Below, one piece after another: positions 1 through 64,000 of a stretch of DNA of 64,000 nucleotides. The stretch comes from a bacterium. GTDB taxonomy: Bacteria; Vulcanimicrobiota; JABDET01. The translations under genes and the position numbers were made by a program. Every line of letters begins with the position of its first letter. Position 1 is the first letter of the stretch. Under the pieces are notes generated by a model that did not search any database, had not been told where the DNA came from, and saw only the letters and a program-made list of their open reading frames with translations. The DNA lies in the NCBI GenBank assembly GCA_021817145.1, contig JAKAVV010000006.1:1-64000 (forward strand). Direction: 5' to 3'.

Positions 1-7
1 ATAAGAG

Positions 8-1216
8 ATGGCGAAGCAGAAATTTGATCGAACGAAGCCTCATGTGAATGTGGGGACAATTGGGCACATTGATCATGGGAAGACGACGTTAACGGCTGCG
101 ATAACGAGTGTATTAGCGAGCGGCGGGAAGACGAAAGCTTTAGCGGTGGATCAGATTGACAATGCTCCTGAGGAGAAGGAGAGAGGGATAACGATAGCGA
201 TTTATCATGCGGAGTATGAGACAGAGAAGAGGCATTATGCGCATGTGGATTGTCCTGGTCATGCGGATTATATTAAGAACATGATAACTGGGGCTGCGCA
301 GATGGATGGTGCGATTTTAGTAGTGGCTGCGACCGATGGTCCGATGCCTCAGACGAGGGAGCATATTTTATTAGCGCGTCAGGTAGGTGTTCCATATATT
401 GTGGTATTTTTGAACAAAGCGGACATGGTGGAGGACAAGGAGTTAGTGGAGTTAGTGGAGTTAGAGATTCGGGATTTATTGAGCACGTATGAGTTTCCCG
501 GGGACAAGACACCGATTGTGGTAGGGAGCGCGTTGAAGGCATTAGAGTGTGGATGCGGGAAGCGGGAGTGTCAGTGGTGTGGGAAGATATGGGAGTTAAT
601 GGATGCGGTGGACAGTTATATTGTGACACCTGAGCGTCCTGTGGACAAGCCGTTTTTGATGCCAGTGGAGGATGTGTTTACGATATCCGGTCGAGGGACA
701 GTAGGGACAGGTCGAGTGGAGAGAGGGAGAGTGAAAGTAGGGGAGGAGATAGAGATTATTGGGTTAAAGCCGGATGTGAAGAAGAGTGTTGTGACAGGTG
801 TGGAGATGTTTCGGAAGTTATTGGATGAGGGGATAGCCGGGGATAATGTTGGTGTTTTGTTAAGGGGAGTAGAGAGAGAGGAGTTAGAGCGTGGTCAGGT
901 ATTAGCGAAGCCTGGTTCGATCAAGCCGCATACGAAGTTTAAGTGTGAGGTGTATATTTTAAGCAAGGAAGAAGGGGGCAGGCACACGCCGTTTTTCAGT
1001 GGGTATCGTCCTCAGTTTTATTTTCGGACGACGGATGTGACAGGGGATGTGAAGCTGCCTGGAGGAGTAGAGATGGTGATGCCGGGTGACAATGTGACCT
1101 TAGATGTTGAATTGATTACTCCGATAGCGATTGAAGAAGGATTAAGGTTTGCGATTCGAGAAGGGGGCAGGACTGTTGGCGCTGGAGTCGTAACAAAAGT
1201 CGGAGAAGGTGCATAA
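8..1216 (+). CDS. tuf: Elongation factor Tu
   Basis: GTPase that delivers aminoacyl-tRNA to the ribosome in the cytoplasm. The 402 residues carry every EF-Tu hallmark: P-loop GHIDHGKTT (19-27), DCPGH (81-85), NKAD (136-139) and a full beta-barrel C-terminus ending near GAGVVTKV. Between the G5 loop (GSAL, 173-176) and domain 2 there is a cysteine-rich insertion with Cys181, Cys183, Cys188 and Cys191, a plausible zinc knuckle. [10 protein letters not shown] replaces the usual TVVTG. Codon use is odd: by my reading all 29 Glu codons up to about position 967 are GAG, then 7 of the last 8 are GAA as in the neighbours. Its stop overlaps the rpmG start (TAATG). Identity is certain; the codon mosaic is my own reading. 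Confidence 0.98.
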
Positions 1217-1380
1217 TGGCAAAAAAAGATCAAACAGCGATTATCAATATGGCGTGTGGAGATTGTAAAAGAAGGAATTATACCACCACTAAAAATCGCC
1301 AGAAAACACAGGATCGCTTATCTTTAAGAAAGTATTGTCCATGGTGCAGAAAGCACACAGAACATAAAGAAACGAAATGA
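1216..1380 (+). CDS. rpmG: 50S ribosomal protein L33
   Basis: Large-subunit protein of 54 residues, the usual L33 length. The translation reads [20 protein letters not shown] and continues with the family core NYTTTKNRQ. It holds a CxxC pair at Cys14/Cys17 and a second at Cys41/Cys44 (YCPWC), so this is the zinc-binding (C+) form of L33. The ATG shares one base with the tuf stop, and its TGA lies inside the ATGA that starts secE, so tuf-rpmG-secE are translationally coupled. The order tuf-rpmG-secE-nusG is common in bacteria. Confidence 0.95.
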
Positions 1381-1691
1381 AAGGAACTGGAACATTGGCC
1401 GCAAAGCAGCAAACCACTCAACAACCTCCTCCTCGTCCTCCGAAAAGTCAGGGGACAAAGGAAAAGGTTAAACTGTTAGGGACTCTTGTAGATGGCAGTA
1501 AAAAAGCATGGGAAGAGACACTGCGATTTTTGCGCGGTGTAAAATCTGAATATAAAAAGATTACATGGCCCACACCTAAAGAATTAAGGGGACATTCACT
1601 GGTTGTGATTGGAGCCACGATTCTTGTTTCGTTTTATATGTGGGCTGTTGGTTTTGTTCTGCATTGGCTCTTCTCATTTCTTCACCATTGA
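1377..1691 (+). CDS. secE: Preprotein translocase subunit SecE
   Basis: Small essential subunit of the SecYEG channel in the inner membrane. The 104-residue protein has a low-complexity Pro/Gln-rich head (about 1-40), then the conserved amphipathic helix before the membrane ([20 protein letters not shown]), then one transmembrane helix (about 74-98) with a short periplasmic tail. A single membrane span is the usual bacterial SecE form outside enterobacteria. The start overlaps the rpmG stop by four bases (ATGA). Confidence 0.95.
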
Positions 1692-1711
1692 TTACTTTAA
1701 AGGATGAAAAC

Positions 1712-2338
1712 ATGATTGACAGTCAAAACGAGGAAACTCAAAACTTAAAAACTGAAGAACTGGAGTTTGTTCCAGAGGAAGTTCAGGAGCTTGCAGCAGA
1801 GGAGAAAAATCCTGATAGAAAATGGTATGTGATTCATACCCTTTCTGGGCATGAGCAGAAAGTTCGAAATAATTTATTAAAACGAATTGAAACCATGAAT
1901 ATGAAGGATAAGATTTTTGATATTTTAGTTCCTACAGAAGAAGAAGTTGAGATTAAGTCAGGCAAGAAGCGAATTGTAAAGCGGAAAATATTCCCTGGTT
2001 ATGTGATGGTTGAAATGATTGTGTCAGATGATTCCTGGTATGTAGTCAGGAATACTTCGGGAGTTACAGGTTTTGTTGGTTCAGGCACCAAACCAGAGCC
2101 CCTGCAAGATGAAGAAGCCCAGCAGCTGCTGAAACAATCTTCAGGTGAAGCTCCTCCACGCAGGCGCCTGAGTCTGAAAATAGGAGATAAAGTTAGGATC
2201 ACATCAGGTCCATTTGTAGAGTTTTATGGTTCTATTCAGGAAGTTAATCCTGAAAAAGAGAAGATTAAGGTTTTAGTCAGTATTTTTGGGCGTGAAACTC
2301 CAGTTGAACTGGATTATGGTCAAGTAGAAAAATTATAA
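1712..2338 (+). CDS. nusG: Transcription termination/antitermination factor NusG
   Basis: RNA polymerase-associated elongation factor. I start it at the ATG at 1712, which has AAAGGA about 10 bases upstream; the frame is open further upstream but that part overlaps secE. The 208-residue product has an acidic N-terminal tail (about 1-35), the NGN domain ([15 protein letters not shown] to the FPGYVMVEM signature) and a C-terminal KOW domain ([18 protein letters not shown]). The tail of more than 30 acidic residues before the NGN domain is longer than in E. coli. It sits between secE and rplK as in most bacteria. Confidence 0.95.
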
Positions 2339-2351
2339 AGGGGAACTCATC

Positions 2352-2777
2352 ATGGCAAAAAAGATAAAAGCAGTCGTTAAATTGCAAATTCAGGCGGGAA
2401 AAGCGAATCCAGCCCCTCCCATTGGTCCTGCTTTAGGTCAGCACGGGGTTAATATTATGGAATTTTGCAAGCAGTATAATGACAAAACAGCTAAACAGGC
2501 CGGAACTGTGATACCTGCTGAGATTACGATTTATGATGATCGCACTTTTTCATTTATTACAAAGACTCCACCTGCTTCTGTTCTGCTGGTTAAGGCTGCT
2601 AATATTGAAAAGGGATCAGGGGAACCAAATCGGAAAAAAGTTGGGAAAGTAGGACGGGCTAAAATTAGAGAAATTGCGCAGATTAAGATGTCAGATTTAA
2701 ATGCCAATGATATTGATGGCGCTATGAGAATTATTGAAGGGACAGCCAGGAATATGGGGCTGGAAGTGGAGAATTAA
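2352..2777 (+). CDS. rplK: 50S ribosomal protein L11
   Basis: Component of the GTPase-associated centre of the large subunit. The 141 residues match family length and carry the family core ([45 protein letters not shown]). A purine-rich AAGGGGAA site lies about 8 bases before the ATG. It is 13 bases after nusG and 16 before rplA, the standard nusG-rplK-rplA order. Confidence 0.98.
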
Positions 2778-2793
2778 AATTTAGGAGGGCGCC

Positions 2794-3510
2794 ATGACAG
2801 TAATGGTAAAAGGTGGGAAAAAGTATCGGGAATCAATTGGGAAAGTGGATCAGACTAAACTTTATGCTCCTGATGAAGCCCTGGATCTGGTTAAAGAGGT
2901 CGCTAAAGCAAAGTTTGACGAAACCATTGAGCTTCATATTCTGTTAGGGATTGATCCGAAACGTTCAGATCAAAATGTAAGAGGAACAGTTGTGCTTCCT
3001 TATGGAACAGGTAAAACACCGAAAGTGATTGCTTTTGCTAAAGGGGATAAAGCTAAAGAAGCGGAACAGTCAGGAGCTGATGAAGTTGGAGCTGAAGAGT
3101 TAATTCAAAAAGTAAAATCAGGATGGAGCGATTTTGAAATAGCGGTAGCAACGCCTGACATGATGGGACAGATAGGATCTCAGCTTGGTAAAATTTTAGG
3201 ACCGAGAATGCCTAATCCAAAAGCAGGAACAGTGGCTTTGGAGATTGGGAAAGCTGTCAAAGAATTAAAAAGCGGAAAGGTGCAATTTCGCATTGATAAA
3301 CAGGGGATTGTGCATGTCCCTATTGGGAAAGCTTCGTTTGAAAAAGATAAGTTGTTGAAAAATTTTACAACCTTAATTGAAGCTCTGCTTCGATCTCGTC
3401 CCCCAGCAGCAAAAGGTCAGTTTTTAAAAACCATTACACTAACCAGTACAATGGGACCTGGGATTAAACTTGATGGAGCCAGGCTGTCTCTCTCTGCCTC
3501 TGAAAAATAA
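2794..3510 (+). CDS. rplA: 50S ribosomal protein L1
   Basis: Ribosomal L1 stalk protein, often the autogenous repressor of the L11 operon. The 238-residue length is normal and the family motifs are present: the [12 protein letters not shown] stretch, the [17 protein letters not shown] signature and the [21 protein letters not shown] segment. GGAGGG precedes the ATG; a second in-frame ATG three codons in is less well spaced. Unusually, rplJ and rplL do not follow; the next genes are unrelated to the ribosome. Confidence 0.98.
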
Positions 3511-3515
3511 CGCTT

Positions 3516-3776
3516 ATGGGGATTCGCATTCAAAAAGATCGAATCTCGGTTATTGTGATGACTGAACAATATCGGATTGAAGGGGAAATTCATGTTGTTG
3601 CAGGTGGAAGAGTGATTGATGAAATCAATAAAGAAAAAGATTTTATTCCACTGACTAATGTGACAGTTTATGATGCCGCAACAGGGAACTCTATAGATAC
3701 CGTTGAGTTTATTGCCATTCAAAAGCAAGCTGTTGTTTTTGTCGCTCCAACGTCTTCTACAGGCGCTGAGTTTTGA
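3516..3776 (+). CDS. Small protein of unknown function (DUF6812-like)
   Basis: An 86-residue, probably all-beta cytoplasmic protein with no signal peptide. The pattern YRIEGEIHV..GGR..D.IN....FIPLTNVTVYD followed by a hydrophobic IAIQKQAVVFV strand resembles a small uncharacterised family I recall as DUF6812; I cannot confirm that without a profile search. It starts 6 bases after rplA and ends 3 bases before the next gene, so it is probably cotranscribed with the ribosomal genes. No catalytic motif is visible. Confidence 0.7.
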   Translation: MGIRIQKDRISVIVMTEQYRIEGEIHVVAGGRVIDEINKEKDFIPLTNVTVYDAATGNSIDTVEFIAIQKQAVVFVAPTSSTGAEF

Positions 3777-3779
3777 AAA

Positions 3780-4457
3780 ATGATTGTCCGATGGTTTGGA
3801 CATTCCTGTTTTCTCTTCTATTCTAAAAAGGGGACCCGTATTTTAACGGATCCGTATGCTGAAACAGTATCTTATCCTTTCCCTCCATTAACTTGTGAGA
3901 TTGTTGTTGTTTCTCATGAACATCAGGATCATAATGCTGTATGGAGGATTATGGGAGATCCATTTCTAGTAAAAAGAACTAACCCTGGTTTATGTGAGTT
4001 TGAGGTTCCTTTAAAGTTAACAGGGGAGACTTTTATTTTTAAAGGATTGCCTGTCTATCATGACGAAGCCCTTGGAAGAAAAAGAGGACCTAATACGATT
4101 TTTTTGTGGCGGATGGATGGGTATTCGATCTGCCATCTTGGGGATTTAGGGCATCCTTTAAATGAGGAACAGGTGAATGCGATTGGAAAGGTTGATATTT
4201 TGCTGCTGCCTGTGGGGGGGGGAAAACAGGTGTTGGATGGGAAAGAAGCCACACTGGTTGTTCATTCACTTCAACCTTCCTTTGTTTTTCCAATGCACTA
4301 TAAAACCGCTTCTGTTGATATGGGATTAGATTCTGTGGATGAGTTTTTAAGGTTGATGACCCAGGTGGAAAGGTTAAATGGCAACCAGTTTGAAGTCAAT
4401 ACGGTTCCAAAACAAAGCACAGTCGTTGTTTTTGATTATCCTGTTAAAAGGGGGTAG
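3780..4457 (+). CDS. Metallo-beta-lactamase-fold metal-dependent hydrolase
   Basis: Cytoplasmic hydrolase of the MBL fold, of the UlaG-like/beta-lactamase_2 subgroup. The 225-residue protein opens with the strand-turn WFGHSCF and contains the metal-binding HxHxDH at 46-51 (SHEHQDH), a later HLGDLGH and a C-terminal FPMHYKT. Substrate is unknown; close families include L-ascorbate-6-phosphate lactonase-like enzymes, but the context gives no sign of ascorbate use. It lies 2 bases before pyrG and may be cotranscribed. Confidence 0.88.
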
Positions 4458-4459
4458 AG

Positions 4460-6103
4460 ATGGGGTCAAAATTTATTTTTGTTACAGGCGGAGTTGTGAG
4501 TTCAATTGGAAAGGGGATTACTTCGGCTTCCCTTGGAAGACTTTTAAAAAGCCGGGATTTAAAGATTACAATTCAAAAGTTCGATCCGTACATTAATGTG
4601 GATGCAGGGACTATGAATCCCTACCAGCATGGAGAGGTTTTTGTTACAGAAGATGGGGCTGAAACGGATCTGGACTTAGGACATTATGAGCGATTTATTG
4701 ATGAAAATTTGCATCAAGATAATAATGTGACAACAGGGAAAATTTATGGAGCGGTTATTGCGAAAGAGAGAAAAGGGGAGTATTTAGGGGATACGGTTAA
4801 AGTGATTCCTCATGTTACCAATCAAATTAAGGAAGAGATTTTAAAAGCGGCTCGTGACAGTCAGTGCGATATTGCCATTGTGGAAGTTGGAGGAACGGTC
4901 GGCGATATTGAGGGACAGCCCTTTTTAGAAGCGATTCGTCAGTTAAAAAATGATTTGGGAGAAGGGAATGTTCTTTATATTCATGTAACTCTTGTTCCCC
5001 ATATCGGAGCAGCGGGAGAATTGAAAACAAAACCAACTCAGCACAGTGTAAAAGAATTAAGAGGGATGGGGATTCAGCCTGATATTATTGTGTGCAGGAC
5101 AGAGAAAAAATTAACTTCTGATGTTTTAGAGAAAATCGCGCTTTACTGCGATGTTGAAAAAGAAGCCATTATGCAGAGTGTGGATGCTCCTAGTATTTAT
5201 GAAGTTCCCCTGATGCTTGAAAAGCAGCATTTAAGCGATCTGGTCATGAAAAAACTTCGAATGATTTCTTCCCCTCTGCATCTTCAGGACTGGGAAGAAA
5301 TGGTATCCCGAATCCAGCATCCAGAACATCGTGTTACCATCGCTCTTGTTGGAAAATATGTGCAGCTGAAAGATGCTTACATCAGCATTTCAGAAGCTTT
5401 AACTCATGGCGGGATTTCAAATAGAGCTCAAGTAGAGATTAAGAAAATCGATGCCGAGATTTTGCAGTCAGAAACTCCTGATGTTCACTTAAGAGATGTG
5501 GATGGAATTCTTGTCCCTGGCGGATTTGGGGGTCGAGGATTGGAAGGGAAAATTTTGGCTATTCAGTACGCTCGCGAGAATAGAGTCCCTTATTTTGGAA
5601 TCTGTTATGGAATGCAGTGCGCGACAGTTGAGTATGCAAGAAACGTGGCGGGCTGGAAAAAAGCAAATACCACTGAAGCTGATCTGGATACTCCTTATCC
5701 TGTTATCAGTCTTTTGGCAGAACAGCACGGACTTGAATCTAAAGGGGGAACCATGAGGCTTGGGGCTTATGCCTGCCGACTAAAAAAAGGTTCAAAAGCT
5801 TACGATGCTTATGGAGAAGAATTGATTTATGAGCGCCACCGCCACCGTTACGAATTCAACAATATTTATCTAGAAGAATTAATGAACAAAGGGTTAGTCG
5901 TATCAGGGATGAATCCTGAGAGAAACCTTGTGGAAATTATCGAAATTGCGGATCACCCCTGGTTTGTTGCCACCCAATTTCATCCTGAGTTTAAATCACG
6001 ACCGAATCGAGCTCATCCTCTTTATCGAGATTTCATCAAAGCCGCAGTTGAATATCGTCTCAGGGTTCAAGGGAAAACTAAAGCAGTATCTGCGCATCAA
6101 TAA
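4460..6103 (+). CDS. pyrG: CTP synthase
   Basis: Makes CTP from UTP, ATP and glutamine. The 547 residues are full length. The N-terminal synthetase domain begins [20 protein letters not shown], with [21 protein letters not shown] following. The C-terminal class I glutamine amidotransferase domain has the nucleophile Cys382 (GICYGMQCA) and the His508/Glu510 pair (FHPEF). GICYGMQ replaces the more common GICLGMQ. It is 2 bases after the MBL gene. Confidence 0.98.
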
Positions 6104-6129
6104 CGTTCTCTATTTTGTGAAGGAGAACG
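6104..6129. other. Short inverted repeat after pyrG
   Basis: CGTTCTC at 6104-6110 pairs perfectly with GAGAACG at 6123-6129 across a 12-base loop. No U-run follows, so it is not a convincing intrinsic terminator. It starts directly after the pyrG stop and may be a weak 3-prime stabiliser or chance. Confidence 0.3.
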
Positions 6130-6177
6130 CCCACCCAGAGAGAATTCTTGTCTTTAAATTCTTGGGAGGTGGAATCA

Positions 6178-6672
6178 ATGAGTAAAAAAGTGATCTGCAG
6201 TTTGTTGTTAGGCGCATCTTTCTTTATTATAGGCTGCTCTAAAAAGGTAGAAGTCGTAAAAACTCCAGGTGGAACAATCCAGGTTGAAAAAGGGAGAAAT
6301 CAGGTAACCATTACAGGGAAACAAGGAACCGTAACATTTGGAAATAAAATCAGCGAAGAGAAATTGGGTGTTCCTATTTATCCCGGCGCAGCAGAAAAAG
6401 GGGGGGAGACTTTTAGCTCCAATACAACTAAAACTAAAAAGAGTATTTCCATGGTTACTCTGACAACCCAGGATTCGTTCGATAAAGTTGTGTCATTTTA
6501 CAAATCTAAGCTCCCTGCAAAAACGAAAATGGATACAGTCAATACTCCTGAAATGGAAATGGCAATGTTTGATATGAAGCCCCAATATGGAGCGAAAGGA
6601 TTCCATGTTCAAATTACGTCAAATCCTAAAAAGAAAGAAACCCAGATTTATATTATGACAGGCACTAAATAG
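6178..6672 (+). CDS. Putative lipoprotein of unknown function
   Basis: A 164-residue exported protein. I place the start at 6178, where GGGAGGTGG lies about 7 bases upstream; the frame extends 10 codons further up without a ribosome site. The N-terminus is a lipoprotein signal with lipobox FIIGC (Cys20). The mature part has a beta-rich segment (TIQVEKGRNQVTITGKQGTVTFG), a GVPIYPGA motif and a C-terminal alpha/beta domain of the type where an FYKSKL helix follows a hydrophobic strand. That layout occurs in many uncharacterised envelope lipoproteins. Confidence 0.8.
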   Translation: MSKKVICSLLLGASFFIIGCSKKVEVVKTPGGTIQVEKGRNQVTITGKQGTVTFGNKISEEKLGVPIYPGAAEKGGETFSSNTTKTKKSISMVTLTTQDSFDKVVSFYKSKLPAKTKMDTVNTPEMEMAMFDMKPQYGAKGFHVQITSNPKKKETQIYIMTGTK

Positions 6673-6728
6673 ACTGGACATTACTGGATTCAGGCTTTAA
6701 AATTGCAAGAAAAAAGGGGGAAATTATC

Positions 6729-7187
6729 ATGAGTGCAAATTGCAGCTGCGGCGCAGTTGTTCCAGAGGGATCTCAATTCTGTCAGAGTTGTGGAAAGCCG
6801 GTTGGACAGGTTACTCCTTCGAGCCCGCAGGGAATCTCTGCTTCTTCCGGCGGACTCAGCCAAAGCGCAGCAGGAGGGCTGGCTTACATTACCATTATTC
6901 CTGCCATTATTTTTTTACTGATGGAACCTTATAACCGAAATTCATTTATTCGATTTCATGCCTGGCAGTCAATTTTTTTAGGAATTGCGGCTTTAGTGGT
7001 AGGAACTGGATTCAGCATGATGTACCATTTGCTCTGGTTTCTGGGATTTCTTCTTTTCCCTGTTTCAATGCTTGTTGATATTGGGTTTTTTGCTGTATGG
7101 CTCGTGTGCCTTATAAAAGCTTTTTCAGGGGGAAAGTTTAAATTGCCTCTTATTGGAGATTTAGCGCAGCAGCAGGCAGGGGATTAA
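6729..7187 (+). CDS. Zinc-ribbon membrane protein, DUF4870/Tic20-like
   Basis: A 152-residue inner-membrane protein. An N-terminal zinc ribbon has Cys5, Cys7, Cys18 and Cys21. A Ser/Gly/Gln-rich linker follows, then three to four transmembrane helices (about 48-67, 78-97, 100-118, 118-133) with the F-H-A-W-Q-S signature between the first two helices, typical of DUF4870-like proteins. A GGGGGAAA site lies just before the ATG. The next gene starts one base after the stop. Function is unknown. Confidence 0.8.
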   Translation: MSANCSCGAVVPEGSQFCQSCGKPVGQVTPSSPQGISASSGGLSQSAAGGLAYITIIPAIIFLLMEPYNRNSFIRFHAWQSIFLGIAALVVGTGFSMMYHLLWFLGFLLFPVSMLVDIGFFAVWLVCLIKAFSGGKFKLPLIGDLAQQQAGD

Positions 7188-7188
7188 A

Positions 7189-7914
7189 GTGAAAATAATA
7201 GTATTTCCGATTTTCCTCATTATAACAGCTGCACTGGGGCTGATTTCCTGTCATGGTAGAGGGGGAGTGAGAGCTTCAACACCTCCTCTTGTTTTGCAAA
7301 GTAAACAGGGAACCCTTATGGCAAATACTGCCTTTACTGGTTACTGCAGAGAATATTATTCTCCACGAGCCTGGAGAGGAACCATAACTTACAATTATGA
7401 TGAAGTTAGTCCTTTAGGGACAACGGCCGTAACTCTCAATTGTAAGGTTTTTATGAAACCCTGGAAGAAAAAAGGTTACTCTTTAGGTCCACCGGATTAC
7501 TGGGACAGCCATGCAGCCTGCAGTTATACCTATCATTATGTTTGGCCACAGTTTGAGAAAGTTGTTGGGAAAGGGGTCATATCCAATGGACAGCTTGGCC
7601 TGTATATGAATACTAATCCCAAAGCCTGCCTTTATCGTCTTAGTATCATTAAGGATAATCTGCCGGCTGTAATTCATTACTTTTATTTACAACCACCAAC
7701 CAAAAAGACAGTCATCAAAGATGCAGGAGGCACAATCTGTTTCGGGTCAGTCCAGGAGTTCCCAGGAAATGTGAATGGAGTAAAACTTCCTCTTCACTTC
7801 GGGCCCCTGGTTGGAAAACTTTCCTGCAGTCCCTGGTCTAGAATACAAAAGGGACTGACAGGATACAGTGGAAATGTGAAGCTCTCCTGGCAGTTAACCC
7901 CTGTTTTAAAATAG
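7189..7914 (+). CDS. Putative secreted lipoprotein
   Basis: A 241-residue exported protein starting with GTG at 7189, one base after the previous stop. The signal sequence ends in a lipobox LISC (Cys21). The mature part is rich in aromatic residues and has several cysteines (as in TGYCREYY, AACSYTYHYVWP, GGTICFG, KLSCSPW), which suggests disulfides in an extracytoplasmic beta-rich domain. I do not recognise a family. It converges with the minus-strand operon that begins at 7953. Confidence 0.75.
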   Translation: MKIIVFPIFLIITAALGLISCHGRGGVRASTPPLVLQSKQGTLMANTAFTGYCREYYSPRAWRGTITYNYDEVSPLGTTAVTLNCKVFMKPWKKKGYSLGPPDYWDSHAACSYTYHYVWPQFEKVVGKGVISNGQLGLYMNTNPKACLYRLSIIKDNLPAVIHYFYLQPPTKKTVIKDAGGTICFGSVQEFPGNVNGVKLPLHFGPLVGKLSCSPWSRIQKGLTGYSGNVKLSWQLTPVLK

Positions 7915-7952
7915 GGATTATCTTAAACTGTTCTCTTTATCCCATTTTTCTG

Positions 7953-9116
7953 CTAAACCGCTCCAGTTTTTGCAATACCTCTTCTGGAACGAGTGACGCG
8001 GTGATGTAAAATGTGAGAGGCAAAAATTAAAACTACTGCAGCCAGAAGAATCAGGAATACATCCAGCAGATGATGCAGGATAATAGAAACAGCAATAATA
8101 AGCAAGGTCAAAAACGCAGCTAGAACAAAAGTTGCAATTCCAATTAAATTTCCAGCAAGATTCCCTAAAAATGGAATAACATCCAGCAGAGCGCGAATCG
8201 GAGAAAGACACAGAAACAGCCCTAACCAGATTCCCGCAAAACCAGCCCCTCTTAAAACCCAGGTCCATAAAACATATTCATGGTGAAGAGTTTCAATTGC
8301 CTGCTGCTTTGTTCCGCGGAAAATCCGATACAGCTCCTGATGGGAAGGGCTGAAATAAGGGACAATCTGGTTTCCTTGCAGAGCCCCTAAAATCGTTCCC
8401 TTCAGATTTTCAGGAATCATAGAATATTGAACTTGAAGATCTCCAACTTGAGGGTTATTCAGAGAATCTCCCGCATTTTCAGGAACATAAATCCCGTTTC
8501 CAGTTAAAGAATCCCCAGGAGGGATTTTAACTATCTCAGAGGATAGAGAAAGAGGGGAAAAGGAAGGAAGAGAAATGTTCCCTAGATTTACATGAAATGA
8601 TCCAATAGCAGCGGTTCCTGCGGTAAATCTTCCATTACTGATCTCCTGAGAGGGGTTTTCATGCCCCTGGGGATACTTAAAAGAGGAGGAATTCGGAGGA
8701 TTAAATGTCCATTTTTTTTGATATGTATAAGTTGTGGTGGTTGTAGAAGATCCCCCTAAATGTTTTTGCGTTGAGCTGCTCTGATTCTCGACCCAGGCAT
8801 ACATTTCCACACGCCTTTGAACAGCAAGGTAGGGTCCAGAGTTTAAAAAAAGCCCATCCCCTACTTTTTGATTCGAGATCAGAGTTCCTGTGATAGAAAT
8901 AAGCTTCCCTTTCAGGGAACCAGGAACATGAGAACCAGAGGGGCTGACAGAAACAGCGGTTTTTGCCAGGACTGAAAGATCAGCTCTTCCTTCATTCCAG
9001 TATAAGAGAATAGAAGCAGCGATTAAGAGGATAATGCCAAATAATACAGCTTTTATGGAAGAAAGTATATCGCTTCCATACCCGCTTTCTGCAACCTCAG
9101 TAAATTGATTCTGCAT
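7953..9116 (-). CDS. TMEM43-family membrane protein
   Basis: A 387-residue protein with one N-terminal membrane helix (about 22-42) followed by WNEGRA, the bacterial TMEM43 signature. A long extracytoplasmic beta domain follows, then three or four C-terminal transmembrane helices (from about residue 285). The family is a distant relative of the eukaryotic inner-nuclear-membrane protein LUMA; its bacterial role is unknown. It is the last gene of a seven-gene minus-strand operon and begins one base after the preceding stop. Confidence 0.82.
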   Translation of the reverse strand: MQNQFTEVAESGYGSDILSSIKAVLFGIILLIAASILLYWNEGRADLSVLAKTAVSVSPSGSHVPGSLKGKLISITGTLISNQKVGDGLFLNSGPYLAVQRRVEMYAWVENQSSSTQKHLGGSSTTTTTYTYQKKWTFNPPNSSSFKYPQGHENPSQEISNGRFTAGTAAIGSFHVNLGNISLPSFSPLSLSSEIVKIPPGDSLTGNGIYVPENAGDSLNNPQVGDLQVQYSMIPENLKGTILGALQGNQIVPYFSPSHQELYRIFRGTKQQAIETLHHEYVLWTWVLRGAGFAGIWLGLFLCLSPIRALLDVIPFLGNLAGNLIGIATFVLAAFLTLLIIAVSIILHHLLDVFLILLAAVVLIFASHILHHRVTRSRRGIAKTGAV

Positions 9117-9117
9117 T

Positions 9118-9924
9118 TTACTTTGTTAGAATTGGATTCACAATATCCAGAGCAGGATAGCACTCGCAGCTATTGCTCATATCAGTGGTTACGATTTCAA
9201 GGGTGCGAACCCCTTGAATTGGGACAGTTACATTTACAGGGGAGCTAGAGGAGTTTACCTGAACTGTTTTCAAGGTTCTGCCATCCCCTAAAAACGAAAC
9301 GTTTACAACTGCTGCATGGTTGTTGTTATTCACACCCGTATGGTCATCCAGTCCAAGGGTTGTTTGAAGAGTGGTAAATCCGCGGTGATCCAGCCAGTAC
9401 TTAAGGGTTACTCCTCCTCCATTATAATCCTGGACAAAATATCCACTCCCATAAGTAACTCCATTGATATCCATAGGTGGGGTCCAATTTCCTGACAAAG
9501 CGCTTTGGATATTTGAGTCGCTTAATGGAAGCCATACTGAAGGAGCTGAGAAATAGTGGGCTTTTTCATTGTTCACCACCACAATCGTGTTCGCTGTTGT
9601 GTAGGCTTTAGCAGGCAGATTGGTGAGTGGAACCTGCTTGACAGCTTCAGGATTGGAGCTGTTTGCTGTCTCAGATGAGCTGGCTCCTTGACCCCTGCTG
9701 TCGGACAGTTCATATCCTCTGGAAGTATGGGCAATGCGCAGATTAAGGGCGCGCGCCATATCGGAAACAGGGGCATAAGCTTTCCCATTCAAGATAATCA
9801 CCTGGTTTGAGATGACAACTCCATTAAAAAAAAGCTTCATCCGGTTTGCGGCGTAAGCAGCGTATGCAGCAGCCAGAATGACAGCAGCAGCGAGTAAAAA
9901 CCCTTTCCATTTTATTTTTTTCAT
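9118..9924 (-). CDS. Secreted protein with copper-amine-oxidase-N-like and NPCBM-like domains
   Basis: A 268-residue exported protein. A signal peptide or anchor spans about 7-26. Residues about 30-75 (VVISNQVIILNGKAYAPVSDMARAL) resemble the copper amine oxidase N-terminal (stalk) repeat used by surface proteins. The C-terminal 150 residues resemble the NPCBM carbohydrate-binding fold: SALSGNWTPPMDINGVTYG, WLDHRGFTTL, a GLDDH motif and FLGDGRTLKTVQV. The same C-terminal domain occurs in the two tandem-duplicated genes upstream (12329-13222, 14592-15482). Its ATG overlaps the preceding stop by four bases. Confidence 0.78.
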   Translation of the reverse strand: MKKIKWKGFLLAAAVILAAAYAAYAANRMKLFFNGVVISNQVIILNGKAYAPVSDMARALNLRIAHTSRGYELSDSRGQGASSSETANSSNPEAVKQVPLTNLPAKAYTTANTIVVVNNEKAHYFSAPSVWLPLSDSNIQSALSGNWTPPMDINGVTYGSGYFVQDYNGGGVTLKYWLDHRGFTTLQTTLGLDDHTGVNNNNHAAVVNVSFLGDGRTLKTVQVNSSSSPVNVTVPIQGVRTLEIVTTDMSNSCECYPALDIVNPILTK

Positions 9925-10958
9925 TTTACTCCTCCTTTATTGATTTTTATTATTGGCTTGCTTTTCGGCAGTTTTTTTATTTTTTTTACTTTTCCAAATT
10001 TGACTTTTAAATGGTATAGGATTTCTCCTGAACCGGAAACTAGTTTGTCAGGATAGAATAGATTGGGGGTAGGGGATACCCCTTCAAAAGTCACAGTTGA
10101 GCCGGCTTTGAACTTGCACTCCGTTAGCCTGCCATTCTTTTTCTTGCATTTTAGCTTGAATTTTGGATCCGAGGGAGTAAACAGGGCATGCGTGATAAGA
10201 AAGCCGAAATTAATCTGGTGCTGCTCAGTCGTATAGAAATAAGGGCACCCCAGTGTTTCAGCTAAATTTGCATTTGCCGGATAAAGAGCGGCTGGAAGCT
10301 GTAAATTTCTCAAATTAATCACTGCGGTATAAAGCATTTTCCGCTTCAAATGACAAGGAGTGTAGATCCATTTACCACTTGGACTGGGTTCCTGACTTGG
10401 ATGTTCACCGTGAGCATCTACTGTTACGGGAAAATTAAAAATCAATATTCCAGAATAAGGATTATATATTCCAGGAATTTTCTTTTCTTTCCAAACAAAA
10501 TGCGCAGATAGATGTCCTGGATCCGGAGTGTCAAGCCCGACCTCTAATCCTAAAGTTTTCTTACCGGATATTGAAACAAGAGCAGGCTGGATGACATATC
10601 GTTTTTTCTTGCGCTTTTTTTGTTTCCCTTGAATCTTAATCATTCTATTGCCCATGGCTGTTTTTCCATCAGAATACTGAATCACTGCGAATATCTTATA
10701 AGAGCCGGGCTTTTTATAGATATGTCGAATGCTTATTCCGCTTCCACTGCTGCTGTCTCCAAAAATCCAGGTAACTCTCAAAATAGAAGCATTTGAGACA
10801 GAAGAGTTAGCTTTAAATGAAATTGATTCACCAGGTTTAGGGTGTTTCGGAATAAATGAAATTTGTACGGGCAAAAACTTGGCTTGAACTGTTGGTCTCC
10901 AGAATATTAAAAAGGAAAAAAAGACTGCGGAAATAAATGAAACCCATTTTTGCCTCAT
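9921..10958 (-). CDS. Secreted PKD-domain protein
   Basis: A 345-residue protein with a signal peptide (about 1-26). Residues about 30-112 form a PKD domain: ILRVTWIFGDSSSG, then HIYKKPGSYKIFAVIQYSDG. A basic linker (QGKQKKRKKKRY) follows, then a cysteine-containing domain I do not recognise, and a basic tail. PKD domains usually mediate extracellular protein or polysaccharide contacts. It lies 12 bases after the preceding operon gene and overlaps the next by four bases. Confidence 0.75.
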   Translation of the reverse strand: MRQKWVSFISAVFFSFLIFWRPTVQAKFLPVQISFIPKHPKPGESISFKANSSVSNASILRVTWIFGDSSSGSGISIRHIYKKPGSYKIFAVIQYSDGKTAMGNRMIKIQGKQKKRKKKRYVIQPALVSISGKKTLGLEVGLDTPDPGHLSAHFVWKEKKIPGIYNPYSGILIFNFPVTVDAHGEHPSQEPSPSGKWIYTPCHLKRKMLYTAVINLRNLQLPAALYPANANLAETLGCPYFYTTEQHQINFGFLITHALFTPSDPKFKLKCKKKNGRLTECKFKAGSTVTFEGVSPTPNLFYPDKLVSGSGEILYHLKVKFGKVKKIKKLPKSKPIIKINKGGVK

Positions 10959-10970
10959 GATCTTCCTCCT

Positions 10971-12305
10971 TCACTTAAGCGTAACAATCTGCGCGGCATT
11001 GGAATATGGGGTTCCACTTTCAAAGAGATTAATGCCCCCCCCTTTAACAGAAAAAACAGGAGCCTCAGCGATGTAGTAATAATAGACTCTCCCAGGGACG
11101 CCAGTCGGATCGGTAAAAGAATAAATCGGTAGTTTCTGGATGCAGTATGATTTAGAGATGTGTCCTGCCTTGTGGATACATCCTACTGGATTGGGCCATC
11201 CGTAAAGCACAAAATTGAAAGTTTTAATGCGGGCTTTAAAGGGATCCACTTTCCCTGCTCCCAGAAGAACTCTAGAGCGAACAATACCCAGGTTATATGC
11301 GCTGTGGTCAGACGGCATACCTGCAGGGGTAAAGAAAAGAACATTATTGGGAGAAAATCGAGCCTGCCCATCCAGAAAATACTCAACAGGGATAAATGCC
11401 CGCTGAGGAGTACTTCCAACATAAGGGGAGGGTTTAACGGATCCAGGAGCAAGAGTGAGATTGGCGACAGCGCCCCCTCCAGATAAAACATGAACAAAAA
11501 CACCTGGCTGCGGCTGGTTGAACTCTTGAGAAAACTTTGCGCGCATCGCCGGCGTCATAAACGGACTTTGCATCATGAAATTCCCATATGCTTGCATCAA
11601 TGGGTTTGTGTTTTGGGTTGTCAGGGTATATCCCGTTTTATCTGCCAACACATAGTAATCCCCAGGAGAAACAGGAATGGTTGCCTGCCCGTTTTTATCA
11701 GCTCGAAAAAAGGTTGAAAACCCGACATCCATATTGGGTCCAAATCTCTTGGATGGTTTAAATTTTGTCCCATACTGCCCTGATGGTGTATTCATCGTTT
11801 TCATGAGTAATGAAAATGGATTTTTCATCACGGTCACCATAGCATAAGGAACAGGACCAGCGCCGCTAAAAACATGGACAATAATGTTGGAATGGGAAGG
11901 TATAAGAGTGAAATCTAAATTTCCGATGACATTTCTGCCAAATTTCTGAAAATCCACGAGTGTTTTTTGAGAAAGATACCCTCTTTTTGAGACTTCGACA
12001 TAATATTTTTCATTGATAGGATGTTTCTTTTTAACGCACAGATTATTTTGTCCAACTCCAACCGCATAATTTCCATTCCCTGCAGAAAGGGCAAAACCCA
12101 TTCCGCACCCTTGATTCGCTTTTATCTTGTGTTTCTTGACCTTTGCCCCAATCACGAAAATTTTAGCCCCGCCAATCGGTTTTCCAGTGTCACCTGCTTT
12201 GATATTCCCTTCCACAAAAGCGGGCTGAAACCCGCCTGGAAAAGCATGAGCCATCATCGGAAAACATAAAACCATGAATAAAAGAAAAAAAATAAAATTT
12301 TTCAT
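10971..12305 (-). CDS. Secreted carboxypeptidase-regulatory-like protein, copy A
   Basis: A 444-residue exported protein. I start it at 12305 (ATG) because AGGAAG lies just upstream and a signal peptide follows immediately (MKNFIFFLLFMVLCFPMMAHA); the upstream 23 codons overlap the preceding gene. It contains two carboxypeptidase-regulatory-like/prealbumin-like beta domains (VEGNIKAGDTGKPIGGAKIFV; VHVFSGAGPVPYAMVTVMKNP) with the strand motif ATIPVSPGDYYVLADKTGY. It is a paralogue of the gene at 13234-14568, which has exactly the same length. Confidence 0.78.
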   Translation of the reverse strand: MKNFIFFLLFMVLCFPMMAHAFPGGFQPAFVEGNIKAGDTGKPIGGAKIFVIGAKVKKHKIKANQGCGMGFALSAGNGNYAVGVGQNNLCVKKKHPINEKYYVEVSKRGYLSQKTLVDFQKFGRNVIGNLDFTLIPSHSNIIVHVFSGAGPVPYAMVTVMKNPFSLLMKTMNTPSGQYGTKFKPSKRFGPNMDVGFSTFFRADKNGQATIPVSPGDYYVLADKTGYTLTTQNTNPLMQAYGNFMMQSPFMTPAMRAKFSQEFNQPQPGVFVHVLSGGGAVANLTLAPGSVKPSPYVGSTPQRAFIPVEYFLDGQARFSPNNVLFFTPAGMPSDHSAYNLGIVRSRVLLGAGKVDPFKARIKTFNFVLYGWPNPVGCIHKAGHISKSYCIQKLPIYSFTDPTGVPGRVYYYYIAEAPVFSVKGGGINLFESGTPYSNAAQIVTLK

Positions 12306-12328
12306 ATAATCTTCCTCAAGTATCTGCC

Positions 12329-13222
12329 TCATTTCTGAAGGCTCGGCTGGACAATATCCAGACTGGGGAAACAACTATGACAATTATCGGGCATTATCTT
12401 GATTTTTAGGGTATGAATCCCTGTAATCGGAACAGTTACTCTTATCGGATTGTTAGAAGAATCCACTTGAACTGTTTTTAAAATTCTTCCATTTCCTAAA
12501 AAAACAACTTTAAAAACTGCTTGATTATCATTATCCACATGGTCATCCAATCCAAGAGTGGTTGTCAGAGTTGTAAATCCGCGGTGATCCAGCCACCAGA
12601 CTAAAGACACTCTGCCTCCATTATAAGTTTGGAAGAAATATCCATGATTATAAGTCTGTCCATTGATATCCATGGGAGGGGTCCAATTTCCGCTCAAAGC
12701 ATTTTTAATTTTGGAGCGATCAATCGACTGCCAGAGAGTAGAAGGAGTATTGATAATATTTGCTTTTGCGTTATTGACCACCACAATAGAATTATAGTAG
12801 AGAATCGCTTTTGCGGGAATATCTGTGAGAGAAAGGGTCTGTGCTGCTCCATTTCCTTTGGTCCATGTGGAACCTTTAAATCCTCCGCTTTGACTGAGGA
12901 GTTTTAAAGTTCTGCCTCCTGCCTCAATCCTGACTGTTAAGGAGCCGTGATGCATGAAAGTTCCTTTAGGAACATCCACCCAGCTTCCTTTCACAAGATT
13001 TTCGTGGATTGAACCTGTAAAAATATTTGCCCATTCAGGGTGGGTTTGGCTTTTTTCTCCATACCAAAAGAGTTTATGCCCTACCTGTGTTATGTAATAA
13101 GTCCCTCCATCATTACAAGTCCAGGTTCCAGTTAGATTTTTTCTGGATCGCGCAAAACTGGCGGGACTAAACATGACTGAAAAAACAAAGAACAGCAGTA
13201 AAATTGAAAGAAGTTTTCTCAT
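12329..13222 (-). CDS. Secreted NPCBM-like protein, copy A
   Basis: A 297-residue exported protein with a signal peptide ending near SFARS (about 25). Residues about 28-110 form a small beta domain (GTWTCNDGGTYYITQVGHKLFWYGE ... KGSWVDVPKG) found in many uncharacterised exported proteins. Residues about 130-297 are an NPCBM-like sugar-binding domain (SALSGNWTPPMDI-type core, WWLDHRGFTTL, GLDDH). It is nearly identical to the gene at 14592-15482, so it arose by recent tandem duplication. It ends 23 bases before its operon partner. Confidence 0.8.
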   Translation of the reverse strand: MRKLLSILLLFFVFSVMFSPASFARSRKNLTGTWTCNDGGTYYITQVGHKLFWYGEKSQTHPEWANIFTGSIHENLVKGSWVDVPKGTFMHHGSLTVRIEAGGRTLKLLSQSGGFKGSTWTKGNGAAQTLSLTDIPAKAILYYNSIVVVNNAKANIINTPSTLWQSIDRSKIKNALSGNWTPPMDINGQTYNHGYFFQTYNGGRVSLVWWLDHRGFTTLTTTLGLDDHVDNDNQAVFKVVFLGNGRILKTVQVDSSNNPIRVTVPITGIHTLKIKIMPDNCHSCFPSLDIVQPSLQK

Positions 13223-13233
13223 TTTTTTCTCCT

Positions 13234-14568
13234 TTATTTAAGTGTAATAATCTTCACTGCATTGGAATAAGGTTTTCCGCTTATATTAAATGTATTGATT
13301 TTCTCCCCACCTGTTAACGAAGGGAGTGGAGCCTCGAAAATGTAGTAGTAATAACTTCTCCCAGGTGTTCCAGTTGGATCAGTAAAAGAATAAATATCAT
13401 TCACACAGTATTTGGGGGAGATGTGTCCTGGTTTATGGATGCATCCCGCTGGGCTTGCTGTGCCGTAAAACAGAAGGTCGAAACTTTTAAAGTGGGCTTT
13501 AAATGGATCCACTTTTCCCAATCCAAGAAGTATTCTAGATCGAACAATGAACCAGAGTGACCTATGCTTCTGACGCATGATGGATCGAGGAGTGAAGAAA
13601 AGAACATTATTGGGAGAAGATCTCGCATGCCCATCTAAAAAATACTCAACAGGAACAAATGGCACCTGGGGAGAACTTCGAACAAAAAGGGTGGGTGTGT
13701 TAGCCGTTAGATTTTTAGCAAGAGAAAGATTGGCAGTCACATCATCTCCCTGTACAACATGAACAAAAGCCCCTGGCTGCGGCTGGTTGAACTCTTGAGA
13801 AAACTGCGCGCGCACTGCTGGGTTCGTATATGGAAGCTGCATCATGAAATTCGCATATCCTTGCATCAGCGGGTTTGGGTTTTTGGTTGTCAGGGTATAT
13901 CCTGTTTTATCTGCCAATACATTGTAATCCCCAGGTGAAACAGGAATGGTGGCCCTTCCATTTTTGTCAGTCCGAAAAACGGTTGCAAGTCCTACTGCAA
14001 AATTGGGTCCAATTTTATGCGTGGGTTTAAATTTTGTCCCATACTGCCCTGATGGTGTATTCATCGTTTTCATGAGTAATGAAAATGGATTTTTCGTCAC
14101 GGTTACCATAGCATAAGGAATGGGGGCTCCTGCATCTGTTGTCACTTGAACAAGAATATTCGAATAGGACTTGACAAGAATAAAATTTAAATCAATGACA
14201 TTTGTGCCAAGCTTCTGGAAATCCACCAGTTTTTTCTGGGGAAGATATCCTCTTTTTGAAACTTCGACAAAATATTTTCCATTGATAGGGTGTTTCTTTT
14301 TAACGCACAGATTATTTTGTCCAACTCCAACCGCATAATTTCCACTCCCTGCAGAAAGGGCAAAACCCATTCCACACCCTGCATTCGGTTTTTTCTTACT
14401 TGCTCCAATGACCCAAATTTTAGCCCCGCCAATCGGTTCTCCCTTATCCCCTCCTGTGATATTTCCTTGCACATAAGCTTCGCTGAACCCGCCTGGAAAA
14501 GGGGAAGCATGAGCCATCATGGGAAAACATAAAACCATGAATAAAAGCAAAAAAATAAAATTTTTCAT
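13234..14568 (-). CDS. Secreted carboxypeptidase-regulatory-like protein, copy B
   Basis: A 444-residue paralogue of the gene at 10971-12305. The start at 14568 follows an AGGAGG site and opens directly into the signal peptide shared with copy A. The same two beta domains are present, and the NPFSLLMKTMNTPSGQYGTK stretch is identical in the two copies. Divergence is concentrated in the segment around residues 300-360 (the loop before the VPVEYFLDGHARSSPNNVLF stretch). It lies 11 bases before copy A of the NPCBM gene. Confidence 0.78.
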   Translation of the reverse strand: MKNFIFLLLFMVLCFPMMAHASPFPGGFSEAYVQGNITGGDKGEPIGGAKIWVIGASKKKPNAGCGMGFALSAGSGNYAVGVGQNNLCVKKKHPINGKYFVEVSKRGYLPQKKLVDFQKLGTNVIDLNFILVKSYSNILVQVTTDAGAPIPYAMVTVTKNPFSLLMKTMNTPSGQYGTKFKPTHKIGPNFAVGLATVFRTDKNGRATIPVSPGDYNVLADKTGYTLTTKNPNPLMQGYANFMMQLPYTNPAVRAQFSQEFNQPQPGAFVHVVQGDDVTANLSLAKNLTANTPTLFVRSSPQVPFVPVEYFLDGHARSSPNNVLFFTPRSIMRQKHRSLWFIVRSRILLGLGKVDPFKAHFKSFDLLFYGTASPAGCIHKPGHISPKYCVNDIYSFTDPTGTPGRSYYYYIFEAPLPSLTGGEKINTFNISGKPYSNAVKIITLK

Positions 14569-14591
14569 ATAATCCTCCTCGAGTATGCGCC

Positions 14592-15482
14592 TTATTTCTG
14601 AAGGATCGGCTGGACAATATCCAGAGCAGGGGCACAAGGACAATTATAGGAGATTATTTTGATTTTTAAAGTGTGAATCCCTGTAATCGGAACAGTTACT
14701 CTTATCGGATTGTTAGAAGAATTCACTTGAACTGTTTTTAAAATTCTTCCATTTCCTAAAAAAACAACTTTAAAAACTGCTTGATTATCATCACCTACAT
14801 GGTCATCCAATCCAAGAGTGGTTTTTAAAGTTTTGAATCCACGGTGATCCAGCCACCAGACTAAAGACGCACTGCCTCCATCATAAGTTTGGAAGAAATA
14901 TCCATGATTATAAGTCTGTCCATTGATATCCATGGGAGGGGTCCAATTTCCGCTCAAAGCATTTTTAATCTTAGAACGATCAATTGGCTGCCAGAGAGTA
15001 GAAGGAGTATTGAAAATATTTGCTTTTGCGTTATTGACCACCATAATAGAATTAACATGGAGAATCGCTTTTGCTGGAATATCTGTGAGAGAAATGGTCG
15101 GGATGGCTCCATTTCCCTTGGTCCATGTGGAACCTTTAAATCCCCCCTTTTGACTGAGGAGTTTTAAAGTTCTGCCTCCTGCCTCAATCCTGACTGTTAA
15201 GGAGCCGTGATGCATGAAAGTTCCTTTAGGAACATTTGACCAGCTTCCTTTCACAAGATTTCCGTGGATTGAACCTAAAAAAACATTTGCCCATTCAGGG
15301 TGGGTTTGGCTTTTTTCTCCATACCAAAAGAGTTTATGCCCAACCTGAGTTATGTAATAAGTCCCTCCATCATTACAGGTCCAGGTTCCAGTCAGATTTT
15401 TTCTGGATCGCGCAAAACTGGCGGGACTAAACACCAGAGAAAGAACAAAGAACAGCAGTAAAATTGAAAGAAGTTTTTTCAT
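14592..15482 (-). CDS. Secreted NPCBM-like protein, copy B (first gene of operon)
   Basis: A 296-residue paralogue of 12329-13222 with the same signal peptide, GTWTCNDGG beta domain and NPCBM-like C-terminus. AAGGAGGAAAAAC precedes the ATG. It is the most upstream of seven closely spaced minus-strand genes (gaps 23, 11, 23, 12, -4 and 1), so the operon promoter should lie just above 15482. The leader shares an identical 21-base block with the leader of the gene starting at 16928. Confidence 0.8.
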   Translation of the reverse strand: MKKLLSILLLFFVLSLVFSPASFARSRKNLTGTWTCNDGGTYYITQVGHKLFWYGEKSQTHPEWANVFLGSIHGNLVKGSWSNVPKGTFMHHGSLTVRIEAGGRTLKLLSQKGGFKGSTWTKGNGAIPTISLTDIPAKAILHVNSIMVVNNAKANIFNTPSTLWQPIDRSKIKNALSGNWTPPMDINGQTYNHGYFFQTYDGGSASLVWWLDHRGFKTLKTTLGLDDHVGDDNQAVFKVVFLGNGRILKTVQVNSSNNPIRVTVPITGIHTLKIKIISYNCPCAPALDIVQPILQK

Positions 15483-15530
15483 GTTTTTCCTCCTTAACGG
15501 GCGAATTAAGAGTTTAAATTCATGGCGAGG

Positions 15531-15551
15531 TTCTGGAATCCTGCTGAAAAA
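15531..15551. repeat. Leader block shared with 16988-17008
   Basis: A 21-base block here (TTCTGGAATCCTGCTGAAAAA on the plus strand) is repeated exactly at 16988-17008. Both lie about 50-65 bases upstream of minus-strand secreted-protein genes (starts 15482 and 16928). It may be part of a shared promoter/leader or a duplication scar. Confidence 0.6.
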
Positions 15552-15580
15552 CTTGAATTGGGGCAGTTACATTCGTTACA

Positions 15581-15649
15581 TTAATGATTTGTTCTCTTCC
15601 ACCTATCATTAAGTATAGGTTGTCATAATTTTGTATTTTAGTTAACTAT
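15581..15649 (-). pseudogene. 5-prime scrap of a DUF4143 ATPase gene
   Basis: About 69 bases match 18476-18544 at roughly 85-90%, that is, the first nine codons and the immediate upstream DNA of the intact ATPase gene at 17215-18504. The rest of this ATPase copy is absent. It marks the left member of a decayed tandem duplication. Confidence 0.75.
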
Positions 15650-15698
15650 TGAATTGCTTTTTTTAAGATAACTTTAAAAACAGCTTGATTAGTATTGT

Positions 15699-16928
15699 TT
15701 ATATAGCAGGGGTGGGCTGCTGAAACAACTTTTTCGGCGCGGGAAGATTCACTTTTATTTTTTTAAAGATGTATTTCACCTCGGCAGGGGTCGCAGCAGC
15801 GGGATTGTTCACTTCATCGATCATTTCAGAAGGAAATTTCACCCCATCCACTGTTTTCCAGGTCTTGACTTTGAGCATCTCTCTTCCAGGGTCTGTATTA
15901 TCCCCGATCTGAACTTTGTCCGGAAGGAATGTTTTTTTATTGATGTAAGCTGTTATTGGTTCTCCTCCATCCGGGTTCATTTTTAGAAGATATTCAGTTC
16001 CGCCTGTGGGTTGATAACTTACTTTCCCTGGAATGCCTCCTGAGGTCAAATATGCAAAAGTCTGCCAGTAGATCCATGAGATTCTACGTTCCAGGTCTGG
16101 TCCTGACATTTGACCTGTGCTGGTGCTTCCACTGGAGGTTCCAATAAGCCCTTGATCCCCTGCCAGCATCCATCCTTGAGGGGAATCGGACGCAATCGTA
16201 ATCAAGCATTTTCCAGGATGTTTCCCAACAACAGTAAAAGAACCCTCCCCTCCTGTTACAGAAGAGGGGGTAATTTTTGCAATTCCGTTACAGGTATCGC
16301 TTTCAAAAAGGGTTCCCGTAAAATTCTCTTCTCGAGCCTGGAAAATAGAACGAGGTAATGCATTCGTATGGAACTTGTAATAACCCAGATTAAACTTAAT
16401 GGAGAATAGATTTACACAGAGAGGATTTGGTGATTTTGAGCAGTTGCCTCCAGGCGCTGGCAGCCAATATTGACTTGAAGAAGTTACTGTCACTGGTATC
16501 TTGACAGTTTGCTGTCCATTGGAAAGAACCACTAAAATAGGGGGCGCAAACATGGCAGTTGATCGAACTTCAGCCCGGGCATTCCCATCAGAAGTCATCC
16601 ATTCTTTCGCCTCGGTGTTTCCCATAGATAATTGCAGAACCTGCCCGCCAGAAGGGTTTCCAACATTGACCTGGATTTTTCCGAACTTAAAATAAAGGGT
16701 TTTGATTTTCTGGATGCTGCCCAATCCGCCAAGAGCGTCTGCCATTTTTTTGAGAAGAAGAGGAGTGGTCATTTTGATGTAAGTCTGTTTTTTGAGAGTT
16801 GATTTTTTGGATGTCTGAGCTTTTGCGCTGCCGCCTGTGACTGGAGTTTTTGCAAAAAGAACGCCTGTCAGAAGAATTCCCGCAAGAATAAAAAAGAAAA
16901 ATTTTCTTGCTGAGAATACTTTTTTCAT
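15699..16928 (-). CDS. Secreted protein with LolA/LppX-like C-terminal region
   Basis: A 409-residue exported protein with a signal peptide (about 10-27, AGILLTGVLFAKT). It then has KKMADALGGLGSIQKIKTLYF, typical of the start of outer-membrane lipoprotein-sorting (LolA-like) folds, and a C-terminal KVKTWKTVDGVKFPSEMID segment common in the same superfamily. The middle (about 150-260) is a cysteine-containing insertion (CSKSPNPLC, DTCNG, GKCLI). Substrate is unknown. A 52-base scrap of its 3-prime end recurs at 18552-18603. Confidence 0.7.
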   Translation of the reverse strand: MKKVFSARKFFFFILAGILLTGVLFAKTPVTGGSAKAQTSKKSTLKKQTYIKMTTPLLLKKMADALGGLGSIQKIKTLYFKFGKIQVNVGNPSGGQVLQLSMGNTEAKEWMTSDGNARAEVRSTAMFAPPILVVLSNGQQTVKIPVTVTSSSQYWLPAPGGNCSKSPNPLCVNLFSIKFNLGYYKFHTNALPRSIFQAREENFTGTLFESDTCNGIAKITPSSVTGGEGSFTVVGKHPGKCLITIASDSPQGWMLAGDQGLIGTSSGSTSTGQMSGPDLERRISWIYWQTFAYLTSGGIPGKVSYQPTGGTEYLLKMNPDGGEPITAYINKKTFLPDKVQIGDNTDPGREMLKVKTWKTVDGVKFPSEMIDEVNNPAAATPAEVKYIFKKIKVNLPAPKKLFQQPTPAI

Positions 16929-17016
16929 CGCTTTGTTCTCCTTAAAGGTTAATTCGACGAATTTAAGAGGATAAATTCATTGGAAAGTTCTGGAATCCTG
17001 CTGAAAAATCACTGCC

Positions 17017-17087
17017 CTTGCCACTTTGCCTGTAGAAGTGGATTTAATGGTTTATTCTCCAGAAGAGATTAAAGAGTGGAGTAATGT
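17017..17087 (+). pseudogene. MNT nucleotidyltransferase fragment, copy 1
   Basis: Seventy-one bases identical to 18709-18779. The frame encodes LATLPVEVDLMVYSPEEIKE and the next few residues, the C-terminal part of a minimal nucleotidyltransferase. The 3-prime end is truncated here and replaced by unrelated DNA. The rest of 16929-17214 holds the leader block at 16988-17008 and otherwise nothing I recognise. Confidence 0.7.
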
Positions 17088-17214
17088 GCATACCTTCTGC
17101 AGCATTTCCAGCTAATATGCATAGACCCTTCTGGATTTTGTTGAATGATTATGAACACAGTGTGTGCTTAAGCAGTCAGAGATGGCAGAATATTTTAGCT
17201 GCTTTCTTGCTGGT

Positions 17215-18504
17215 TTAACGAGATCCTGCTAAATCTGCTTCCAGCAGCCAACGATAAACAGGTTTAATCGTTATTTTATACTTGCCAAGCTGAATCTCCC
17301 CTTCTTCCTCGTATGTCAGGATAAGCCCTTCTTCAATTTTAAGCTCTTTCATCCCTTCAACCAGAGATTTGACTTCTCTGTCTTTCACTTTTATATCCTC
17401 CAATGTCCAAGAGACTTGAATTAAATTTTGAATCTTGTTCTTTTCTCTGATCATAAAATCTATCTCTAAATGATTTCTAGTTTTATAGTAATAGATTTCT
17501 TTCTGCATTCTCTTGATCTGGAGGAATACAACATTTTCCAGCATTCTTCCCTTGTCTTCAGAAAATTTAAAAGATACCCATTCAGCAAGCCCTGTATCAA
17601 TCGCATAAATTTTTTTAAGGGCTTTCTCTTGCTTTTTTAAAGAATATGAAAATTGAGGAAGTTCGCAAATTAAAAATGCTTCTTTAAGGTATTCAAGGTA
17701 AGCTGTAATCAAGGCAAAGGAAGAATCGAAAGTTTTTTTCAAAGCTTCAATGGAAATGATTTTGGCGGAATGGGTAAGGGTATAGACAGCCACCTTCTCT
17801 AATATTTTTGTCTCGCGCACTGAGTGCCGCATCATGATATCGCGTTGAATGATGTCAAAAAAGTAATTCTTTAATAGTTCTTGTTTTCCCGTGAGAACAA
17901 CTTCTGGAAACCCGCCAATCTGCAAGTAATCTGCAAATCTTTTTTTGATCATTGATTCTTTCAAGACAAGATCTTTTTTATTTTTAATTTCGACTTCTTT
18001 GAATTGCAGAAACTCTTTAAAAGAAAGAGGAAAAACAGGATAAGATAGATGCCTTCCTGTCAGCAGAGCTGCTATTTCTCTGCTTAAAAGAGAAGCTGAG
18101 GATCCAGTGACAAAAATTCTGTATTTTTCAGTGTCCCTTAATTTTCTCAAGTACCGCTCCCATTGAGGAATACCCTGAATTTCATCAAATAATAAATAAC
18201 TTAAATCAGGAGAATAATATTCATAAAAAACAGCAAGGATTTCCTCGATGATCCCAGGATCTTGATTTTCCACAAAAAATGGATCCTCAAAATTGATGAA
18301 TAAAAATCCATTTGGACGAACTTTTCTGGCGATGAGTTTTAACAGTGAAGATTTACCGCTTCTTCTTGGTCCAAGCAAATCCACAATTTCCTTACTCTTT
18401 AGATCCATATTGTCCAGAGTTGATCGAGGATGCAGCAGGCCTTGTTCCGCGTTCTTTTTCCAAAAATCAATCACCTTAATGATTTGTTCTGTTCTACTTA
18501 TCAT
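17215..18504 (-). CDS. AAA_14/DUF4143 ATPase
   Basis: A 429-residue P-loop ATPase of the AAA_14 plus DUF4143 architecture, widespread on mobile DNA and of unknown role. Walker A is GPRRSGKSS (45-53), Walker B YLLFDEIQ (about 105-112), a sensor VTGSSASLL follows, and the C-terminal DUF4143 domain holds EIDFMI near residue 350, a restriction-endonuclease-like remnant typical of the family. It is flanked on both sides by scraps of neighbouring genes, consistent with a duplicated and rearranged segment. Confidence 0.9.
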   Translation of the reverse strand: MISRTEQIIKVIDFWKKNAEQGLLHPRSTLDNMDLKSKEIVDLLGPRRSGKSSLLKLIARKVRPNGFLFINFEDPFFVENQDPGIIEEILAVFYEYYSPDLSYLLFDEIQGIPQWERYLRKLRDTEKYRIFVTGSSASLLSREIAALLTGRHLSYPVFPLSFKEFLQFKEVEIKNKKDLVLKESMIKKRFADYLQIGGFPEVVLTGKQELLKNYFFDIIQRDIMMRHSVRETKILEKVAVYTLTHSAKIISIEALKKTFDSSFALITAYLEYLKEAFLICELPQFSYSLKKQEKALKKIYAIDTGLAEWVSFKFSEDKGRMLENVVFLQIKRMQKEIYYYKTRNHLEIDFMIREKNKIQNLIQVSWTLEDIKVKDREVKSLVEGMKELKIEEGLILTYEEEGEIQLGKYKITIKPVYRWLLEADLAGSR

Positions 18505-18551
18505 TAAGTATATATTATCATAATTTTAAATTTTAGTCAACTATAATTTAC

Positions 18552-18603
18552 TTTAAAGATGTATTTCGCCTAGGCAGGGGTCGCAGCAGTTGGATTGTTC
18601 ACT
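18552..18603 (-). pseudogene. 3-prime scrap of the 15699-16928 secreted gene
   Basis: About 52 bases match 15762-15813, the last coding part of the secreted LolA-like gene (the NNPAAATPAEVKYIFK region), at about 85%. The rest of this copy is missing. With the ATPase scrap at 15581 it defines a tandem duplication followed by reciprocal loss. Confidence 0.75.
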
Positions 18604-18635
18604 CCGTTAGCCTCTTTGTCAAAGAATGATGCCCT

Positions 18636-18687
18636 ACTTTTTATCGGACAGTACTGCTCAGTACTATAATCTTGCGTGATAAAAAGT
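18636..18687. repeat. Inverted repeat between gene scraps
   Basis: ACTTTTTATC at 18636-18645 pairs with GATAAAAAGT at 18678-18687. Between them the palindrome AGTACT occurs twice (18650-18655 and 18660-18665). It could be an insertion-element end, an operator for the lost gene, or chance in AT-rich DNA. Confidence 0.4.
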
Positions 18688-18708
18688 TTAAAAAATTTTT
18701 TCTATAAT

Positions 18709-18849
18709 CTTGCCACTTTGCCTGTAGAAGTGGATTTAATGGTTTATTCTCCAGAAGAGATTAAAGAGTGGAGTAATGTCCCAAATGCTTTTGTCACAAC
18801 GGCTGTTCGTGAAGGGAAACTTCTGTACAAAAAGAGAAATGAAAAATAA
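18709..18849 (+). pseudogene. MNT nucleotidyltransferase remnant, copy 2
   Basis: The frame open to TAA at 18847 encodes the C-terminal 46 residues of a minimal nucleotidyltransferase antitoxin (VEVDLMVYSPEEIKEWSNV, then FVTTAVREGKLLYKK). The N-terminal half with the GSxxxG...DxD catalytic site is absent, so it cannot be active. Its end overlaps the start of a truncated HEPN frame, the usual order of MNT/HEPN toxin-antitoxin pairs. Confidence 0.75.
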
Positions 18850-18904
18850 AGCCGACTTGGTGCGTGCATGGCTTAAGAAGGCTGAAAGCGACCTCTGCTC
18901 ATAG
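18839..18904 (+). pseudogene. HEPN toxin 5-prime fragment
   Basis: A 21-codon frame (MKNKADLVRAWLKKAESDLC, Ser, stop) that reads like the first helix of a HEPN-domain protein, overlapping the MNT remnant by 11 bases. The remainder is replaced by a TAG and unrelated sequence. HEPN proteins of MNT/HEPN pairs are RNases that this partner would normally silence by nucleotidylation. Confidence 0.65.
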
Positions 18905-18914
18905 GACACGGCTA

Positions 18915-18967
18915 TTTGTCAATTAAATTAACAAAAACAGAAAGGGCAGTAAAAGTATAATTGCAAA
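18915..18967 (-). pseudogene. Signal-peptide scrap resembling the NPCBM genes
   Basis: On the minus strand this stretch reads (L)RKLFAIILLLPFLFLLI and then stops. It resembles the signal peptide MRKLLSILLLFFVFSVMF of the NPCBM-like genes at 12329 and 14592. It is probably a decayed 5-prime end left by the same rearrangements; the match is short, so confidence is limited. Confidence 0.4.
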
Positions 18968-18975
18968 GAGTTTTC

Positions 18976-19608
18976 TCAATGATGAGGTGGAACATAGGGG
19001 GGCACTTTATTGCTGACAGGTTTTAAACTCATTAAGTAATCGTAAATATCATGCAGATCTTGTGTGCTGTACTGAGCATAATCCTGCCACGGCATCGGGG
19101 GCATTAACGGTCTTCCTGTTCCTTTTCCACTCCACTCTGCTTGATATTTTCCAGTTCTGATGACATTGGCGAACTCTTGGAAACTCCAGTTTCCGATCCC
19201 TGTTTTTTTATCAGGGGTTAAATTGGCAGGGAATGAAGTCCCCCATGGTCCTGTATAAGCATGGGTTAAAATATTTGCAACCATGTATCCGGGAGGAACT
19301 TTAAATTTTGGGGGTCTGGCTGCAGCTGGGGCTCCTGATAATTGGCGAGACATATCAGGCATAGGGATCCCTTTGGGTCCTATTTTCCATGGTGTATGAC
19401 AGTCTTCGCAGCCACTGACAGCGACCAGATGCTCCCCTTTTTTAATGGCTGCCTGAAGAGCTTGTTGAGGGTTTAATTTTGTGGGTTGAACAGCAGCCTT
19501 CACTTTTACTTTTGGATGACAAGAGACCATTCCTAAAAGTGCAGCGCCAACTAAAAATCCAGGAAAAAATTTTTTATTAAACTCTTTTTTAAAACCGATC
19601 TTCTTCAT
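18976..19608 (-). CDS. Cytochrome c lipoprotein (monohaem)
   Basis: A 210-residue periplasmic electron carrier. I start at 19608, where AGGAGGAGAT precedes the ATG; the open frame continues 24 codons upstream without a ribosome site. The lipobox GMVSC places Cys30 as the lipid anchor. A single CxxCH lies at 67-71 (SGCEDCHTPW), and the C-terminal half (FPANLTPDKKTGIGNWSFQEF, PLMPPMPW, LHDIYDYLMSLKPVSNKVP) matches class I cytochromes of the diheme/alcohol-dehydrogenase-subunit type, with Met in PPMPW as likely axial ligand. It appears to be a single-gene unit. Confidence 0.88.
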   Translation of the reverse strand: MKKIGFKKEFNKKFFPGFLVGAALLGMVSCHPKVKVKAAVQPTKLNPQQALQAAIKKGEHLVAVSGCEDCHTPWKIGPKGIPMPDMSRQLSGAPAAARPPKFKVPPGYMVANILTHAYTGPWGTSFPANLTPDKKTGIGNWSFQEFANVIRTGKYQAEWSGKGTGRPLMPPMPWQDYAQYSTQDLHDIYDYLMSLKPVSNKVPPYVPPHH

Positions 19609-19749
19609 TGATCTCCTCCTTATTTTAAAAAACTTATTTGCGCTTACCCAAAGGCAGTATGTAAAAGTATAACGACTCAAGTGGGGAATATATCTGCTGC
19701 AGTGAAATTCTAGGAATGTACTAAAATTATGTCTCTCAAATTCTATCTT

Positions 19750-21363
19750 TTAGAACAAATTCCTCTTTTTCAAGAGATCAACAAAAGGATGCCGTTCAAG
19801 AGGTTTTGGGTTTTCTAGATTCATGAGGTGGTTGTAATAAAAAGTTCGAGTTACAGGACCTTTGTGAACAACAAATTCATGCTGTTTACCAACTTTTTGA
19901 AAAGCTTTTTCCAAAGCTGTTTCAGCCAGTAGATTTTGCGATAAGGGACTGAGAGAGAACCAGAGGGAATTTTCCCCCTTCAGTTTTCTAAAATTATCCC
20001 ACCGCGCGAACTGCCCTCCTTTCCCATTTATCAAAAAGGTCAGTGCTTGATTTCCCGTGTAATAGCGAAGCACACTGGAAAGATCGTATGAATCCGTGAG
20101 CATGAAAGTTGGCGCCAGATTTTCCTCTTTTTGGAAGAGTTGATCCGCCTTTTTAGCAAATCCTTTATATCCGAGCAGCTCTTCATAATCTTTCCCTCGC
20201 AGAAATCGTTTAATTCCAATCCCTTGAAAAACTATTCGAAAAGGAAGGACAACCTTTGCTGTTGTTCGCGGAAAGGCAATGGCAGAAGAAAGAGATACTG
20301 TAAAAAACAGGCAGCAGGCTAATCCCCATTTCTGAAGTTTTTTAAATTGTGTCATTCCTGCTGCAGCCACCATTAAGGGGAAATATCCTGGAAGAGCCCA
20401 GTGGATTCCAGCATGAGTCAGAAAAGAGCTGAGCAGAAAAAAGCCTTGTATTGGAAGAATGAAGGATAACAAAAATTGCGAAGAAGAATCTCCAGACAAA
20501 GATTTTTTAACAAGAGAAATAAAAGCGATTAAAAATAGAACAAATAAAAAGGGGGAAACACTTAATGATTCTAGGATCACATAATTGAAAAAAGTGTGGA
20601 AGGGGTCAAGCGGGGTTTTCCCAAGGTGGTCATGCGCCTGGAAAAAAATGTTTTCAAATTTGCGCTGAATATTCCAAATCCAAAATGGAAGTGAAACCAA
20701 AAATCCGGTTCCAACCCCTTTCCAAAAACTTTTCTGAGTTAACCAGTATCTGGATTTTCGATTCAATATAAAAAATAGACCCAATGAAACAGGTAAGAAA
20801 AAGGAAGTGTCCTTGCATAAAATCGCCAGTCCAATTCCTGCGCCTGTTAAGATCCAGTATCTTTCATCTCTCAAGGATTTCCAGGTTGCCCAGAGAGTAA
20901 AAGTCCAGCAGAAGAAAAGCGGGTTGTCAGGAAAAGTTGCAACAGAAGAGATCGCTAGAATGGGCATGAATAAATAGAATAAAAGGGTAAGCCATGCTTT
21001 TTTCGTGTCTCCAAAGTAATCTCGGGCAAAGAGATATAAAAATAATCCTGCCAGAGTGGAGCTGATGAGAGATGGGAGGCGTATCCAGAGAATTTTGTTT
21101 GAAAAAAGGGTGAATACTGCTTGCAGCCAGCCAACCATGGGGGGGTCATCATGGTACCCAAGAGCCAGATGCTTTCCCCAGAGCCAGTAATAAGCCTCAT
21201 CCCCTGTTAAAGGAACTTTCTCCAGGAGAAGAATGCGGAAAGCAAACACAAAGATGACTCCAAAAATCGCTAAAAGAGAGATCTTTTCAGTTTGTTCTTC
21301 TTTAATTCTTTTAAATTCAAAGATGGAATGCTCTTCTCTTACTTTAGAGCCGATAGAAAGCAT
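19750..21363 (-). CDS. GT39-family (ArnT-like) membrane glycosyltransferase
   Basis: A 537-residue polytopic inner-membrane protein. After a short cytoplasmic head it has the PMT/ArnT signature in the first periplasmic loop (LTGDEAYYWLWGKHLALGYH, then DDPPMVGWL), with acidic residues that bind the polyprenyl-phosphate donor, and about 11 further hydrophobic helices. It lies 48 bases after hpnI on the same strand. Acceptor is unknown; lipid A or hopanoid-linked glycan are both possible. The ATG lacks a good ribosome site, but no alternative start is visible because the frame is closed upstream by TGA. Confidence 0.85.
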   Translation of the reverse strand: MLSIGSKVREEHSIFEFKRIKEEQTEKISLLAIFGVIFVFAFRILLLEKVPLTGDEAYYWLWGKHLALGYHDDPPMVGWLQAVFTLFSNKILWIRLPSLISSTLAGLFLYLFARDYFGDTKKAWLTLLFYLFMPILAISSVATFPDNPLFFCWTFTLWATWKSLRDERYWILTGAGIGLAILCKDTSFFLPVSLGLFFILNRKSRYWLTQKSFWKGVGTGFLVSLPFWIWNIQRKFENIFFQAHDHLGKTPLDPFHTFFNYVILESLSVSPFLFVLFLIAFISLVKKSLSGDSSSQFLLSFILPIQGFFLLSSFLTHAGIHWALPGYFPLMVAAAGMTQFKKLQKWGLACCLFFTVSLSSAIAFPRTTAKVVLPFRIVFQGIGIKRFLRGKDYEELLGYKGFAKKADQLFQKEENLAPTFMLTDSYDLSSVLRYYTGNQALTFLINGKGGQFARWDNFRKLKGENSLWFSLSPLSQNLLAETALEKAFQKVGKQHEFVVHKGPVTRTFYYNHLMNLENPKPLERHPFVDLLKKRNLF

Positions 21364-21411
21364 GGTGTCTAATTCTGCAATTTTTTTATCAAACCTTTTC
21401 TCCTTTCTTCA

Positions 21412-22605
21412 TTACCTTTCTGCTTTGGCTGTGGATTGAAATTTTCCATCTTTGAAAACTTGATAAATTGTTTCTCCCCAGGTTACTTTACTGCCAGTAA
21501 AAGCCAGGATCCAAAAAATCAATTTAAAAGCTTCATGGACTGGCAGGAATAAAAAAAAAGCGAGATTTTTTTTATCCCCGCCTAAAACGATATGTGAGGC
21601 TGCAGCAGTCAGTATTCTTGTTATTCCCCATACTGCAAGCAGGGTTAGAGAAATTCGAGATAAATGAGATAGAAATAAAGCAGGGATTATCCAGGGAAGT
21701 CCTTGAGAAAAGATGCTGAAAAAATAACCAGCAGGACGGCAGAAACGGTGAGTCCTGGCAGCTCTGACTGCCCTTGTCCAATAATCTTTAAGAGATGCTG
21801 CTTCAGGGTTGTGCTGCACAATAACGCCAGATAAAGCGATTTTGCTCCCTGATTCTTTGACTTTTTTCCCTAATTCATGGTCATCTGCCAGATAATCTCC
21901 TACTGATTCGAACCCTCCTATTGTTTTTAAAACTTCTTGTTTAAAAGCCATGGTTGCCCCAAAAGCAAACCCAAGCCCCCTTTCTAATTTTTCTGAAATT
22001 AAAACCGATGGGAAAAAATCTGAGTGGATGGTTAAGAGTTCAAATATCTCTCCTATTGAATGGGGAGCAGCTGCTCGATATAAGCAGGTGCACATTCCTG
22101 TTTTTGGATCCAGGAGATGAGACACAATATCTTTTAAATAGTAAGGAGGAACAGAAATATCTTGATCCACTGCGATTAAAATATCGCAGTTTGCTCCTTT
22201 CTGCAAATTTGCGAGATTTTGGATTTTTTTATTGGGGAATACTGGAGAGTTTGGAAGACTGTTCTTAGAGACCAGGGTTGTAGGGATTTTGGGGTAATCT
22301 TTTTGGATCTGTTCTATAATCGGAACAGCGGAATCATTCAGGTTGTCCACACCGCATCGAATTTCAGAAGGAGGGTAGGTTTGGGTATGAAAGGCAGCTA
22401 GATTTTTATATGTCTTTTCATTGTTCCCGCGCAGTGGAATGAGAACTGCTGCAGACAAAAGGGGAGGTTGGAGTGTTTGCTTTTCTGGTTCACTCAGGAT
22501 TGGGTGTGTTTTTTTAAAGGTTAGAACGGAATAAAGCCCAAAGATATTGAAAAAGATCGAAAATCCTATGAAAAGATAGGAGGAGTCCCTAAAAAAAGAT
22601 ATCAT
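21412..22605 (-). CDS. hpnI: Hopanoid glycosyltransferase HpnI
   Basis: A 397-residue membrane-associated GT2/GT21-type transferase related to ceramide glucosyltransferase. An N-terminal helix (about 10-30) is followed by SAAVLIPLRGNNEKTYKNL, then the DxD-like AVDQDISVPPYYL, a DDHELGKKVKESG motif, the Q/RxxRW-equivalent WTRAVRAARTHR, and C-terminal membrane helices. In characterised bacteria HpnI adds N-acetylglucosamine to bacteriohopanetetrol. Its start overlaps the hpnG stop by four bases (ATGA). Confidence 0.85.
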   Translation of the reverse strand: MISFFRDSSYLFIGFSIFFNIFGLYSVLTFKKTHPILSEPEKQTLQPPLLSAAVLIPLRGNNEKTYKNLAAFHTQTYPPSEIRCGVDNLNDSAVPIIEQIQKDYPKIPTTLVSKNSLPNSPVFPNKKIQNLANLQKGANCDILIAVDQDISVPPYYLKDIVSHLLDPKTGMCTCLYRAAAPHSIGEIFELLTIHSDFFPSVLISEKLERGLGFAFGATMAFKQEVLKTIGGFESVGDYLADDHELGKKVKESGSKIALSGVIVQHNPEAASLKDYWTRAVRAARTHRFCRPAGYFFSIFSQGLPWIIPALFLSHLSRISLTLLAVWGITRILTAAASHIVLGGDKKNLAFFLFLPVHEAFKLIFWILAFTGSKVTWGETIYQVFKDGKFQSTAKAER

Positions 22606-23369
22606 TTGAAAATCGTTCCATCAGAAAAAACAAAATGATACAGCTTTTTTGAAAGTTGGGAGGAGCGAATCGCAAATTTCATGGAAAATGGGATCCCTGG
22701 CAGTTTTTGTAGAATGAGCAGAATGGCTTTGAGGGGGATAATTTTCCCGTTTTTTACCGCTTTTGAAAAGTCAACAGGGAAACTTTCGCCTGATGTGTCA
22801 CTGATAATTTTAATGCAGTAAAATGGGATATGATATGATTGCATAACAGATCCTAAATAAAAAGATTCCATGTCAACCGCATCTGCTGCAGAAGAAAGGC
22901 TTGCTTTTTCTCCAGAGGTGTGAATAATTGTTTCACTGGTTAGTAAAGCGCCTGAAGCGTTTATTTTCGGGAAATGAGCCCAGTTGTTGCAGGAGATTTT
23001 TTCTCCTGAGAGGTTTTTAATTTCTGCGGGAATGACAAAATCTGCAACTTTAAGAGAAGGGTTTAGTCCTCCAGCAAACCCTATGTTTAGGGTTAGTTTA
23101 GGTTTTTGCTCAGCAATCCACTTAGCTGACTGAATGGCTGGTTCTTTTCCAATTCCTGTTACGACGAAAAGAAAATTTTCATGGTATAGATTTTTTGAGT
23201 CATTTATTTTACCCGTATAAATGGAGAGTGGGAAAAAAGAAGATCCCATTTTGCCTTCATGTTCCCGCTTTGTCAAATTCAGAGTCAATTTGTCCGCTTT
23301 TAAAAAAGGGTCTGCTTCAATGTCTGAAGCAAGACAAATAACTAGTGGACCTGATTCATCCTCTGACAT
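22602..23369 (-). CDS. hpnG: Hopanoid nucleosidase-phosphorylase HpnG
   Basis: PNP/UDP-phosphorylase-fold enzyme that in known hopanoid producers removes adenine from adenosylhopane. I choose the ATG at 23369, where AGGAGA sits about 7 bases upstream; the frame is open to 23438 but that part lies inside hpnA. The 255-residue product has NIGFAGGLNPSLKVADFVIP and the conserved VDMESFYLG near the C-terminus (purine/ribose-binding Met-Glu). It overlaps the hpnA 3-prime end by 14 bases and hpnI by four. Confidence 0.85.
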   Translation of the reverse strand: MSEDESGPLVICLASDIEADPFLKADKLTLNLTKREHEGKMGSSFFPLSIYTGKINDSKNLYHENFLFVVTGIGKEPAIQSAKWIAEQKPKLTLNIGFAGGLNPSLKVADFVIPAEIKNLSGEKISCNNWAHFPKINASGALLTSETIIHTSGEKASLSSAADAVDMESFYLGSVMQSYHIPFYCIKIISDTSGESFPVDFSKAVKNGKIIPLKAILLILQKLPGIPFSMKFAIRSSQLSKKLYHFVFSDGTIFK

Positions 23370-24348
23370 ACCCATTCTCCTGATACCATTTGACAGCTTT
23401 TTTAAGCGCTTCTTCAACTGGTGTTTGGGGGATTCCAAGCTCTTTTTTCGCTTTTGAGGGATCGAAGAACATTTTTTTTCGAGAGAGTTTAACTCCTTCT
23501 AAAGGGATTCCAGGCTCTTTTCTCAGTATGTTTTTAGAGAAAATATGGTTCGCATAAGCCATAAATAAAACTGCTCCATGAGGAAGGCAAAATCTTGGAG
23601 CGGGAAGCCCTGTAATCTGCGACAGAATCTCCAGTATGGTTTTGAAATCTAAATTTTGATTCCCTAAAATATATCTTTCTCCAACCCTTCCTTTTAATGC
23701 GGCTAGAATATGGCCTTCTGCAACATCCTCTGCATCTACAAGATTTAAGCCTGTATTAGTATAAGCAAATAATTTTCGATTTAGAAAATCCACGATAAAT
23801 CTTCCGGTGGGAGTTGGTTTAGAATCATACGTTCCAACAGGAGCGCTTGGGTTTACAATAACAACTGGACAGCCCTGTTGGGCTGCTTTTAAAACTTCCT
23901 GTTCTGCTAAATATTTACTTAATTTATAAGGACCAACCATCTCTTTTTTGGAAATTGGGGTCATTTCAGTTCCAGGTGAACCATCTTCAGGGATTCCAAT
24001 GGTGGCAGTTGAGCTGGTATAAACGATTTTTGCAATCTTAGATTCACGAGCAGCTTGTAAAATGGCTTTTGTCCCTTCAATATTTGTTTGCATAACTTGA
24101 TTCCCTTGAAAACTGGTAAAGCGATAATCTGCAGCAAGATGGAAAAGCCATTCGCACCCTGAAAGGGCTTTTTTTAAATCTTCTTGAGAGTGAAGGTTTC
24201 CGGCAAGAATTTCAATGGGGAGTCCTTCCAGGTTTTTTAAGGAACTGGATGGCCTCACAAAAGCTCTGATTTCATACTTGTGCTGCAGAGCTTTTCTAAC
24301 AACATGACTCCCTAAAAATCCGCTGGCTCCTGTAACTAAAATTTTCAT
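23356..24348 (-). CDS. hpnA: Hopanoid-associated sugar epimerase/reductase HpnA
   Basis: A 330-residue extended short-chain dehydrogenase of the dihydroflavonol-4-reductase group. The Rossmann motif TGASGFLGSHV lies at 6-16, the catalytic Tyr-Lys pair is in YKLSK (about 143-147), and the VNPSAPVGTYDSKPTPTGR segment is typical of HpnA. It is the first gene of hpnA-hpnG-hpnI-GT39. The exact reaction of HpnA is unsettled. It diverges from guaB with 98 bases between the starts. Confidence 0.85.
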   Translation of the reverse strand: MKILVTGASGFLGSHVVRKALQHKYEIRAFVRPSSSLKNLEGLPIEILAGNLHSQEDLKKALSGCEWLFHLAADYRFTSFQGNQVMQTNIEGTKAILQAARESKIAKIVYTSSTATIGIPEDGSPGTEMTPISKKEMVGPYKLSKYLAEQEVLKAAQQGCPVVIVNPSAPVGTYDSKPTPTGRFIVDFLNRKLFAYTNTGLNLVDAEDVAEGHILAALKGRVGERYILGNQNLDFKTILEILSQITGLPAPRFCLPHGAVLFMAYANHIFSKNILRKEPGIPLEGVKLSRKKMFFDPSKAKKELGIPQTPVEEALKKAVKWYQENGYVRG

Positions 24349-24446
24349 GGCATTTTTTAACTTAAATTCAATTCGATAAGGAAAGGTAAATCTTCCTTTA
24401 AAACGAAAAAAGAAATAAAAAGAAATGGCTTGGAAAGGAACATAAC

Positions 24447-25973
24447 GTGGAAAAAAAGAATCGCAGCGCAGCTGAAAGTGAGAACTTGAATATTTTTGGA
24501 AATGGGTCGGCCAAAATGGATCGGCTGGTAAAAGAGGGGCTGACCTTTGACGACATTCTGCTTATTCCGGAGTATTCTGATATTCTTCCTCATGAAGTAG
24601 ATACAACGACGTGGTTGACAGGGAAAATAAGATTAAATATCCCTTTGATTTCATCTGCTATGGATACGGTTACTGAAGCAAGGATGGCCATTGCCCTTGC
24701 TAGAGAAGGGGGAATAGGGATTATTCACCGCAACAGCCCTGTGGAAAAACAAACTGAGGAAGTAGATCGGGTAAAGCGCGCTGAAAGTGGAATGATACGA
24801 AATCCAATCCGCCTGTCACCCGATGATTCGATTGAACGAGCTCTCCAGTACATGGAACTGTATCATATTTCGGGGATTCCTGTGACAGATGAAAAGGGGA
24901 TCCTGGTAGGAATGCTTACAAATCGAGATTTAAGGTTTGAAAAGAATTTCAACCAACCCATTCGAAATTTAATGACTCCTCTCCCTCTTATTACAGCTAA
25001 GGAAGGAACAGGGTTAGACGAAGCCCGTGAAATTCTGCACCGTCATAAAATCGAGAAACTGCCGATTGTGGATAAAGATGGGAAATTAAAAGGTTTAATC
25101 ACAGTTAAAGATATTCAAAAAAAAGCGATGTATCCTTATGCAGCAAAAGATACTCATGGAAGACTTTTAGTAGGGGCAGCTGTTGGAGTAAGAGGGGATG
25201 CCTGGGAGCGAGTAAAGGCTCTTGCTGCGAAAGAAGTAGATGTCATTGTTGTGGACACAGCGCATGGCCATTCTGAAGGGGTTATTGGGATGGTAAAAAA
25301 AATAAAAAAAGAGTTTGATATTCAAGTGATCGCGGGAAATGTCGCTACTGCTGCAGCAGTGGCTGATTTAATTAAGTCAGGAGCAGATGCGGTGAAAGTT
25401 GGAATAGGACCAGGGGCAATCTGCACCACTCGAATTGTGGCAGGTGTTGGAGTGCCGCAGTTCACGGCGATTTATGACTGCTGTCAGATCGCAAAAAAAT
25501 ACGGGATCCCAATTATTGCGGATGGAGGGATCACACATTCAGGGGATATCACAAAAGCCCTTGTTGGTGGAGCTTCATCTGTGATGATAGGAAACTTATT
25601 TGCTGGAACAGACGAAGCTCCAGGAGATGTGATTATTGAACACGGAGAAAGGTATAAAACTTACAGGGGAATGGGAAGCCTTGGAGCCATGAAGATTTAC
25701 TCTAGAGATCGATATGCCCAGGATTTAACCGCAGAATCAAAACTTGTTCCTGAAGGAATTGAAGGGAAAGTCCCTTATAAAGGAGGAGTTCATCGAATTA
25801 TTCAGCAGTTAGTTGGAGGCTTGAGGTCAGGAATGGGTTATCTGGGCTGCAGAAAAATCGAAGATTTAAAGGAGAAGAAATTTATTCGGATCACTCAAGC
25901 AGGAATTCGAGAATCTCATCCCCATTCTCTTACTGAAGTTGAAGAGGCCCCTAATTATTGGGGGATGAGTTAA
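24447..25973 (+). CDS. guaB: Inosine-5'-monophosphate dehydrogenase
   Basis: NAD-dependent oxidation of IMP to XMP, the committed step of GTP synthesis. The 508-residue protein has the (beta/alpha)8 barrel interrupted by a CBS pair (about 115-235), a catalytic Cys326 in [13 protein letters not shown], and the flap [15 protein letters not shown] keep the GTG start because GGAAAGGAA lies just upstream; an internal ATG at 24516 ([13 protein letters not shown]) is the more usual family start, so the first 23 residues may be untranslated. The last 4 bases overlap the convergent gene. Confidence 0.96.
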
Positions 25974-27043
25974 GTATGCCACCAGGGGCTTGCCGCCCCT
26001 GTTTCTAACATTTTAGCGACTCTTTCCCACATCGCATGAACTGCTTTGTCACCAATGAATGGGATCAAGGTTTGGGAGATTTCTGTTTTGTGGTCCATTA
26101 GGTTTTGAAGTTTAAGTTTCGACTTTTCAGATAAGGGGAGCGTTTCATCCGCAAAGTTGTAGTTTTTGCTCTGTTTTAGATTTTCTTCAGGGAAAGCATA
26201 TCCATGATCAATAGGAATCACATCTCCATTTCCGATCATCCAATTCCCTTTGTGGCGATCCGTATTTCCGATGATATGGTCAAAAAGAGAAAGTTCTTCG
26301 TATTTTTGAGGTAAGTACTGCCGAATATCAGAAGGTTCCACTTTTAATTCAGAAGCTGTTTCTCCATCAATCCACTGAATTAAAGCCCCTTTTTCTTGCG
26401 ATTTTTTCCAATGTAGAAAAGAGTTTTTCTCTTTTACGGTCACATAAACCGCTTTTGGAGCCCAGCATCCGATCCAGTCTGCAATATAAGAAGCTGCTGC
26501 TTCTCTCTCTGCTCCTGTCTTAGGAGGGATATACTTTCTTTTTCGATCCGCAGGCTCCCCTTTCACTGGTTTCCAGACTGCTGTTTCCCCGCTTTCTAAG
26601 GTTACTTTATAAGTATGACAAACTCCATCCCCAATTCGTTCTTTGTGCGCAATGGTTAAATCAGAGTTTGAGTAAGGGTTGACCTCCATGCCAATCCTTG
26701 TTTGGAGAGGTGTTCGGCATCCCTGCCTCAAATCCAAACCCAAATAGGAGGAGAGATGAGGTTGATCGGAAAGTGAAGGAGGAGGGGAGATAATCGTTTT
26801 TATCATTCGATATCGAATATGGGCTGCGATTTGATCTGAACTGGCTCTATGTCCGCAGACAAGCCCTAAATTGGCAAGCCCTTTTTCTCTTTCTGTGGCT
26901 TCACTGTTATCTCGAACAGCTTCAAATCCTTCTCTTAAGCGGGATCTGGCTTCCCGATAGGTGGAGGATTTTTTTGCTTGATCATAAGCGCTTTTTGCTA
27001 TGTCAGATATCTTATTTTGTGTAATTGAAGATAAAACTGTCAT
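25970..27043 (-). CDS. PI3/4-kinase-like (HipA-related fold) protein
   Basis: A 357-residue soluble protein. After a helical head (about 1-130), the centre has GDGVCHTYKVTLESGETAVWKP, a nucleotide-binding strand with a candidate Lys, and EREAAASYIADWIG. The catalytic-loop-like stretch DHIIGNTDRHKGNW starts at residue 255 (Asp262, Asn267), and the metal-binding IDHGYAF has Asp279. This order is that of bacterial phosphatidylinositol 3/4-kinase-like proteins and HipA-type kinases. Whether it phosphorylates lipid or protein is unknown. It is a single gene converging on guaB. Confidence 0.75.
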   Translation of the reverse strand: MTVLSSITQNKISDIAKSAYDQAKKSSTYREARSRLREGFEAVRDNSEATEREKGLANLGLVCGHRASSDQIAAHIRYRMIKTIISPPPSLSDQPHLSSYLGLDLRQGCRTPLQTRIGMEVNPYSNSDLTIAHKERIGDGVCHTYKVTLESGETAVWKPVKGEPADRKRKYIPPKTGAEREAAASYIADWIGCWAPKAVYVTVKEKNSFLHWKKSQEKGALIQWIDGETASELKVEPSDIRQYLPQKYEELSLFDHIIGNTDRHKGNWMIGNGDVIPIDHGYAFPEENLKQSKNYNFADETLPLSEKSKLKLQNLMDHKTEISQTLIPFIGDKAVHAMWERVAKMLETGAASPWWHT

Positions 27044-27174
27044 TTTTTTCTATTTGTGTCCTCTATTCTATTATTATAATGAAAATAACTCAGAAAATCG
27101 ATTAAAAAAATGTTAAAAATTCAGAAGCGGTTTTATTAATGCCTGAGTTCAGAGGTCGATCCAGATAAGCTCCT

Positions 27175-28605
27175 TTAGAATGGCCACTGAGGGGCAGATT
27201 GGCTTGAATGACAGGGAGATTGGCAGTGATTGCGATAAGGAAAAAATTCCTGTGAAGAAGCCGCGCCGCTGATAACTGAAACAGTATTGGTAAGTCTGTT
27301 GGTTAGCCAGATATTTCCATATTGATCAATGGCTATTCCGACAGGTTCTGTTCCTGCAAAAACACTTCCCAGAGGGGCTCCTGATGAATTGAATTTAATC
27401 AGATTATTGCCGCTGATGAGATAATCTTCGGCAGGCGCAAAAAAAGCTGATGACAGAGAATTGGATGGTCTTGAAATATTGCTGCCCAGCTGTGCCACCC
27501 AGATATTACCTGAATCATCAACTGCCACTCTGTGAGGACGCAGTCCTGTTTTAAAGGTGCCAAGGATGGTGCCAGTGGAGCTGAGTTCTGTTACATCCAT
27601 GCTGCCGAAATTGGTTACCCAGATATTTCCTTCAGGATCAATTGTGATTCCGTCCGGCCACATCCTAACTTTAAAAGTGCCGAGAGTTGCTCCATTGGAG
27701 CTGAGTTCTGTCACACTGCCGCTGTCATGATTGGTTACCCAAACATTGCCGGAAGCGTCAATCGCTAAATTTCTCGGGCTTTTCCCAACTGGAAACCTGC
27801 CCAGGATTTTGCCTGAAGGGCTGAGTTTGACAACATTGCTGCCATTCTGATTTGCTACCCAGATATTTTCTGAAGCATCAATTGCAATCCCATGTGGGAA
27901 ATTGCCAACATGGTAGGTTCCAAGGGTCTTGCCAGAAGGGCTGAGTTTAGCAACAGCTCCCGCAATATCTTCTGTTACCCATAAATTGCCTGAAGCATCA
28001 ACCGCAATTCCGGCATATTGGCAGTGCAGCCAGGTTGGAGAAATGACACGAAGAACAGCCCCTGATGGGCTGATTTCAGTTATCCCCGGAGGAGACCAGA
28101 AAAAAGGGGTTGGGCAGCTTGCATTTAATCTAGAATAACTGGTTACCCAAATATCTCCATTGGCGGCAATTGCAATCCCATAAGGATGTTTTCTGACGTT
28201 AATGATGAAAGGCTCTCCTTCAGGCATAAAATAAGTTGAAGCAGAAGATAACCCAGGGGCTGTGGCTGTAATGGTTATCCCAGGCAGAGGAATCTTCCCT
28301 CCATTATAATTTAAAGTGGTACTTGCTGATGGAGCGGTCTTAGTTAAGATGAGAGAAAAAGAGGAAAGAGTCGTTATTCCTGTTGTGTCACTATTTGAAA
28401 GGGTGACTTCCAAGTTTTGGTTTCCGATATTTTTGGCTGTGACTGTTACGGTTACTGCTGCTGGGGTTTTAAAAGGAGGGTGAGGGTTAGAAAGGGAGAG
28501 TATCAGCCTTGTCTTATTCAATGATTTGCTTTTTCCATAAGTGACTGGGAAAGCAGAAGAAAGAAAAAGAATCATGAAGAGGAAAGAAAGGGTAATTTTT
28601 TTCAT
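27175..28605 (-). CDS. Secreted Vgb/NHL-type beta-propeller protein
   Basis: A 476-residue exported protein with a signal peptide (about 1-24, FPVTYG). Residues about 30-130 form an Ig-like/CARDB-like beta domain (VTVTVTAKNIGNQNLEVTLS). From about 130 on there are repeated NHL/virginiamycin-B-lyase-like blades of the form GIAIDxxGNIWVTNxxxxxVTELSxxG, at least seven. The ending is cysteine- and proline-containing (NHCQSPCHSSQS). Such propellers bind or scaffold extracellular ligands; no catalytic residues are evident. Confidence 0.82.
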   Translation of the reverse strand: MKKITLSFLFMILFLSSAFPVTYGKSKSLNKTRLILSLSNPHPPFKTPAAVTVTVTAKNIGNQNLEVTLSNSDTTGITTLSSFSLILTKTAPSASTTLNYNGGKIPLPGITITATAPGLSSASTYFMPEGEPFIINVRKHPYGIAIAANGDIWVTSYSRLNASCPTPFFWSPPGITEISPSGAVLRVISPTWLHCQYAGIAVDASGNLWVTEDIAGAVAKLSPSGKTLGTYHVGNFPHGIAIDASENIWVANQNGSNVVKLSPSGKILGRFPVGKSPRNLAIDASGNVWVTNHDSGSVTELSSNGATLGTFKVRMWPDGITIDPEGNIWVTNFGSMDVTELSSTGTILGTFKTGLRPHRVAVDDSGNIWVAQLGSNISRPSNSLSSAFFAPAEDYLISGNNLIKFNSSGAPLGSVFAGTEPVGIAIDQYGNIWLTNRLTNTVSVISGAASSQEFFPYRNHCQSPCHSSQSAPQWPF

Positions 28606-28667
28606 AAAATGCCTCCTAAAAATATACTAAAATTATGCAGTTCAGCTCTTGGGAGAGAGTGAGGGTA

Positions 28668-29777
28668 TTAGAAAGTCCAGGTTCCATAAGTGCACTGGTT
28701 TCCCTGGTCTCCATTATGGACCACATAAACTCCTGGGAATTCATGAGGGGCGGTCCATACATTGATGTTTTCTCCATTTAAGCAGTAAAATGGAGGCTTT
28801 GATCCTGCGGGTTCGTCTGCCTGAAAGTTAGCGATGGTGCCGACTAATTGGGCATCAGGGAGCTGTTCAACTGTTACATTAGGGACATTAGTGAGGGTTA
28901 CTGTTGTGCCCTGCCATACGCCTGAGAATTGGGGGGACCCACTTGGCGGCGGCGGCGGCGGCGGAGGCGGAGGAGGAGGAGGTGGTGGTGGTGGTGGCGG
29001 TGGCGGTGGCGGTGAGAAAGTCCAGGTTCCATAAGTGCACTGATTTCCCTGGTCTCCATTGTGGACCACATAAACTCCTGGGAATTCATTAGGGGCGGTC
29101 CATACATTGATATTTTCTCCATTTAAGCAGTAAAATGGAGGCTTTGATCCTGCGGGTTCGTCTGCCTGAAAGTTAGCGATGGTGCCGACTAATTGGGCAT
29201 CAGGGAGCTGTTCAACCGTTACATTAGGGACATTAGTGAGGGTTACTGTTGTGCCCTGCCATACGCCTGAGAATTGGGGGGACCCACTTGGCGGCGGCGG
29301 AGGAGGAGGTGGAGGTGGTGGTGGTGGTGGTGGTGGTGGTGGTGGAGAGAATGTCCAGGTTCCATAAGTGCACTGATTTCCCTGGTCTCCATTGTGGACC
29401 ACATAAACCCCTGGGAATTCATTAGGGGCGGTCCATACATTGATATTTTCTCCATTTAAGCAGTAAAATGGAGGTTTTGAAGTAGGAAGTTCATGCGCAA
29501 GAAAATTGTGGATTTGACCGACTAATTGGGCATCAGGGAGCTGTTCAACCGTTACATTAGGGACATTAGTCAGTCTGACTATTTGTCCATGCCATACCCC
29601 TTGAAACCACCGCTGCATAGCAATAGGAAGATGAGGATGATCAGCGGCTGAGAAAGATCGAATTCGAATTGCTGCTGCTGCCGTTTTCCAGTTAGGAAAT
29701 GCCTGCGCTGTTTGATGGGAAGAATGACCTGAGAGAAATAAGTAAATAATAAAAAGTAAAATGAGAAATTTTTTCAT
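28668..29777 (-). CDS. Secreted triple-repeat protein with polyproline linkers
   Basis: A 369-residue exported protein with a signal peptide (about 1-29). It has three copies of one domain of about 90 residues (FSGVWQGTTVTLTNVPNVTV ... KPPFYCLNGENINVWTAP ... FPGVYVVHNGDQGNQCTYGT), each with two cysteines. The copies are joined by uninterrupted proline runs of 19 (encoded at 29289-29345) and 23 (28944-29012). Domains 2 and 3 are almost identical in DNA with a 345-base period; domain 1 is diverged at its start. I do not recognise the domain. Translation would depend strongly on EF-P. Confidence 0.8.
   Translation of the reverse strand: MKKFLILLFIIYLFLSGHSSHQTAQAFPNWKTAAAAIRIRSFSAADHPHLPIAMQRWFQGVWHGQIVRLTNVPNVTVEQLPDAQLVGQIHNFLAHELPTSKPPFYCLNGENINVWTAPNEFPGVYVVHNGDQGNQCTYGTWTFSPPPPPPPPPPPPPPPPPPPSGSPQFSGVWQGTTVTLTNVPNVTVEQLPDAQLVGTIANFQADEPAGSKPPFYCLNGENINVWTAPNEFPGVYVVHNGDQGNQCTYGTWTFSPPPPPPPPPPPPPPPPPPPPPPPSGSPQFSGVWQGTTVTLTNVPNVTVEQLPDAQLVGTIANFQADEPAGSKPPFYCLNGENINVWTAPHEFPGVYVVHNGDQGNQCTYGTWTF
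28675..29365. repeat. 345-bp tandem repeat with GGN-type triplet tracts
   Basis: Two nearly identical 345-base units within the triple-domain gene, each ending in a triplet tract (69 and 57 bases of tgg/cgg/agg on the plus strand). A third, diverged unit lies at about 29366-29620. The tracts differ in length by four codons, suggesting slippage. Confidence 0.85.
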
Positions 29778-29965
29778 GATTACTTCTCCTCATAATCAAA
29801 TTATTTCAAGAAATGACTTGATCCAGAATCATTATATCAGACAGCAGAGATTTTGCAATGATTTAGATCGGGCTGCAGTGGTGAAGAATGACTGGGATCC
29901 CTTTGCAATTTAGGAGAGGTCTTTCACTCTTTTAGTAGAAAAATTAAAAAGTAAACCTTAAAACC

Positions 29966-30211
29966 ATGAACGGCTCAATTCAAAACTGGCTTGACTCTGC
30001 AGCCTACGATTATCTGGCGAAAATAGGTTCGCTGCCCCTTCCTTCTGAGTCAGAGGCTTTTCTTTCTGAGATTGGAAATCTCAGTATTGTGACAAGATAT
30101 CCGTCTGATTTTCAAAAACTGCATCGAGATTTTACTCTCGAAAGGGCTGAAATAATTTTAAAAAAAACGGAGGAAGTGTTTCAATGGATAAAGAAATCCG
30201 TCGGATCCTAA
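29966..30211 (+). CDS. Short HEPN-like protein, probably internally deleted
   Basis: An 81-residue protein. The start (MNGSIQNWLDSAAYDYLAKI) looks like HEPN helix 1, and the end (VTRYPSDFQKLHRDFTLERA ... LKKTEEVFQWIKKSV) looks like the last HEPN helices. The middle helices expected in a protein of about 120-130 residues are missing, so an in-frame deletion is likely and RNase activity doubtful. It overlaps the downstream MNT gene by 28 bases, the usual HEPN/MNT toxin-antitoxin arrangement. Confidence 0.65.
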   Translation: MNGSIQNWLDSAAYDYLAKIGSLPLPSESEAFLSEIGNLSIVTRYPSDFQKLHRDFTLERAEIILKKTEEVFQWIKKSVGS

Positions 30212-30513
30212 AAATCTACTCAAAAAATCTTGAAGAGCGCGGGATTCAAGCCCAAAAAATTCTTCTTTTTGGCTCCTATGCAAAAGGAAGCCAGGAGGCG
30301 CACAGCGATTTAGATCTCCTTGTCATCTCAGAAGATTTCAAGGGGATGGATTTATGGGAAAGATTGTCTCTTCTTGGGAGAGCAAGAATCGGGATTGAGA
30401 AACCGATGGAGATCCTTGGACTTACTGAAGAAGAATATCAACTTGAAAAAGAAGGAACCTTTATCGGGGATGAAGTGAAGCCGCTTGCTATCAATATATT
30501 AGAAAGAGGATGA
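30184..30513 (+). CDS. MNT-type nucleotidyltransferase antitoxin
   Basis: A 109-residue minimal nucleotidyltransferase. The signature is intact: FGSYAKG (Gly30-Ser31) and SDLDLLV with Asp42 and Asp44. In characterised MNT/HEPN (type VII) pairs this protein nucleotidylates the HEPN RNase. Here the HEPN partner appears shortened. The MNT C-terminus (GIEKPMEILGLTEEEY) differs from the MNT remnant at 18709, so the two are not recent copies. Confidence 0.85.
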   Translation: MDKEIRRILKIYSKNLEERGIQAQKILLFGSYAKGSQEAHSDLDLLVISEDFKGMDLWERLSLLGRARIGIEKPMEILGLTEEEYQLEKEGTFIGDEVKPLAINILERG

Positions 30514-30633
30514 CTCATTCATCCGATGGTTTAGAAAACATGGATTCTATGCGGGCAAAGAGATATCTCAAATTGAGCAGAAGGCTGGGTTGTGAAGAGG
30601 TGGGATAGATTTTCGAGTGTCGAATGAGATGGT

Positions 30634-32118
30634 TTATTTTCCGATACCATTCTCTGGGAAAGAATGGTGCACAGCTATTGGAAGATGGGGATTAATTCCA
30701 GAAGATGGGTTTGTCAATGAGCGTTGATATTGAGCTGGTTTTATTAACTTAAAAAATTCTGTAACCGTATGCGCCCCACTTATGACCCATAAGTTGCCGT
30801 ATTTATCTATAACAAGAGGTCCAGGAAATTTACCAAGGGAATATACAATCTTTTTTGTTTTGCTGATTTCTTCCAGAAAACCTCTGCCGTCTTTTCTGCT
30901 GCCAGAAATCCATATTTTACCCCTGTTGTCGATCGCTAACCCAGCTGGTTGGATATCTAATTTATAGCTTGTTGGTAAATATTGGCAGTCGAGTCCAATA
31001 TGTTTTAAAACGACACTGTTATTTAAAAGCTTACCTTCAGCAGCCCAAACTGTATTGTTTTCTGCAGCAATATTATTCACACAGCATAGAGGGCATTTTT
31101 TTATCGTGCCATTAGGATAGAGTATTTTAAGATGACCGTAACTTGCAGCAATCCATAAATTACCTGCTTTATCCATAACCATTTGGGATGCTCCACTGCC
31201 TGCTTGGTATCGTTTGATGATGTTCCCGTTTTCATCTAGTTTAAAGACTTTCCCATTTTTCCAATCATCTACCCAAATATTGTTGTGCGGATCTATAAAA
31301 ATGGTATTTAGGTTTTTAGTTACTTTGTAAACTCTTGCTATTTCCCCTTTTTGGGTAAGTTTTACTATGTGGTTTCCAACCACAGCAAAAACATTCCCTA
31401 TGCTATCTACTGCAATAGATGTTGGATGGCCATCTACATTATAGTATGCAGCCTTCCCATTTTGATTGATTTTTGCTATATTTCCGCTTTGATAATTTGC
31501 AGCCCATATATTGCCGAATTTATCCGCAGCTATTGAGTCTGGAGCTTGTCCTATATAAATGACACGTTTTTTGATGTTTGTATGGCGAGATTGAACCGGT
31601 ATTTGAGAATAAACGTTTATTTTAGAAATTGCAATTTGTCCTTTGGCATTTGCCGTTATGGTTGAAATGGCATGATTTGAACCGCAGGTTTGGAAAACAG
31701 TTCTAGGTAAAATCACTCTGTTGTTTTTAGTGATTTCTACCCAATGGCTATTAAAGGCGCCGCACTGCCCCATAGGGTTTGAGCTGCCAGCCACTGCTCC
31801 AATGATTATTTTATATTTATTATTCCTCATTTTACATCTGAGATTTATTAGTTTTGTGGCAGTGATAAACCCTCTGCTGTTTCTTATCAAAAGTTTTCCT
31901 GAATTGCCTAGATTTTTGTAACTCGATTTCTGCAATGTTCGTATGGCTCTGAATTTATTGATTTGGGCATTCTCTGTATAAAAGTACAGAGCTTTAAGCT
32001 CAAATTTATGTTTTGTCGAGCTGTATTTGTAAAAAAGATAATCATTCGATAAAGCTGTTAAAGGATTAAGAATAACGAGAACCGCAATAATTAGCGCTTT
32101 ACGCCAATACCCTTTCAT
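30634..32118 (-). CDS. Secreted Vgb/NHL-type beta-propeller protein
   Basis: A 494-residue exported protein with a signal peptide (about 7-24). An N-terminal beta domain with cysteines (GQCGAFNSHWVEITKNNRVILP) precedes repeated propeller blades (SIAADKFGNIWAANYQSGNIAKINQNG and similar) from about residue 190. Its codons are noticeably more AT-rich and its Lys/Asn/Ile content is higher than in the related gene at 27175, which suggests separate origin. The last residues include NPHLPIAVHHSF, resembling HPHLPIAMQRWF near the N-terminus of the protein encoded at 28668-29777. Confidence 0.8.
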   Translation of the reverse strand: MKGYWRKALIIAVLVILNPLTALSNDYLFYKYSSTKHKFELKALYFYTENAQINKFRAIRTLQKSSYKNLGNSGKLLIRNSRGFITATKLINLRCKMRNNKYKIIIGAVAGSSNPMGQCGAFNSHWVEITKNNRVILPRTVFQTCGSNHAISTITANAKGQIAISKINVYSQIPVQSRHTNIKKRVIYIGQAPDSIAADKFGNIWAANYQSGNIAKINQNGKAAYYNVDGHPTSIAVDSIGNVFAVVGNHIVKLTQKGEIARVYKVTKNLNTIFIDPHNNIWVDDWKNGKVFKLDENGNIIKRYQAGSGASQMVMDKAGNLWIAASYGHLKILYPNGTIKKCPLCCVNNIAAENNTVWAAEGKLLNNSVVLKHIGLDCQYLPTSYKLDIQPAGLAIDNRGKIWISGSRKDGRGFLEEISKTKKIVYSLGKFPGPLVIDKYGNLWVISGAHTVTEFFKLIKPAQYQRSLTNPSSGINPHLPIAVHHSFPENGIGK

Positions 32119-32280
32119 ACTGCTTCTTCCAAGTTTATTATAGTAAGCTTATATTTCCCTTGTTGATAAGTCTTAAACGTGCAAGCAAGCCGCCTGCAAA
32201 CGAATGTAAAAAGATTCCCATTCAAGGAATTTTATTCAATGCTTTGGGATTGTATTCCTGGTTAAGAATCCTAATAGTCA

Positions 32281-32311
32281 AATAAAAAAGCCCTTTTTGG
32301 GCTTTTTTATT
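32281..32311 (-). terminator. Intrinsic terminator (bidirectional)
   Basis: A perfect 13-base stem, AATAAAAAAGCCC at 32281-32293 and its complement at 32299-32311, with a five-base loop and an A/T tract on each side. It lies about 40 bases downstream of the minus-strand repeat-lipoprotein gene (stop at 32353) and should terminate it; the sequence would also act on the plus strand. The rest of 32119-32352 shows nothing I recognise. Confidence 0.9.
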
Positions 32312-32352
32312 TATGAAGAGGAGAGGTAAAAAACTATTTTAAAAAGGACACA

Positions 32353-33585
32353 CTAAGGGCCGAAGGGGTTGGAGGAGCTGCTGCCAGAGGAGTAGCCTCC
32401 TGAGGAAGAGCCTCCCCCGCTGAAGGGATTGGAGGAGCTGCTGCCAGAGGAGTAGCCTCCTGAGGAAGAGCCTCCCCCGCTGAAGGGATTGGAGGAGCTG
32501 CTGCCAGAGGAGTAGCCTCCTGAGGAAGAGCCTCCCCCGCTGAAGGGATTGGAGGAGCTGCTGCCAGAGGAGTAGCCTCCTGAGGAAGAGCCTCCCCCGC
32601 TGAAGGGGTTGGAGGAGCTGCTGCCAGAGGAGTAGCCTCCTGAGGAAGAGCCTCCTCCGCTGAAGGGGTTGGAGGAGCTGCTGCCAGAGGAGTAGCCTCC
32701 TGAGGAAGAGCCTCCCCCGCTGAAGGGATTGGAGGAGCTGCTGCCAGAGGAGTAGCCTCCTGAGGATGAGCCTCCCCCGCTGAAGGGATTGGAGGAGCTG
32801 CTGCCAGAGGAGCTTGAACCTCTGCCGGCAAAGGGGTTGCTGGAACCGACAGGATTGCTGACAGAACCGCTCTGGCTAGATCCATTTTGATTTACATTAA
32901 TAATGGTTGTGGATGAACCTCCATAAACTGGGTAAGGGATATATCCACAGCCATCGTATGGCAGAAAAGTGTCGTAGCAGTTAGGGTAATAAGGGATGGG
33001 GATAACAACAGGCTCAATGTTCATTTCATTGTCCACGAAATAATTGTTCAAGAAGTTCCTGTAAAATTGTTCTGGATTTTTGGGAACAGGAATGGCTACG
33101 CTGACATCATTGGGGTAGTAATCTGACAAATACCCAGTGACTTCTGCGGCATTATTAGGATTAGCAGCCAGAGTGTTTTCGACTTTTTGAATTAAATACC
33201 GATTTTGGTAATTTGCAGGATTCTGTAAATTTACATTTCCCTGCGTTGTTCGCGGCGGCACAACACATACGAATGCTTCTGAATTCGGATCAGCATTACT
33301 TGCATAAGTATGGACAGAGCATTGGGCATTGGGGTAGCTGTTCTGCAGCCAGTTGACAATATTTCCTTGTGCTGCAGTATTCCCGCAGCCAGCTAATGCC
33401 CCTGCTGCCATGCCGGCTACCAGCAGTCCGCCGACAATCCTTCCTTTTTTGCCGTGCATAACTTTGTCCAAAAGCGATTCTTTTTTACTTTGAGTGTTAG
33501 AAGAGGCTGTCTCTAAAGGCGCCTGGCTTCTATTTGCGGGATGAAACTGCTGTAACCTGGGTGAAGTTTTATAATGTATTTTCAT
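32353..33585 (-). CDS. Lipoprotein-like protein with Ser/Gly repeat tail
   Basis: A 410-residue protein. GGGAGG precedes the ATG at 33585. An unusual cytoplasmic-looking head of about 48 residues comes before a hydrophobic segment ending in LAGCGN (Cys67), which looks like a lipobox placed far from the N-terminus. Residues about 70-240 form a Cys/Tyr/Pro/Asn-rich domain (PYYPNCYDTFLPYDGCGYIP). The C-terminus is seven near-perfect 20-residue repeats, NPFSGGGSSSGGYSSGSSSS, encoded by 60-base DNA repeats. It probably forms an operon with the gene at 33625. Function unknown. Confidence 0.78.
   Translation of the reverse strand: MKIHYKTSPRLQQFHPANRSQAPLETASSNTQSKKESLLDKVMHGKKGRIVGGLLVAGMAAGALAGCGNTAAQGNIVNWLQNSYPNAQCSVHTYASNADPNSEAFVCVVPPRTTQGNVNLQNPANYQNRYLIQKVENTLAANPNNAAEVTGYLSDYYPNDVSVAIPVPKNPEQFYRNFLNNYFVDNEMNIEPVVIPIPYYPNCYDTFLPYDGCGYIPYPVYGGSSTTIINVNQNGSSQSGSVSNPVGSSNPFAGRGSSSSGSSSSNPFSGGGSSSGGYSSGSSSSNPFSGGGSSSGGYSSGSSSSNPFSGGGSSSGGYSSGSSSSNPFSGGGSSSGGYSSGSSSSNPFSGGGSSSGGYSSGSSSSNPFSGGGSSSGGYSSGSSSSNPFSGGGSSSGGYSSGSSSSNPFGP
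32358..32812. repeat. 60-bp coding tandem repeat, about 7.5 units
   Basis: Units repeat with an exact 60-base period from about 32358 to 32812. They differ by only a few substitutions (for example agcctcccccgc versus agcctcctccgc). The repeat encodes the Ser/Gly-rich tail on the minus strand. Low divergence implies recent expansion or ongoing homogenisation, so copy number is likely variable. Confidence 0.95.
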
Positions 33586-33624
33586 TGATTTAAACCTCCC
33601 AAAGTATGAATCATACTTGTATGA

Positions 33625-33957
33625 TCAACCATTTCTCTGAACATCCATTCCACCCATGATTCCCAACATGGCTCCTTTTGCGATCCCTTGTAAAGCTGCA
33701 TTAACGATTTTAGCGGTGTTAGCATCAAGAGTATCCCCATTGCTGCCATCTGCCTGGTTAATAGAAGCGGCCATATCTCTTGAGAGCACATTCATTAAAT
33801 CTTTGGTGTACTGCCCTAACGTTGCGCTGTCAACCGCGAGCATTTGATTTGCGAACTGCAGCTCTTGCTGCGGAAGCGTTTGTTTCAAAATCTGTTCAGC
33901 CTGCGCCAAAGTTTGACCTGCCTGAACTGTTGGTAAAGTAATCAGTTGTAAAGCCAT
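33625..33957 (-). CDS. Small protein of unknown function
   Basis: A 110-residue protein without a signal peptide or membrane segment at the N-terminus. It has Gln-rich helical stretches (LAQAEQILKQTLPQQELQFANQML) and a Gly/Ala/Met-rich C-terminus (GIAKGAMLGIMGGMDV) that could be membrane-active or a glycine-zipper. AGGAGAG precedes the ATG. It lies 39 bases upstream of the repeat lipoprotein on the same strand. I do not recognise a family. Confidence 0.65.
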   Translation of the reverse strand: MALQLITLPTVQAGQTLAQAEQILKQTLPQQELQFANQMLAVDSATLGQYTKDLMNVLSRDMAASINQADGSNGDTLDANTAKIVNAALQGIAKGAMLGIMGGMDVQRNG

Positions 33958-34090
33958 GATATTATCTCTCCTTTTATGATTTTATTTGCCGATTCCATTT
34001 TTTAGATAGACTCAACAAAACGAAGTATAAATAAAAAAAGGGGAAGAGTCAATGAATAAATTGTTACCAATGCGGTAAGCCCGGATGATG

Positions 34091-34138
34091 CAATTGAACT
34101 TTATGGATCGGGAACAGCGCGACAGCAGGGTTCAATTG
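34091..34138. other. Long-loop inverted repeat downstream of birA
   Basis: CAATTGAAC at 34091-34099 and GTTCAATTG at 34130-34138 are exact complements separated by 30 bases. It sits 5 bases beyond the birA stop. There is no U-run. It may be a protein-binding site or chance. Confidence 0.3.
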
Positions 34139-34143
34139 TGGAA

Positions 34144-34941
34144 CTAGTTGGAAGTGAGCCTTCTCACATCTCCTGATGAGATTTCATGAATCATTCCATC
34201 CAGATCCTTAACTTTTAATGCTCCAGATAAAGTTACATCAATGGCTTCCCCTTCAATTGTTTTTGTCGGCGTATCAACTTTTACAAAGGTTCCTAGAAAA
34301 TGGGCGTACTTTTTCCAGGAGTTTAAAACAGGCGCAAACCCTTTCTGCGAGTAGATTTTTAAAATGTTTTCCCACAGGAGTAAAAGATTTGCTAAAAAAA
34401 GGGGGATCTCCACTTTTTCTTTTTTTAAAATGAGCAGGCTGGAAGCTTCAGATTTTAATATCGACGGGAACTCTGATTCAGTGAGATTGACATTCAATCC
34501 GATCCCAATGATGCAGTATTCGAAATCATTCCCTTTTGTTCTTCCTTCTGTAAGGATTCCTCCGATTTTTTTACTCTCTACATAGATGTCATTAGGCCAT
34601 CGTAGAGAAACATTAGGGATTATTCTGCTGCATGTTTGGGCAGCAGCTAATCCAGCGGTAAAAGTAAGATGCTGTGGAAGAAAGGGACGGAAAGAAGGGC
34701 GCAAAATTAAAGAGAACCATAATCCACCTTTAGGGGAATGCCAGGATCGACCAAGTCTTCCCTGCCCTTTTGTTTGAGTTTCCGCAATGACAAGTGTGCC
34801 ATGGGGTTCTCCTTTCTCAGCCAACTGTTTTGCAAAGAGATTGGTTGATTCAAGAGAGGGGAAAAAGCAAATTTTCTTTCCTAGCTGTTCTGTTTTGAGG
34901 AGAGATTTCAGTTTCTCTTCACTGAATTGGTCTGTTGTCAT
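34144..34941 (-). CDS. birA: Biotin--[acetyl-CoA-carboxylase] ligase
   Basis: Attaches biotin to carboxyl-carrier proteins via biotinyl-AMP. I start it at the ATG at 34941; the frame is open to 35019 (GTG) but overlaps the response regulator gene. The 265-residue product has the adenylate-binding GQGRLGRSWHSPKGGLWFS, the LRWPNDIYVESKKIGGILTE catalytic strand and a small C-terminal SH3-like domain. There is no N-terminal winged helix, so it is the class I monofunctional form and cannot act as a repressor. It is the last gene of the hemA-hemC unit. Confidence 0.92.
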   Translation of the reverse strand: MTTDQFSEEKLKSLLKTEQLGKKICFFPSLESTNLFAKQLAEKGEPHGTLVIAETQTKGQGRLGRSWHSPKGGLWFSLILRPSFRPFLPQHLTFTAGLAAAQTCSRIIPNVSLRWPNDIYVESKKIGGILTEGRTKGNDFEYCIIGIGLNVNLTESEFPSILKSEASSLLILKKEKVEIPLFLANLLLLWENILKIYSQKGFAPVLNSWKKYAHFLGTFVKVDTPTKTIEGEAIDVTLSGALKVKDLDGMIHEISSGDVRRLTSN

Positions 34942-34960
34942 TGACTTGAGTGTTAAGTTT

Positions 34961-35560
34961 TTACTCGGGCTTATTTTTTTCTTCCCACGGGTGGAATTTT
35001 TTAAGCTGTCTTTTGACACTCCAAATTAATTCCTGAGGATCAAAAGGCTTTCTGATATAATCATCAGCTCCAACCAGAATGCTCCTTCGAATATCGTCAA
35101 AAGTGTCAACTACGGTCAGCATGATAATCTTCATTTGGCTGAATTCCGTATTTCTTCTAAGGAGTTTAATGAGTTCAAATCCATCCATATCCGGCATCAT
35201 TCGATCCGTGATTAAAACAGAGGGATGGAATTTTGCTACGAGATCCGCTGCTTCTTTTGCGTTCCCTGCCACTTCAACCTGCATCCCTTCTGATTCCAGC
35301 AAATGTTTTACCAGTTTTGTGATATAAGGTTCATCATCCACAACCAGTATTTTTGCCGGTCCGGAAACTTGAGACTGCTCTTTTTTAGGGGGCTGTTTTT
35401 CTAATAAACTGGCTCCGCACTTTCCACAAAATTGAAGAAGAAGGGGGTTTTCAGAACCGCAGGTTAAACAGTATTGAATCAGTTTTCCCCCGCATTTTCC
35501 ACAGAAGCGGAAATCGGCAGGATTTTCTTCATGACAGGATGGGCAGCGAACAGTATTCAT
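34961..35560 (-). CDS. Double-zinc-ribbon response regulator receiver protein
   Basis: A 199-residue cytoplasmic protein. Two zinc ribbons occupy the N-terminus (Cys6, 9, 20, 23 and Cys31, 34, 45, 48). After a short linker comes a CheY-like receiver (about 69-188) with the acidic pair Asp75/Asp76, phospho-acceptor Asp119 (LITDRMMPDMDG) and the YIRKPF Lys. There is no DNA-binding output domain, so output must be through the ribbons or partner contact. Its ATG overlaps the hemC stop by four bases, an unexpected place for a receiver. Confidence 0.9.
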   Translation of the reverse strand: MNTVRCPSCHEENPADFRFCGKCGGKLIQYCLTCGSENPLLLQFCGKCGASLLEKQPPKKEQSQVSGPAKILVVDDEPYITKLVKHLLESEGMQVEVAGNAKEAADLVAKFHPSVLITDRMMPDMDGFELIKLLRRNTEFSQMKIIMLTVVDTFDDIRRSILVGADDYIRKPFDPQELIWSVKRQLKKFHPWEEKNKPE

Positions 35561-36465
35561 GATAAGGCGTTCCTGATTTCGCTCCCTCCTCTTGAGAGAA
35601 TTAAAGATGCCAGTTTTTTTCCAAGTTCGATGGGTTTTAGAGCTTCTCCTTCTAAGGATTTTCGAATCAGGTTTTTACCATCAGGGCTTCCTATAAAGCC
35701 TTCCATAAAGAGCATAGACCCCCTCAGTTCAGCGATTGCCCCTAATGGAAGCTGACATCCACCTTGCATTTCTGTCAGAAAACTTCGTTCTGCTTGAACG
35801 CAGAGAGAAGTTTTTCCATCATTTAAATGAGTTGTAATGGCAAGAATCTCGGTGTCATTTCTGCGCATTTCTACTGCCAGAGCCCCCTGGGCTGGCGATG
35901 GGAGCATAATGGTTCTTGAAATCGGCGTCCCTCTTTTGATTCCAAGACGATTTAACCCTGCTTTTGCCAGGATAATTCCTGAGTATTTCCCTTCGTCCAG
36001 TTTTCGTATGCGAGTTTCTACATTTCCCCTGAGCAGCTCGATTTTTAGATCTGGTCTGAAATTCAGCAGCTGAGACTGTCTTCTTAATGCGCTGGTTCCA
36101 ATGACTGATTTCAAAGGAAGAGTTTCGAGTTTTTCGTTATTCTCTGCAATCAATACATCATACGGATCTTCTCTTTCAGGGAATGCTCCTAAAATAAGCT
36201 CTTCAGGAATTTCAGCAGGGAGGTCTTTTGCGCTGTGAACAGCCAGATCAATGTCTCTATTTTGAAGGGCTGTTTCCAGCTCTTTGATAAAGACTCCTTT
36301 ATCTCCAATCTTTTCAACAGGGAGATTTAAAATCTGGTCTCCTCTGGTTTTTATGACTTTGATTTCTATTTCCACTGAGTCAGAAATTTCGAGTAACCGC
36401 TGCGAGATCCAGTTCGCTTGAGCAAGGGCAAGAGGGCTGCCTCGTGTGCCAATGACAATTCTCAT
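35557..36465 (-). CDS. hemC: Porphobilinogen deaminase (hydroxymethylbilane synthase)
   Basis: Polymerises four porphobilinogens to hydroxymethylbilane. The start at 36465 (MRIVIGTRGSPLALAQANW) is the family start; upstream frame overlaps ccsA. The 302-residue protein has FIKELETALQNRDIDLAVHSAKDLP, TSALRRQSQL and RGNVETRIRKLDEGKYSGI, and the cofactor-attachment Cys is in MQGGCQLPLGA. It overlaps ccsA and the receiver gene by four bases each. Confidence 0.97.
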   Translation of the reverse strand: MRIVIGTRGSPLALAQANWISQRLLEISDSVEIEIKVIKTRGDQILNLPVEKIGDKGVFIKELETALQNRDIDLAVHSAKDLPAEIPEELILGAFPEREDPYDVLIAENNEKLETLPLKSVIGTSALRRQSQLLNFRPDLKIELLRGNVETRIRKLDEGKYSGIILAKAGLNRLGIKRGTPISRTIMLPSPAQGALAVEMRRNDTEILAITTHLNDGKTSLCVQAERSFLTEMQGGCQLPLGAIAELRGSMLFMEGFIGSPDGKNLIRKSLEGEALKPIELGKKLASLILSRGGSEIRNALS

Positions 36466-37277
36466 GGATGAATCGATCCGGGGAAAAAATTGGAACCAAG
36501 AAAAGTTAAAATGACCAGTAGAAATCCAGCAATAATCAGAATGGCAGGCTTTTTCCCTTTTGCCCCGGCAAGGGTGCGGACGTGAATATAAATCGCATAG
36601 ATAATCCAGGTGAATAAAGCTAATTTTTCTTTTGGATTCCAACTCCACCAGGATCCCCACCAGCGATTTGCCCAGATGCTGCCTAGAGCGATTCCTATGG
36701 TTAAAAGCACAAATCCGATGTTTACCAAACGATTGGTGATAGAATCTAGCAAGTGCAGGGGAGGCAGCTTTTTGGAAAGATGAATCGAACGTTTTTGATG
36801 AAGCAGATAATCTTGAATTAAGTAACTGACTGAAGCGGAAAAGGCAAGAGCAAATAATCCAAAAGATGCCAGGATAATGGCAACATGAATCATGAGCAGA
36901 ATTCCTGAGAGTTCAGGGGAATGGGTTTGCGAGGCAGCTGCATTGGGATAAGCATAAGAGATGAGGGTTGCCAGAAAGGCAAGGGCTGTGGAAAAAAAGC
37001 CAAATCCACGCAGCTGCCATTTCCACTGGATCGCAAGATAAAAACAGATAATTGAAGCAGAAAAGGCTCCTAAAGCTTCATGAATATTTAAAATAGGGAA
37101 ATGTTTTAGAGTAATCCATTCTATGAGAATGGACAGGAGTTGGGAGCCTAGCCCTGAGAGAGCAAAAATGAATCCAAATTTTTCAAGAGCCTTCTGTTCA
37201 AGCCAGATTTGGAGTAAAAAGAAAAAATTTGAGATCCCATACAAACAAGCAGCAGTCATCCAGAAGAGAGCAGTCAC
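36462..37277 (-). CDS. CcsA/HemX-type cytochrome c assembly membrane protein
   Basis: A 271-residue integral membrane protein with about eight helices. The tryptophan-rich haem-handling motif WWGSWWSWNPKE (about 208-219) and a conserved NIHEALGAFS loop mark the CcmC/CcsA superfamily. A position between hemA and hemC is typical of HemX, which helps control HemA level, but CcsA-type haem export is an alternative. WNPKE replaces the more common WDPKE. It overlaps hemA and hemC by four bases. Confidence 0.9.
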   Translation of the reverse strand: MTALFWMTAACLYGISNFFFLLQIWLEQKALEKFGFIFALSGLGSQLLSILIEWITLKHFPILNIHEALGAFSASIICFYLAIQWKWQLRGFGFFSTALAFLATLISYAYPNAAASQTHSPELSGILLMIHVAIILASFGLFALAFSASVSYLIQDYLLHQKRSIHLSKKLPPLHLLDSITNRLVNIGFVLLTIGIALGSIWANRWWGSWWSWNPKEKLALFTWIIYAIYIHVRTLAGAKGKKPAILIIAGFLLVILTFLGSNFFPGSIHP

Positions 37278-38572
37278 TTTTCATTTCCTTTTTGATGGTC
37301 ATCATCAAGTTTAAATAAATGGCGGGTTATTTCAAGATATTCCTCTCCTAATGGATGATGCGCCAGAGCTTTTAATTGGATTAAAGGTTCGTGCAAGATT
37401 TTGGCGATCAGGGTGTCTGTGAATTGTTCTAAAACAGCTTTCTCTTTTTCGCTGAGATTGGGAAGGCGGTTAACAAATTTTTGAAGCTCCTGTTCTTTTA
37501 TTTTTTTTGTTTTCTCTGTTAAGGCTTTAATGGTGGGCACAATCTGCCGTGATTGATGCCAGGTATAAAATTCTTGGAGCTCTTCTTCAATAATCATGTT
37601 TGCTTTCATGATCTCTTTTTGAAAAGCCTGGTTGGATTCTTCTACAATATGTTTTAAATCATCAATATTATAGAGAAAAAGGTTTTCAATTTTGGAGGCG
37701 TTTTCTTCTACGTCTCTTGGCACAGCAATATCAATGATAAAAAGAGGGGAATGACGTCTCTGCTTCATGATTTCTTCCAAGTCGTTTTTTTTGAGGATAG
37801 GAGTGGATGAGCCTGTTGCTGTAATAACAATATCGCTTTTGACAAGAGGATGGGCAAGAGCTTCAAGGGGAAAAGCGGTTCCATTTAATCTCTGCGCCAA
37901 CTCTTGAGCTTTTTGATAAGTTCGGTTTGCGACCATAATCTGAGACACTCCGCTTTCCATTAAGGCTTCCAGAACAATTTCCCCAATTTCTCCGGCTCCT
38001 ATGACTAAAACCGCTCTTTCCTGCAAATCTTCAAAAATTTGTTTTGCCAGCTCAACAGCAGCTTCCCCGATAGAACCAGGGTTTTCTCCAACCATGGTTT
38101 CGTTTCGGATTTTTTTCCCTGCTTCAATTGCCCGCTGGAATAAACGATGAAGAGTTGTCCCAAGGGATTGATGGGTCTGTCCAATTTTGTACGACTGTTT
38201 AACCTGTCCTAAAATTTGATTCTCTCCCAGAACAAGGGAATCTAGTCCTGCTGTTACCCGGAAGAGATGTCTGGCAGCATTCATTCCTTCTTTTGTATAG
38301 AGATGGTAGAGGAAAAAATCGGGCGGAATTTGATGAAAATCACTGAGGTAAGAGACAATTGGCTGAGTTTTAGGAAGTGTATTCATGATGGCATATATTT
38401 CAGTCCTGTTGCAAGTTGAAAGAATGACTGCTTCTCTGATTTCAGGGACTTCTTTTAATCTTTCAAAGGCGGCATCAAACTGTTCAGGATGGAATGAGAT
38501 TTTTTCTCGAATTCTTAGTTCGGTTTTATGGTTTAATCCGGTAACCAGTAAATTTATTTGAGGGCTTTCCAA
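37274..38572 (-). CDS. hemA: Glutamyl-tRNA reductase
   Basis: First enzyme of the C5 tetrapyrrole pathway; reduces glutamyl-tRNA to glutamate-1-semialdehyde with NADPH. The 432-residue protein has the catalytic Cys54 in LSTCNRTEIYA, SLVLGENQILGQVKQSY, the Rossmann VIGAGEIGEIV and a C-terminal dimerisation helix region. Presence of hemA with hemB and hemC in the window shows the C5 route to haem. It overlaps menG by 19 bases. Confidence 0.97.
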   Translation of the reverse strand: MESPQINLLVTGLNHKTELRIREKISFHPEQFDAAFERLKEVPEIREAVILSTCNRTEIYAIMNTLPKTQPIVSYLSDFHQIPPDFFLYHLYTKEGMNAARHLFRVTAGLDSLVLGENQILGQVKQSYKIGQTHQSLGTTLHRLFQRAIEAGKKIRNETMVGENPGSIGEAAVELAKQIFEDLQERAVLVIGAGEIGEIVLEALMESGVSQIMVANRTYQKAQELAQRLNGTAFPLEALAHPLVKSDIVITATGSSTPILKKNDLEEIMKQRRHSPLFIIDIAVPRDVEENASKIENLFLYNIDDLKHIVEESNQAFQKEIMKANMIIEEELQEFYTWHQSRQIVPTIKALTEKTKKIKEQELQKFVNRLPNLSEKEKAVLEQFTDTLIAKILHEPLIQLKALAHHPLGEEYLEITRHLFKLDDDHQKGNEK

Positions 38573-39228
38573 AGCGTAGCAATTCCTCCTGACAGCAGCG
38601 AGATTTGAACTTCTCTAAATCCAGACGAAGTTAAGGTTTGAGCGATTTGAGCACGTGATTGAAATCGTAAAATAGAGGTTCCAAGATAATGGTAAGCTTC
38701 TGGATCTTTAGAAACTTTTCCGCCAATAAAGGGTAAGATTGTTGTTAAATAAAAGCTGTGGAAAGGGCGAATCCAGGGGAGATCAGGGGTTGTTAGATCC
38801 AGGAACAAAGCAGTTCCTCCTGGAACAAGAACTCGATAAGCCTCTTGAAATGCTTGATTTAAATCTGGCAGATTTCGTAAAGCAAAAGCGCTTGTTTCTG
38901 CCTGGAAAAAATGATCAGGGAAAGGAAGTTTTAAAGCATCTGCCTGATAAAATTCCGCTTTATTTTCCTTTCGCCCTTTTTTTTTAGCTAATTCGAGCAT
39001 AGAGAGGGATAAATCAATTCCTATGACTTCATACCCTTTTTCTGCCATTAAATGCGCTAATTCTCCTGTTCCTGTGCAGGAATCTAGGATTCTCCCTTGT
39101 TTTACAGGAATCGCCTTTATGATTTCCTTTCTCCAGTAAGCATCTAGCCCAAAGGAAAACCAGGTGTTCAGCTTATCATAAGTCGGAGTAATACGGTCAA
39201 ACATGGTAATAATAGGGGAAGTATTCAT
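38554..39228 (-). CDS. menG: Demethylmenaquinone/2-methoxy-6-polyprenyl-benzoquinol methyltransferase
   Basis: SAM-dependent methyltransferase of quinone synthesis (UbiE/MenG family). I start at the ATG at 39228, ten codons inside the longest frame (which opens with TTG). The 224-residue product has [20 protein letters not shown], motif [30 protein letters not shown] and the family segment [11 protein letters not shown]. Menaquinone is the likelier substrate by lineage, but ubiquinone cannot be excluded. It heads the haem operon and diverges from the chemotaxis operon. Confidence 0.9.
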
Positions 39229-39338
39229 TTCTGGGAAGAGTTCTCCCCCCCTGTCCAAAAGTCCTATTCCCTGGGATGTACGAATGGACCTTTACGGTTA
39301 AGGTTTTTGGGAGTAAAATTGAGAGTGGAGGGATTAAA

Positions 39339-40547
39339 ATGCCAAAAAAGATGAATTTAGATTCTCTGCCTGCTGCGCCAGAGCAGACCAGCCAGGAGTT
39401 GGTTTTCTTACGTTCTCAAGTGGAAGAAGAAAAAAAGAGAAGAGAAAACCTGGAAAGAGCGTTGAATGATTACATGGATTTGTTGAAAGATTTGGCTCCT
39501 GCCGCTTATTCTGTGATTACAACTGTAGAAAAGGTGCATGGAGCTTTTCAGGAAAGTTATAAAGCTGCCGAGAGTTTAGCTCAAGGCACTTTCCGTCAGG
39601 ATCAGATGGTAAAAGAGGTGAATTCCCTTTTTCAGCAGCTGGTTCTTTCTATTGAACAGATTGCAAAAGGGGCTCAAGAACAGAGCAAAGCTGTTGATGA
39701 CACAAGCCGTTCCACAGATAAAATGAACATGGCGATTGAACAGGTGGCTCGAGAGGCTGTTAATTTGGCAAATGTTTCTTTTCGAACAGGGGAAGCCGCG
39801 AAAAAAGGGGAGGATGCTGTTTCAAGAACAATGGAAGGAATGAATAGCATGAAAAATACGGTTTTTGGAGCCGCAGAAAAGATTCGTTCTCTTGGGCAGA
39901 GTTCAGAAATGATTGGAGAGATTGTAGAAGTGATTGATGAAATTGCCGATCAGACCAATCTTCTCGCTTTAAATGCAGCGATTGAGGCTGCTAGAGCTGG
40001 AGAACATGGAAGAGGTTTTGCTGTTGTGGCTGATGAGGTGAGAAAATTAGCTGAGCGGTCTCAAAAAGCCACAAAAGAGATAGGCAGGTTGATTTCAGCG
40101 ATTCAAAAAGGGACTCAAGAAGCTGTTTCAGCTATGGAAAAAGGAAGAATAGAGGCTGAAGACGGGTCTAAAATCGCTGCTGACGCAGGGGTTGCTTTAA
40201 AAGAGATTTTAGATGTTATCCATGCGACAAATTCGCAGGTTCAGAATATTTCTTCTGCTGCTGAACAACTCGCCCAGGAAAGCAGTTCTCTGGTTAAAGG
40301 GATTTCCGATGTTGCTGCAGTTGTCCAGGAAAACACCGCTGCAACTGAAGAGATGGCTGCCAGCACAACAGAGGTGTCTAAAGCATTTGAAGGACTGGTG
40401 CAGCTCTTTAATGAAAATGCTTCTAATGTTGAAGTGATTGCTTATGGAACAAATGAAGTCCAGGCAGTGGTTCAGGAGATGGTGGAAGCAGCGAACAAGC
40501 TTGGGGTTTTATCCGATAGATTCAGCACAAAATTGATCGGCTCCTAG
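39339..40547 (+). CDS. Soluble methyl-accepting chemotaxis protein
   Basis: A 402-residue receptor with no transmembrane segment. The start at 39339 has GGAGG seven bases upstream. A charged N-terminal coiled coil (about 20-60) replaces a periplasmic sensor. The signalling hairpin tip is [42 protein letters not shown]. Flanking helices carry Glu/Gln pairs that are likely methylation sites. It opens the chemotaxis operon and probably senses an intracellular cue or a partner protein. Confidence 0.93.
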
Positions 40548-40555
40548 AGGAACCC

Positions 40556-41800
40556 ATGAAATCCAGCCAAACTCTTTTAATCTGCTTAATGGATTCCTCT
40601 CTCCAAGGATCCTTGATGGAAATCGCTGAAAGATTTGGATTTATTCCTCAATCTGTTTCAGATATTCCTTTAAAAGATCAAATAGGAACCATTCTACCTG
40701 ATCTATATTTAATTGACAGCAAATGGATTAATGAGACAGGGCACACTTATTTACAGGAGATTCAGGAAGATTTCCCTTCTATCTGGATCTACGTCCTGGC
40801 TGATAAAGAAGATTCAGAAGCAGTTCTTTTTCAATCTTTAAAATCTGGTGCAAGAGGGTGGATCTTCAAACAAGAGCCTGAGGATCTGCTGAAAGAATTA
40901 AAGGATTTGAAAGGAAAAGGAGTTTTTTTAAAGCCTTCTGTTTCTCAATGCATTTTAAATGAGTTTATCTCTTTTGCATCAGGGGAGCCTCTCCTTTCTA
41001 TTGAAGAAGAACTTTTGAAAAGCAGCGCCTCAGGATTGACCCCTTTGCAGATTGAAAAGAAATTGGGGATTTCCAAGAAATTTTTAAAATCCCACTGGGA
41101 GAGTATATGGCAGAAATTAAATATTAATGCAAAAGCAAAGGCTGAGTTGGAAGAGTTTGCAAAAAAGGAGGTAGAGCAGACAATGAGCCCAAAATTGGCA
41201 GCAGAAGAGAATCAAACAGGTGAACAGGGCCCTGTTGATCCGCCCTCTGCTTTGCAGGCGCCCGTCTTGCAGTCACCCGTTTTGCAGTCTGATTCTTCAC
41301 TGCATTATGGGCCGCCAGAACGAGAAAAAAAAGGTGAAAATATTGAAATTTTGCAATTTGTTACTTTTCAGATAGGGAAAGAGGAGTTTGCTTTAAAAAT
41401 TACGGATTTACAAGAAATTCAGAGACTGCTTCCGATTACATCAGTGCCTAAAGTCTCCTCTTATATCGAGGGGATTGTTAATTTGAGGGGGCGAATCATT
41501 CCCATTATTGATTTAAGGAAAAAGCTGGGGTTTGAACCAAAGGAATTGACAAAAGAAGCGCGGATTATGGTGATCCATGATGAGGAAACAAAAGGGATTA
41601 TCGGGATGATTGTGGATTCCGTTAAAGAGGTCTTAAGAATCTCTTCTGATTTAATTCAGCCCCCTCCTTCTTTAATTTTAAAAAAGGAAGGGGATTATAT
41701 TCAAGGGATTGTGAATCTGGAGGAAAGGCTTGTTTTATTGGTAGATACGAGAAAAATAATCTCGGTTCCCCAGTCTGGGATAGAATTTGTGGAGAAATAG
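40556..41800 (+). CDS. Degenerate receiver-HTH-CheW fusion protein
   Basis: A 414-residue protein of unusual architecture. Residues about 5-130 look like a receiver fold (LLICLMDSSLQGSL ... DLYLIDSKWI ... LADKEDSEAVLFQSLKSGARGWIFKQ) without the acidic pair and with DSK in place of the phospho-Asp strand. Residues about 145-205 read as a LuxR/NarL-like HTH (ASGLTPLQIEKKLGISKKFLKSH). After a Gln/Pro linker with repeated APVLQ/SPVLQ, residues about 265-405 are a complete CheW domain (LQFVTFQIGKEEFALKITDLQEI). It lies between the MCP and CheA and is the only CheW here. Confidence 0.85.
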   Translation: MKSSQTLLICLMDSSLQGSLMEIAERFGFIPQSVSDIPLKDQIGTILPDLYLIDSKWINETGHTYLQEIQEDFPSIWIYVLADKEDSEAVLFQSLKSGARGWIFKQEPEDLLKELKDLKGKGVFLKPSVSQCILNEFISFASGEPLLSIEEELLKSSASGLTPLQIEKKLGISKKFLKSHWESIWQKLNINAKAKAELEEFAKKEVEQTMSPKLAAEENQTGEQGPVDPPSALQAPVLQSPVLQSDSSLHYGPPEREKKGENIEILQFVTFQIGKEEFALKITDLQEIQRLLPITSVPKVSSYIEGIVNLRGRIIPIIDLRKKLGFEPKELTKEARIMVIHDEETKGIIGMIVDSVKEVLRISSDLIQPPPSLILKKEGDYIQGIVNLEERLVLLVDTRKIISVPQSGIEFVEK

Positions 41801-41802
41801 AG

Positions 41803-43800
41803 ATGCTCGGATTTTCGATTTCTAAGGAAGAATTGAAAGTTTTTCTAGAGGAACTGGAAGAACTTTTGCAAGGATTTGAACTTCAGATTTTAAATTTGGA
41901 AAAGCAGGTTACCCCTGAAGGAGTTCAAGAGCTTTTTCGGATTGCTCATACGATTAAAGGGTCTGCAGCCAGTATTGGATACGATTCCATTGCGAAATTA
42001 ACGCATACGGTTGAGTCGGTTTTGGATTCTGTTCGTCAGGGAAAGCTGCAGGTGAATCGAGAAATGATTGAGTTGTTTTTCTCCTCACTTGATCTTTTAA
42101 GACAATTTAAAGATGGGATTGCCTCGGGAAAATACGCAAACCCAGATATTTCCGGACTCCATCATTCTCTTGAGAGTTTAGTGAAAAAAGGAGGAGAAAA
42201 AAAAGAGCCCGCTCTTAAGGGAACATCTAAAGGGCAGTTCTCAAAATCCGCTGATTCTTCTCTTTTAGCCCCTGGAGAAAATCTTTATGAAGTGGTGATT
42301 CGATTTGCTGCTGATTGTGAGCTGCCCAGTGTTCGAGCTTTCCAGGCTCATCTCGAATTAGAAAAATTAGGGGAAGTTTTACAGTCTTTTCCTACTCTTG
42401 AAGAACTGAAAGCTGGAGCAGGGGAGTTTTCCGAGTTCCTCGTTTCTCTAAAATCCAGGAAAGATTCTGATTCTATTCTTAGATCTTTGAAATCTGTGTC
42501 AGAGCTTTCTGAGGCAAAAGTAGTAAAAATGGCGCACCCAGAACAAAAAGAAGGGGATTCACTTCATGGTCCTGATCTTAAGCAAGAATTAAAAACTGCT
42601 CGGACAATTCGGGTGAACGTCGATGTTTTTGAAAATCTTATGAATTTGGTTGGAGAGATTGTTATTGATAAAACCCGTTTAATCAGTCTTGGAACAGAAC
42701 TTGCTTCAAGAGGAGAAGGAGGGGTTTATGGGGAGGAGATTCTAGAGACAACTCAGCATCTGGATAAAATGACAAGCGAACTTCAGGAGCAAATTATGAA
42801 AGCTCGACTTGTGCCGATTGATTTGATCTTTAAGAAATTTCCAAGAATGGTTAGAGATTTATCCGCTCGTTCCGGTAAAACGATAGAGTTTGAGATGTTT
42901 GGAGAAGACACGCAGCTGGACCGCGCTATTGTGGAAGAAATGATTGATCCCCTTATTCATCTCTTAAGAAATGCAGTGGATCACGGGATTGAACCCCCAG
43001 AAATACGTCAGAATCGGGGGAAACCTGCTTTTGGAAGGATTAAGCTTTCTGCTTATCAGGAGGAAAACCATGTCGTTATCCAGCTGCAGGATGATGGTGG
43101 GGGGATTGATGTTGAAAAAGTTAAACATCGCGCTGTTGAGAAAGGAATAATAACAAAAGAAGAATCAAAATCAATGAGTTATCAAGAAGCCTTATATTTG
43201 ATCTTCCTCCCTGGATTTTCAACTGCGGAAAAGGTAACGGATCTTTCTGGGCGCGGGGTTGGAATGGATATTGTGAAAGCGAATCTCCAGAAAATTGGCG
43301 GAACCCTGGATATCAAGACCGAGGTTGGAATAGGGACCACTTTTACGGTTAAAATTCCTTTGACTCTTGCCATTGTGCAGGCTTTAATGGTTTTGCATCA
43401 TCATACCGTTTTTGCCATTCCTCTTGGAGTTGTGAGAGAAATCGTTAAACTGCAGGAAGATAAGATTCAGACTCTTGGGGGGAAACAGGTTTTCGTTTTA
43501 AGAGGAGAAGTGCTCCCTTTGACCTGGATTGGCGAGTTTTATGATGAGCCATTCCCAGAACATAAAGGGGTTTATAACATTGTCGTCGTATCTTATGGAG
43601 AGAGCCTTGTGGGGGTTTTAGTGGATGAGTTTTTGAATAAGCAAGAGGTTGTTATTAAAACAATGGGATCTCTGATTGGAGATGTGTCAGGAGTTGCGGG
43701 CGCGACAATCTTAGGGGATGGAACAGTTGCCTTGATCTTTGATGTTCAGTCATTTTTGAATTTGGTGAGCAGAAGTCGCCGCTTCAGCCAGGCTGCATGA
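41803..43800 (+). CDS. cheA: Chemotaxis histidine kinase CheA
   Basis: Sensor kinase of the chemoreceptor array. The 665-residue protein has the Hpt domain with His49 (IAHTIKGSAASIGY), a linker and small P2-like region (about 160-230), dimerisation helices, the HATPase domain (LIHLLRNAVDHGIEPPEIR N-box; DDGGGID; GRGVGMDIVK), and a C-terminal CheW-like domain ending near DVQSFLNL. It is two bases after the CheW fusion and overlaps cheY by four. Confidence 0.97.
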   Translation: MLGFSISKEELKVFLEELEELLQGFELQILNLEKQVTPEGVQELFRIAHTIKGSAASIGYDSIAKLTHTVESVLDSVRQGKLQVNREMIELFFSSLDLLRQFKDGIASGKYANPDISGLHHSLESLVKKGGEKKEPALKGTSKGQFSKSADSSLLAPGENLYEVVIRFAADCELPSVRAFQAHLELEKLGEVLQSFPTLEELKAGAGEFSEFLVSLKSRKDSDSILRSLKSVSELSEAKVVKMAHPEQKEGDSLHGPDLKQELKTARTIRVNVDVFENLMNLVGEIVIDKTRLISLGTELASRGEGGVYGEEILETTQHLDKMTSELQEQIMKARLVPIDLIFKKFPRMVRDLSARSGKTIEFEMFGEDTQLDRAIVEEMIDPLIHLLRNAVDHGIEPPEIRQNRGKPAFGRIKLSAYQEENHVVIQLQDDGGGIDVEKVKHRAVEKGIITKEESKSMSYQEALYLIFLPGFSTAEKVTDLSGRGVGMDIVKANLQKIGGTLDIKTEVGIGTTFTVKIPLTLAIVQALMVLHHHTVFAIPLGVVREIVKLQEDKIQTLGGKQVFVLRGEVLPLTWIGEFYDEPFPEHKGVYNIVVVSYGESLVGVLVDEFLNKQEVVIKTMGSLIGDVSGVAGATILGDGTVALIFDVQSFLNLVSRSRRFSQAA

Positions 43801-44165
43801 AAAGTATTTTAATCGTGGATGACGCGCTTTTTCAGAGGCATCTGGTTAAAGAGATTTTGCAGGATCAGGGGTTTGAGTTAAGGGAAGCTGCCAGTGGTGA
43901 AGAGGCTCTTGAGAAATTAAAGATTTCAGAAACAGATCTGGTGCTGCTGGATATTACTCTGCCAGGGAAAAATGGGTTAGAGACTCTGGAAGAGATCCGT
44001 AGAACACATCCCTTTGTTAAAGTGATTATGGTGACAGCTCAAGCTCAGAAAGGGATTATGCTTCAGGCTGTCAAATTGGGGGCTGAAGATTATTTGATCA
44101 AACCCATTAAGCCTGATAGACTCATTCAAACGGTTCGAAAGGTATTAGAACTAAAGGAGAATTGA
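43797..44165 (+). CDS. cheY: Chemotaxis response regulator CheY
   Basis: A 122-residue single-domain receiver with Asp8/Asp9, phospho-acceptor Asp52 (LVLLDITLPGKNG), MVTAQ and YLIKPIKP. Its ATG overlaps the cheA stop by four bases and the next gene follows directly, so it is the CheY of this operon rather than a transcription regulator. Confidence 0.93.
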   Translation: MKSILIVDDALFQRHLVKEILQDQGFELREAASGEEALEKLKISETDLVLLDITLPGKNGLETLEEIRRTHPFVKVIMVTAQAQKGIMLQAVKLGAEDYLIKPIKPDRLIQTVRKVLELKEN

Positions 44166-44804
44166 ATGCCGGGATCTTCCCGTTTTGAAGAAATACAAGA
44201 AAAAGTTTGGAAAGCGATTGTAAAAAAGGGGAGTGAAGACACCTCTCAAGCCCTGCAGAGCCTTTTAAACAAGCCGATTCAAATGACAAGCGCGATAATG
44301 GGTTTTCTTCCTATTTCTAAAATTCTTTTTTTAACAGGAGAACCGGATCGTGTGGTTACCTGCGCCAGACTCGTTTTTTCAGGGGATATAGAAGGGCATA
44401 TGTTTTTGATTCTGCCTTTAAAAAGTTGGGAGGAGTGCAAAAATCTCCTGCTGAAAGGGATTGAACAACCTGCTCCAGAATTGGAAATTTCCGCTTTTGC
44501 TGAAATGGCTAATATTGCCTGTTCTTTTTTTGTTTCAACCCTTGCCAATATGACAGGACTGACGATTCATTTTACTCCCCCTGAAGTATTAACTGAAATG
44601 GCTGCAGCGGTTTTCGAAGAGACTTTAATTCAGTTAAGTTCTGAAACCCAAGAATTATTAACCATTGAAACGACTTTTTTCAGTCAGGATTCAGAGATTA
44701 AGGGATTTTTTTTCTTTATTCCTTTCCCTTCCTCGATTAAAGTGATGACCCAGAGATTTCTTCAAACCACTCCTTCTTCGGGATTGAATTGGAGGGCAGA
44801 ATGA
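44166..44804 (+). CDS. CheC/CheX-family phosphatase-like protein
   Basis: A 212-residue protein of the CheC/CheX/FliY fold. It contains the duplicated alpha-beta core, with one helix EISAFAEMANIACSFFVSTLANMTG matching the CheC active-site pattern (Glu-x3-Asn). The first half (ALQSLLNKPIQM) keeps a degenerate version. CheC enzymes dephosphorylate CheY-P and bind CheD, which is encoded just downstream, supporting a CheC-CheD pair. Confidence 0.85.
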   Translation: MPGSSRFEEIQEKVWKAIVKKGSEDTSQALQSLLNKPIQMTSAIMGFLPISKILFLTGEPDRVVTCARLVFSGDIEGHMFLILPLKSWEECKNLLLKGIEQPAPELEISAFAEMANIACSFFVSTLANMTGLTIHFTPPEVLTEMAAAVFEETLIQLSSETQELLTIETTFFSQDSEIKGFFFFIPFPSSIKVMTQRFLQTTPSSGLNWRAE

Positions 44805-44833
44805 CCCCCTTCCTCTTTGAACAAGTATAATGA

Positions 44834-45319
44834 ATGATGGAAAAGATTGTGTATGTGGGATTTGGCGAGTATAAGATTTCTGAGGATCCTGAAGAGGTTT
44901 TAACTGCTTTAGGATTAGGGTCTTGTGTTGCGGTAACTTTGTGGTGTCCGTCAAAAAAGATCGGAGGAATGGTTCATGTCGTGCTCCCTTTCAGCGATGG
45001 ACATACTCCTTCTATTTTAGGGAAATACGCAGATACTGGAATTCCTGTTCTTCTGGATGAAATGATAAGAATGGGAGCCCGAAAAAGCGAAATGATCGTA
45101 AAATTGGCAGGAGGAGCTGAGATTTTACGACAGAATTATCCACTTCCAAAACTTGCGATTGGTGAAAAAAATTCAGCGGCATGTGAAGAGGTTTTGCAAA
45201 AATTGAGATTGACGATTGCTGCAAAAGATATAGGAGGTCTTCGAAGCAGACAGGTTAAGTTTTTGGTGAAGACAGGAGAAGTCATGGTTAAAACGATGAG
45301 CGGCATTTTTTCATTATGA
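44834..45319 (+). CDS. cheD: Chemoreceptor glutamine deamidase CheD
   Basis: Deamidates receptor Gln residues and partners with CheC. The 161-residue protein has the catalytic Cys31 in LGLGSCVAVTLW and His48 in GGMVHVVLPFSDG, plus the later VKLAGGAEIL. Start codons at 44834 and 44837 are adjacent and cannot be separated. It overlaps cheB by four bases. Confidence 0.94.
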   Translation: MMEKIVYVGFGEYKISEDPEEVLTALGLGSCVAVTLWCPSKKIGGMVHVVLPFSDGHTPSILGKYADTGIPVLLDEMIRMGARKSEMIVKLAGGAEILRQNYPLPKLAIGEKNSAACEEVLQKLRLTIAAKDIGGLRSRQVKFLVKTGEVMVKTMSGIFSL

Positions 45320-46347
45320 CTCCTGTTCGCGTTTTAATCGTAGATGATTCCGCTTTTATGCGGATGCAGTTCCGCTCTTTTTTAGAAGGGGATAATCGCT
45401 TCCAGATTCTTGGAGAGGCTCGAGATGGGGAAGAAGCTTTAAAAATGGCTCAGGAATTGAAGCCTGACGTGATAACTCTGGATTTAGAGCTGCCGAAAAA
45501 AAACGGAATTGAAGTTTTGAGGCAGATCATGCAAACCCGCCCTGTTCCAATTTTGATCGTTTCGTCTCATGCAAAAGAAAACGCGCAGATTACTCTGGAT
45601 GCCCTTCAATTGGGAGCCGTTGATTTTATCACAAAACCTGCTGCCACTCAGATGAATGAGATGAGGGAGATTTTTCCTGTGAAACTCCTGCAGGCTGCTC
45701 AAGCAAAAATATGGAGGTTATCGAGTTTAATTAAGCTTCCCCCTCCTCCATCTAAATTTCATTTCCCGCTCAAATCCTCCAGACTGGTTGTTATTGGAGC
45801 CTCTATTGGAGGTCCTCAAGCCCTTCGGTATTTGATCCCTCAGCTTCCTTCCGACTTTCCCGCCCCGATTTTAGTGGTTCAGCATTTACCCAAAGGGTAT
45901 TCTTCAAAATTTATTGAAGGGCTGGCAAAAGAATCGAAAATTCTTGTTAAAGAAGCGGCTCCTTTTATGAGCCTTCAGAGTGGAACCGCGTACATCGCCC
46001 CTGGCGGAAAACATTTGGCAGTGAATTCTCAAAGAAAATTGATATTAACAGAAGACCCTCCTGTTAATAGTGTTAGACCTTCTGTGGATGTCACTCTGGT
46101 TTCTTCCTCCAGGATTTTTAAAAAGGATTTAATCGCCATTATTTTGACTGGGATGGGAAAAGACGGGACAAAAGGGGCGATTGAGGTTAAAATGGCAGGA
46201 GGGATCGTGATTGCGGAATCAGAAGCTTCTTGCGTGGTTTATGGAATGAGCAAAAGCGTTATTGAAGCAGGAGCTTGCGATATCGCTCTTCCTCTGGAAA
46301 AGATCTCTGGTTTTGTTATGGAGAAACTTGCTTGTCAGACCGATTGA
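45316..46347 (+). CDS. cheB: Protein-glutamate methylesterase CheB
   Basis: Removes methyl groups from receptors. The 343-residue protein combines a receiver (Asp10/Asp11, phospho-Asp56) with the methylesterase domain carrying Ser163 (VIGASIGGPQAL), His190 (VVQHLPKGYSSKF) and Asp283 (LTGMGKDGTKG). It follows cheD with a four-base overlap, completing CheC/CheD/CheB adaptation. Confidence 0.96.
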   Translation: MTPVRVLIVDDSAFMRMQFRSFLEGDNRFQILGEARDGEEALKMAQELKPDVITLDLELPKKNGIEVLRQIMQTRPVPILIVSSHAKENAQITLDALQLGAVDFITKPAATQMNEMREIFPVKLLQAAQAKIWRLSSLIKLPPPPSKFHFPLKSSRLVVIGASIGGPQALRYLIPQLPSDFPAPILVVQHLPKGYSSKFIEGLAKESKILVKEAAPFMSLQSGTAYIAPGGKHLAVNSQRKLILTEDPPVNSVRPSVDVTLVSSSRIFKKDLIAIILTGMGKDGTKGAIEVKMAGGIVIAESEASCVVYGMSKSVIEAGACDIALPLEKISGFVMEKLACQTD

Positions 46348-47171
46348 AAGATGATCTTTCTTCTGTTGAACTAGAAGTGATCCGAAAAGGGCTTTTGTCT
46401 GCCACTGGTTTTGATATCGGCAACTATAAACCAGGACAAATGCTTCGCCTGCTTTCAACCATTATGGCAAGGGCTGGCGCTGAAACATTTCAAGAATATT
46501 TAGCTCTTCTAAAAAGAGAGCCTCAGCGAATTGAGGATTTTAAGCATTTCATTACAATTAATGTTTCTGAGTTTTTTAGAGATAAATCTTTGTTCGATTA
46601 TTTGGATCGATCCATTTTCCCTCCACTCCTAGAGAAGTTTAAATCTCTAAAGATTTGGAGCGCGGGGTGCGCCAGTGGTGAAGAACCATATTCAGTCTCT
46701 ATTCTTCTGGAAGAAAGATTAAGACAGAAATTTTTCGATTACGAGATTTTAGCGACAGACATTGATGATGAGGCTTTAGAAAAGGGGAAAATTGGAGTTT
46801 TTCCCGCAAAAGCGTTAAAAAACGTCTCTCCTGTGTTGAAGGAGTCTTATTTTGATGTGATCGAGGCTCCTCGCCGTGAACAAGGGCAGAGCGAGTTTAA
46901 AGTTCAAGAAAAGTTAAAAAAAAGAATTACATTTCAAAAACAGGATCTGCTGCTCCCTTTAGAAACTCAGAAATTTCATCTGGTTTTATGCAGAAATGTC
47001 GTCATTTATTTTACGGAAGCAGCAAAAAACCAGATGTATTCCAATCTGGCTCAAACCCTTCTGCCAGGAGGAGTTTTGTTTACAGGAGCAACTGAAAATC
47101 TCTTAAATTACAGGGATTTCGGATTTGAGAAATTGGAGACATACTTTTACCGAAAACCCTTTCTCAAGTGA
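46344..47171 (+). CDS. cheR: Chemotaxis protein methyltransferase CheR
   Basis: SAM-dependent receptor methyltransferase. I choose TTG at 46344, which overlaps the cheB stop (TTGA); the frame is open to 46275 but lies inside cheB. The 275-residue product has the N-terminal helical domain, TINVSEFFRDKSLFDYL, IWSAGCASGEEPYSVSILL (SAM site) and DLVLCRNV-like LVLCRNVVIYFTE. Its last 69 bases overlap the end of mfd on the opposite strand. Confidence 0.92.
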   Translation: MKDDLSSVELEVIRKGLLSATGFDIGNYKPGQMLRLLSTIMARAGAETFQEYLALLKREPQRIEDFKHFITINVSEFFRDKSLFDYLDRSIFPPLLEKFKSLKIWSAGCASGEEPYSVSILLEERLRQKFFDYEILATDIDDEALEKGKIGVFPAKALKNVSPVLKESYFDVIEAPRREQGQSEFKVQEKLKKRITFQKQDLLLPLETQKFHLVLCRNVVIYFTEAAKNQMYSNLAQTLLPGGVLFTGATENLLNYRDFGFEKLETYFYRKPFLK

Positions 47172-50153
47172 GATTTCCCGCGGCTTTTTCTGCTGCCTTC
47201 CATCCCAAAATTGAATGTAAAGCTCAGAATTTTTGAGATAGATCTCTTTAATGTGGCGCTCAATACACATCAATTTGAGTTCCATTAAATCTAAAAGATT
47301 TAATACTTCTTTTGGGGGATCTCCAAATCGGTCTAATAGTTCATCCAATATCTCGGCAATTTCTGCGGCTGTTCTGCAAGATGCCAGTCTTTTATAAAAA
47401 TCCAATTTGACGCTTCGAGACGGGATATACTCTGAAGGAATAAAGGCTTGAACCGGCAGATCCATTCGTATTTTTGGGATTTCAGGGGGTATTTCCTCTC
47501 CTTTCAGTTTTTTGATCTCTTCTGAAAGAATTTGATAATAGAGATGATAACCAACTTTTGCGATTTGTCCATGCTGCTTTAAGCCCAGTAAATGTCCTGC
47601 TCCTCGAATTTCTAGATCTCTCACTGCAATTTGATAACCTGAACCCAGTTGGGTAAACTCCTGGATGGTGTTCAATCTTTTTTCTGCTGTTTGAGAAATG
47701 CTTTTATTCTCAGGGACAAGAAAATAAGCGTAAGCTTGTTTATCAGCCCTTCCTATCCTTCCTCTCAATTGGTATAATTGACCTAGTCCAAAGCGGTGAG
47801 CATCCTCGACAATTAAAGTATTGACCCTTGGGATATCCAGCCCATTTTCAATAATTGTTGTGCATAATAAGAGGTCATAAAATCCTTTCATAAATTTCCA
47901 CATCCGCTCTTCTAAATCATCAGAGTTCATTTTTCCGTGCACAACAAGGATTTTAAGTTCAGGGATAAGAGATTCTAACTCTTTTTTTTTCTCGGGGATT
48001 TTTTCGATTCGATTGCAGAGATAATAAATTTGCCCTTCTCTTAAAAGTTCTTGACGGACCGCTTCCTTGATTAAAGCTGCATTTTTTTCGACGACATAAG
48101 TTTTGATTGGAAGTCTTTCTTTAGGAGGAGTGTCAATCACACTGATATTTCTGATTCCGGTTAAAGAGAGATAAAGTGTTCTTGGAATAGGGGTCGCTGA
48201 AAGAGTTAAGACATCAATGTTTTCTTTTATTTTTTTTAGAGCTTCTTTATGCTTGACCCCAAATCTCTGTTCTTCATCAATAATTAAAAGACCAAGATTG
48301 TTAAAATGGACGTCTTTCTGGAGCAAACGGTGTGTGCCAATAATAATATCGATCTCCCCTGTGAATAGTTTCAGGAGAATTTCTGTCTGCTCTTTTTTTG
48401 TTTTAAATCGAGAAAGTAAATCTATTTTAATGGGGAATGCGGCTAATCTTTCAGAAAAAGTTTCGAAATGCTGCTGAGCTAAAATGGTTGTAGGAACTAA
48501 AACAGCAACTTGTTTTCCATCAGTGGCTGCCTTAAAAGAGGCTCTTAAAGCAACTTCTGTTTTCCCATATCCCACATCTCCTAAAACAAGCCTTTCCATA
48601 GGGGCTGGTTTTTCCATGTCTTTTTTGGTTTCCAATATTGCTTTTTCTTGATCCGGGGTTGTTTCAAAAGGGAATGCTTCTTCTAACTCTGTCTGCCAGG
48701 GGGAATCAGGTGAAAACGGGTGTCCTTGAATTTGAGATCTGGATGCATAGAGATCTACAATCTCTTTGGCAATTTCTTCCGCGTCTTTTTGCGTTTTGGC
48801 TTTTGTGTTTTTCCAATCTCTTCCTCCTAATTTGGATAAAGCTGGGATTCTTTCTTCTGGACCAGCGTATCGCTCCACCAGGTTCATTTCTTCTAGAGGA
48901 ACATAAAGTTTGTCATTTCCTTTAAACTCAAGTTTTAGATAATCTTGCCTGCTTCCTTGAACTTCCAGAGGGACAAGCCCTTCAAATCGAGCGATCCCAT
49001 GGCTGGAATGAACCACCAGTTCACCTTCTTTCAAATCTTCCAGGATAAGGGGTTTAGAAGGGTAGTTCGTTTTTAATTTTTGGATAACTCGCCCAAACAG
49101 TTCATAATCCGTATAAACCCTGAGGATTCCAGGGATTGAAAAGCCCTGACTTAAAGGGGAGGGGAAGAGTTCAATGTTAAACAATTGGTACTCTTTTAAG
49201 AGCTCCTTCAATCGTGAAAACTGTCGGGTAAAAATGTAAATTTTCTCTTTTTTTGAAACCTCTTCTGCTGCTTTTAAAAAATCTCGGAAGCGGTGGGTGA
49301 AAGTTTCTACGGGTTTAAAGGGCCATTCCAGAGCTTTACTCTGGGGAACAGAAGTTAACGTTAAGAGGGTTTTAAAATTGCTTTTATTTAACTTGGGAGC
49401 TGCATCAGGATAAAGGCTTTGAGACTTATCTTCATTGATAATGAAGATTATTTTTTCTGTGAGGTAATCAAAAAGGGTGCCCTGAGTTTCATGAAGTGTT
49501 TCAGTCGGGAAAATTTCAAGAGAAGGGATTTTTTTGATTGATCTTTGAGTTGAAGTGTCGAAAACTCGAATGGTATCAATTTCTTCTCCATACCATTCCA
49601 GACGATAAGGATGATCGCTGAAAACAGGGAAAAAATCGAGAATCCCCCCTCGCACCGAGAATTGGTTTTTATCCACAACCAGTTCAGTTCTGACATATCC
49701 CCAGTGGGTTAAACGATCTGCCAGAGCAGCCAGTGGAAATTTGGCTCCAGGTTTTAAAAGTAATTGTTCGCGCAGTATCTGTTCAGGAGTATAGGTTGGG
49801 GAGAGAACTGCTTCTGGAGTGGAGAAAATAAAAAGAGGCTTCTTTTTAAGCAGTTCTTGGCAGATCATCACCCTTTCCCCGCTGGATTCAATATCTTGTG
49901 GAAGAAGGGGATTTTGGCGAGGAAAAAATCTTGCGGTTGAAATGAACAGACTGCAGTCTGAAAATACGGTTTTCATTTTTTCTTCAGAGTATCCGATGTA
50001 GATCAGGGTGGATTTTAAGTTTTCATATAAACAGGCTAATAAAGCTCCTAACCCAACAGTTCCAGTTTGATGAAGCTGGATAGAGGAGCCTGGCTGGGAC
50101 AAAGAGAGGATCAGGTTTTGTATGGTTTTGTCTTTTTTCAGCTCTTCCAGCAT
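47103..50153 (-). CDS. mfd: Transcription-repair coupling factor
   Basis: ATP-dependent translocase that removes stalled RNA polymerase and recruits UvrA. The 1016-residue protein is shorter than E. coli Mfd (1148), mostly through a compact N-terminal UvrB-like module. It contains the RNA polymerase-interaction Tudor-like domain (KEGELVVHSSHGIARF, YVPLEEMNLVERY), helicase motifs (LGDVGYGKTEVALRASF; DEEQRFGVKHKEALK; SATPIPRTLYLSL; LYQLRGRIGRADKQAYAY) and a C-terminal TRCF domain. It converges on cheR with 69 bases of overlap. Confidence 0.97.
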   Translation of the reverse strand: MLEELKKDKTIQNLILSLSQPGSSIQLHQTGTVGLGALLACLYENLKSTLIYIGYSEEKMKTVFSDCSLFISTARFFPRQNPLLPQDIESSGERVMICQELLKKKPLFIFSTPEAVLSPTYTPEQILREQLLLKPGAKFPLAALADRLTHWGYVRTELVVDKNQFSVRGGILDFFPVFSDHPYRLEWYGEEIDTIRVFDTSTQRSIKKIPSLEIFPTETLHETQGTLFDYLTEKIIFIINEDKSQSLYPDAAPKLNKSNFKTLLTLTSVPQSKALEWPFKPVETFTHRFRDFLKAAEEVSKKEKIYIFTRQFSRLKELLKEYQLFNIELFPSPLSQGFSIPGILRVYTDYELFGRVIQKLKTNYPSKPLILEDLKEGELVVHSSHGIARFEGLVPLEVQGSRQDYLKLEFKGNDKLYVPLEEMNLVERYAGPEERIPALSKLGGRDWKNTKAKTQKDAEEIAKEIVDLYASRSQIQGHPFSPDSPWQTELEEAFPFETTPDQEKAILETKKDMEKPAPMERLVLGDVGYGKTEVALRASFKAATDGKQVAVLVPTTILAQQHFETFSERLAAFPIKIDLLSRFKTKKEQTEILLKLFTGEIDIIIGTHRLLQKDVHFNNLGLLIIDEEQRFGVKHKEALKKIKENIDVLTLSATPIPRTLYLSLTGIRNISVIDTPPKERLPIKTYVVEKNAALIKEAVRQELLREGQIYYLCNRIEKIPEKKKELESLIPELKILVVHGKMNSDDLEERMWKFMKGFYDLLLCTTIIENGLDIPRVNTLIVEDAHRFGLGQLYQLRGRIGRADKQAYAYFLVPENKSISQTAEKRLNTIQEFTQLGSGYQIAVRDLEIRGAGHLLGLKQHGQIAKVGYHLYYQILSEEIKKLKGEEIPPEIPKIRMDLPVQAFIPSEYIPSRSVKLDFYKRLASCRTAAEIAEILDELLDRFGDPPKEVLNLLDLMELKLMCIERHIKEIYLKNSELYIQFWDGRQQKKPREISLEKGFSVKVCLQFLKSEIPVI

Positions 50154-50809
50154 GAAATTTTTTCAGGGAAATCTGTGATCAATCCATTGACTCCTAATGA
50201 AGTCAATCGTTTCCCCTCTTCCTGGTCATTGACAACCCAGGTATGCACCTGTCTCCCGTTTTCTTTGAATTTTTTTAAATTTTCCTCATCAATGAGTTTT
50301 GACTCAGGAAGAACCAGGCTGCAGGATTTTGGTGTTCGCGCAAATCGAGGAAAGGTTAAAAAAAGGAACCCTGTTTTTATATTGGGATTTAAACGATAAC
50401 ATTGGGTTAAAACATCGACATAAAAACTAATGATGAAAACCTGATCCTGCATCTGATATTGGGTAATCAGTTGAATCAGCTTTTCTTCAAACCCTGCCTC
50501 TTTAACTTCTAAATGCAAGAGGATTTTATTTTTTGCCATAGACAGAAGATCACTTAGAAAAGGAAGGGCTTCTCCATTTTTAAGTTTTATATTTTTTATT
50601 TCGTGAGAAGAATAATCCGATAAATTACCTTTGGCATGAGTGGTCCGATCCAGAGATTCATCATGAAGAATCACGATTTCCCCATCTTTCGTTTTTCTTA
50701 AATCAACTTCGATTGAATCCACCTTCAATCGAATGGCTCTTTCGAAGGAGGAGATGGAATTTTCAAAAGACTCCCCTTTCCCTCCTCTGTGAGCAACAAT
50801 AAGGGACAT
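50138..50809 (-). CDS. ugpQ: Glycerophosphodiester phosphodiesterase
   Basis: Hydrolyses glycerophosphodiesters to glycerol-3-phosphate and alcohol. The 223-residue, signal-less protein has the family start VAHRGGKGESFENSISSFERAI, SIEVDLRKTKDGEIVILHDESLDRTT (catalytic Glu-Asp and His) and a C-terminal HTWVVNDQEEGKRL. The cytoplasmic form is the UgpQ type. It overlaps the mfd start by 16 bases and begins directly after hemB. Confidence 0.93.
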   Translation of the reverse strand: MSLIVAHRGGKGESFENSISSFERAIRLKVDSIEVDLRKTKDGEIVILHDESLDRTTHAKGNLSDYSSHEIKNIKLKNGEALPFLSDLLSMAKNKILLHLEVKEAGFEEKLIQLITQYQMQDQVFIISFYVDVLTQCYRLNPNIKTGFLFLTFPRFARTPKSCSLVLPESKLIDEENLKKFKENGRQVHTWVVNDQEEGKRLTSLGVNGLITDFPEKISCWKS

Positions 50810-51787
50810 TTACCCTTCTTTCAGCCAGAGTGCCGCTTTTTTTGCATGATAAGAAATGATCAGGTCTGCTCCAGCTCTTTTAAATCCAGTTAAAATCTCC
50901 ATCACCACTCGCTTTTCATCAATCCATCCTTTTTGAGCAGCTGCTTTGACCATGGCGTATTCCCCGCTGACATTATAGCAGGCTAAAGGAAGATTGAATT
51001 TTTCTTTTATTTTGTGAATCACATCCATGTATGCCAGAGCTGGTTTAACCATTAAAATATCTGCCCCTTCTTCAGTATCCAGATGCGATTCCAGCACTGC
51101 TTCTCTGCTGTTTGCAGGATTCATCTGATACCCTTTCCTATCTCCAAATTGGGGAGAAGATTCTGCTGCTTCTCGAAAAGGTCCGTAAAAAGCAGATGCG
51201 TATTTTACACTGTAAGCCATGATCGGAAGGTTTTGAAATCCACGCGAATCCAGTACTTGTCTAATTTTTCCCACCCTCCCATCCATCATATCAGAAGGGG
51301 CTACCATGTCTGCTCCTGCATCAGCATGGCTGAGAGCTTCTCTTGCCAGAAGGTCTAAGGTTTTATCATTGTTGACCTGACCTTGTTCAATGATGCCGCA
51401 GTGCCCATGAGAAGTATATTCGCATAAACAAACATCTGTGATGACCAGAAGCTCGGGATTTTCTTTTTTGATGATCTTGATCCCCTGCTGCACAACCCCT
51501 TCTGGATTCCATGCTTCTGATCCCGTTTCATCCTTATAGGAGGGGATTCCAAAAAGAAGAACAGCAGGAATCTGCAGTTTTGAAATCTCCTCAATCTCTT
51601 GAGGCAGTTTGTCTAGAGAGAATTGATACTGCTCAGGCATAGAAGGGATCTCTTTTTTGATTTCTTTCCCTGAGATGATAAAAAGAGGGTAGATAAACTG
51701 TTGGATTTCAAGACGATTCTCTTTTACCATTTCTCTGAGAACAGGGTTTAACCTTAATCTTCTAGGTCTTTGAGAAGGATAATTCAT
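50810..51787 (-). CDS. hemB: Delta-aminolevulinic acid dehydratase (porphobilinogen synthase)
   Basis: Condenses two aminolevulinates to porphobilinogen. The 325-residue enzyme has the zinc-binding cysteine loop (DVCLCEYTSHGHCG), the first Schiff-base Lys in MAYSVKYASAFYGPFREA and the second in LMVKPALAYMD. It belongs to the Zn-dependent class. With hemA and hemC elsewhere in the window it belongs to one haem pathway, but it is in a separate operon. It overlaps the upstream TPR gene by four bases. Confidence 0.97.
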   Translation of the reverse strand: MNYPSQRPRRLRLNPVLREMVKENRLEIQQFIYPLFIISGKEIKKEIPSMPEQYQFSLDKLPQEIEEISKLQIPAVLLFGIPSYKDETGSEAWNPEGVVQQGIKIIKKENPELLVITDVCLCEYTSHGHCGIIEQGQVNNDKTLDLLAREALSHADAGADMVAPSDMMDGRVGKIRQVLDSRGFQNLPIMAYSVKYASAFYGPFREAAESSPQFGDRKGYQMNPANSREAVLESHLDTEEGADILMVKPALAYMDVIHKIKEKFNLPLACYNVSGEYAMVKAAAQKGWIDEKRVVMEILTGFKRAGADLIISYHAKKAALWLKEG

Positions 51788-51886
51788 GAAAGAGACCTCC
51801 TTATGCGGTCTTTTAATTTGTCTTGAAGTTCACTGGATCGCAAGTGCGCAAGAAAAGGCTCCTGCTGGACAACTTGATGGAATGCC
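51762..51886. repeat. 125-bp direct repeat, copy 1 (functional)
   Basis: This segment covers the hemB start and the 3-prime end of the TPR gene. About 124 bases at 52357-52480 match it at about 90%. This copy is the functional one, since both reading frames are intact here. Confidence 0.9.
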
Positions 51887-52272
51887 TCAACTGCTTTTAC
51901 TGCTTCATTTTGGCGAATGTAAAGCTTTCCAAGCTCGTACCAGGCTTCTATGTTTTTAGGATTTGCCTGAATAGATTTTGTGAAGTATTCCAAAGCTTTA
52001 TCTAGCTGGTTCTCCTTAAGGGAAAACTGACCCATCAGAAAATAAGCGGAGGTGGATTCAGGCTCATTTTGAATCAGCTTTTCTATAAGGTGGAACGCCT
52101 CCTCTTTTTTCTCAAGATTCCACTTTGCCTGAGCTAGATTTAAAACAGCCTCAGAGTAATTGGGGAAGATTTGAATCGCTTTTTCCAAGTGGTTTTCCGC
52201 TTTATTCCATTCTTTTCTTTCGATGGCATCTTTCCCTGGAAAATACGAAAGACGAAAAGAAAGCCATTTCAT
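51784..52272 (-). CDS. TPR-repeat protein
   Basis: A 162-residue protein made of about four tetratricopeptide repeats (WNKAENHLEKAIQIFPNYSE; AYFLMGQFSLKENQLDKALE; AWYELGKLYIRQNEAVKAVE). A hydrophobic signal is absent. TPR proteins are scaffolds; no partner is evident. Its last codons plus the hemB start are duplicated as a broken scrap at 52357-52480. Confidence 0.85.
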   Translation of the reverse strand: MKWLSFRLSYFPGKDAIERKEWNKAENHLEKAIQIFPNYSEAVLNLAQAKWNLEKKEEAFHLIEKLIQNEPESTSAYFLMGQFSLKENQLDKALEYFTKSIQANPKNIEAWYELGKLYIRQNEAVKAVEAFHQVVQQEPFLAHLRSSELQDKLKDRIRRSLS

Positions 52273-52356
52273 GATGATTCACGCAGTTTGACATCTGATT
52301 TTAACATTATCTTGTTCGTTCCTTTCGGGTTGGGCAATTTCCTGCCATTTTCAGTC

Positions 52357-52480
52357 CTAGGTCTTTGAGAGGATAATTCATGAAACAAACCTTCTTATGC
52401 GGTCTTTTCATTTGTCTTATAGTTCACTGGATCGCAAGTGCGCAAGAAAAGGCTCCTGCTGGACAACTTGATGGAATGCC
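52357..52480 (-). pseudogene. Duplicated scrap of the TPR 3-prime end and hemB start
   Basis: On the minus strand it reads FHQVVQQEPFLAHLRSSEL and then meets a stop created by a substitution, whereas the intact copy continues QDKLKDRIRR. It follows the stop of the second TPR gene (52491-52886), so an ancestral TPR gene may have been duplicated or split with this scar left between. 52273-52356 shows no feature. Confidence 0.8.
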
Positions 52481-52490
52481 AAAAAACATT

Positions 52491-52886
52491 TCATTGGGGT
52501 TCACTCATGAATGCTTTTTCAATTTCATACAAGAAAAGAGCCTGGATCCGAGGATGTTCAGCCATTCCTGTTTTTTTAAGAAGGGCTAAACCGTCCTCTG
52601 GTTTCCCTTCTCTGAATTTTAAAAGAGCCTGAAGGTTTTTCCCGAGATTATTTTCAGGATCTTTTTCGATCCCTTGTTGAAGAATTTCTTGAAGCTCTGG
52701 AATTTGATTTAAAATCAGATGAATTAAACTTGTGAAAAAGTAAGGGACTGGATGTTCTGGATTTACTCCTCTTGCTTTCTCAAAAGTTTCAAGAGAAGCT
52801 TGGTATTCGTTTTGATCCAGTTTTTTAAGCCCTTCCTGTATAAAGGGTCTGATATCTTGTTTTGGCATAATGAGACTATTTGCCAA
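52491..52886 (-). CDS. TPR-like repeat protein
   Basis: A 131-residue helical protein with three TPR-like helix pairs (LKKLDQNEYQASLETFEKAR; YFFTSLIHLILNQIPELQEI; LQALLKFREGKPEDGLALLK). No signal peptide. It is upstream of the scar at 52357 and the larger TPR gene, and is the last recognisably native gene before the composition changes near 52.95 kb. Confidence 0.75.
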   Translation of the reverse strand: MANSLIMPKQDIRPFIQEGLKKLDQNEYQASLETFEKARGVNPEHPVPYFFTSLIHLILNQIPELQEILQQGIEKDPENNLGKNLQALLKFREGKPEDGLALLKKTGMAEHPRIQALFLYEIEKAFMSEPQ

Positions 52887-52990
52887 TATTCAAAGAGATG
52901 CCTTTTATCTGGAGTAATTGTGCCGCAATTTTCTGTGGATCTGGCTGGATGTTAGGGTAGATGCAGCGATCTTCAACTTGATATTTCCAG

Positions 52991-53815
52991 TCAATGCGCG
53001 GATATGCCAAGACCTCTCAGCAGGTGACTTACACGCTCATAGGCATCGCGCTGCAGGATCTCCCGGTCATCTCCTGAGCTTTGCTCGAAATCTGCCACGA
53101 ATTTCGGGCCGACATGTTTGGGTGAAGCGAATTTTCGGGCGATTTTTTCAAGCCCTTCCTTGACAAGTGGGTTGCCAAGGTGCGGCTTGAACTCCTCTAT
53201 GAGTTTATTTAAATCGCTATTCCTGAGACAAAAATGAATATCCCAGGCATCTTTCTCCTTCATCCGACCATCTAACGCCATTCCCTTCATCACAATGAAA
53301 GGAACGATGCTTGCCAAGCGAACCTTCACCTCATCCTTTCCTCCACCTGGGAGCTCCCCTTTAATGGTTACTTCCTGGGTCATGTCGAAGGCGATGTCGC
53401 ACCCTCTGGCTTTTCTGGCCCGGACTTCTTGAATTGTCTGGGTGCGGCGCCCTTCACCGGTTCCGCCGTATTCCCCGGCAAGAAAATCAACTTGAACCGT
53501 GATATCTCTCCCTTGAACCTTCACCACCTTGTAGTAAATGAACGGCTGCTCAGCATTTGCCGTGTATCCATGCTCTGACAGTAACTCGTGGATTTTCTTG
53601 TATCCCTCTTCTTTGATTTTCCAATGATTCAAAGCCAAATCAACGTCCGTGCTTCCGATGTGTCTTGGGTTGGCGTTCGGAAACAGAAGATCAGGCACCC
53701 ATCCTCCAACCAGGACGATCCCCTCCTCGTATTCGTGGAGCACGTGGATGATCTCCACGAGAACAGATCTGGCGGCGTTTACCTCATCAGAAAGGTAATC
53801 TACCTGACTTGCCAT
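52991..53815 (-). CDS. AbiEii-like nucleotidyltransferase toxin
   Basis: A 274-residue protein of the nucleotidyltransferase AbiEii/AbiGii type. The active-site pattern is LVGGWVPDLLF (Gly37-Gly38) with STDVDLAL (Asp57, Asp59). A later IVPFIVMKGMALDGRMKEKDAWDIHF matches the family segment in which Lys and Asp-x-x-Asp contact nucleotide. In known type IV systems AbiEii modifies tRNA and arrests growth in phage-infected cells. It overlaps the antitoxin gene by 16 bases and is more GC-rich than the genes to its left. Confidence 0.85.
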   Translation of the reverse strand: MASQVDYLSDEVNAARSVLVEIIHVLHEYEEGIVLVGGWVPDLLFPNANPRHIGSTDVDLALNHWKIKEEGYKKIHELLSEHGYTANAEQPFIYYKVVKVQGRDITVQVDFLAGEYGGTGEGRRTQTIQEVRARKARGCDIAFDMTQEVTIKGELPGGGKDEVKVRLASIVPFIVMKGMALDGRMKEKDAWDIHFCLRNSDLNKLIEEFKPHLGNPLVKEGLEKIARKFASPKHVGPKFVADFEQSSGDDREILQRDAYERVSHLLRGLGISAH

Positions 53816-54867
53816 CGCACCTTCAGTACGGTTTGAAAAATAAACATGGCTGCTTCACTCCCACGCATCGGAATCTTGGTCAGATCCAAATAGTTTTGGA
53901 CCGATGATACGACTGTCAATTCGTCCAATTTTTCTTTACCATAAAAGAGCCCTTCATCATAGGGTTTGAGAAGCACCACATTTGCCCCTGATGAAACGGT
54001 CTTGAGACCAACCCTATTGGCGACGATCTGGGGATCCCCATCCACATACACGTAAACGCGCTGATATTTAATATGAGGCGCACGCCGCGCCGCAGCCGAG
54101 AATCCAGTAAACGCATAGACGAGTTCCTCTTTGCGGCAAGCTTCCGCAATTTTTCTTTCGATCTCGTTCACGGAGTCCATGGAATAATACTCTGTAGGGG
54201 CGCTTTGTGAAAACTTGTAATTTTTTTCCCACTCCAGCAAAAGCAGCACAGGGTTGTTAAGATAGAACCCTTCCTTTTCAACAGTAATCCATTCCCGATC
54301 TAAAAGCAAACGCTTTACGTTGTTCACGAGTCCAAGGCTGACATTCGCCTCCGCCTCCAGCTCTTGCTGCTTCCACCTTTTCTCTGGATTCTCCAAAAGT
54401 ACGCGCAGAATTCGTTCCGCCTTTGGGGAGTAAAGTGTGCGAAGATCGCGCTTCTCGGCAAAGATGTTTCGCTGCCCTTTTTTTTCGATATACACCTGGT
54501 CGAAGGTAAGTCTGCCATTCCCGGAAAGATCCACGTACCCTACCCCTGCCTCGCGACAGATTTCAGCCGATGCCTCTGAAATGAATGGAGCGACAACCAC
54601 TCCGCAGCTGTCCGGCAAGTTTGGGGTCATGAGCAGCAGCTGGTTAATGGCCTCCCTGGTCACTCTGGGTTGTCCAGTGTTCTTTGCCACTAGGAGCAGA
54701 TAGATCTCCTTGCTAGCCGAATTGACCCGTAGAATTGCATCAGCCTGAAGATCTCTCTTTAGGGGTAACTGTTTGGCCTCGCCAATCTGTAAAAAAGGGA
54801 CATCTGAGAGGCACTTTTTTATCGCCTCGATTCCATTCTGCAGAAGTTCTTGTTCACTAATTTTCAT
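53800..54867 (-). CDS. AbiEi-like antitoxin/regulator
   Basis: A 355-residue DNA-binding partner. Residues about 40-140 resemble a restriction-endonuclease-like fold (LQADAILRVNSASKEIYLLL ... GVGYVDLSGNGRLTF). Residues about 150-215 form a winged helix (SPKAERILRVLLENPEKRWKQQELEAEANVSLGLVNNVKRLLL). The rest is the AbiEi-type C-terminal domain. It is larger than the roughly 200-300 residue classical AbiEi. The two palindromes upstream of its start fit autorepression, as known for AbiEi. Confidence 0.83.
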   Translation of the reverse strand: MKISEQELLQNGIEAIKKCLSDVPFLQIGEAKQLPLKRDLQADAILRVNSASKEIYLLLVAKNTGQPRVTREAINQLLLMTPNLPDSCGVVVAPFISEASAEICREAGVGYVDLSGNGRLTFDQVYIEKKGQRNIFAEKRDLRTLYSPKAERILRVLLENPEKRWKQQELEAEANVSLGLVNNVKRLLLDREWITVEKEGFYLNNPVLLLLEWEKNYKFSQSAPTEYYSMDSVNEIERKIAEACRKEELVYAFTGFSAAARRAPHIKYQRVYVYVDGDPQIVANRVGLKTVSSGANVVLLKPYDEGLFYGKEKLDELTVVSSVQNYLDLTKIPMRGSEAAMFIFQTVLKVRWQVR

Positions 54868-54879
54868 TTATCTTTACAC

Positions 54880-54897
54880 TTTCAACGTCTGTTGAAA
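54880..54897. promoter_or_regulatory. Palindromic operator 1
   Basis: TTTCAAC-GTCT-GTTGAAA, a perfect 7-base inverted repeat with a 4-base spacer, immediately downstream of the -10 box and over the likely transcription start. It matches operator 2. Confidence 0.85.
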
Positions 54898-54900
54898 CTT

Positions 54901-54929
54901 ATTATATCAGTGAAAATGCCGCATGTCAA
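54901..54929 (-). promoter_or_regulatory. Consensus sigma-70 promoter of the AbiE pair
   Basis: On the minus strand TTGACA (54924-54929) and TATAAT (54901-54906) are perfect -35 and -10 boxes with a 17-base spacer. Transcription would start near 54893, about 26 bases before the AbiEi ATG at 54867. Confidence 0.9.
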
Positions 54930-54952
54930 GAATTTTTTCATTGAAATTTATA

Positions 54953-54972
54953 CTTTCAACATTCGTTGAAAG
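54953..54972. promoter_or_regulatory. Palindromic operator 2
   Basis: CTTTCAAC-ATTC-GTTGAAAG, a perfect 8-base inverted repeat with a 4-base spacer, upstream of the -35 box. The same half-site and the preceding TTTAyAC are shared with operator 1; the two centres are 74 bases apart, about seven helical turns, so they could be bridged by one AbiEi dimer pair. Confidence 0.85.
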
Positions 54973-55154
54973 CCTTATTTTGACTGAAAAACTATTGGAA
55001 TAGCAAATAAGAGCCTCACTTCCCCGTATCAAGTATTATTTAAGCTAGGCAACCCTAGGAGGCTCACTACCCTCCTATGACAGGGTATGGCTGCTGAGTC
55101 TGGATTTTAAATTTGCCACTTTTTTTAATGATTGGTTACACATTGGCTTATCAG

Positions 55155-55244
55155 ATGAGAAAGGAGGAAGGAACAGAACCAAAAGTTAGAAAGGAAAGCA
55201 GCATGAAAAAAGAAAAAATCATCAAAAAGTCCAACTTTCACTGA
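55155..55244 (+). pseudogene. IS3-type OrfA C-terminal remnant
   Basis: A 29-codon frame whose tail (TEPKVRKESSMKKEKIIKK) matches residues about 56-78 of the OrfA-like gene at 56279-56527, with about 90% identical DNA over about 90 bases. The helix-turn-helix half is missing. The surrounding 54973-55154 and 55245-55380 show no gene; the stretch near 55031-55080 has short GC-rich repeats (AGCCTCAC/AGGCTCAC) of unclear meaning. Confidence 0.6.
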
Positions 55245-55380
55245 AGCAGTAGAGCTTTCAAGGAGGTCCGCGTTCCCAAGGAGAGCCAGGCTTTGTGGAG
55301 CACGGAAACTAAGATTCTCTTGAAACAGAGCAGAGAATCCGGGGCTTCCCTGGTTAATTCTTTTGGCGTCGTTCATAGGC

Positions 55381-55673
55381 TTAGCCAATGCGCTCTACCC
55401 AATGGCGAGGCTTTCGATGCAAGTGCGCCACGGCAAGCACGACAAGTGTTTCTCCATCAACACCATAGATCAATCCATACGGAAAACGTGCCAGCAGGCA
55501 GCGACGCACTCCATGTTCGATCTCGGACAAGACGTGGGCCAAGCCGCGGCGCGCCGGACTGCGCGGTCTAATTCATCGAGAAATTCTTGCCCCAACCCAG
55601 CGATCTGGTCGTCATACCATCTGACAGCATCGTCAACTTCTCGTTGAGCGATAGCAAGGAACCTTATCTTCAT
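55381..55673 (-). pseudogene. ParE/RelE-family toxin, frameshifted
   Basis: The first 45 or so residues (MKIRFLAIAQREVDDAVRWY, DDQIAGLGQEFLDELDRAVR) are a typical ParE N-terminus. The annotated frame then becomes nonsense and stops at 55470. Shifting one base at the GGG run at 55536-55538 restores HVLSEIEHGVRRCLLARFPY, GLIYGVDGETLVVLAVAHLH and RKPRHWVERIG, giving the expected 97 residues ending at 55381. So one base has been lost, or there is a sequencing error. It overlaps the antitoxin stop by four bases. Confidence 0.85.
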
Positions 55674-55891
55674 TTGCGGCGATGTCTGGCCATAACTGAC
55701 TCATACGATACCGTTGGAATTTTTCCGGATTTGTAAGCAGCCCATCGCTTGCGTGATTCCTTTCCCCATATACGGTCAATCTCCGGATCAGGTATATCCA
55801 GGTCTGCCAGTATTGCCTCCACTAGACGCAGCTTTTCTGCGTCGGACAAACCCTGAATCTCCGCTGCTATTTTGTTCACCATCCTTGCCAT
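55670..55891 (-). CDS. Addiction module antitoxin (TIGR02574-type)
   Basis: A 73-residue helical antitoxin. I use the ATG at 55891, seven bases after GGAGG; two GTG codons upstream are in frame. The pattern KIAAEIQGLSDAEKLRLVEA, ILADLDIPDPEID and WGKESRKRWAAYKSGKI is that of the putative addiction-module component family that pairs with ParE/RelE toxins. Its stop overlaps the ParE start. Confidence 0.85.
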   Translation of the reverse strand: MARMVNKIAAEIQGLSDAEKLRLVEAILADLDIPDPEIDRIWGKESRKRWAAYKSGKIPTVSYESVMARHRRK

Positions 55892-56278
55892 CACCACTCC
55901 TCCTTACAATTTTTGATTTCCTTCCACAAAAATCACTCCTGCTATTTCAGCAAAGTTTAGTAAAATCCCACTGAACCTCGGTAATCGGTTCCAGCAATTC
56001 TTCACGGATCATGATGGGGTTTCATCCTGTCGTGTTTTCTTTTGGGGTGAGCAATCCCCTCCCTTTTTAGTGTTTAACGACCCTGACGATTACGCTATTT
56101 TGCTTCTCAAATTCCGTTGAGAAGCGGTCAATGTCACGTATAAAACCAGTGTCGTAAATTACGAAAAATAAATTTCCATATGTTCTGCTTCTAAATAAAT
56201 TGGACTTTTTAGGGTTGTGAAAATTGTATGGTTTTCTTCTTAAAGAAAGAATAAAAAAAAGAGAGAAGGAGGAAAATC
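55892..56278. other. Intergenic DNA with one hairpin
   Basis: No gene is visible in 387 bases. GCTTCTCAA at 56102-56110 pairs perfectly with TTGAGAAGC at 56117-56125 (6-base loop); no U-run follows. The last 40 bases are A/G-rich and carry the ribosome site of the downstream OrfA. Confidence 0.5.
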
Positions 56279-56527
56279 ATGAATCAGCATTATTCGCCTG
56301 AAGAGAAAGTAAAGATTTTAGAAGAGGGAGAAAAAGCAGGGGTCAGTGTGGCAGAGGTGTGCCGCCGGTATCAGATTCCCACCACCACTTATTTTACCTG
56401 GAGGAAAGAAGCTCGAGAAGCGATTAAAGCGCATTTTAAGGAGGAAGAAGCGGAACCAAAAGTTAGAAAGGAAAGCAGTATGAAAAAAGAAAAAATCATA
56501 CAAAGAAAAAATCATCAAAAAGTCTAA
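56279..56527 (+). mobile_element. IS3-family transposase OrfA, orphan
   Basis: An 82-residue protein beginning NQHYSPEEKVKILEEGEKAG, VSVAEVCRRYQIPTTTYFTW and KEAREAIKAH, the IS3/IS911 OrfA helix-turn-helix (HTH_Tnp_1). AAGGAGGAAAA precedes the ATG. No OrfB (DDE integrase) follows, and the tail is disturbed by a 16-base insertion relative to the remnant at 55155. It is a dead element end. Confidence 0.8.
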
Positions 56528-56607
56528 CTTTTACTGAAGAGGGGCACCTTTCGGCGCCAGAACCAGAAGACAAGCGCTTTCCTGGTTAACAAGGAGCAAG
56601 TGCAGCA

Positions 56608-57825
56608 TTGAACAAGAAATGTCAAAAAGCAAAGGTTCAGGAACTTCGGCTGCCTCCTGATGTCTCAAGTTGGGCAGGACATGTAAATGGATGCCAGATT
56701 TCCCTACGAGACTCGCTCCAGCGAAAGGTGCGGAAAGATGGTTCTTTGGAGGATCTAGCGCTTATCAGGGCTGTTAAAGGACTGCTCCCTTGCCCTGTGA
56801 CAGCTTACCAGCTCCCGGAGCGAGTTCTCCTTAAATTTTACTTATATGGAGGGAATTTTTCGCTCAAGATCGGCAACATCGACGGAGAAGACAGCAAGGA
56901 AATCAGATATTTTGAAAAAAATCGTGATCAGTCTAGCAGCTTGAATCATGCTGCCAGAATTTATTGGGTGGTCCTGCAGAAGGATGGAGATTCAGGTTGG
57001 AAAGGGTCCCATTTGTGGTTCAATCTTATCAGTGACTTCGTCCTGAAAAGGCAAAGGGCTGAAACCGAGCGCTTCAAATGGATCCGGAAAAAACTCTTTG
57101 ATAGGATCGGGTATCACAAGTTCAGGCTCCCAAACCCCACAGGAGAGCCGGACTTGCGCATCGAACCGGCAAACAGCACTTTTTTCATCCGCCCGATAAC
57201 GCTTGAGAATTTAACCTCGGAAATTCAGGAAGATGCAAGTGTCCTTCGCGTTGTACAGGAAGAGGTGGAGAGGATTGTCCAGCGTGTGAGGCAGCTTTAC
57301 CTTTTTGGATGGGAGCAGTGGGAATTTTTTACGGTGGCCGAGCATTATGCGGTTCTGGCTCTGGAAACCTCCTTTCGTAAGCTTTACGAGGCTTGGCTTG
57401 GGAGAGATAATGTCCGCATCAATGCCAGCAGGAAGGAGGACGGCACCCTAGTTGAACTTGACAGCCCGCCGCAATATGAAGCCATTCGAAAGTTGGTTCA
57501 GAAATATCAGCTTCGTTCCGTTGAATTGAAGGGTTATCCTTTTCCGGGAAGCAAGCCTAAACTTTTGGATCATGCTGTGCAAATTGGTGTTCTTACGCCA
57601 TCGGAGTGCGAAGATGGAAGATTTCTCTTCAGTCTGAGGGACAATTTTTCGCATCCCGAGGACAACCAGGTTAGTTTTAAAACCCGGGCGGAAGACCATA
57701 TCTCTGATGCGGTCAAATTAATCAACCTGACATGGGGGCGGCTGCGCGGGAAAATCCCTGCCGCTTGCGAGGACGAGGAAAGCTGGCTGCAGCGTTACCT
57801 CGATGAAGTGCAGGTTCCCCAGTGA
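56608..57825 (+). CDS. Unknown protein with C-terminal HEPN-like domain
   Basis: A 405-residue cytoplasmic protein, started at TTG 56608 with AAGGAG about 13 bases upstream (start uncertain). I recognise no known family. The C-terminal half reads like a HEPN domain: FFTVAEHYAVLALETSFRKLYEAW, then SLRDNFSHPEDN with Arg344-x4-His349, the RNase motif, then DHISDAVKLINLTWGRLRG. The N-terminal 200 residues are a mixed alpha/beta region with a conserved-looking YGGNFSLKIGNIDGED. The next gene starts in GTGA at its stop, so the two are coupled. Confidence 0.7.
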   Translation: MNKKCQKAKVQELRLPPDVSSWAGHVNGCQISLRDSLQRKVRKDGSLEDLALIRAVKGLLPCPVTAYQLPERVLLKFYLYGGNFSLKIGNIDGEDSKEIRYFEKNRDQSSSLNHAARIYWVVLQKDGDSGWKGSHLWFNLISDFVLKRQRAETERFKWIRKKLFDRIGYHKFRLPNPTGEPDLRIEPANSTFFIRPITLENLTSEIQEDASVLRVVQEEVERIVQRVRQLYLFGWEQWEFFTVAEHYAVLALETSFRKLYEAWLGRDNVRINASRKEDGTLVELDSPPQYEAIRKLVQKYQLRSVELKGYPFPGSKPKLLDHAVQIGVLTPSECEDGRFLFSLRDNFSHPEDNQVSFKTRAEDHISDAVKLINLTWGRLRGKIPAACEDEESWLQRYLDEVQVPQ

Positions 57826-58466
57826 AAGAAGAATATGATTTCAGGTTTCAGGGACTTGATCTGGTGCAGGATTCAGCCAGGGTAAGGAAGCTGCGAGCTG
57901 CCCTCCTTGAGCTTGCAGGCGGGTTTACCGAGATCAATCAGGGAACCTTGACCGATCTAATTCCAGGCAATGGGCTCGGTTACATCGCTGCCCTTGATGA
58001 TCATAAAAAACTGGAGGAGCTGAACCAGAGGCTTGAGGGGCTTGCCAAAGCATGGAATCTTCCTGTTCCGTCAATTTCCCCCGCTTCTGATGGGCCGCGT
58101 TCCCACTGTGCCTTTTTCTTGATTCCGAGTTTGACCAACCGGGATAAAACCGGTCATCGGCGTGATCTTTTTTCGCCTGAAAAGTGGGCGTACATTAAGG
58201 AAGCTTTGCAGGGAAAGCTCTCCTATCCCGTTCAACTGGTTTACGGCGAATGGCTGCCACAGGATTCTTCACGGGGCGTTGATCAGGACGCCTCCTTCAT
58301 TTTTGTTTTTAAGCTGGCATCCGGGAAAGAGGTGGAGGAAATGTGCCGGTTCATAGAGCGGGAAATCTTTGATGGGGGGAAAGAGTGCGATCAGGAAACG
58401 ATTTACCTGTCAGTTGGGGGTATGGGCACCTATGTTTACGATCCTTCTGCAAGTGGCGATTCCTGA
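57822..58466 (+). CDS. Unknown partner protein of the HEPN-like gene
   Basis: A 214-residue cytoplasmic protein starting with GTG that overlaps the upstream stop by four bases. It has an N-terminal helical part (LRAALLELAGGFTEINQGTL), a GNGLGYIAALDDHKKLEELN segment and a beta-rich second half (HCAFFLIPSL, GKLSYPVQLVYGEWLP). I do not recognise it. Strict coupling suggests it binds or controls the HEPN-like protein, possibly as antitoxin; this is inference. Confidence 0.65.
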   Translation: MKEEYDFRFQGLDLVQDSARVRKLRAALLELAGGFTEINQGTLTDLIPGNGLGYIAALDDHKKLEELNQRLEGLAKAWNLPVPSISPASDGPRSHCAFFLIPSLTNRDKTGHRRDLFSPEKWAYIKEALQGKLSYPVQLVYGEWLPQDSSRGVDQDASFIFVFKLASGKEVEEMCRFIEREIFDGGKECDQETIYLSVGGMGTYVYDPSASGDS

Positions 58467-58493
58467 TATGGTTTGCATGAGCTAACAAACTAG

Positions 58494-58522
58494 TTGACAA
58501 ATGCAAACTTCTGCGTTATATT
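58494..58522 (+). promoter_or_regulatory. Sigma-70 promoter
   Basis: TTGACA (58494-58499), 17-base spacer, TATATT (58517-58522); a TATAAT also occurs at 58522-58527. The HTH gene ATG at 58543 lies about 15 bases after the predicted transcription start. Confidence 0.75.
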
Positions 58523-58542
58523 ATAATCAGGTGGTGATCGGA

Positions 58543-59031
58543 ATGGACACTCTATATAAAACAATCGCAGAGGAGGAAATAGATACGAGTTCCTTTCTTC
58601 CAGAGGAAAAGCGGTTTCTTGGGGAGATGATCCTCAAATCGAAGAGCAGCAGCTACCTTGATTTCGAAAACCAGCTGACCGAACCGGATTCCCCTATCTT
58701 TTCACACGCCAAGCGCCTGGGCAAGCCGGTTTCAGAAACCCCTCTTTACAAAATTTGCGAGGATTTAGCCACCCGATTGGGGATCCGGCAGGGGTATCTG
58801 GTTCGCGAAGAGGTTGTTCCCTTTCCGGCTGGCGAATCCGCCGAACGAAAGGAATTAACCACAGGCCAGGTGGCCGAACTTGCAGGGTGCACCCGGGAAG
58901 CGGTACGCAAAGCCATTCGCGAGGGTCGTCTTCGTGCCCGCAGGGTCGGGCGGTTTTCTTGGGTATGGGAGAACGATGCGCAGGCTTTCGCGGCACGGAG
59001 GGGGCCGCTTGCTGCCTCCCACAGGCATTGA
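58543..59031 (+). CDS. HTH protein with excisionase-like C-terminus
   Basis: A 162-residue protein; the ATG at 58543 follows a GGTGGTGATCGGA purine-rich stretch. Residues 1-95 are helical and unrecognised. The C-terminus (LTTGQVAELAGCTREAVRKA, IREGRLRARRVGRFSWVW) is a MerR/excisionase-type HTH_17 domain that binds DNA. It has its own promoter and is followed by the DUF1828 scrap, so it may be the regulator of the cassette downstream or left from a mobile element. Confidence 0.72.
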   Translation: MDTLYKTIAEEEIDTSSFLPEEKRFLGEMILKSKSSSYLDFENQLTEPDSPIFSHAKRLGKPVSETPLYKICEDLATRLGIRQGYLVREEVVPFPAGESAERKELTTGQVAELAGCTREAVRKAIREGRLRARRVGRFSWVWENDAQAFAARRGPLAASHRH

Positions 59032-59037
59032 TTTCGC

Positions 59038-59174
59038 GGAGATCCCATTCGAACGCGGTGAAAGCATTCTTGGCTGTTCCGGCGGGTGCGGCGCCCTGAT
59101 TTTCACACTAGGCATCCGAATCGAAGCGCGTTGGTGTATGTCATGAGCAAGGGAAGCCGAAACGTGGCGAAGGG
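59038..59174 (+). pseudogene. DUF1828/1829 gene fragment
   Basis: A 137-base segment matching 60126-60263 at about 80%, the middle of the intact DUF1828-type gene. A one-base deletion breaks the frame; the part after it still reads RRPDFHTRHPNRSALVYVMS. It is the residue of a second copy of the cassette. Confidence 0.8.
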
Positions 59175-59190
59175 CCTGGCAGAACTCCTG

Positions 59191-59219
59191 TTGATCGCGG
59201 GACCGGAATGTGTTACAAT
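59191..59219 (+). promoter_or_regulatory. Putative sigma-70 promoter
   Basis: TTGATC (59191-59196), 17-base spacer, TACAAT (59214-59219), about 27 bases before the ATG at 59246. It lies just after the decayed DUF1828 fragment. Confidence 0.6.
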
Positions 59220-59245
59220 TTGGTCTGAGGGATTGGTGCAGTGGC

Positions 59246-59695
59246 ATGACGGAAGCGGAGCTTAAAGTGATTTTATCCGACACGAGCAAGCGCGTTGATG
59301 GGGATATCACGTGGTCAGAAGATGCGGATCACTCCCCTTCGCGAGAATTTCGCGCAAATGTTATTCTGGAAGAGGATAACGCGCTCTTTGTGAAGGGGTC
59401 CTTTAACGCCCTTGCCCAGACCTTGAGCTTTGCATTCATTTACAGGGGAATCGGCAGGATTTATGCGCTGGATCTTGGGAAGGATCACCATAACCCGACA
59501 TGCCAGTATACCGGGGAAGCGCATAAGCACCGCTGGACAGAAAAATTTCGAGACAAGGAGGCTTATGTGCCGCAAGATATTCGATCTTCAGCCGTGGATC
59601 CGGTTGCAGTATGGAAAGAGTTTTGTTCAGAGGCAAAGTTGGTCCACAATGGAACGATGCATGCGCCCCCTCCGCTGCAGATGAGGATGATATGA
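59246..59695 (+). CDS. Small protein of unknown function (possibly DUF6978-like)
   Basis: A 149-residue protein; I use the ATG at 59246 (MTEAELKVILSDTSKRV), twelve codons inside the longest frame. It has a beta-rich core (REFRANVILEEDNALFVKGSF; LSFAFIYRGIGRIYALDLGK) and a His-rich stretch (DHHNP, GEAHKHRWTEKFRDKEAYVP). That layout resembles a family I recall as DUF6978, but I cannot confirm it. Its stop overlaps the DUF1828 start (ATGA), so the two act together. Confidence 0.68.
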   Translation: MTEAELKVILSDTSKRVDGDITWSEDADHSPSREFRANVILEEDNALFVKGSFNALAQTLSFAFIYRGIGRIYALDLGKDHHNPTCQYTGEAHKHRWTEKFRDKEAYVPQDIRSSAVDPVAVWKEFCSEAKLVHNGTMHAPPPLQMRMI

Positions 59696-60459
59696 CGATT
59701 CACTGCGAGGATATTGCTAGAAGGGTCGGTCAGCTTTTTGTGTGCACGACTGTAAATGAGTATTTGAGAATAAGAACCCCTTATCTTTACCCGGATGGCG
59801 ACGTGATTGATTTGTTTATAAAATGGGATGAGCGTCATTTTACCGTGACCGATTTGGGGGAAACCTTGCGCTGGCTCAGCATGCAAATGGTTTCATGGTC
59901 GAAAACGAAAAAGCAGCTTGAACTCATCGGTGATATTTGCTTGACGCATGGAGTTGAGCTGTTTAAAGGAATGCTGACGGCCCGTGCCGCCTCTTTGGAG
60001 GAGGTGGGCGAAGCAGTAACCCGTGTGTCTCAGGCCGCCTTGCGCCTGTCTGATCTCTGGTTTACGTTCCGCGTCAGATCTGTAGAATCTTTGACCGATG
60101 AAGTCGAGGATTTCTTGAAGGAAAAGGAAATTCCATTTGAACGCGGCGAGAGCATACCTGGCCGATCCGGTCGGGTGTGGCGTCCTGATTTTCATACCAG
60201 GCATCCGAATCGGAGCGCACTGGTGTACGTCATGAGCACGGGAAGCCGAAGCGTGGCGAAGGGGATGGTCGAAAGCGTGGTGGCTTCCTGGTACGATCTG
60301 AGCCATTTGAAGCTTGGCAAGGAAGCTTATCATTTCGTTTCGCTGTTTGATGACGCTTACGACGTTTGGAAGGATGAAGATTTCAAGCTAGTGAGCGATC
60401 TGTCAGAGGTCGCTTACTGGTCCAAACCGGATACATTTATGGAGAAGCTGGTCGCGTGA
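59692..60459 (+). CDS. DUF1828/DUF1829 domain protein
   Basis: A 255-residue protein; the ATG at 59692 overlaps the previous stop. The N-terminus (LRIRTPYLYPDGDVIDLFIK, FTVTDLGETLRWLSMQMVSW) matches DUF1828 and the rest (FERGESIPGRSGRVWRPDFH; HFVSLFDDAYDVWKDEDFKL) DUF1829. These domains are frequent on mobile elements and in defence islands; function is unknown. It converges on the 1077-residue gene with 5 bases between. Confidence 0.8.
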   Translation: MTIHCEDIARRVGQLFVCTTVNEYLRIRTPYLYPDGDVIDLFIKWDERHFTVTDLGETLRWLSMQMVSWSKTKKQLELIGDICLTHGVELFKGMLTARAASLEEVGEAVTRVSQAALRLSDLWFTFRVRSVESLTDEVEDFLKEKEIPFERGESIPGRSGRVWRPDFHTRHPNRSALVYVMSTGSRSVAKGMVESVVASWYDLSHLKLGKEAYHFVSLFDDAYDVWKDEDFKLVSDLSEVAYWSKPDTFMEKLVA

Positions 60460-60464
60460 AGGCG

Positions 60465-63400
60465 CTATGATCGGCCTTGATACTTGTTGTAAATATCCAT
60501 AAGGAAATCCTGATCTCTCTTTCCGTAGAGATTGCAAATTTCCTTTGCCAGCTCCGCGGCCTTGTCACCTTGTCTGAAAAGATACTCGACGATTTCACGT
60601 ATGTGCTCCTTGTTATAGTCGGGCGTGAAGTCTTTAAGCATTTCAAGGAAGGCTTTGCCAACGTAGATTGCTGATTGCTGTTTATCCTTTCCCCTGTCCT
60701 TCAGCCTGTTCAGGTACTCGATGAAAAATGGCGAATTGAAATCAATGTGAACATATCGGGCCGACAGCATGAGCCATTTAAAGTTTTCTTTATTGATTTC
60801 CGGCAGAAAAACTGCTAGCTTTCCAAGGTGGGAGAGGATTGCTTGGTCTTCTGAGGTTGGACTGGTTTTAGTTTCGTATTGTTTGTACAAATAACCCCAA
60901 AGGTTTACGATCCGATCTTTCATTTTTCTTTCATCATCTGAAAGGGTGGATTTTGATAGGGTCTCTCTCTGCATCCAGAAAAGGTCGATTAGCATTTTAA
61001 TTTTCTCAGTATCTTTGCTTTGAAGGAGGGAGGAAAGGAAACCATTGTGATTCCCATTGGGAAGTTCCTCAAGCTCAACAAGGTAAGCGCCTGCAATGTG
61101 ATTTACCAAACCCCGAACGGCATCCTTATCTTTGAAGGGGAAGTTGAGAGCTTTTTTGTAATGTTTATTCATTAAGGGGTAAAGTTGTTTTATTGGCTGC
61201 GGAAAAAGGTAGCCCTGCATGAAAGCTGACCAAAGATCATCTTTTAAATCATCATCTTTGAACTTTTTGATTTTTTCTTTTATCCACCCTTCATCCAGGT
61301 AGTAGAGATTCCACATATATTGACCAGCAAGAGTGTAAGCTTCTAAAATCCTTTTTTCCAGTGCCAGATCAAAGCACTCCTTAATCTTGGGAGACCACCG
61401 GACGGTTTTGGTCTTAAGTTTTTCTTTGTTGACGCGTGCGCTGCGTAAGGCAAGAAAAATAAGAGCTGTCAGGATATTCCCTGCTGGAGTGTTCATTGCA
61501 TAGCTTACAGCATCTATGACTTCTTTTTCCTGCTTCACTTGGAGTTTCTCCATTATGAGCAGTAGAATTTCTTGAGCTGATTCCAGGTGCTCAGGAGAAA
61601 AAGCCCACTCGTCTGATTTGGTTCCACCTTGAATAAGCCGACCCACCATGGAAATGATTAAAAGAAGATCAGTATTCCAGAGATTTTTTAACTCAAGTTT
61701 AAATTTACCGTTCCAAAAATCCTCACGATTGATATAGTTCTTAATAAACGAAAGGAGCTTACCCCATTCAAACTGCTTTTCTTTAGATCGCCATGCCTCA
61801 TCAAAGCCCCCAAGGATGGCACGAACCCATACATAAGCAGAATTCAAAAAAACATCTAAATTCTGAATAAAGTATTCAGGCATTTCACGCACCGCTGCCC
61901 TCAGCTCATTGACAAGCCCACCAATGCTGAGATCACCGAATGGATCCTCTGGTTTGAAGTTGGCAAGATAGTTTGCTAAATCTAATGGTGACCTGCTTAG
62001 AATTTCTATTTTCGTCAGCGGTGATTTGCCTGGCCCCACCTGAACGGTACGAGATTCATGCGATGGACGTTTTATGTCCGTCCCTGTTTTTGCTTTGCAT
62101 TCCTCATAAAGTTTTCCAAATTGAGGATCTCTGCTTAGTGCCGAATACCACTTCTGCTTCCATAAGGTTACATATCCCTCTACATTATCCCTAGGAAGGT
62201 ATCGCTGAGGACCTGCTTCTAAAATCTGCTTAACTTGTAGTTTTTGTTTATCGGTAAACTCAGAAACGTGATTTTGAAGGATAGAAAAAAGCTCAACCTC
62301 GAAATCTTGAACATCAAAGATCAACTTACTCTCGGACTGGTTCAAAAAATTCCAGAAAACTTCATTGTAATCATTCCAACATTTGTCAATGACAAATAAA
62401 GCCAAGCGTCGGAAGAAACGATAGGGGTAATCATAACCAAGAAATTTTTCAAAAATTGCCTTGGCTTCTTGAGGAGTCCTTTTGGCTTTTGTTAGAAAAA
62501 TGTCTCTAAGGATTACGGCAAAAATTTCTTTTGTGTCGTCAATAGCTTGTCCGGGATTGCTCTCGAGATCTTTTAGCCAAATAAATGAGTAATCTTGAAA
62601 AAGATTATCATAAAGGCGACCTAAGTGCTTTTTTAAGTCTGTTTGAATAGCTAAGATTAGTTCCTGGTCTGGCTGCAGCGTTTCCAGGGTTCGTTTCCAG
62701 GCTTTCTCCATAAACTCGCTGCCCGTATGGCAATTTTTGATTTCGAGATCAGCGATGGGCGGAGATTCTGGGGGCAAGATATTATCCATGGACAGTTCTT
62801 CTGGAGGACATTCAATGGTTTTTGTTTTTTTTCTAATCTCAATTCTGAAGCTGCCTTCACCGAGATGTCGGCAGGTGAACCAGTATGTGGAGTCACCAAT
62901 GTCTATAGAATCGGCGCTCTTCTCATGCTCCAATGCAAAAATACTTTTTAAACGATTCGCTATGATATAGGCGGCATTAGCCGTGCAGCATTCGCCAATC
63001 TTTTCGGCATTCTTTTGGTTGATAAAAGATTCCCAAAGCCAATAAGGATCAATGAGTGTTTTTACATGTTTTCCCCTGAGAAAAGTCGTGTTGATTTCCT
63101 TTTGAGCTTGAGGGTCTTTGAATAATCTGTACTCCGTAACGTAGTAAAGAATTTTTTCGGCTTTTTCAATATCCTGTGGCGATGGATTATTGCAGAGAAA
63201 TTTCGGCAGAAGTTTTGTCACAATATCCGAGCCTTGGAGGATTGTATCGAACCTAGAATCAAGCCATAGTGGGATCAAATCGATGATCTTGAGGCCAATT
63301 TCATCGTTCGGGATGTTGACAAGGATTTTAACGAAGGAATAGATTATGTAGGGATTATCAAGCTTTCTCTTACTGACTTTTTCAATCAGCGACAACAGCT

Positions 63401-63698
63401 CCTCTATGTACTTTTCATTTCCGGGGGCTGCAAGTTGATCTGAAATTCGCTCCAGATACGGAAGAACATTCCATCTCGGCACGGTAAAATGTCCGGGTCT
63501 ATCCGCAGGCTTTGGTGCAGGGGCATTATTTGGGTCAAAGTAATTTAAAAGTTTCAACGGAACAAACCACTTGAGGTCACTCTTCTTTCTGAAAAAGTAG
63601 TCTTGGTACTCCTCTCTCTTTTCAATGGTATCAAGGATCTCTATTTCTTTTTCGTCTAGGTACTTCTTGAGCTGATCTTTAAGTGCAGCTTCGATCAT
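60465..63698 (-). CDS. Large helical-repeat protein of unknown function
   Basis: A 1077-residue cytoplasmic protein, nearly all alpha-helical, rich in Leu/Trp/Lys and resembling a HEAT/TPR-like solenoid. There is no P-loop, nuclease or helicase motif that I can see. Short recurring features are W-x-W-like turns (WDIHFC absent here; KLKTKTVRWSPKIKECF, LNFPFKDKDAVRGLVNHIAG). It begins 3 bases after the upstream partial gene, with its ribosome site (GATGAGGTG) inside that gene. Size, island context and coupling suggest a defence effector or sensor; this is inference. Confidence 0.72.
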   Translation of the reverse strand: MIEAALKDQLKKYLDEKEIEILDTIEKREEYQDYFFRKKSDLKWFVPLKLLNYFDPNNAPAPKPADRPGHFTVPRWNVLPYLERISDQLAAPGNEKYIEELLSLIEKVSKRKLDNPYIIYSFVKILVNIPNDEIGLKIIDLIPLWLDSRFDTILQGSDIVTKLLPKFLCNNPSPQDIEKAEKILYYVTEYRLFKDPQAQKEINTTFLRGKHVKTLIDPYWLWESFINQKNAEKIGECCTANAAYIIANRLKSIFALEHEKSADSIDIGDSTYWFTCRHLGEGSFRIEIRKKTKTIECPPEELSMDNILPPESPPIADLEIKNCHTGSEFMEKAWKRTLETLQPDQELILAIQTDLKKHLGRLYDNLFQDYSFIWLKDLESNPGQAIDDTKEIFAVILRDIFLTKAKRTPQEAKAIFEKFLGYDYPYRFFRRLALFVIDKCWNDYNEVFWNFLNQSESKLIFDVQDFEVELFSILQNHVSEFTDKQKLQVKQILEAGPQRYLPRDNVEGYVTLWKQKWYSALSRDPQFGKLYEECKAKTGTDIKRPSHESRTVQVGPGKSPLTKIEILSRSPLDLANYLANFKPEDPFGDLSIGGLVNELRAAVREMPEYFIQNLDVFLNSAYVWVRAILGGFDEAWRSKEKQFEWGKLLSFIKNYINREDFWNGKFKLELKNLWNTDLLLIISMVGRLIQGGTKSDEWAFSPEHLESAQEILLLIMEKLQVKQEKEVIDAVSYAMNTPAGNILTALIFLALRSARVNKEKLKTKTVRWSPKIKECFDLALEKRILEAYTLAGQYMWNLYYLDEGWIKEKIKKFKDDDLKDDLWSAFMQGYLFPQPIKQLYPLMNKHYKKALNFPFKDKDAVRGLVNHIAGAYLVELEELPNGNHNGFLSSLLQSKDTEKIKMLIDLFWMQRETLSKSTLSDDERKMKDRIVNLWGYLYKQYETKTSPTSEDQAILSHLGKLAVFLPEINKENFKWLMLSARYVHIDFNSPFFIEYLNRLKDRGKDKQQSAIYVGKAFLEMLKDFTPDYNKEHIREIVEYLFRQGDKAAELAKEICNLYGKRDQDFLMDIYNKYQGRS

Positions 63699-63701
63699 TA
63701 T

Positions 63702-64000
63702 TCACACCTCATCGATGTCTTTAAAAACCTTGAGGGTTTCGGGAGTGTACTCATGAATTTTCGCGCGCAGGGAACTCAGGACGTCCGAGAGGCGCTCGTA
63801 TCCGTCATAGTCAATAAAGTAAGGTATCGTTTCAACCGAAAATATTTTGAAAAAATCCTTCTCGACGTTAAATTTCGCTAAGTCTTTTGTGTAGATCGGG
63901 GTAAGTAGGAAATGCCTTGATTGGATGATTTCTTTATCCTGGGCATCAAGCGAGAGGAAGATGTTCTGCAGGATTTCATATTCGCTTAGGCTGTAACCGA
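63702..64000 (-). CDS. Partial protein, possibly SIR2-like C-terminus
   Basis: The C-terminal 98 codons of a gene running off the window; its stop is at 63702-63704. The visible end reads YEILQNIFLSLDAQDKEIIQ, then FLLTPIYTKDLAKFNVEKDF and FKIFSVETIPYFIDYDGYER. The pattern of a position-defining strand, 'IPYFIDYDGY' and a final helix resembles the end of SIR2-type NADase domains in defence proteins, but the catalytic part is outside the window. It is translationally coupled to the 1077-residue gene. Confidence 0.5.
   Translation of the reverse strand, partial: GYSLSEYEILQNIFLSLDAQDKEIIQSRHFLLTPIYTKDLAKFNVEKDFFKIFSVETIPYFIDYDGYERLSDVLSSLRAKIHEYTPETLKVFKDIDEV

Follow-up and report, generated by a model that had tools for sequence, protein, structure and literature searches.

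Proteins of the LolA/LolB superfamily, Gram-positive pilins and adhesins, NPCBM/NEW2 proteins and the TMEM43/LUMA family are the closest described systems to a locus that we analysed within a 64,000-nucleotide stretch of bacterial DNA (the window). Members of the LolA/LolB superfamily (3bk5, 3buu, the DUF1329 protein 4z48 and Porphyromonas gingivalis LolA3 9tp6) have a fold like that predicted for u1, the upstream protein of the locus (Z 12.3–13.3); u1 differs from them in carrying an extra Ig-like domain within its fold, similar to domains of S-layer SbsC and the phage SU10 tail, and scores far below the Pfam LolA_like cut-off (PF17131; 14.7 bits against 30), the likeness being one of predicted fold. 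The multi-Ig chain modelled for the CarboxypepD-like (CarbD) proteins resembles pilins and adhesins of Gram-positive bacteria that have CnaB/Ig domains (SpaA, the TIE protein), but the TM-scores are low and Pfam assigns the CarbD domains to CarboxypepD_reg, with one of the two copies exceeding the cut-off. The domain of NPCBM/NEW2 proteins (PF08305) is common to g1, g3 and g6, here with no glycosidase found by Pfam and with a head that is either a GTWTCNDGG (WTCN) domain or short and stalk-like. TMEM43-homologous domains have been noted in bacteria, with no stated function in the available part of the source (PMC9307560); g7 is a bacterial member by profile match (PF07787), ending a run of predicted secreted-protein genes.

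A first-pass annotation had described seven consecutive minus-strand open reading frames, and these were found at 7953–15482 with intergenic gaps (23, 11, 23, 12, −4 and 1 bases) that all match the coordinates (Table 1). It rightly named a TMEM43 gene as the last of the run, but its span of 9118–15482 excludes that gene, and it omitted u1, which lies beyond a 216-bp gap from g1 and with which the conserved unit in fact begins one gene upstream. An operon-like organisation of the seven genes is supported by their layout; by eye, ribosome sites of GGAG or GAGG type precede six of the seven, the TMEM43 gene being without one, and the N-termini indicate that the proteins are probably secreted. Promoter-like and terminator-like sites in the window (25 and 13, against 19.7 and 11.7 in shuffles) were near the shuffle level, and we therefore make no claim on the operon ends. 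No Rfam family reached gathering scores in the window, and the isoelectric points of the operon proteins (8.8–10.1) are not distinctive, as 45% of the 53 window reading frames exceed 8.5. The further suggestion of a 'surface-assembly system' found no backing in Pfam, which detected neither a sortase nor any other assembly enzyme among the seven genes and three flanking ones. We found no description of this operon in the literature, including the available parts of PMC8195603, PMC9307560, PMC9061769 and PMC8357290, with subscription journals sparsely covered.

Table 1. Positions, strand and supporting evidence for features of the locus (coordinates are those of the window).
Feature	Coordinates	Strand	Evidence
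u1, probably secreted protein of predicted LolA/LolB fold with inserted Ig-like domain, 409 aa, CarbD partner	15699..16928	-	predicted model
g1, signal-like start, GTWTCNDGG head and C-terminal NPCBM, 296 aa	14592..15482	-	Pfam 44.2 bits
g2, CarbD protein, 444 aa	13234..14568	-	CarboxypepD_reg 47.4 bits
g3, tandem copy of g1, NPCBM, 297 aa	12329..13222	-	Pfam 44.6 bits
g4, tandem copy of g2, CarbD, 444 aa, predicted Ig-like chain	10971..12305	-	CarboxypepD_reg 26.8 bits
g5, PKD-domain protein	9921..10958	-	PKD_4 (PF18911) 39.2 bits, cut-off 27
g6, short head (stalk/CuAO-N-like by eye) and NPCBM, 268 aa	9118..9924	-	Pfam 49.2 bits
g7, TMEM43-family membrane protein, 387 aa	7953..9116	-	PF07787 174.2 bits, cut-off 23.3
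Tandem duplication of [WTCN-NPCBM + CarbD] unit	10971..15482	-	direct repeats, two copies

Pfam confirmed NPCBM in all three of the genes in which it had been proposed (cut-off 23.9), as well as the interleaved CarboxypepD-like and PKD proteins, with the exception that the second CarboxypepD copy, g4, lies under the PF13620 cut-off of 32.3, which g2 exceeds. The copper-amine-oxidase-N-like head ascribed to g6 was not recovered (no Cu_amine_oxidN1, PF07833, at E up to 1); elsewhere that profile scored 18.5 bits in a paralogue on contig C32 and 14.5 bits in a sister protein (cut-off 24.2), and we found no literature joining NPCBM with the copper amine oxidase N-terminal domain. Searching the sequences of solved structures with g3 and g7 yielded nothing at E values up to 10.

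Two-copy direct repeats, spaced by 2,257–2,269 bp and 74–93% identical, run through the g1–g4 region, and the encoded proteins are 89% (g1 against g3; dS 0.15) and 71% (g2 against g4) identical. Two of the NPCBM genes and both CarbD genes are thus one duplicated two-gene unit, so that a single head swap suffices; of the domain shuffling first proposed for this operon, the swap stands and its repetition does not. Three independent shuffling events were ruled out, g1/g3 and g2/g4 being a single tandem duplication. In the tree of NPCBM domains, g6 forms a group with g1 and g3, the two proteins with a WTCN head (support 97/93), and this group sits among genus proteins bearing a short head with a YxPxxDxxRALN stretch (motif by eye), a placement that supports a head swap within the genus. 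The tree comprised 28 rows, none dropped; long branches (L024 and two more) meet the genus clade, where deep joins may be false. Five loci from the protein search only (L050 and L052–L055) were left out as such, the copies of G043, G035 and G055 being present as rows L020, L026 and L027 and those of G132 and G064 (L050 and L054) left out. We read the history of the window lineage as the gain of a new head by one NPCBM copy and a tandem duplication of the [NPCBM + CarbD] unit, probably with homogenisation of the NPCBM copies afterwards.

The conserved heart of the locus appears to be a two-gene cassette, a u1-type LolA/LolB-fold gene followed by CarbD. A scan of public contigs with two peptide patterns, which may miss distant relatives, returned 65 stretches, 15 relatives and 13 loci; LolA-like and CarbD genes adjoin at all 13 (11 genomes, two of them labelled Proteobacteria), the LolA-like gene lying directly upstream in 12, and at the thirteenth (G099:C136) a LolA 3′ fragment extends from CarbD up to the contig end. 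Weak CarbD matches occur in G003, G034 and G036, and G051 has a broken CarbD remnant beside LolA pieces. The operon conservation that the first-pass annotation had proposed to check is present in the sole same-genus comparison genome, where the sister locus reads LolA-like, CarbD, another gene, NPCBM, NPCBM and TMEM43, followed by the window's three convergent genes, so the complete lack of conservation among relatives that the annotation had named as refuting was not observed; outside the genus, the LolA–CarbD pair was all that was seen of the association. The TMEM43 protein is 80% identical to its sister in the same position, and two g6 counterparts adjoin TMEM43 there. The genus has four clusters with CarbD, two each in the window genome and the sister, and every one of them also contains LolA-like and NPCBM genes. 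Against a close LolA–CarbD linkage, u1 and CarbD at the window locus are not neighbours, NPCBM genes lying between them, and the family's only other genome (G002, 67% complete) has a distant CarbD relative (34% identity) with no adjoining LolA-like gene and yielded no LolA match. On this comparison, the NPCBM and TMEM43 genes are genus-level additions to the cassette, their order kept in one sister genome.

We consider it an even prospect that the locus encodes a secreted envelope module, patchy in distribution, in which a LolA-like ligand binder and a multi-Ig rod are elaborated with predicted glycan-binding proteins; its function we infer. Somewhat unlikely, but to be weighed seriously, is that the genes are a commonplace run encoding unrelated, quickly evolving secreted proteins of adhesin type, which have a promoter and a destination in common without working as one machine; duplicated genes and swapped heads would then be routine drift in surface proteins. 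That reading gains from g5, which among 149 phylum genomes has a full-length match solely in its own (with a weak partial match in G010) and has no counterpart found in the sister genome, the sister locus having a different gene in the middle; from the uneven divergence of the two duplicate pairs; and from the separation of NPCBM and TMEM43 on different contigs in all eight other phylum genomes with both, these being draft assemblies. Against it, the adjacency of LolA and CarbD at 13 loci is more than drift should leave, and so is the constant company of NPCBM, LolA-like and CarbD genes in the genus clusters, an argument for functional linkage drawn from the thin basis of two same-genus genomes.

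The predicted structures bear on what the pair may do. The AlphaFold model of u1 (middling pLDDT, 66.7) predicts a LolA-type half-barrel, with VIA-align Z-scores of 13.3 to 3bk5, 13.0 to 3buu and 12.7 to 4z48, and a Foldseek E value of 4.4e-6 to a DUF1329 protein, the query TM-scores being low (0.26–0.32 for the best four LolA-type matches). Its insert (about residues 140–250) aligns with S-layer SbsC 4uid at Z 7.4 (rmsd 1.7 over 73 residues, 22% identity) and with a phage SU10 virion protein at Z 9.1 (rmsd 3.0 over 90 residues), and is absent from two relatives. A LolA profile search of solved structures gave weak matches (best E 0.24), and PF17131 had no match in the three relatives scanned. 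Matches to the LolA profile in 89 of the 149 phylum genomes are often partial and therefore no evidence for the cassette: many of the matches listed are confined to the Ig-like insert (model positions about 150–233) or, in longer frames, to the C-terminal half of LolA. We accordingly file u1 by its predicted fold as a LolA-fold protein, not as a LolA, and consider it probably a ligand binder. CarbD is predicted from the g4 model (middling pLDDT, 70.6) to be a rod of several Ig-like domains; Foldseek (E 3.8e-9, query TM-scores of 0.12–0.18) returned, among the matches listed, mostly Gram-positive pilin and adhesin Ig chains, and a profile search of solved structures gave weak matches (best E 0.026).

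That the two genes form a dedicated lipoprotein or lipid trafficking pair, the LolA-like protein being a genuine carrier with CarbD or a neighbouring protein as its client, strikes us as improbable: the best-matched folds are LolA, LolB and LolA-like proteins and the pairing with CarbD is constant, but CarbD has no obvious lipobox by eye and the fold recurs in proteins of other roles, such as RseB and VioE, among the same structural matches. In the envelope module that we favour, the LolA-like protein would hold or carry a hydrophobic ligand in the envelope, CarbD would form a spacer or structural rod, NPCBM proteins, which join the cassette in the genus, would anchor the whole to polysaccharide of the envelope or the matrix, and the membrane component would be TMEM43, which joins in the window locus and its sister.

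In unrooted trees, the two proteobacterial cassettes side with different Eremiobacterota groups: a single LolA split (100/99) places L089 with the window genus and L087 with family f8, and the corresponding CarbD placements are L087 with two f8 rows (97/99) and L089 with the window genus (82/85). The cassette is patchily spread over Eremiobacterota, the phylum to which one named relative assigns the window, and two proteobacterial metagenome-assembled genomes (MAGs), a distribution for which lateral transfer is perhaps the simplest account. At all 10 loci measured the cassette has a lower GC content than its flanks, for which reason the contrast is weak as transfer evidence. CarbD had no match on plasmids or phages, and 21 pattern matches on viral contigs included no relative. 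Mis-binning could explain part of the cross-phylum presence; that binning or naming explains all of it, the cassette being simply an Eremiobacterota envelope operon, we hold to be a slim chance. The public loci are titled MAG, and in the orders of these two MAGs no further full-length match turned up, among 299 other sampled genomes in one order and 95 others in the second; the genus of the L089 MAG has one genome. But the L089 contig carries spoT, with 67.5–69.9% DNA identity to Escherichia coli spoT over 25–29% of the query among the matches listed, so that cassette and proteobacterial gene share one contig, and on the 67-kb L087 contig two smaller genes lie next to one that, by eye, encodes a DnaE-like polymerase, a layout that we take to be the proteobacterial imuA–imuB–dnaE2.

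An anti-invader conflict system with NPCBM as sensor is very improbable, for although NPCBM domains occur in predicted conflict systems, where the available part of PMC8195603 describes them as sensing inside the cell and as fused with, or encoded next to, effectors such as TIR, kinases or caspases, the operon proteins have signal-like starts by eye and the ten proteins scanned by Pfam (the seven genes and three flanking) include no linked effector or NTPase domain.

To judge from isolate names, the habitat that these bacteria have in common may be acid mine drainage. We put forward, tentatively and with low confidence, that the cassette is a laterally mobile two-gene acidophile module, a LolA-fold carrier with an S-layer-type Ig insert and an always-paired multi-Ig rod, giving unrelated acid-mine bacteria a common surface structure onto which hosts graft their own glycan-binding proteins. 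The locus itself preserves successive steps in the evolution of predicted secreted proteins, among them the swapping of a head, duplication in tandem and the unequal divergence of the copies. If the LolA–CarbD cassette truly moves between phyla in acid mine drainage, it would be a candidate acid-habitat envelope module, and its sharing, if true, would offer an entry point to surface building in uncultured acidophiles.

Seven open reading frames follow one another on the minus strand between 15482 and 7953. Their successive gaps of 23, 11, 23, 12, -4 and 1 bases are those that the first-pass annotation had described, and Pfam matched NPCBM in the three genes for which it had proposed that domain. 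The TMEM43 gene that it placed at the end of the run is likewise recognized, although it lies outside the span given (9118-15482). By eye, GGAG- or GAGG-type ribosome sites precede six of the seven genes, with none at the TMEM43 gene; NCBIfam gave no match above its cut-offs for any of them.

Pfam domains along the seven-gene run
Gene	Coordinates	Strand	Domain	Pfam match
g1	14592-15482	-	NPCBM	
g2	13234-14568	-	CarboxypepD_reg	above cut-off
g3	12329-13222	-	NPCBM	
g4	10971-12305	-	CarboxypepD_reg	below cut-off
g5	9921-10958	-	PKD	
g6	9118-9924	-	NPCBM	
g7	7953-9116	-	TMEM43	

Rather than the repeated domain shuffling proposed earlier, we find tandem duplication of one two-gene unit, an NPCBM protein with a GTWTCNDGG (WTCN) head plus a CarboxypepD_reg-type protein (CarbD), covered by two-copy direct repeats spaced 2257-2269 bp apart. 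Protein identity is 89% for the NPCBM pair (g1/g3) and 71% for the CarbD pair (g2/g4), and synonymous divergence is unequal (dS 0.15 versus 0.54), which we read as a probable duplication followed by homogenization of the NPCBM part. The pS of g2/g4 climbs to 0.60-0.62 in the final two slices of the gene, near the 0.54-0.56 of either copy against the sister CarbD. Two separate duplication steps would fit as well.

A tree built from 28 NPCBM domains places g1 next to g3 (99/95); they are joined by g6 (97/93), then by the C7 protein of the window genome and the C8c protein of its sister (86/83). Every member of this group except g1 and g3 carries, by eye, a short head with a YxPxxDxxRALN stretch, which suggests, most simply, that the WTCN head replaced it in one swap. 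The copper-amine-oxidase-N-like name given to the short head found no support at Pfam thresholds. A single gene (L064:6987-7757) combines a weak CuAO-N match with NPCBM and adjoins a quinolinate-synthase-like gene, the same neighbour (named by eye) as at L065:7901-8704 in the sister. Other phylum genomes also encode WTCN-like heads: G017 in a frame of 179 aa and G080 in one of 585 aa.

The conserved unit begins upstream of the seven genes, at a LolA-like gene (15699-16928). When named genomes were scanned with an alignment of CarbD, 13 loci came up in 11 of them (10 same-phylum loci outside the genus, 1 in the sister and 2 titled Proteobacteria); a LolA-like gene lies immediately upstream of CarbD at 12, and at the 13th a LolA 3' fragment reaches the contig end. 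The window differs, its NPCBM genes separating the LolA-like gene from the CarbD genes. CarbD matches at E 0.001 occur in 15/149 phylum genomes, several of them weak; a distant CarbD relative in a family-mate (34% identity) has no LolA-like neighbour. At G051:C17:18517-19751, LolA pieces precede a piece of CarbD containing two stop codons, which looks like a broken cassette remnant.

In the same-genus sister (FK4.bin95, JAJYZB010000002.1) the order is LolA-like, CarbD, a relative of the gene at 28668-29777 of the window, a pair of NPCBM genes and finally TMEM43, 80% identical to the window's; three convergent genes after TMEM43 are common to both. Each genome also has one stand-alone NPCBM gene and a second LolA-like, CarbD and NPCBM cluster, transcribed in that order in the sister and as NPCBM, LolA-like, CarbD in the window genome (L062:9034-12348). 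The 28668-29777 protein has about three repeats of one domain linked by long proline runs; its sister relative (L063:13674-14369, between CarbD and NPCBM) is single-domain and 49.8% identical. Another window protein (32353-33585) ends in tandem copies of a SSGGYSSGSSSSNPFSGG-like unit, across which runs a second long open frame (32334-32885).

The LolA-like model (11 sequences, pLDDT 66.7, pTM 0.48) shows a LolA-type half-barrel with a beta-sandwich insert. VIA-align gave Z 13.3 to 3bk5, 13.0 to 3buu and 12.7 to 4z48; Foldseek query TM-scores for the best four LolA-type matches were 0.26-0.32. The insert aligned with domains of the S-layer protein SbsC (Z 7.4 and 22% identity, with an rmsd of 1.7 across 73 residues) and with virion proteins of phage SU10 (Z as high as 9.1, with an rmsd of 3.0 across 90 residues); Z values of this size can reflect a common Ig-like arrangement. 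Absent from two relatives (L067, L071) and given no Pfam domain name in the LolA-like proteins scanned, the insert turns up singly or as tandem copies in further phylum proteins, many of them large (L109, L106, L107); the longest frame among the matches listed has 1,782 aa. The CarbD model (13 sequences, pLDDT 70.6) resembles Ig-domain chains, most of them from pilins (Foldseek E 3.8e-9, query TM-scores 0.12-0.18).

As for the two proteobacterial cassettes (L087, L089), a full-length CarbD match occurs in 1/96 genomes of one MAG's order and 1/300 sampled from the other's, in each case the MAG itself, with two weak partial matches in the latter. In unrooted trees the L089 proteins fall with the window genus and the L087 proteins with f8, a family of the phylum (LolA, one split, 100/99; CarbD, 82/85 for L089 and 97/99 for L087 with two f8 rows). 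A spoT gene on the L089 contig aligns to that of E. coli. Some of the cross-phylum presence may nevertheless reflect mis-binning. An ORF downstream of the L087 cassette was taken by eye for an IS21-type transposase, and two small genes behind the cassette (L087:7116-8409) resemble by eye cassette neighbours in loci L086 and L090, probably of Eremiobacterota; if true, the shared segment is larger than the cassette. The isolate codes presumably denote southern-China mine sites. Eremiobacterota are reported in acid mine drainage (AMD) sediments (PMC9061769) and as MAGs from AMD (PMC8357290), the passages cited naming none of these isolates. From codes and papers together, we infer an AMD habitat.

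Folds and gene order suggest that the LolA-like protein would bind a hydrophobic ligand in the envelope, acting with CarbD as a multi-Ig rod, while NPCBM proteins may tether to polysaccharide and TMEM43 would form the membrane part. Two findings speak against one joint machine. The PKD gene has a full-length match in no other phylum genome, and NPCBM and TMEM43 lie on separate contigs in all eight other phylum genomes with both, all draft assemblies. The first-pass observation was largely right and its interpretation partly so: the parts are already known domains, and what is new is their combination, the previously omitted LolA partner and the patchy cross-phylum distribution.

Follow-up and report, generated by a model that had tools for sequence, protein, structure and literature searches.

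Two overlapping genes, P1 and P2, sit in a defence-gene region of the window (the whole 64,000-nucleotide stretch of bacterial DNA analysed here), and the question they raise is whether they work as a pair or whether P1 acts alone. A preliminary description had set them down as two reading frames overlapping in GTGA. Both frames are there, and P1 stop and P2 start share that tetranucleotide at 57822-57825. In-frame codon-bias scores, trained on eight long ORFs of the window, were 0.093 for P1 and 0.135 for P2, with negative scores in the other five frames of each; because the bias exceeds that of all five alternative frames, both genes are probably coding. Their G+C content of 49–51%, against a window mean of 42%, resembles that of most adjoining defence genes and suggests acquired DNA.

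No promoter-like site turned up immediately before P1 when the sequence was scanned for promoters. The 3' end of the P1-P2 unit is marked by a combined inverted repeat and promoter element (58471..58522) that begins just past P2. The first ATG of the following HTH gene, at 58501, falls within this promoter, so that the real start of the gene is probably the ATG at 58543, and the promoter would drive the HTH gene as a separate transcription unit. P1-P2 is therefore probably a unit of its own, upstream of and apart from the HTH and M24 genes. Promoter and repeat, placed before an excisionase-type HTH gene, look like an autoregulated operator.

Table 1. Features of P1, P2 and the surrounding island (window positions unless a contig handle is given).
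Feature	Position	Strand	Remarks
AbiE-like pair	52991-54867	-	AbiEi_2-domain protein and nucleotidyltransferase-like partner; left side of window island
Transposase HTH fragment	56279-56527	+	82 aa, IS66/IS3 TnpA-like; directly upstream of P1
P1	56608..57825	+	TTG start, 405 aa; unnamed family, novel N-terminal region and predicted C-terminal HEPN domain; ORF and full-length homologues
N-terminal region of P1	56608..57252	+	about residues 1-215; no library match
HEPN domain of P1 (predicted)	57253..57747	+	about residues 216-380; AlphaFold core and Foldseek matches
E253-x3-R257 (E253-T-S-F-R257)	57364..57378	+	second HEPN signature Ex3[KR]; E and R invariant in three homologues
R344-D-N-F-S-H349	57637..57654	+	HEPN Rx4H catalytic motif (predicted); aligned in three homologues and distant relative L025
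P2	57822..58466	+	GTG start, 214 aa; translationally coupled to P1; without known relative
8-bp inverted repeat GTTTGCAT/ATGCAAAC	58471-58478 and 58501-58508	+	overlaps promoter; read directly from sequence
Consensus sigma-70 promoter TTGACA-17-TATATT	58494-58522	+	near-perfect; promoter scan
Excisionase-type HTH regulator	58543..59031	+	TIGR01764 above cut-off; PADLOC mad1 8e-7
PDC-M24A (DUF6978) and PDC-M24B (DUF1828) defence-candidate pair	59210..60459	+	PADLOC 2e-62 and 3e-110
Split Dsr1-like system	60465-63698 and L027:203-1264 (G000:C1:63702-64763)	-	two adjacent genes
DrmD-like helicase, DrmMI-like methylase, HamA (Hachiman) homologues in a row	L027:3418-11988 (G000:C1:66917-75487)		about 3-11.5 kb past window end

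Relatives of P1 were few. Neither protein matched Pfam, NCBIfam, PADLOC or PHROGs at E≤1, and neither they nor a P1-family profile had a sequence match in the PDB. Searches of both against 147–148 other genomes of the window organism's phylum gave no believable match, and tblastn against plasmids and phages gave no relative. We scanned 85k genomes at the DNA level for the pattern A-x3-G-x-L ... L-xx-LR[DN]-xx-S-H-P at the P1 spacing and found six matching loci. Five were unrelated to P1; the sixth, in Desulfosporosinus lacus DSM 15449, is a 405-aa ORF with 30% identity to P1 over 411 aa (E 1e-45). A profile of P1 and the D. lacus protein, run against 399 genomes of the D. lacus phylum, led to a 406-aa homologue in genome G305, 68% identical to the D. 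lacus protein and from the same order, in which these two are the only members among 74 genomes. Profile searches of 324 genomes from the phylum of a Planctomycetes locus, and of 399 from that of a Rhizobium locus, returned no full-length members. By these comparisons the family appears rare yet spans at least two phyla, on a sample of three members, two of which share an order.

More distantly, the profile matched an uncharacterised 224-aa protein (L025:1342-2016) at the first helix of the family, with an hhalign E of 8.8e-6 over 75 columns. This protein has its own R-x4-H (RNDYAH) and E-x3-K, which fall on the P1 motifs in the alignment. With Pfam HEPN_Apea it gives a weak match that misses the cut-off (E 0.009); a 37%-identical relative lies on a Paraburkholderia sabiae plasmid. 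Looking for HEPN_Apea members within the window organism's phylum turned up none. Nothing came of single-sequence P1 patterns run on viral and genome contigs, of patterns from an artificially varied alignment, or of profile-derived patterns on viral contigs. We dropped a weak Embleya plasmid match, which was antisense to other ORFs, and a match in L024 with no convincing ORF at the matched site.

HEPN proteins are marked by Rx4-6H, in which N, D or H follows the R, and by Ex3[KR] (Anantharaman et al. 2013, PMC3710099). P1 has both: R344 is followed by D, which is typical (PMC3710099), and Ex3[KR] lies in an upstream helix, predicted at residues 237-264. The preliminary description had pointed to an AEHYA...ALE helix, found at A244-E-H-Y-A-V-L-A-L-E253, and to the Arg344-x4-His349 motif, likewise in place. 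With 33 Arg and 8 His in 405 aa, one R-x4-H would be unremarkable by itself. It exceeds chance because it is the sole R-x4-H in each of the three family proteins and holds the same aligned position, although the others are only ∼30–33% identical to P1; E253, R257, R344 and H349 are invariant across the three.

The fold points the same way. An AlphaFold model of P1, built from the three-sequence alignment, was confident only at residues 250-340 (pLDDT 74-85) and poor outside this HEPN core, N-terminal half included (mean pLDDT 53); its helices span 237-264, 290-299, 316-325, 331-345 and 354-379. Foldseek against the PDB ranked HEPN toxin chains (MntA-HepT, SO_3166) at all of positions 1-9 and the AF_0298 HEPN protein at 15. 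The best match had an E-value of 0.065, a probability of 0.95 and a TM-score by target of about 0.5, and none had an E-value <0.001; despite this, so consistent a list is unlikely to arise by chance. The helical bundle predicted here, taken with the two signatures and the alignment to L025, makes it very probable that the C-terminal domain is HEPN, and upholds the HEPN call of the preliminary description.

The first ∼200 residues of P1 had been described as matching nothing known, and every library we searched bears this out. The homologues are 26–27% identical to P1 in this region versus about 43% in the HEPN region, with conserved blocks LPCPV and P-x-GEPDxRI. We propose that it is a sensor or regulatory part. 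In Abi proteins, according to the 2013 survey, HEPN is joined to several N-terminal domains that are unrelated to one another (PMC3710099), and that of P1 looks like one more.

Whether P2 belongs to the system was addressed through the two homologues. Downstream of the D. lacus P1 gene there is no P2-like ORF, only DNA that we read as transposase-like remnants; in G305 there is again none, and a helicase gene follows after about 300 bases. A tblastn search with P2 of the 19 kb around each homologue found nothing, and P2 is absent from both whole genomes. The genes are thus not conserved together in these two homologues, both from one order, and the coupled cassette that had been described does not extend to them. 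From these genome comparisons P2 appears not to be a conserved partner among the P1 members found, although a P1-P2 subgroup nearer the window organism is possible. Weak P2 matches (E 0.01–1 in the phylum, 0.03 in the D. lacus order, 5–10 on plasmids) were short partial alignments and were not accepted; a P2 pattern scan of viral contigs gave nothing. A single-sequence structure model of P2 was alpha/beta at low confidence (pLDDT 46), too poor for its fold matches to Cas6e and S6 to be interpreted; no nucleotidyltransferase was among the 50 best fold matches of this poor model. P2 would be either a local antitoxin or accessory protein, or a chance neighbour; at the window locus it might restrain P1.

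Judged by their neighbours' sequences, all three P1 genes appear to lie in defence islands, and it is chiefly this context that speaks for a role in defence. The D. lacus gene has immediately upstream of it an AbiL-like ATPase, a PHP-ATPase (Ppl-like) and an AbiJ/Abi_C HEPN gene; the G305 gene has as neighbours an integrase, a SIR2-STAND protein and an MkoC-like helicase. The systems surrounding the window gene are listed in Table 1. The transposase fragment upstream of P1 is probably an insertion-sequence remnant. A 111-nt direct repeat, 84% identical, occurs at 59083-59193 and 60172-60282, its first stretch being a broken copy of the M24B (DUF1828) gene end, just upstream of the intact M24A/M24B. 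The split Dsr1-like system consists of a 1077-aa protein matching Dsr1 profile positions 539-1225 (E 8e-137) and, just beyond the window, a 353-aa SIR2 protein matching positions 16-299 (E 9e-53); the Dsr1 profiles matched here are single proteins of ∼1230–1275 aa. Past the window end the island continues with DISARM-like and Hachiman genes.

We consider it reasonably likely that P1 works on its own as an effector of anti-phage abortive infection, a HEPN ribonuclease joined to a novel N-terminal domain in a solo-HEPN design such as ApeA or AbiJ has; the absence of P2 from the genomes of both homologues favours this over a conserved cassette. The N-terminal region would keep P1 silent and respond to infection; HEPN domains would then pair, R344 and H349 of both copies forming a metal-independent active site, and the activated dimer would cut tRNA or mRNA, stopping growth before phage release. 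P2 would be something added at this locus, perhaps to fine-tune P1 or serve as an immunity protein, and the system would not depend on it. Counting against this reading is the tight coupling of P1 to P2 in the window, which a pure single-gene system does not need. Among known systems, DS-11 (CBS-HEPN) is a single-protein HEPN system validated as anti-phage (PMC13092281), and ApeA, PD-T4-2, PD-T4-5 and PD-T7-3 are tabulated as HEPN-bearing (PMC10952713).

The earlier suggestion of a toxin-antitoxin or abortive-infection pair survives as to defence, through the island context, and finds no support in the two homologues as to a conserved pairing with P2. Read as a type II toxin-antitoxin system, P1 would be a constitutively active HEPN RNase that P2, made in fixed ratio by coupled translation, binds and blocks until infection or stress removes it, as in RnlA-RnlB. 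The GTGA overlap of two coding frames fits this, and an N-terminally extended HEPN toxin followed by an antitoxin gene resembles RnlA-RnlB as outlined in PMC5308261. We nevertheless think it unlikely: neither profile nor sequence searches matched RnlA or RnlB, and a constitutive toxin could not persist in the two homologue genomes, where P2 is missing, unless another protein substitutes for the antitoxin. It is weaker than the reading of P1 as a single-protein abortive-infection effector, though possible for the locus in the window. A bolder version, which we likewise hold to be unlikely, makes P1 the type of a new family whose previously undescribed ∼215-residue N-terminal domain senses infection and unleashes the HEPN RNase, with P2 a new, locally acquired inhibitor; if so, some bacteria would pair this HEPN effector with an antitoxin and others would use it alone.

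Two further explanations remove either the pairing or the catalysis. P1 and P2 could be unrelated island genes joined by mobile-element shuffling, their overlap incidental and P2 acting alone or with other neighbours. The transposase-helper fragment just upstream and the broken M24B copy downstream are in keeping with this, as is a P2 that lacks relatives and accompanies P1 at neither of the other loci; yet where a stop and a start overlap by 4 bp, co-expression has usually been selected for, and we regard mere shuffling as very unlikely. P1 might instead be an inactive HEPN that binds RNA or protein, as MtlR does, a regulator and not an RNase. A subset of HEPN families has indeed lost activity (PMC3710099), but R-x4-H and E-x3-R are invariant over homologues of ∼30% identity, unlike in inactive families, which renders this highly improbable.

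A single-protein effector would be of interest beyond this locus. HEPN RNases recur as effectors of bacterial immunity, and their triggers are mostly unknown; the P1 family is conserved at full length across phyla, goes undetected by the current models of Pfam, NCBIfam, PADLOC and PHROG, and offers in its N-terminal domain a candidate new sensor. Loci with and without P2 can be compared directly to see whether an antitoxin is necessary to a HEPN effector.

The best structural matches, HepT of MntA-HepT (7bxo, 6m6w) and SO_3166 (5yep), have the HEPN fold; HepT, however, is a solo domain of ∼130 aa with a nucleotidyltransferase antitoxin, whereas P1 has 405 aa, and P2 cannot be recognised as a nucleotidyltransferase and has no Pfam or NCBIfam match. 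RnlA-RnlB (RNase LS) likewise has a C-terminal HEPN RNase in an N-terminally extended protein, with a partner gene downstream, but P1 and P2 have no Pfam, PADLOC or sequence match to it and the partner of P1 is not conserved. The layout of AbiJ/Abi_C abortive-infection proteins with AbiJ-NTDs, an N-terminal domain and a C-terminal HEPN, is also that of P1, and in D. lacus an AbiJ-like gene (L021:7445-8227) adjoins P1; the P1 family does not align with its product (hhalign probability 0.4), and P1 matches neither PF14355 Abi_C nor PADLOC AbiJ. ApeA is, as P1 is read here, a single-protein defence effector with a large N-terminal domain and a C-terminal HEPN carrying Rx4-6H, and the distant relative L025 weakly matches PF18739. 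P1 and its homologues differ in matching neither HEPN_Apea (PF18739) at E≤10 nor any Pfam or PADLOC ApeA model, and in an unclassified N-terminal domain of ∼215 aa where that of ApeA has ∼300 aa, mostly strands (PMC3710099). DS-11, compared by its description only, differs in its CBS domain, to which P1 has no match; like P1 it is a single HEPN protein, and its extra domain is proposed as a ligand sensor (PMC13092281).
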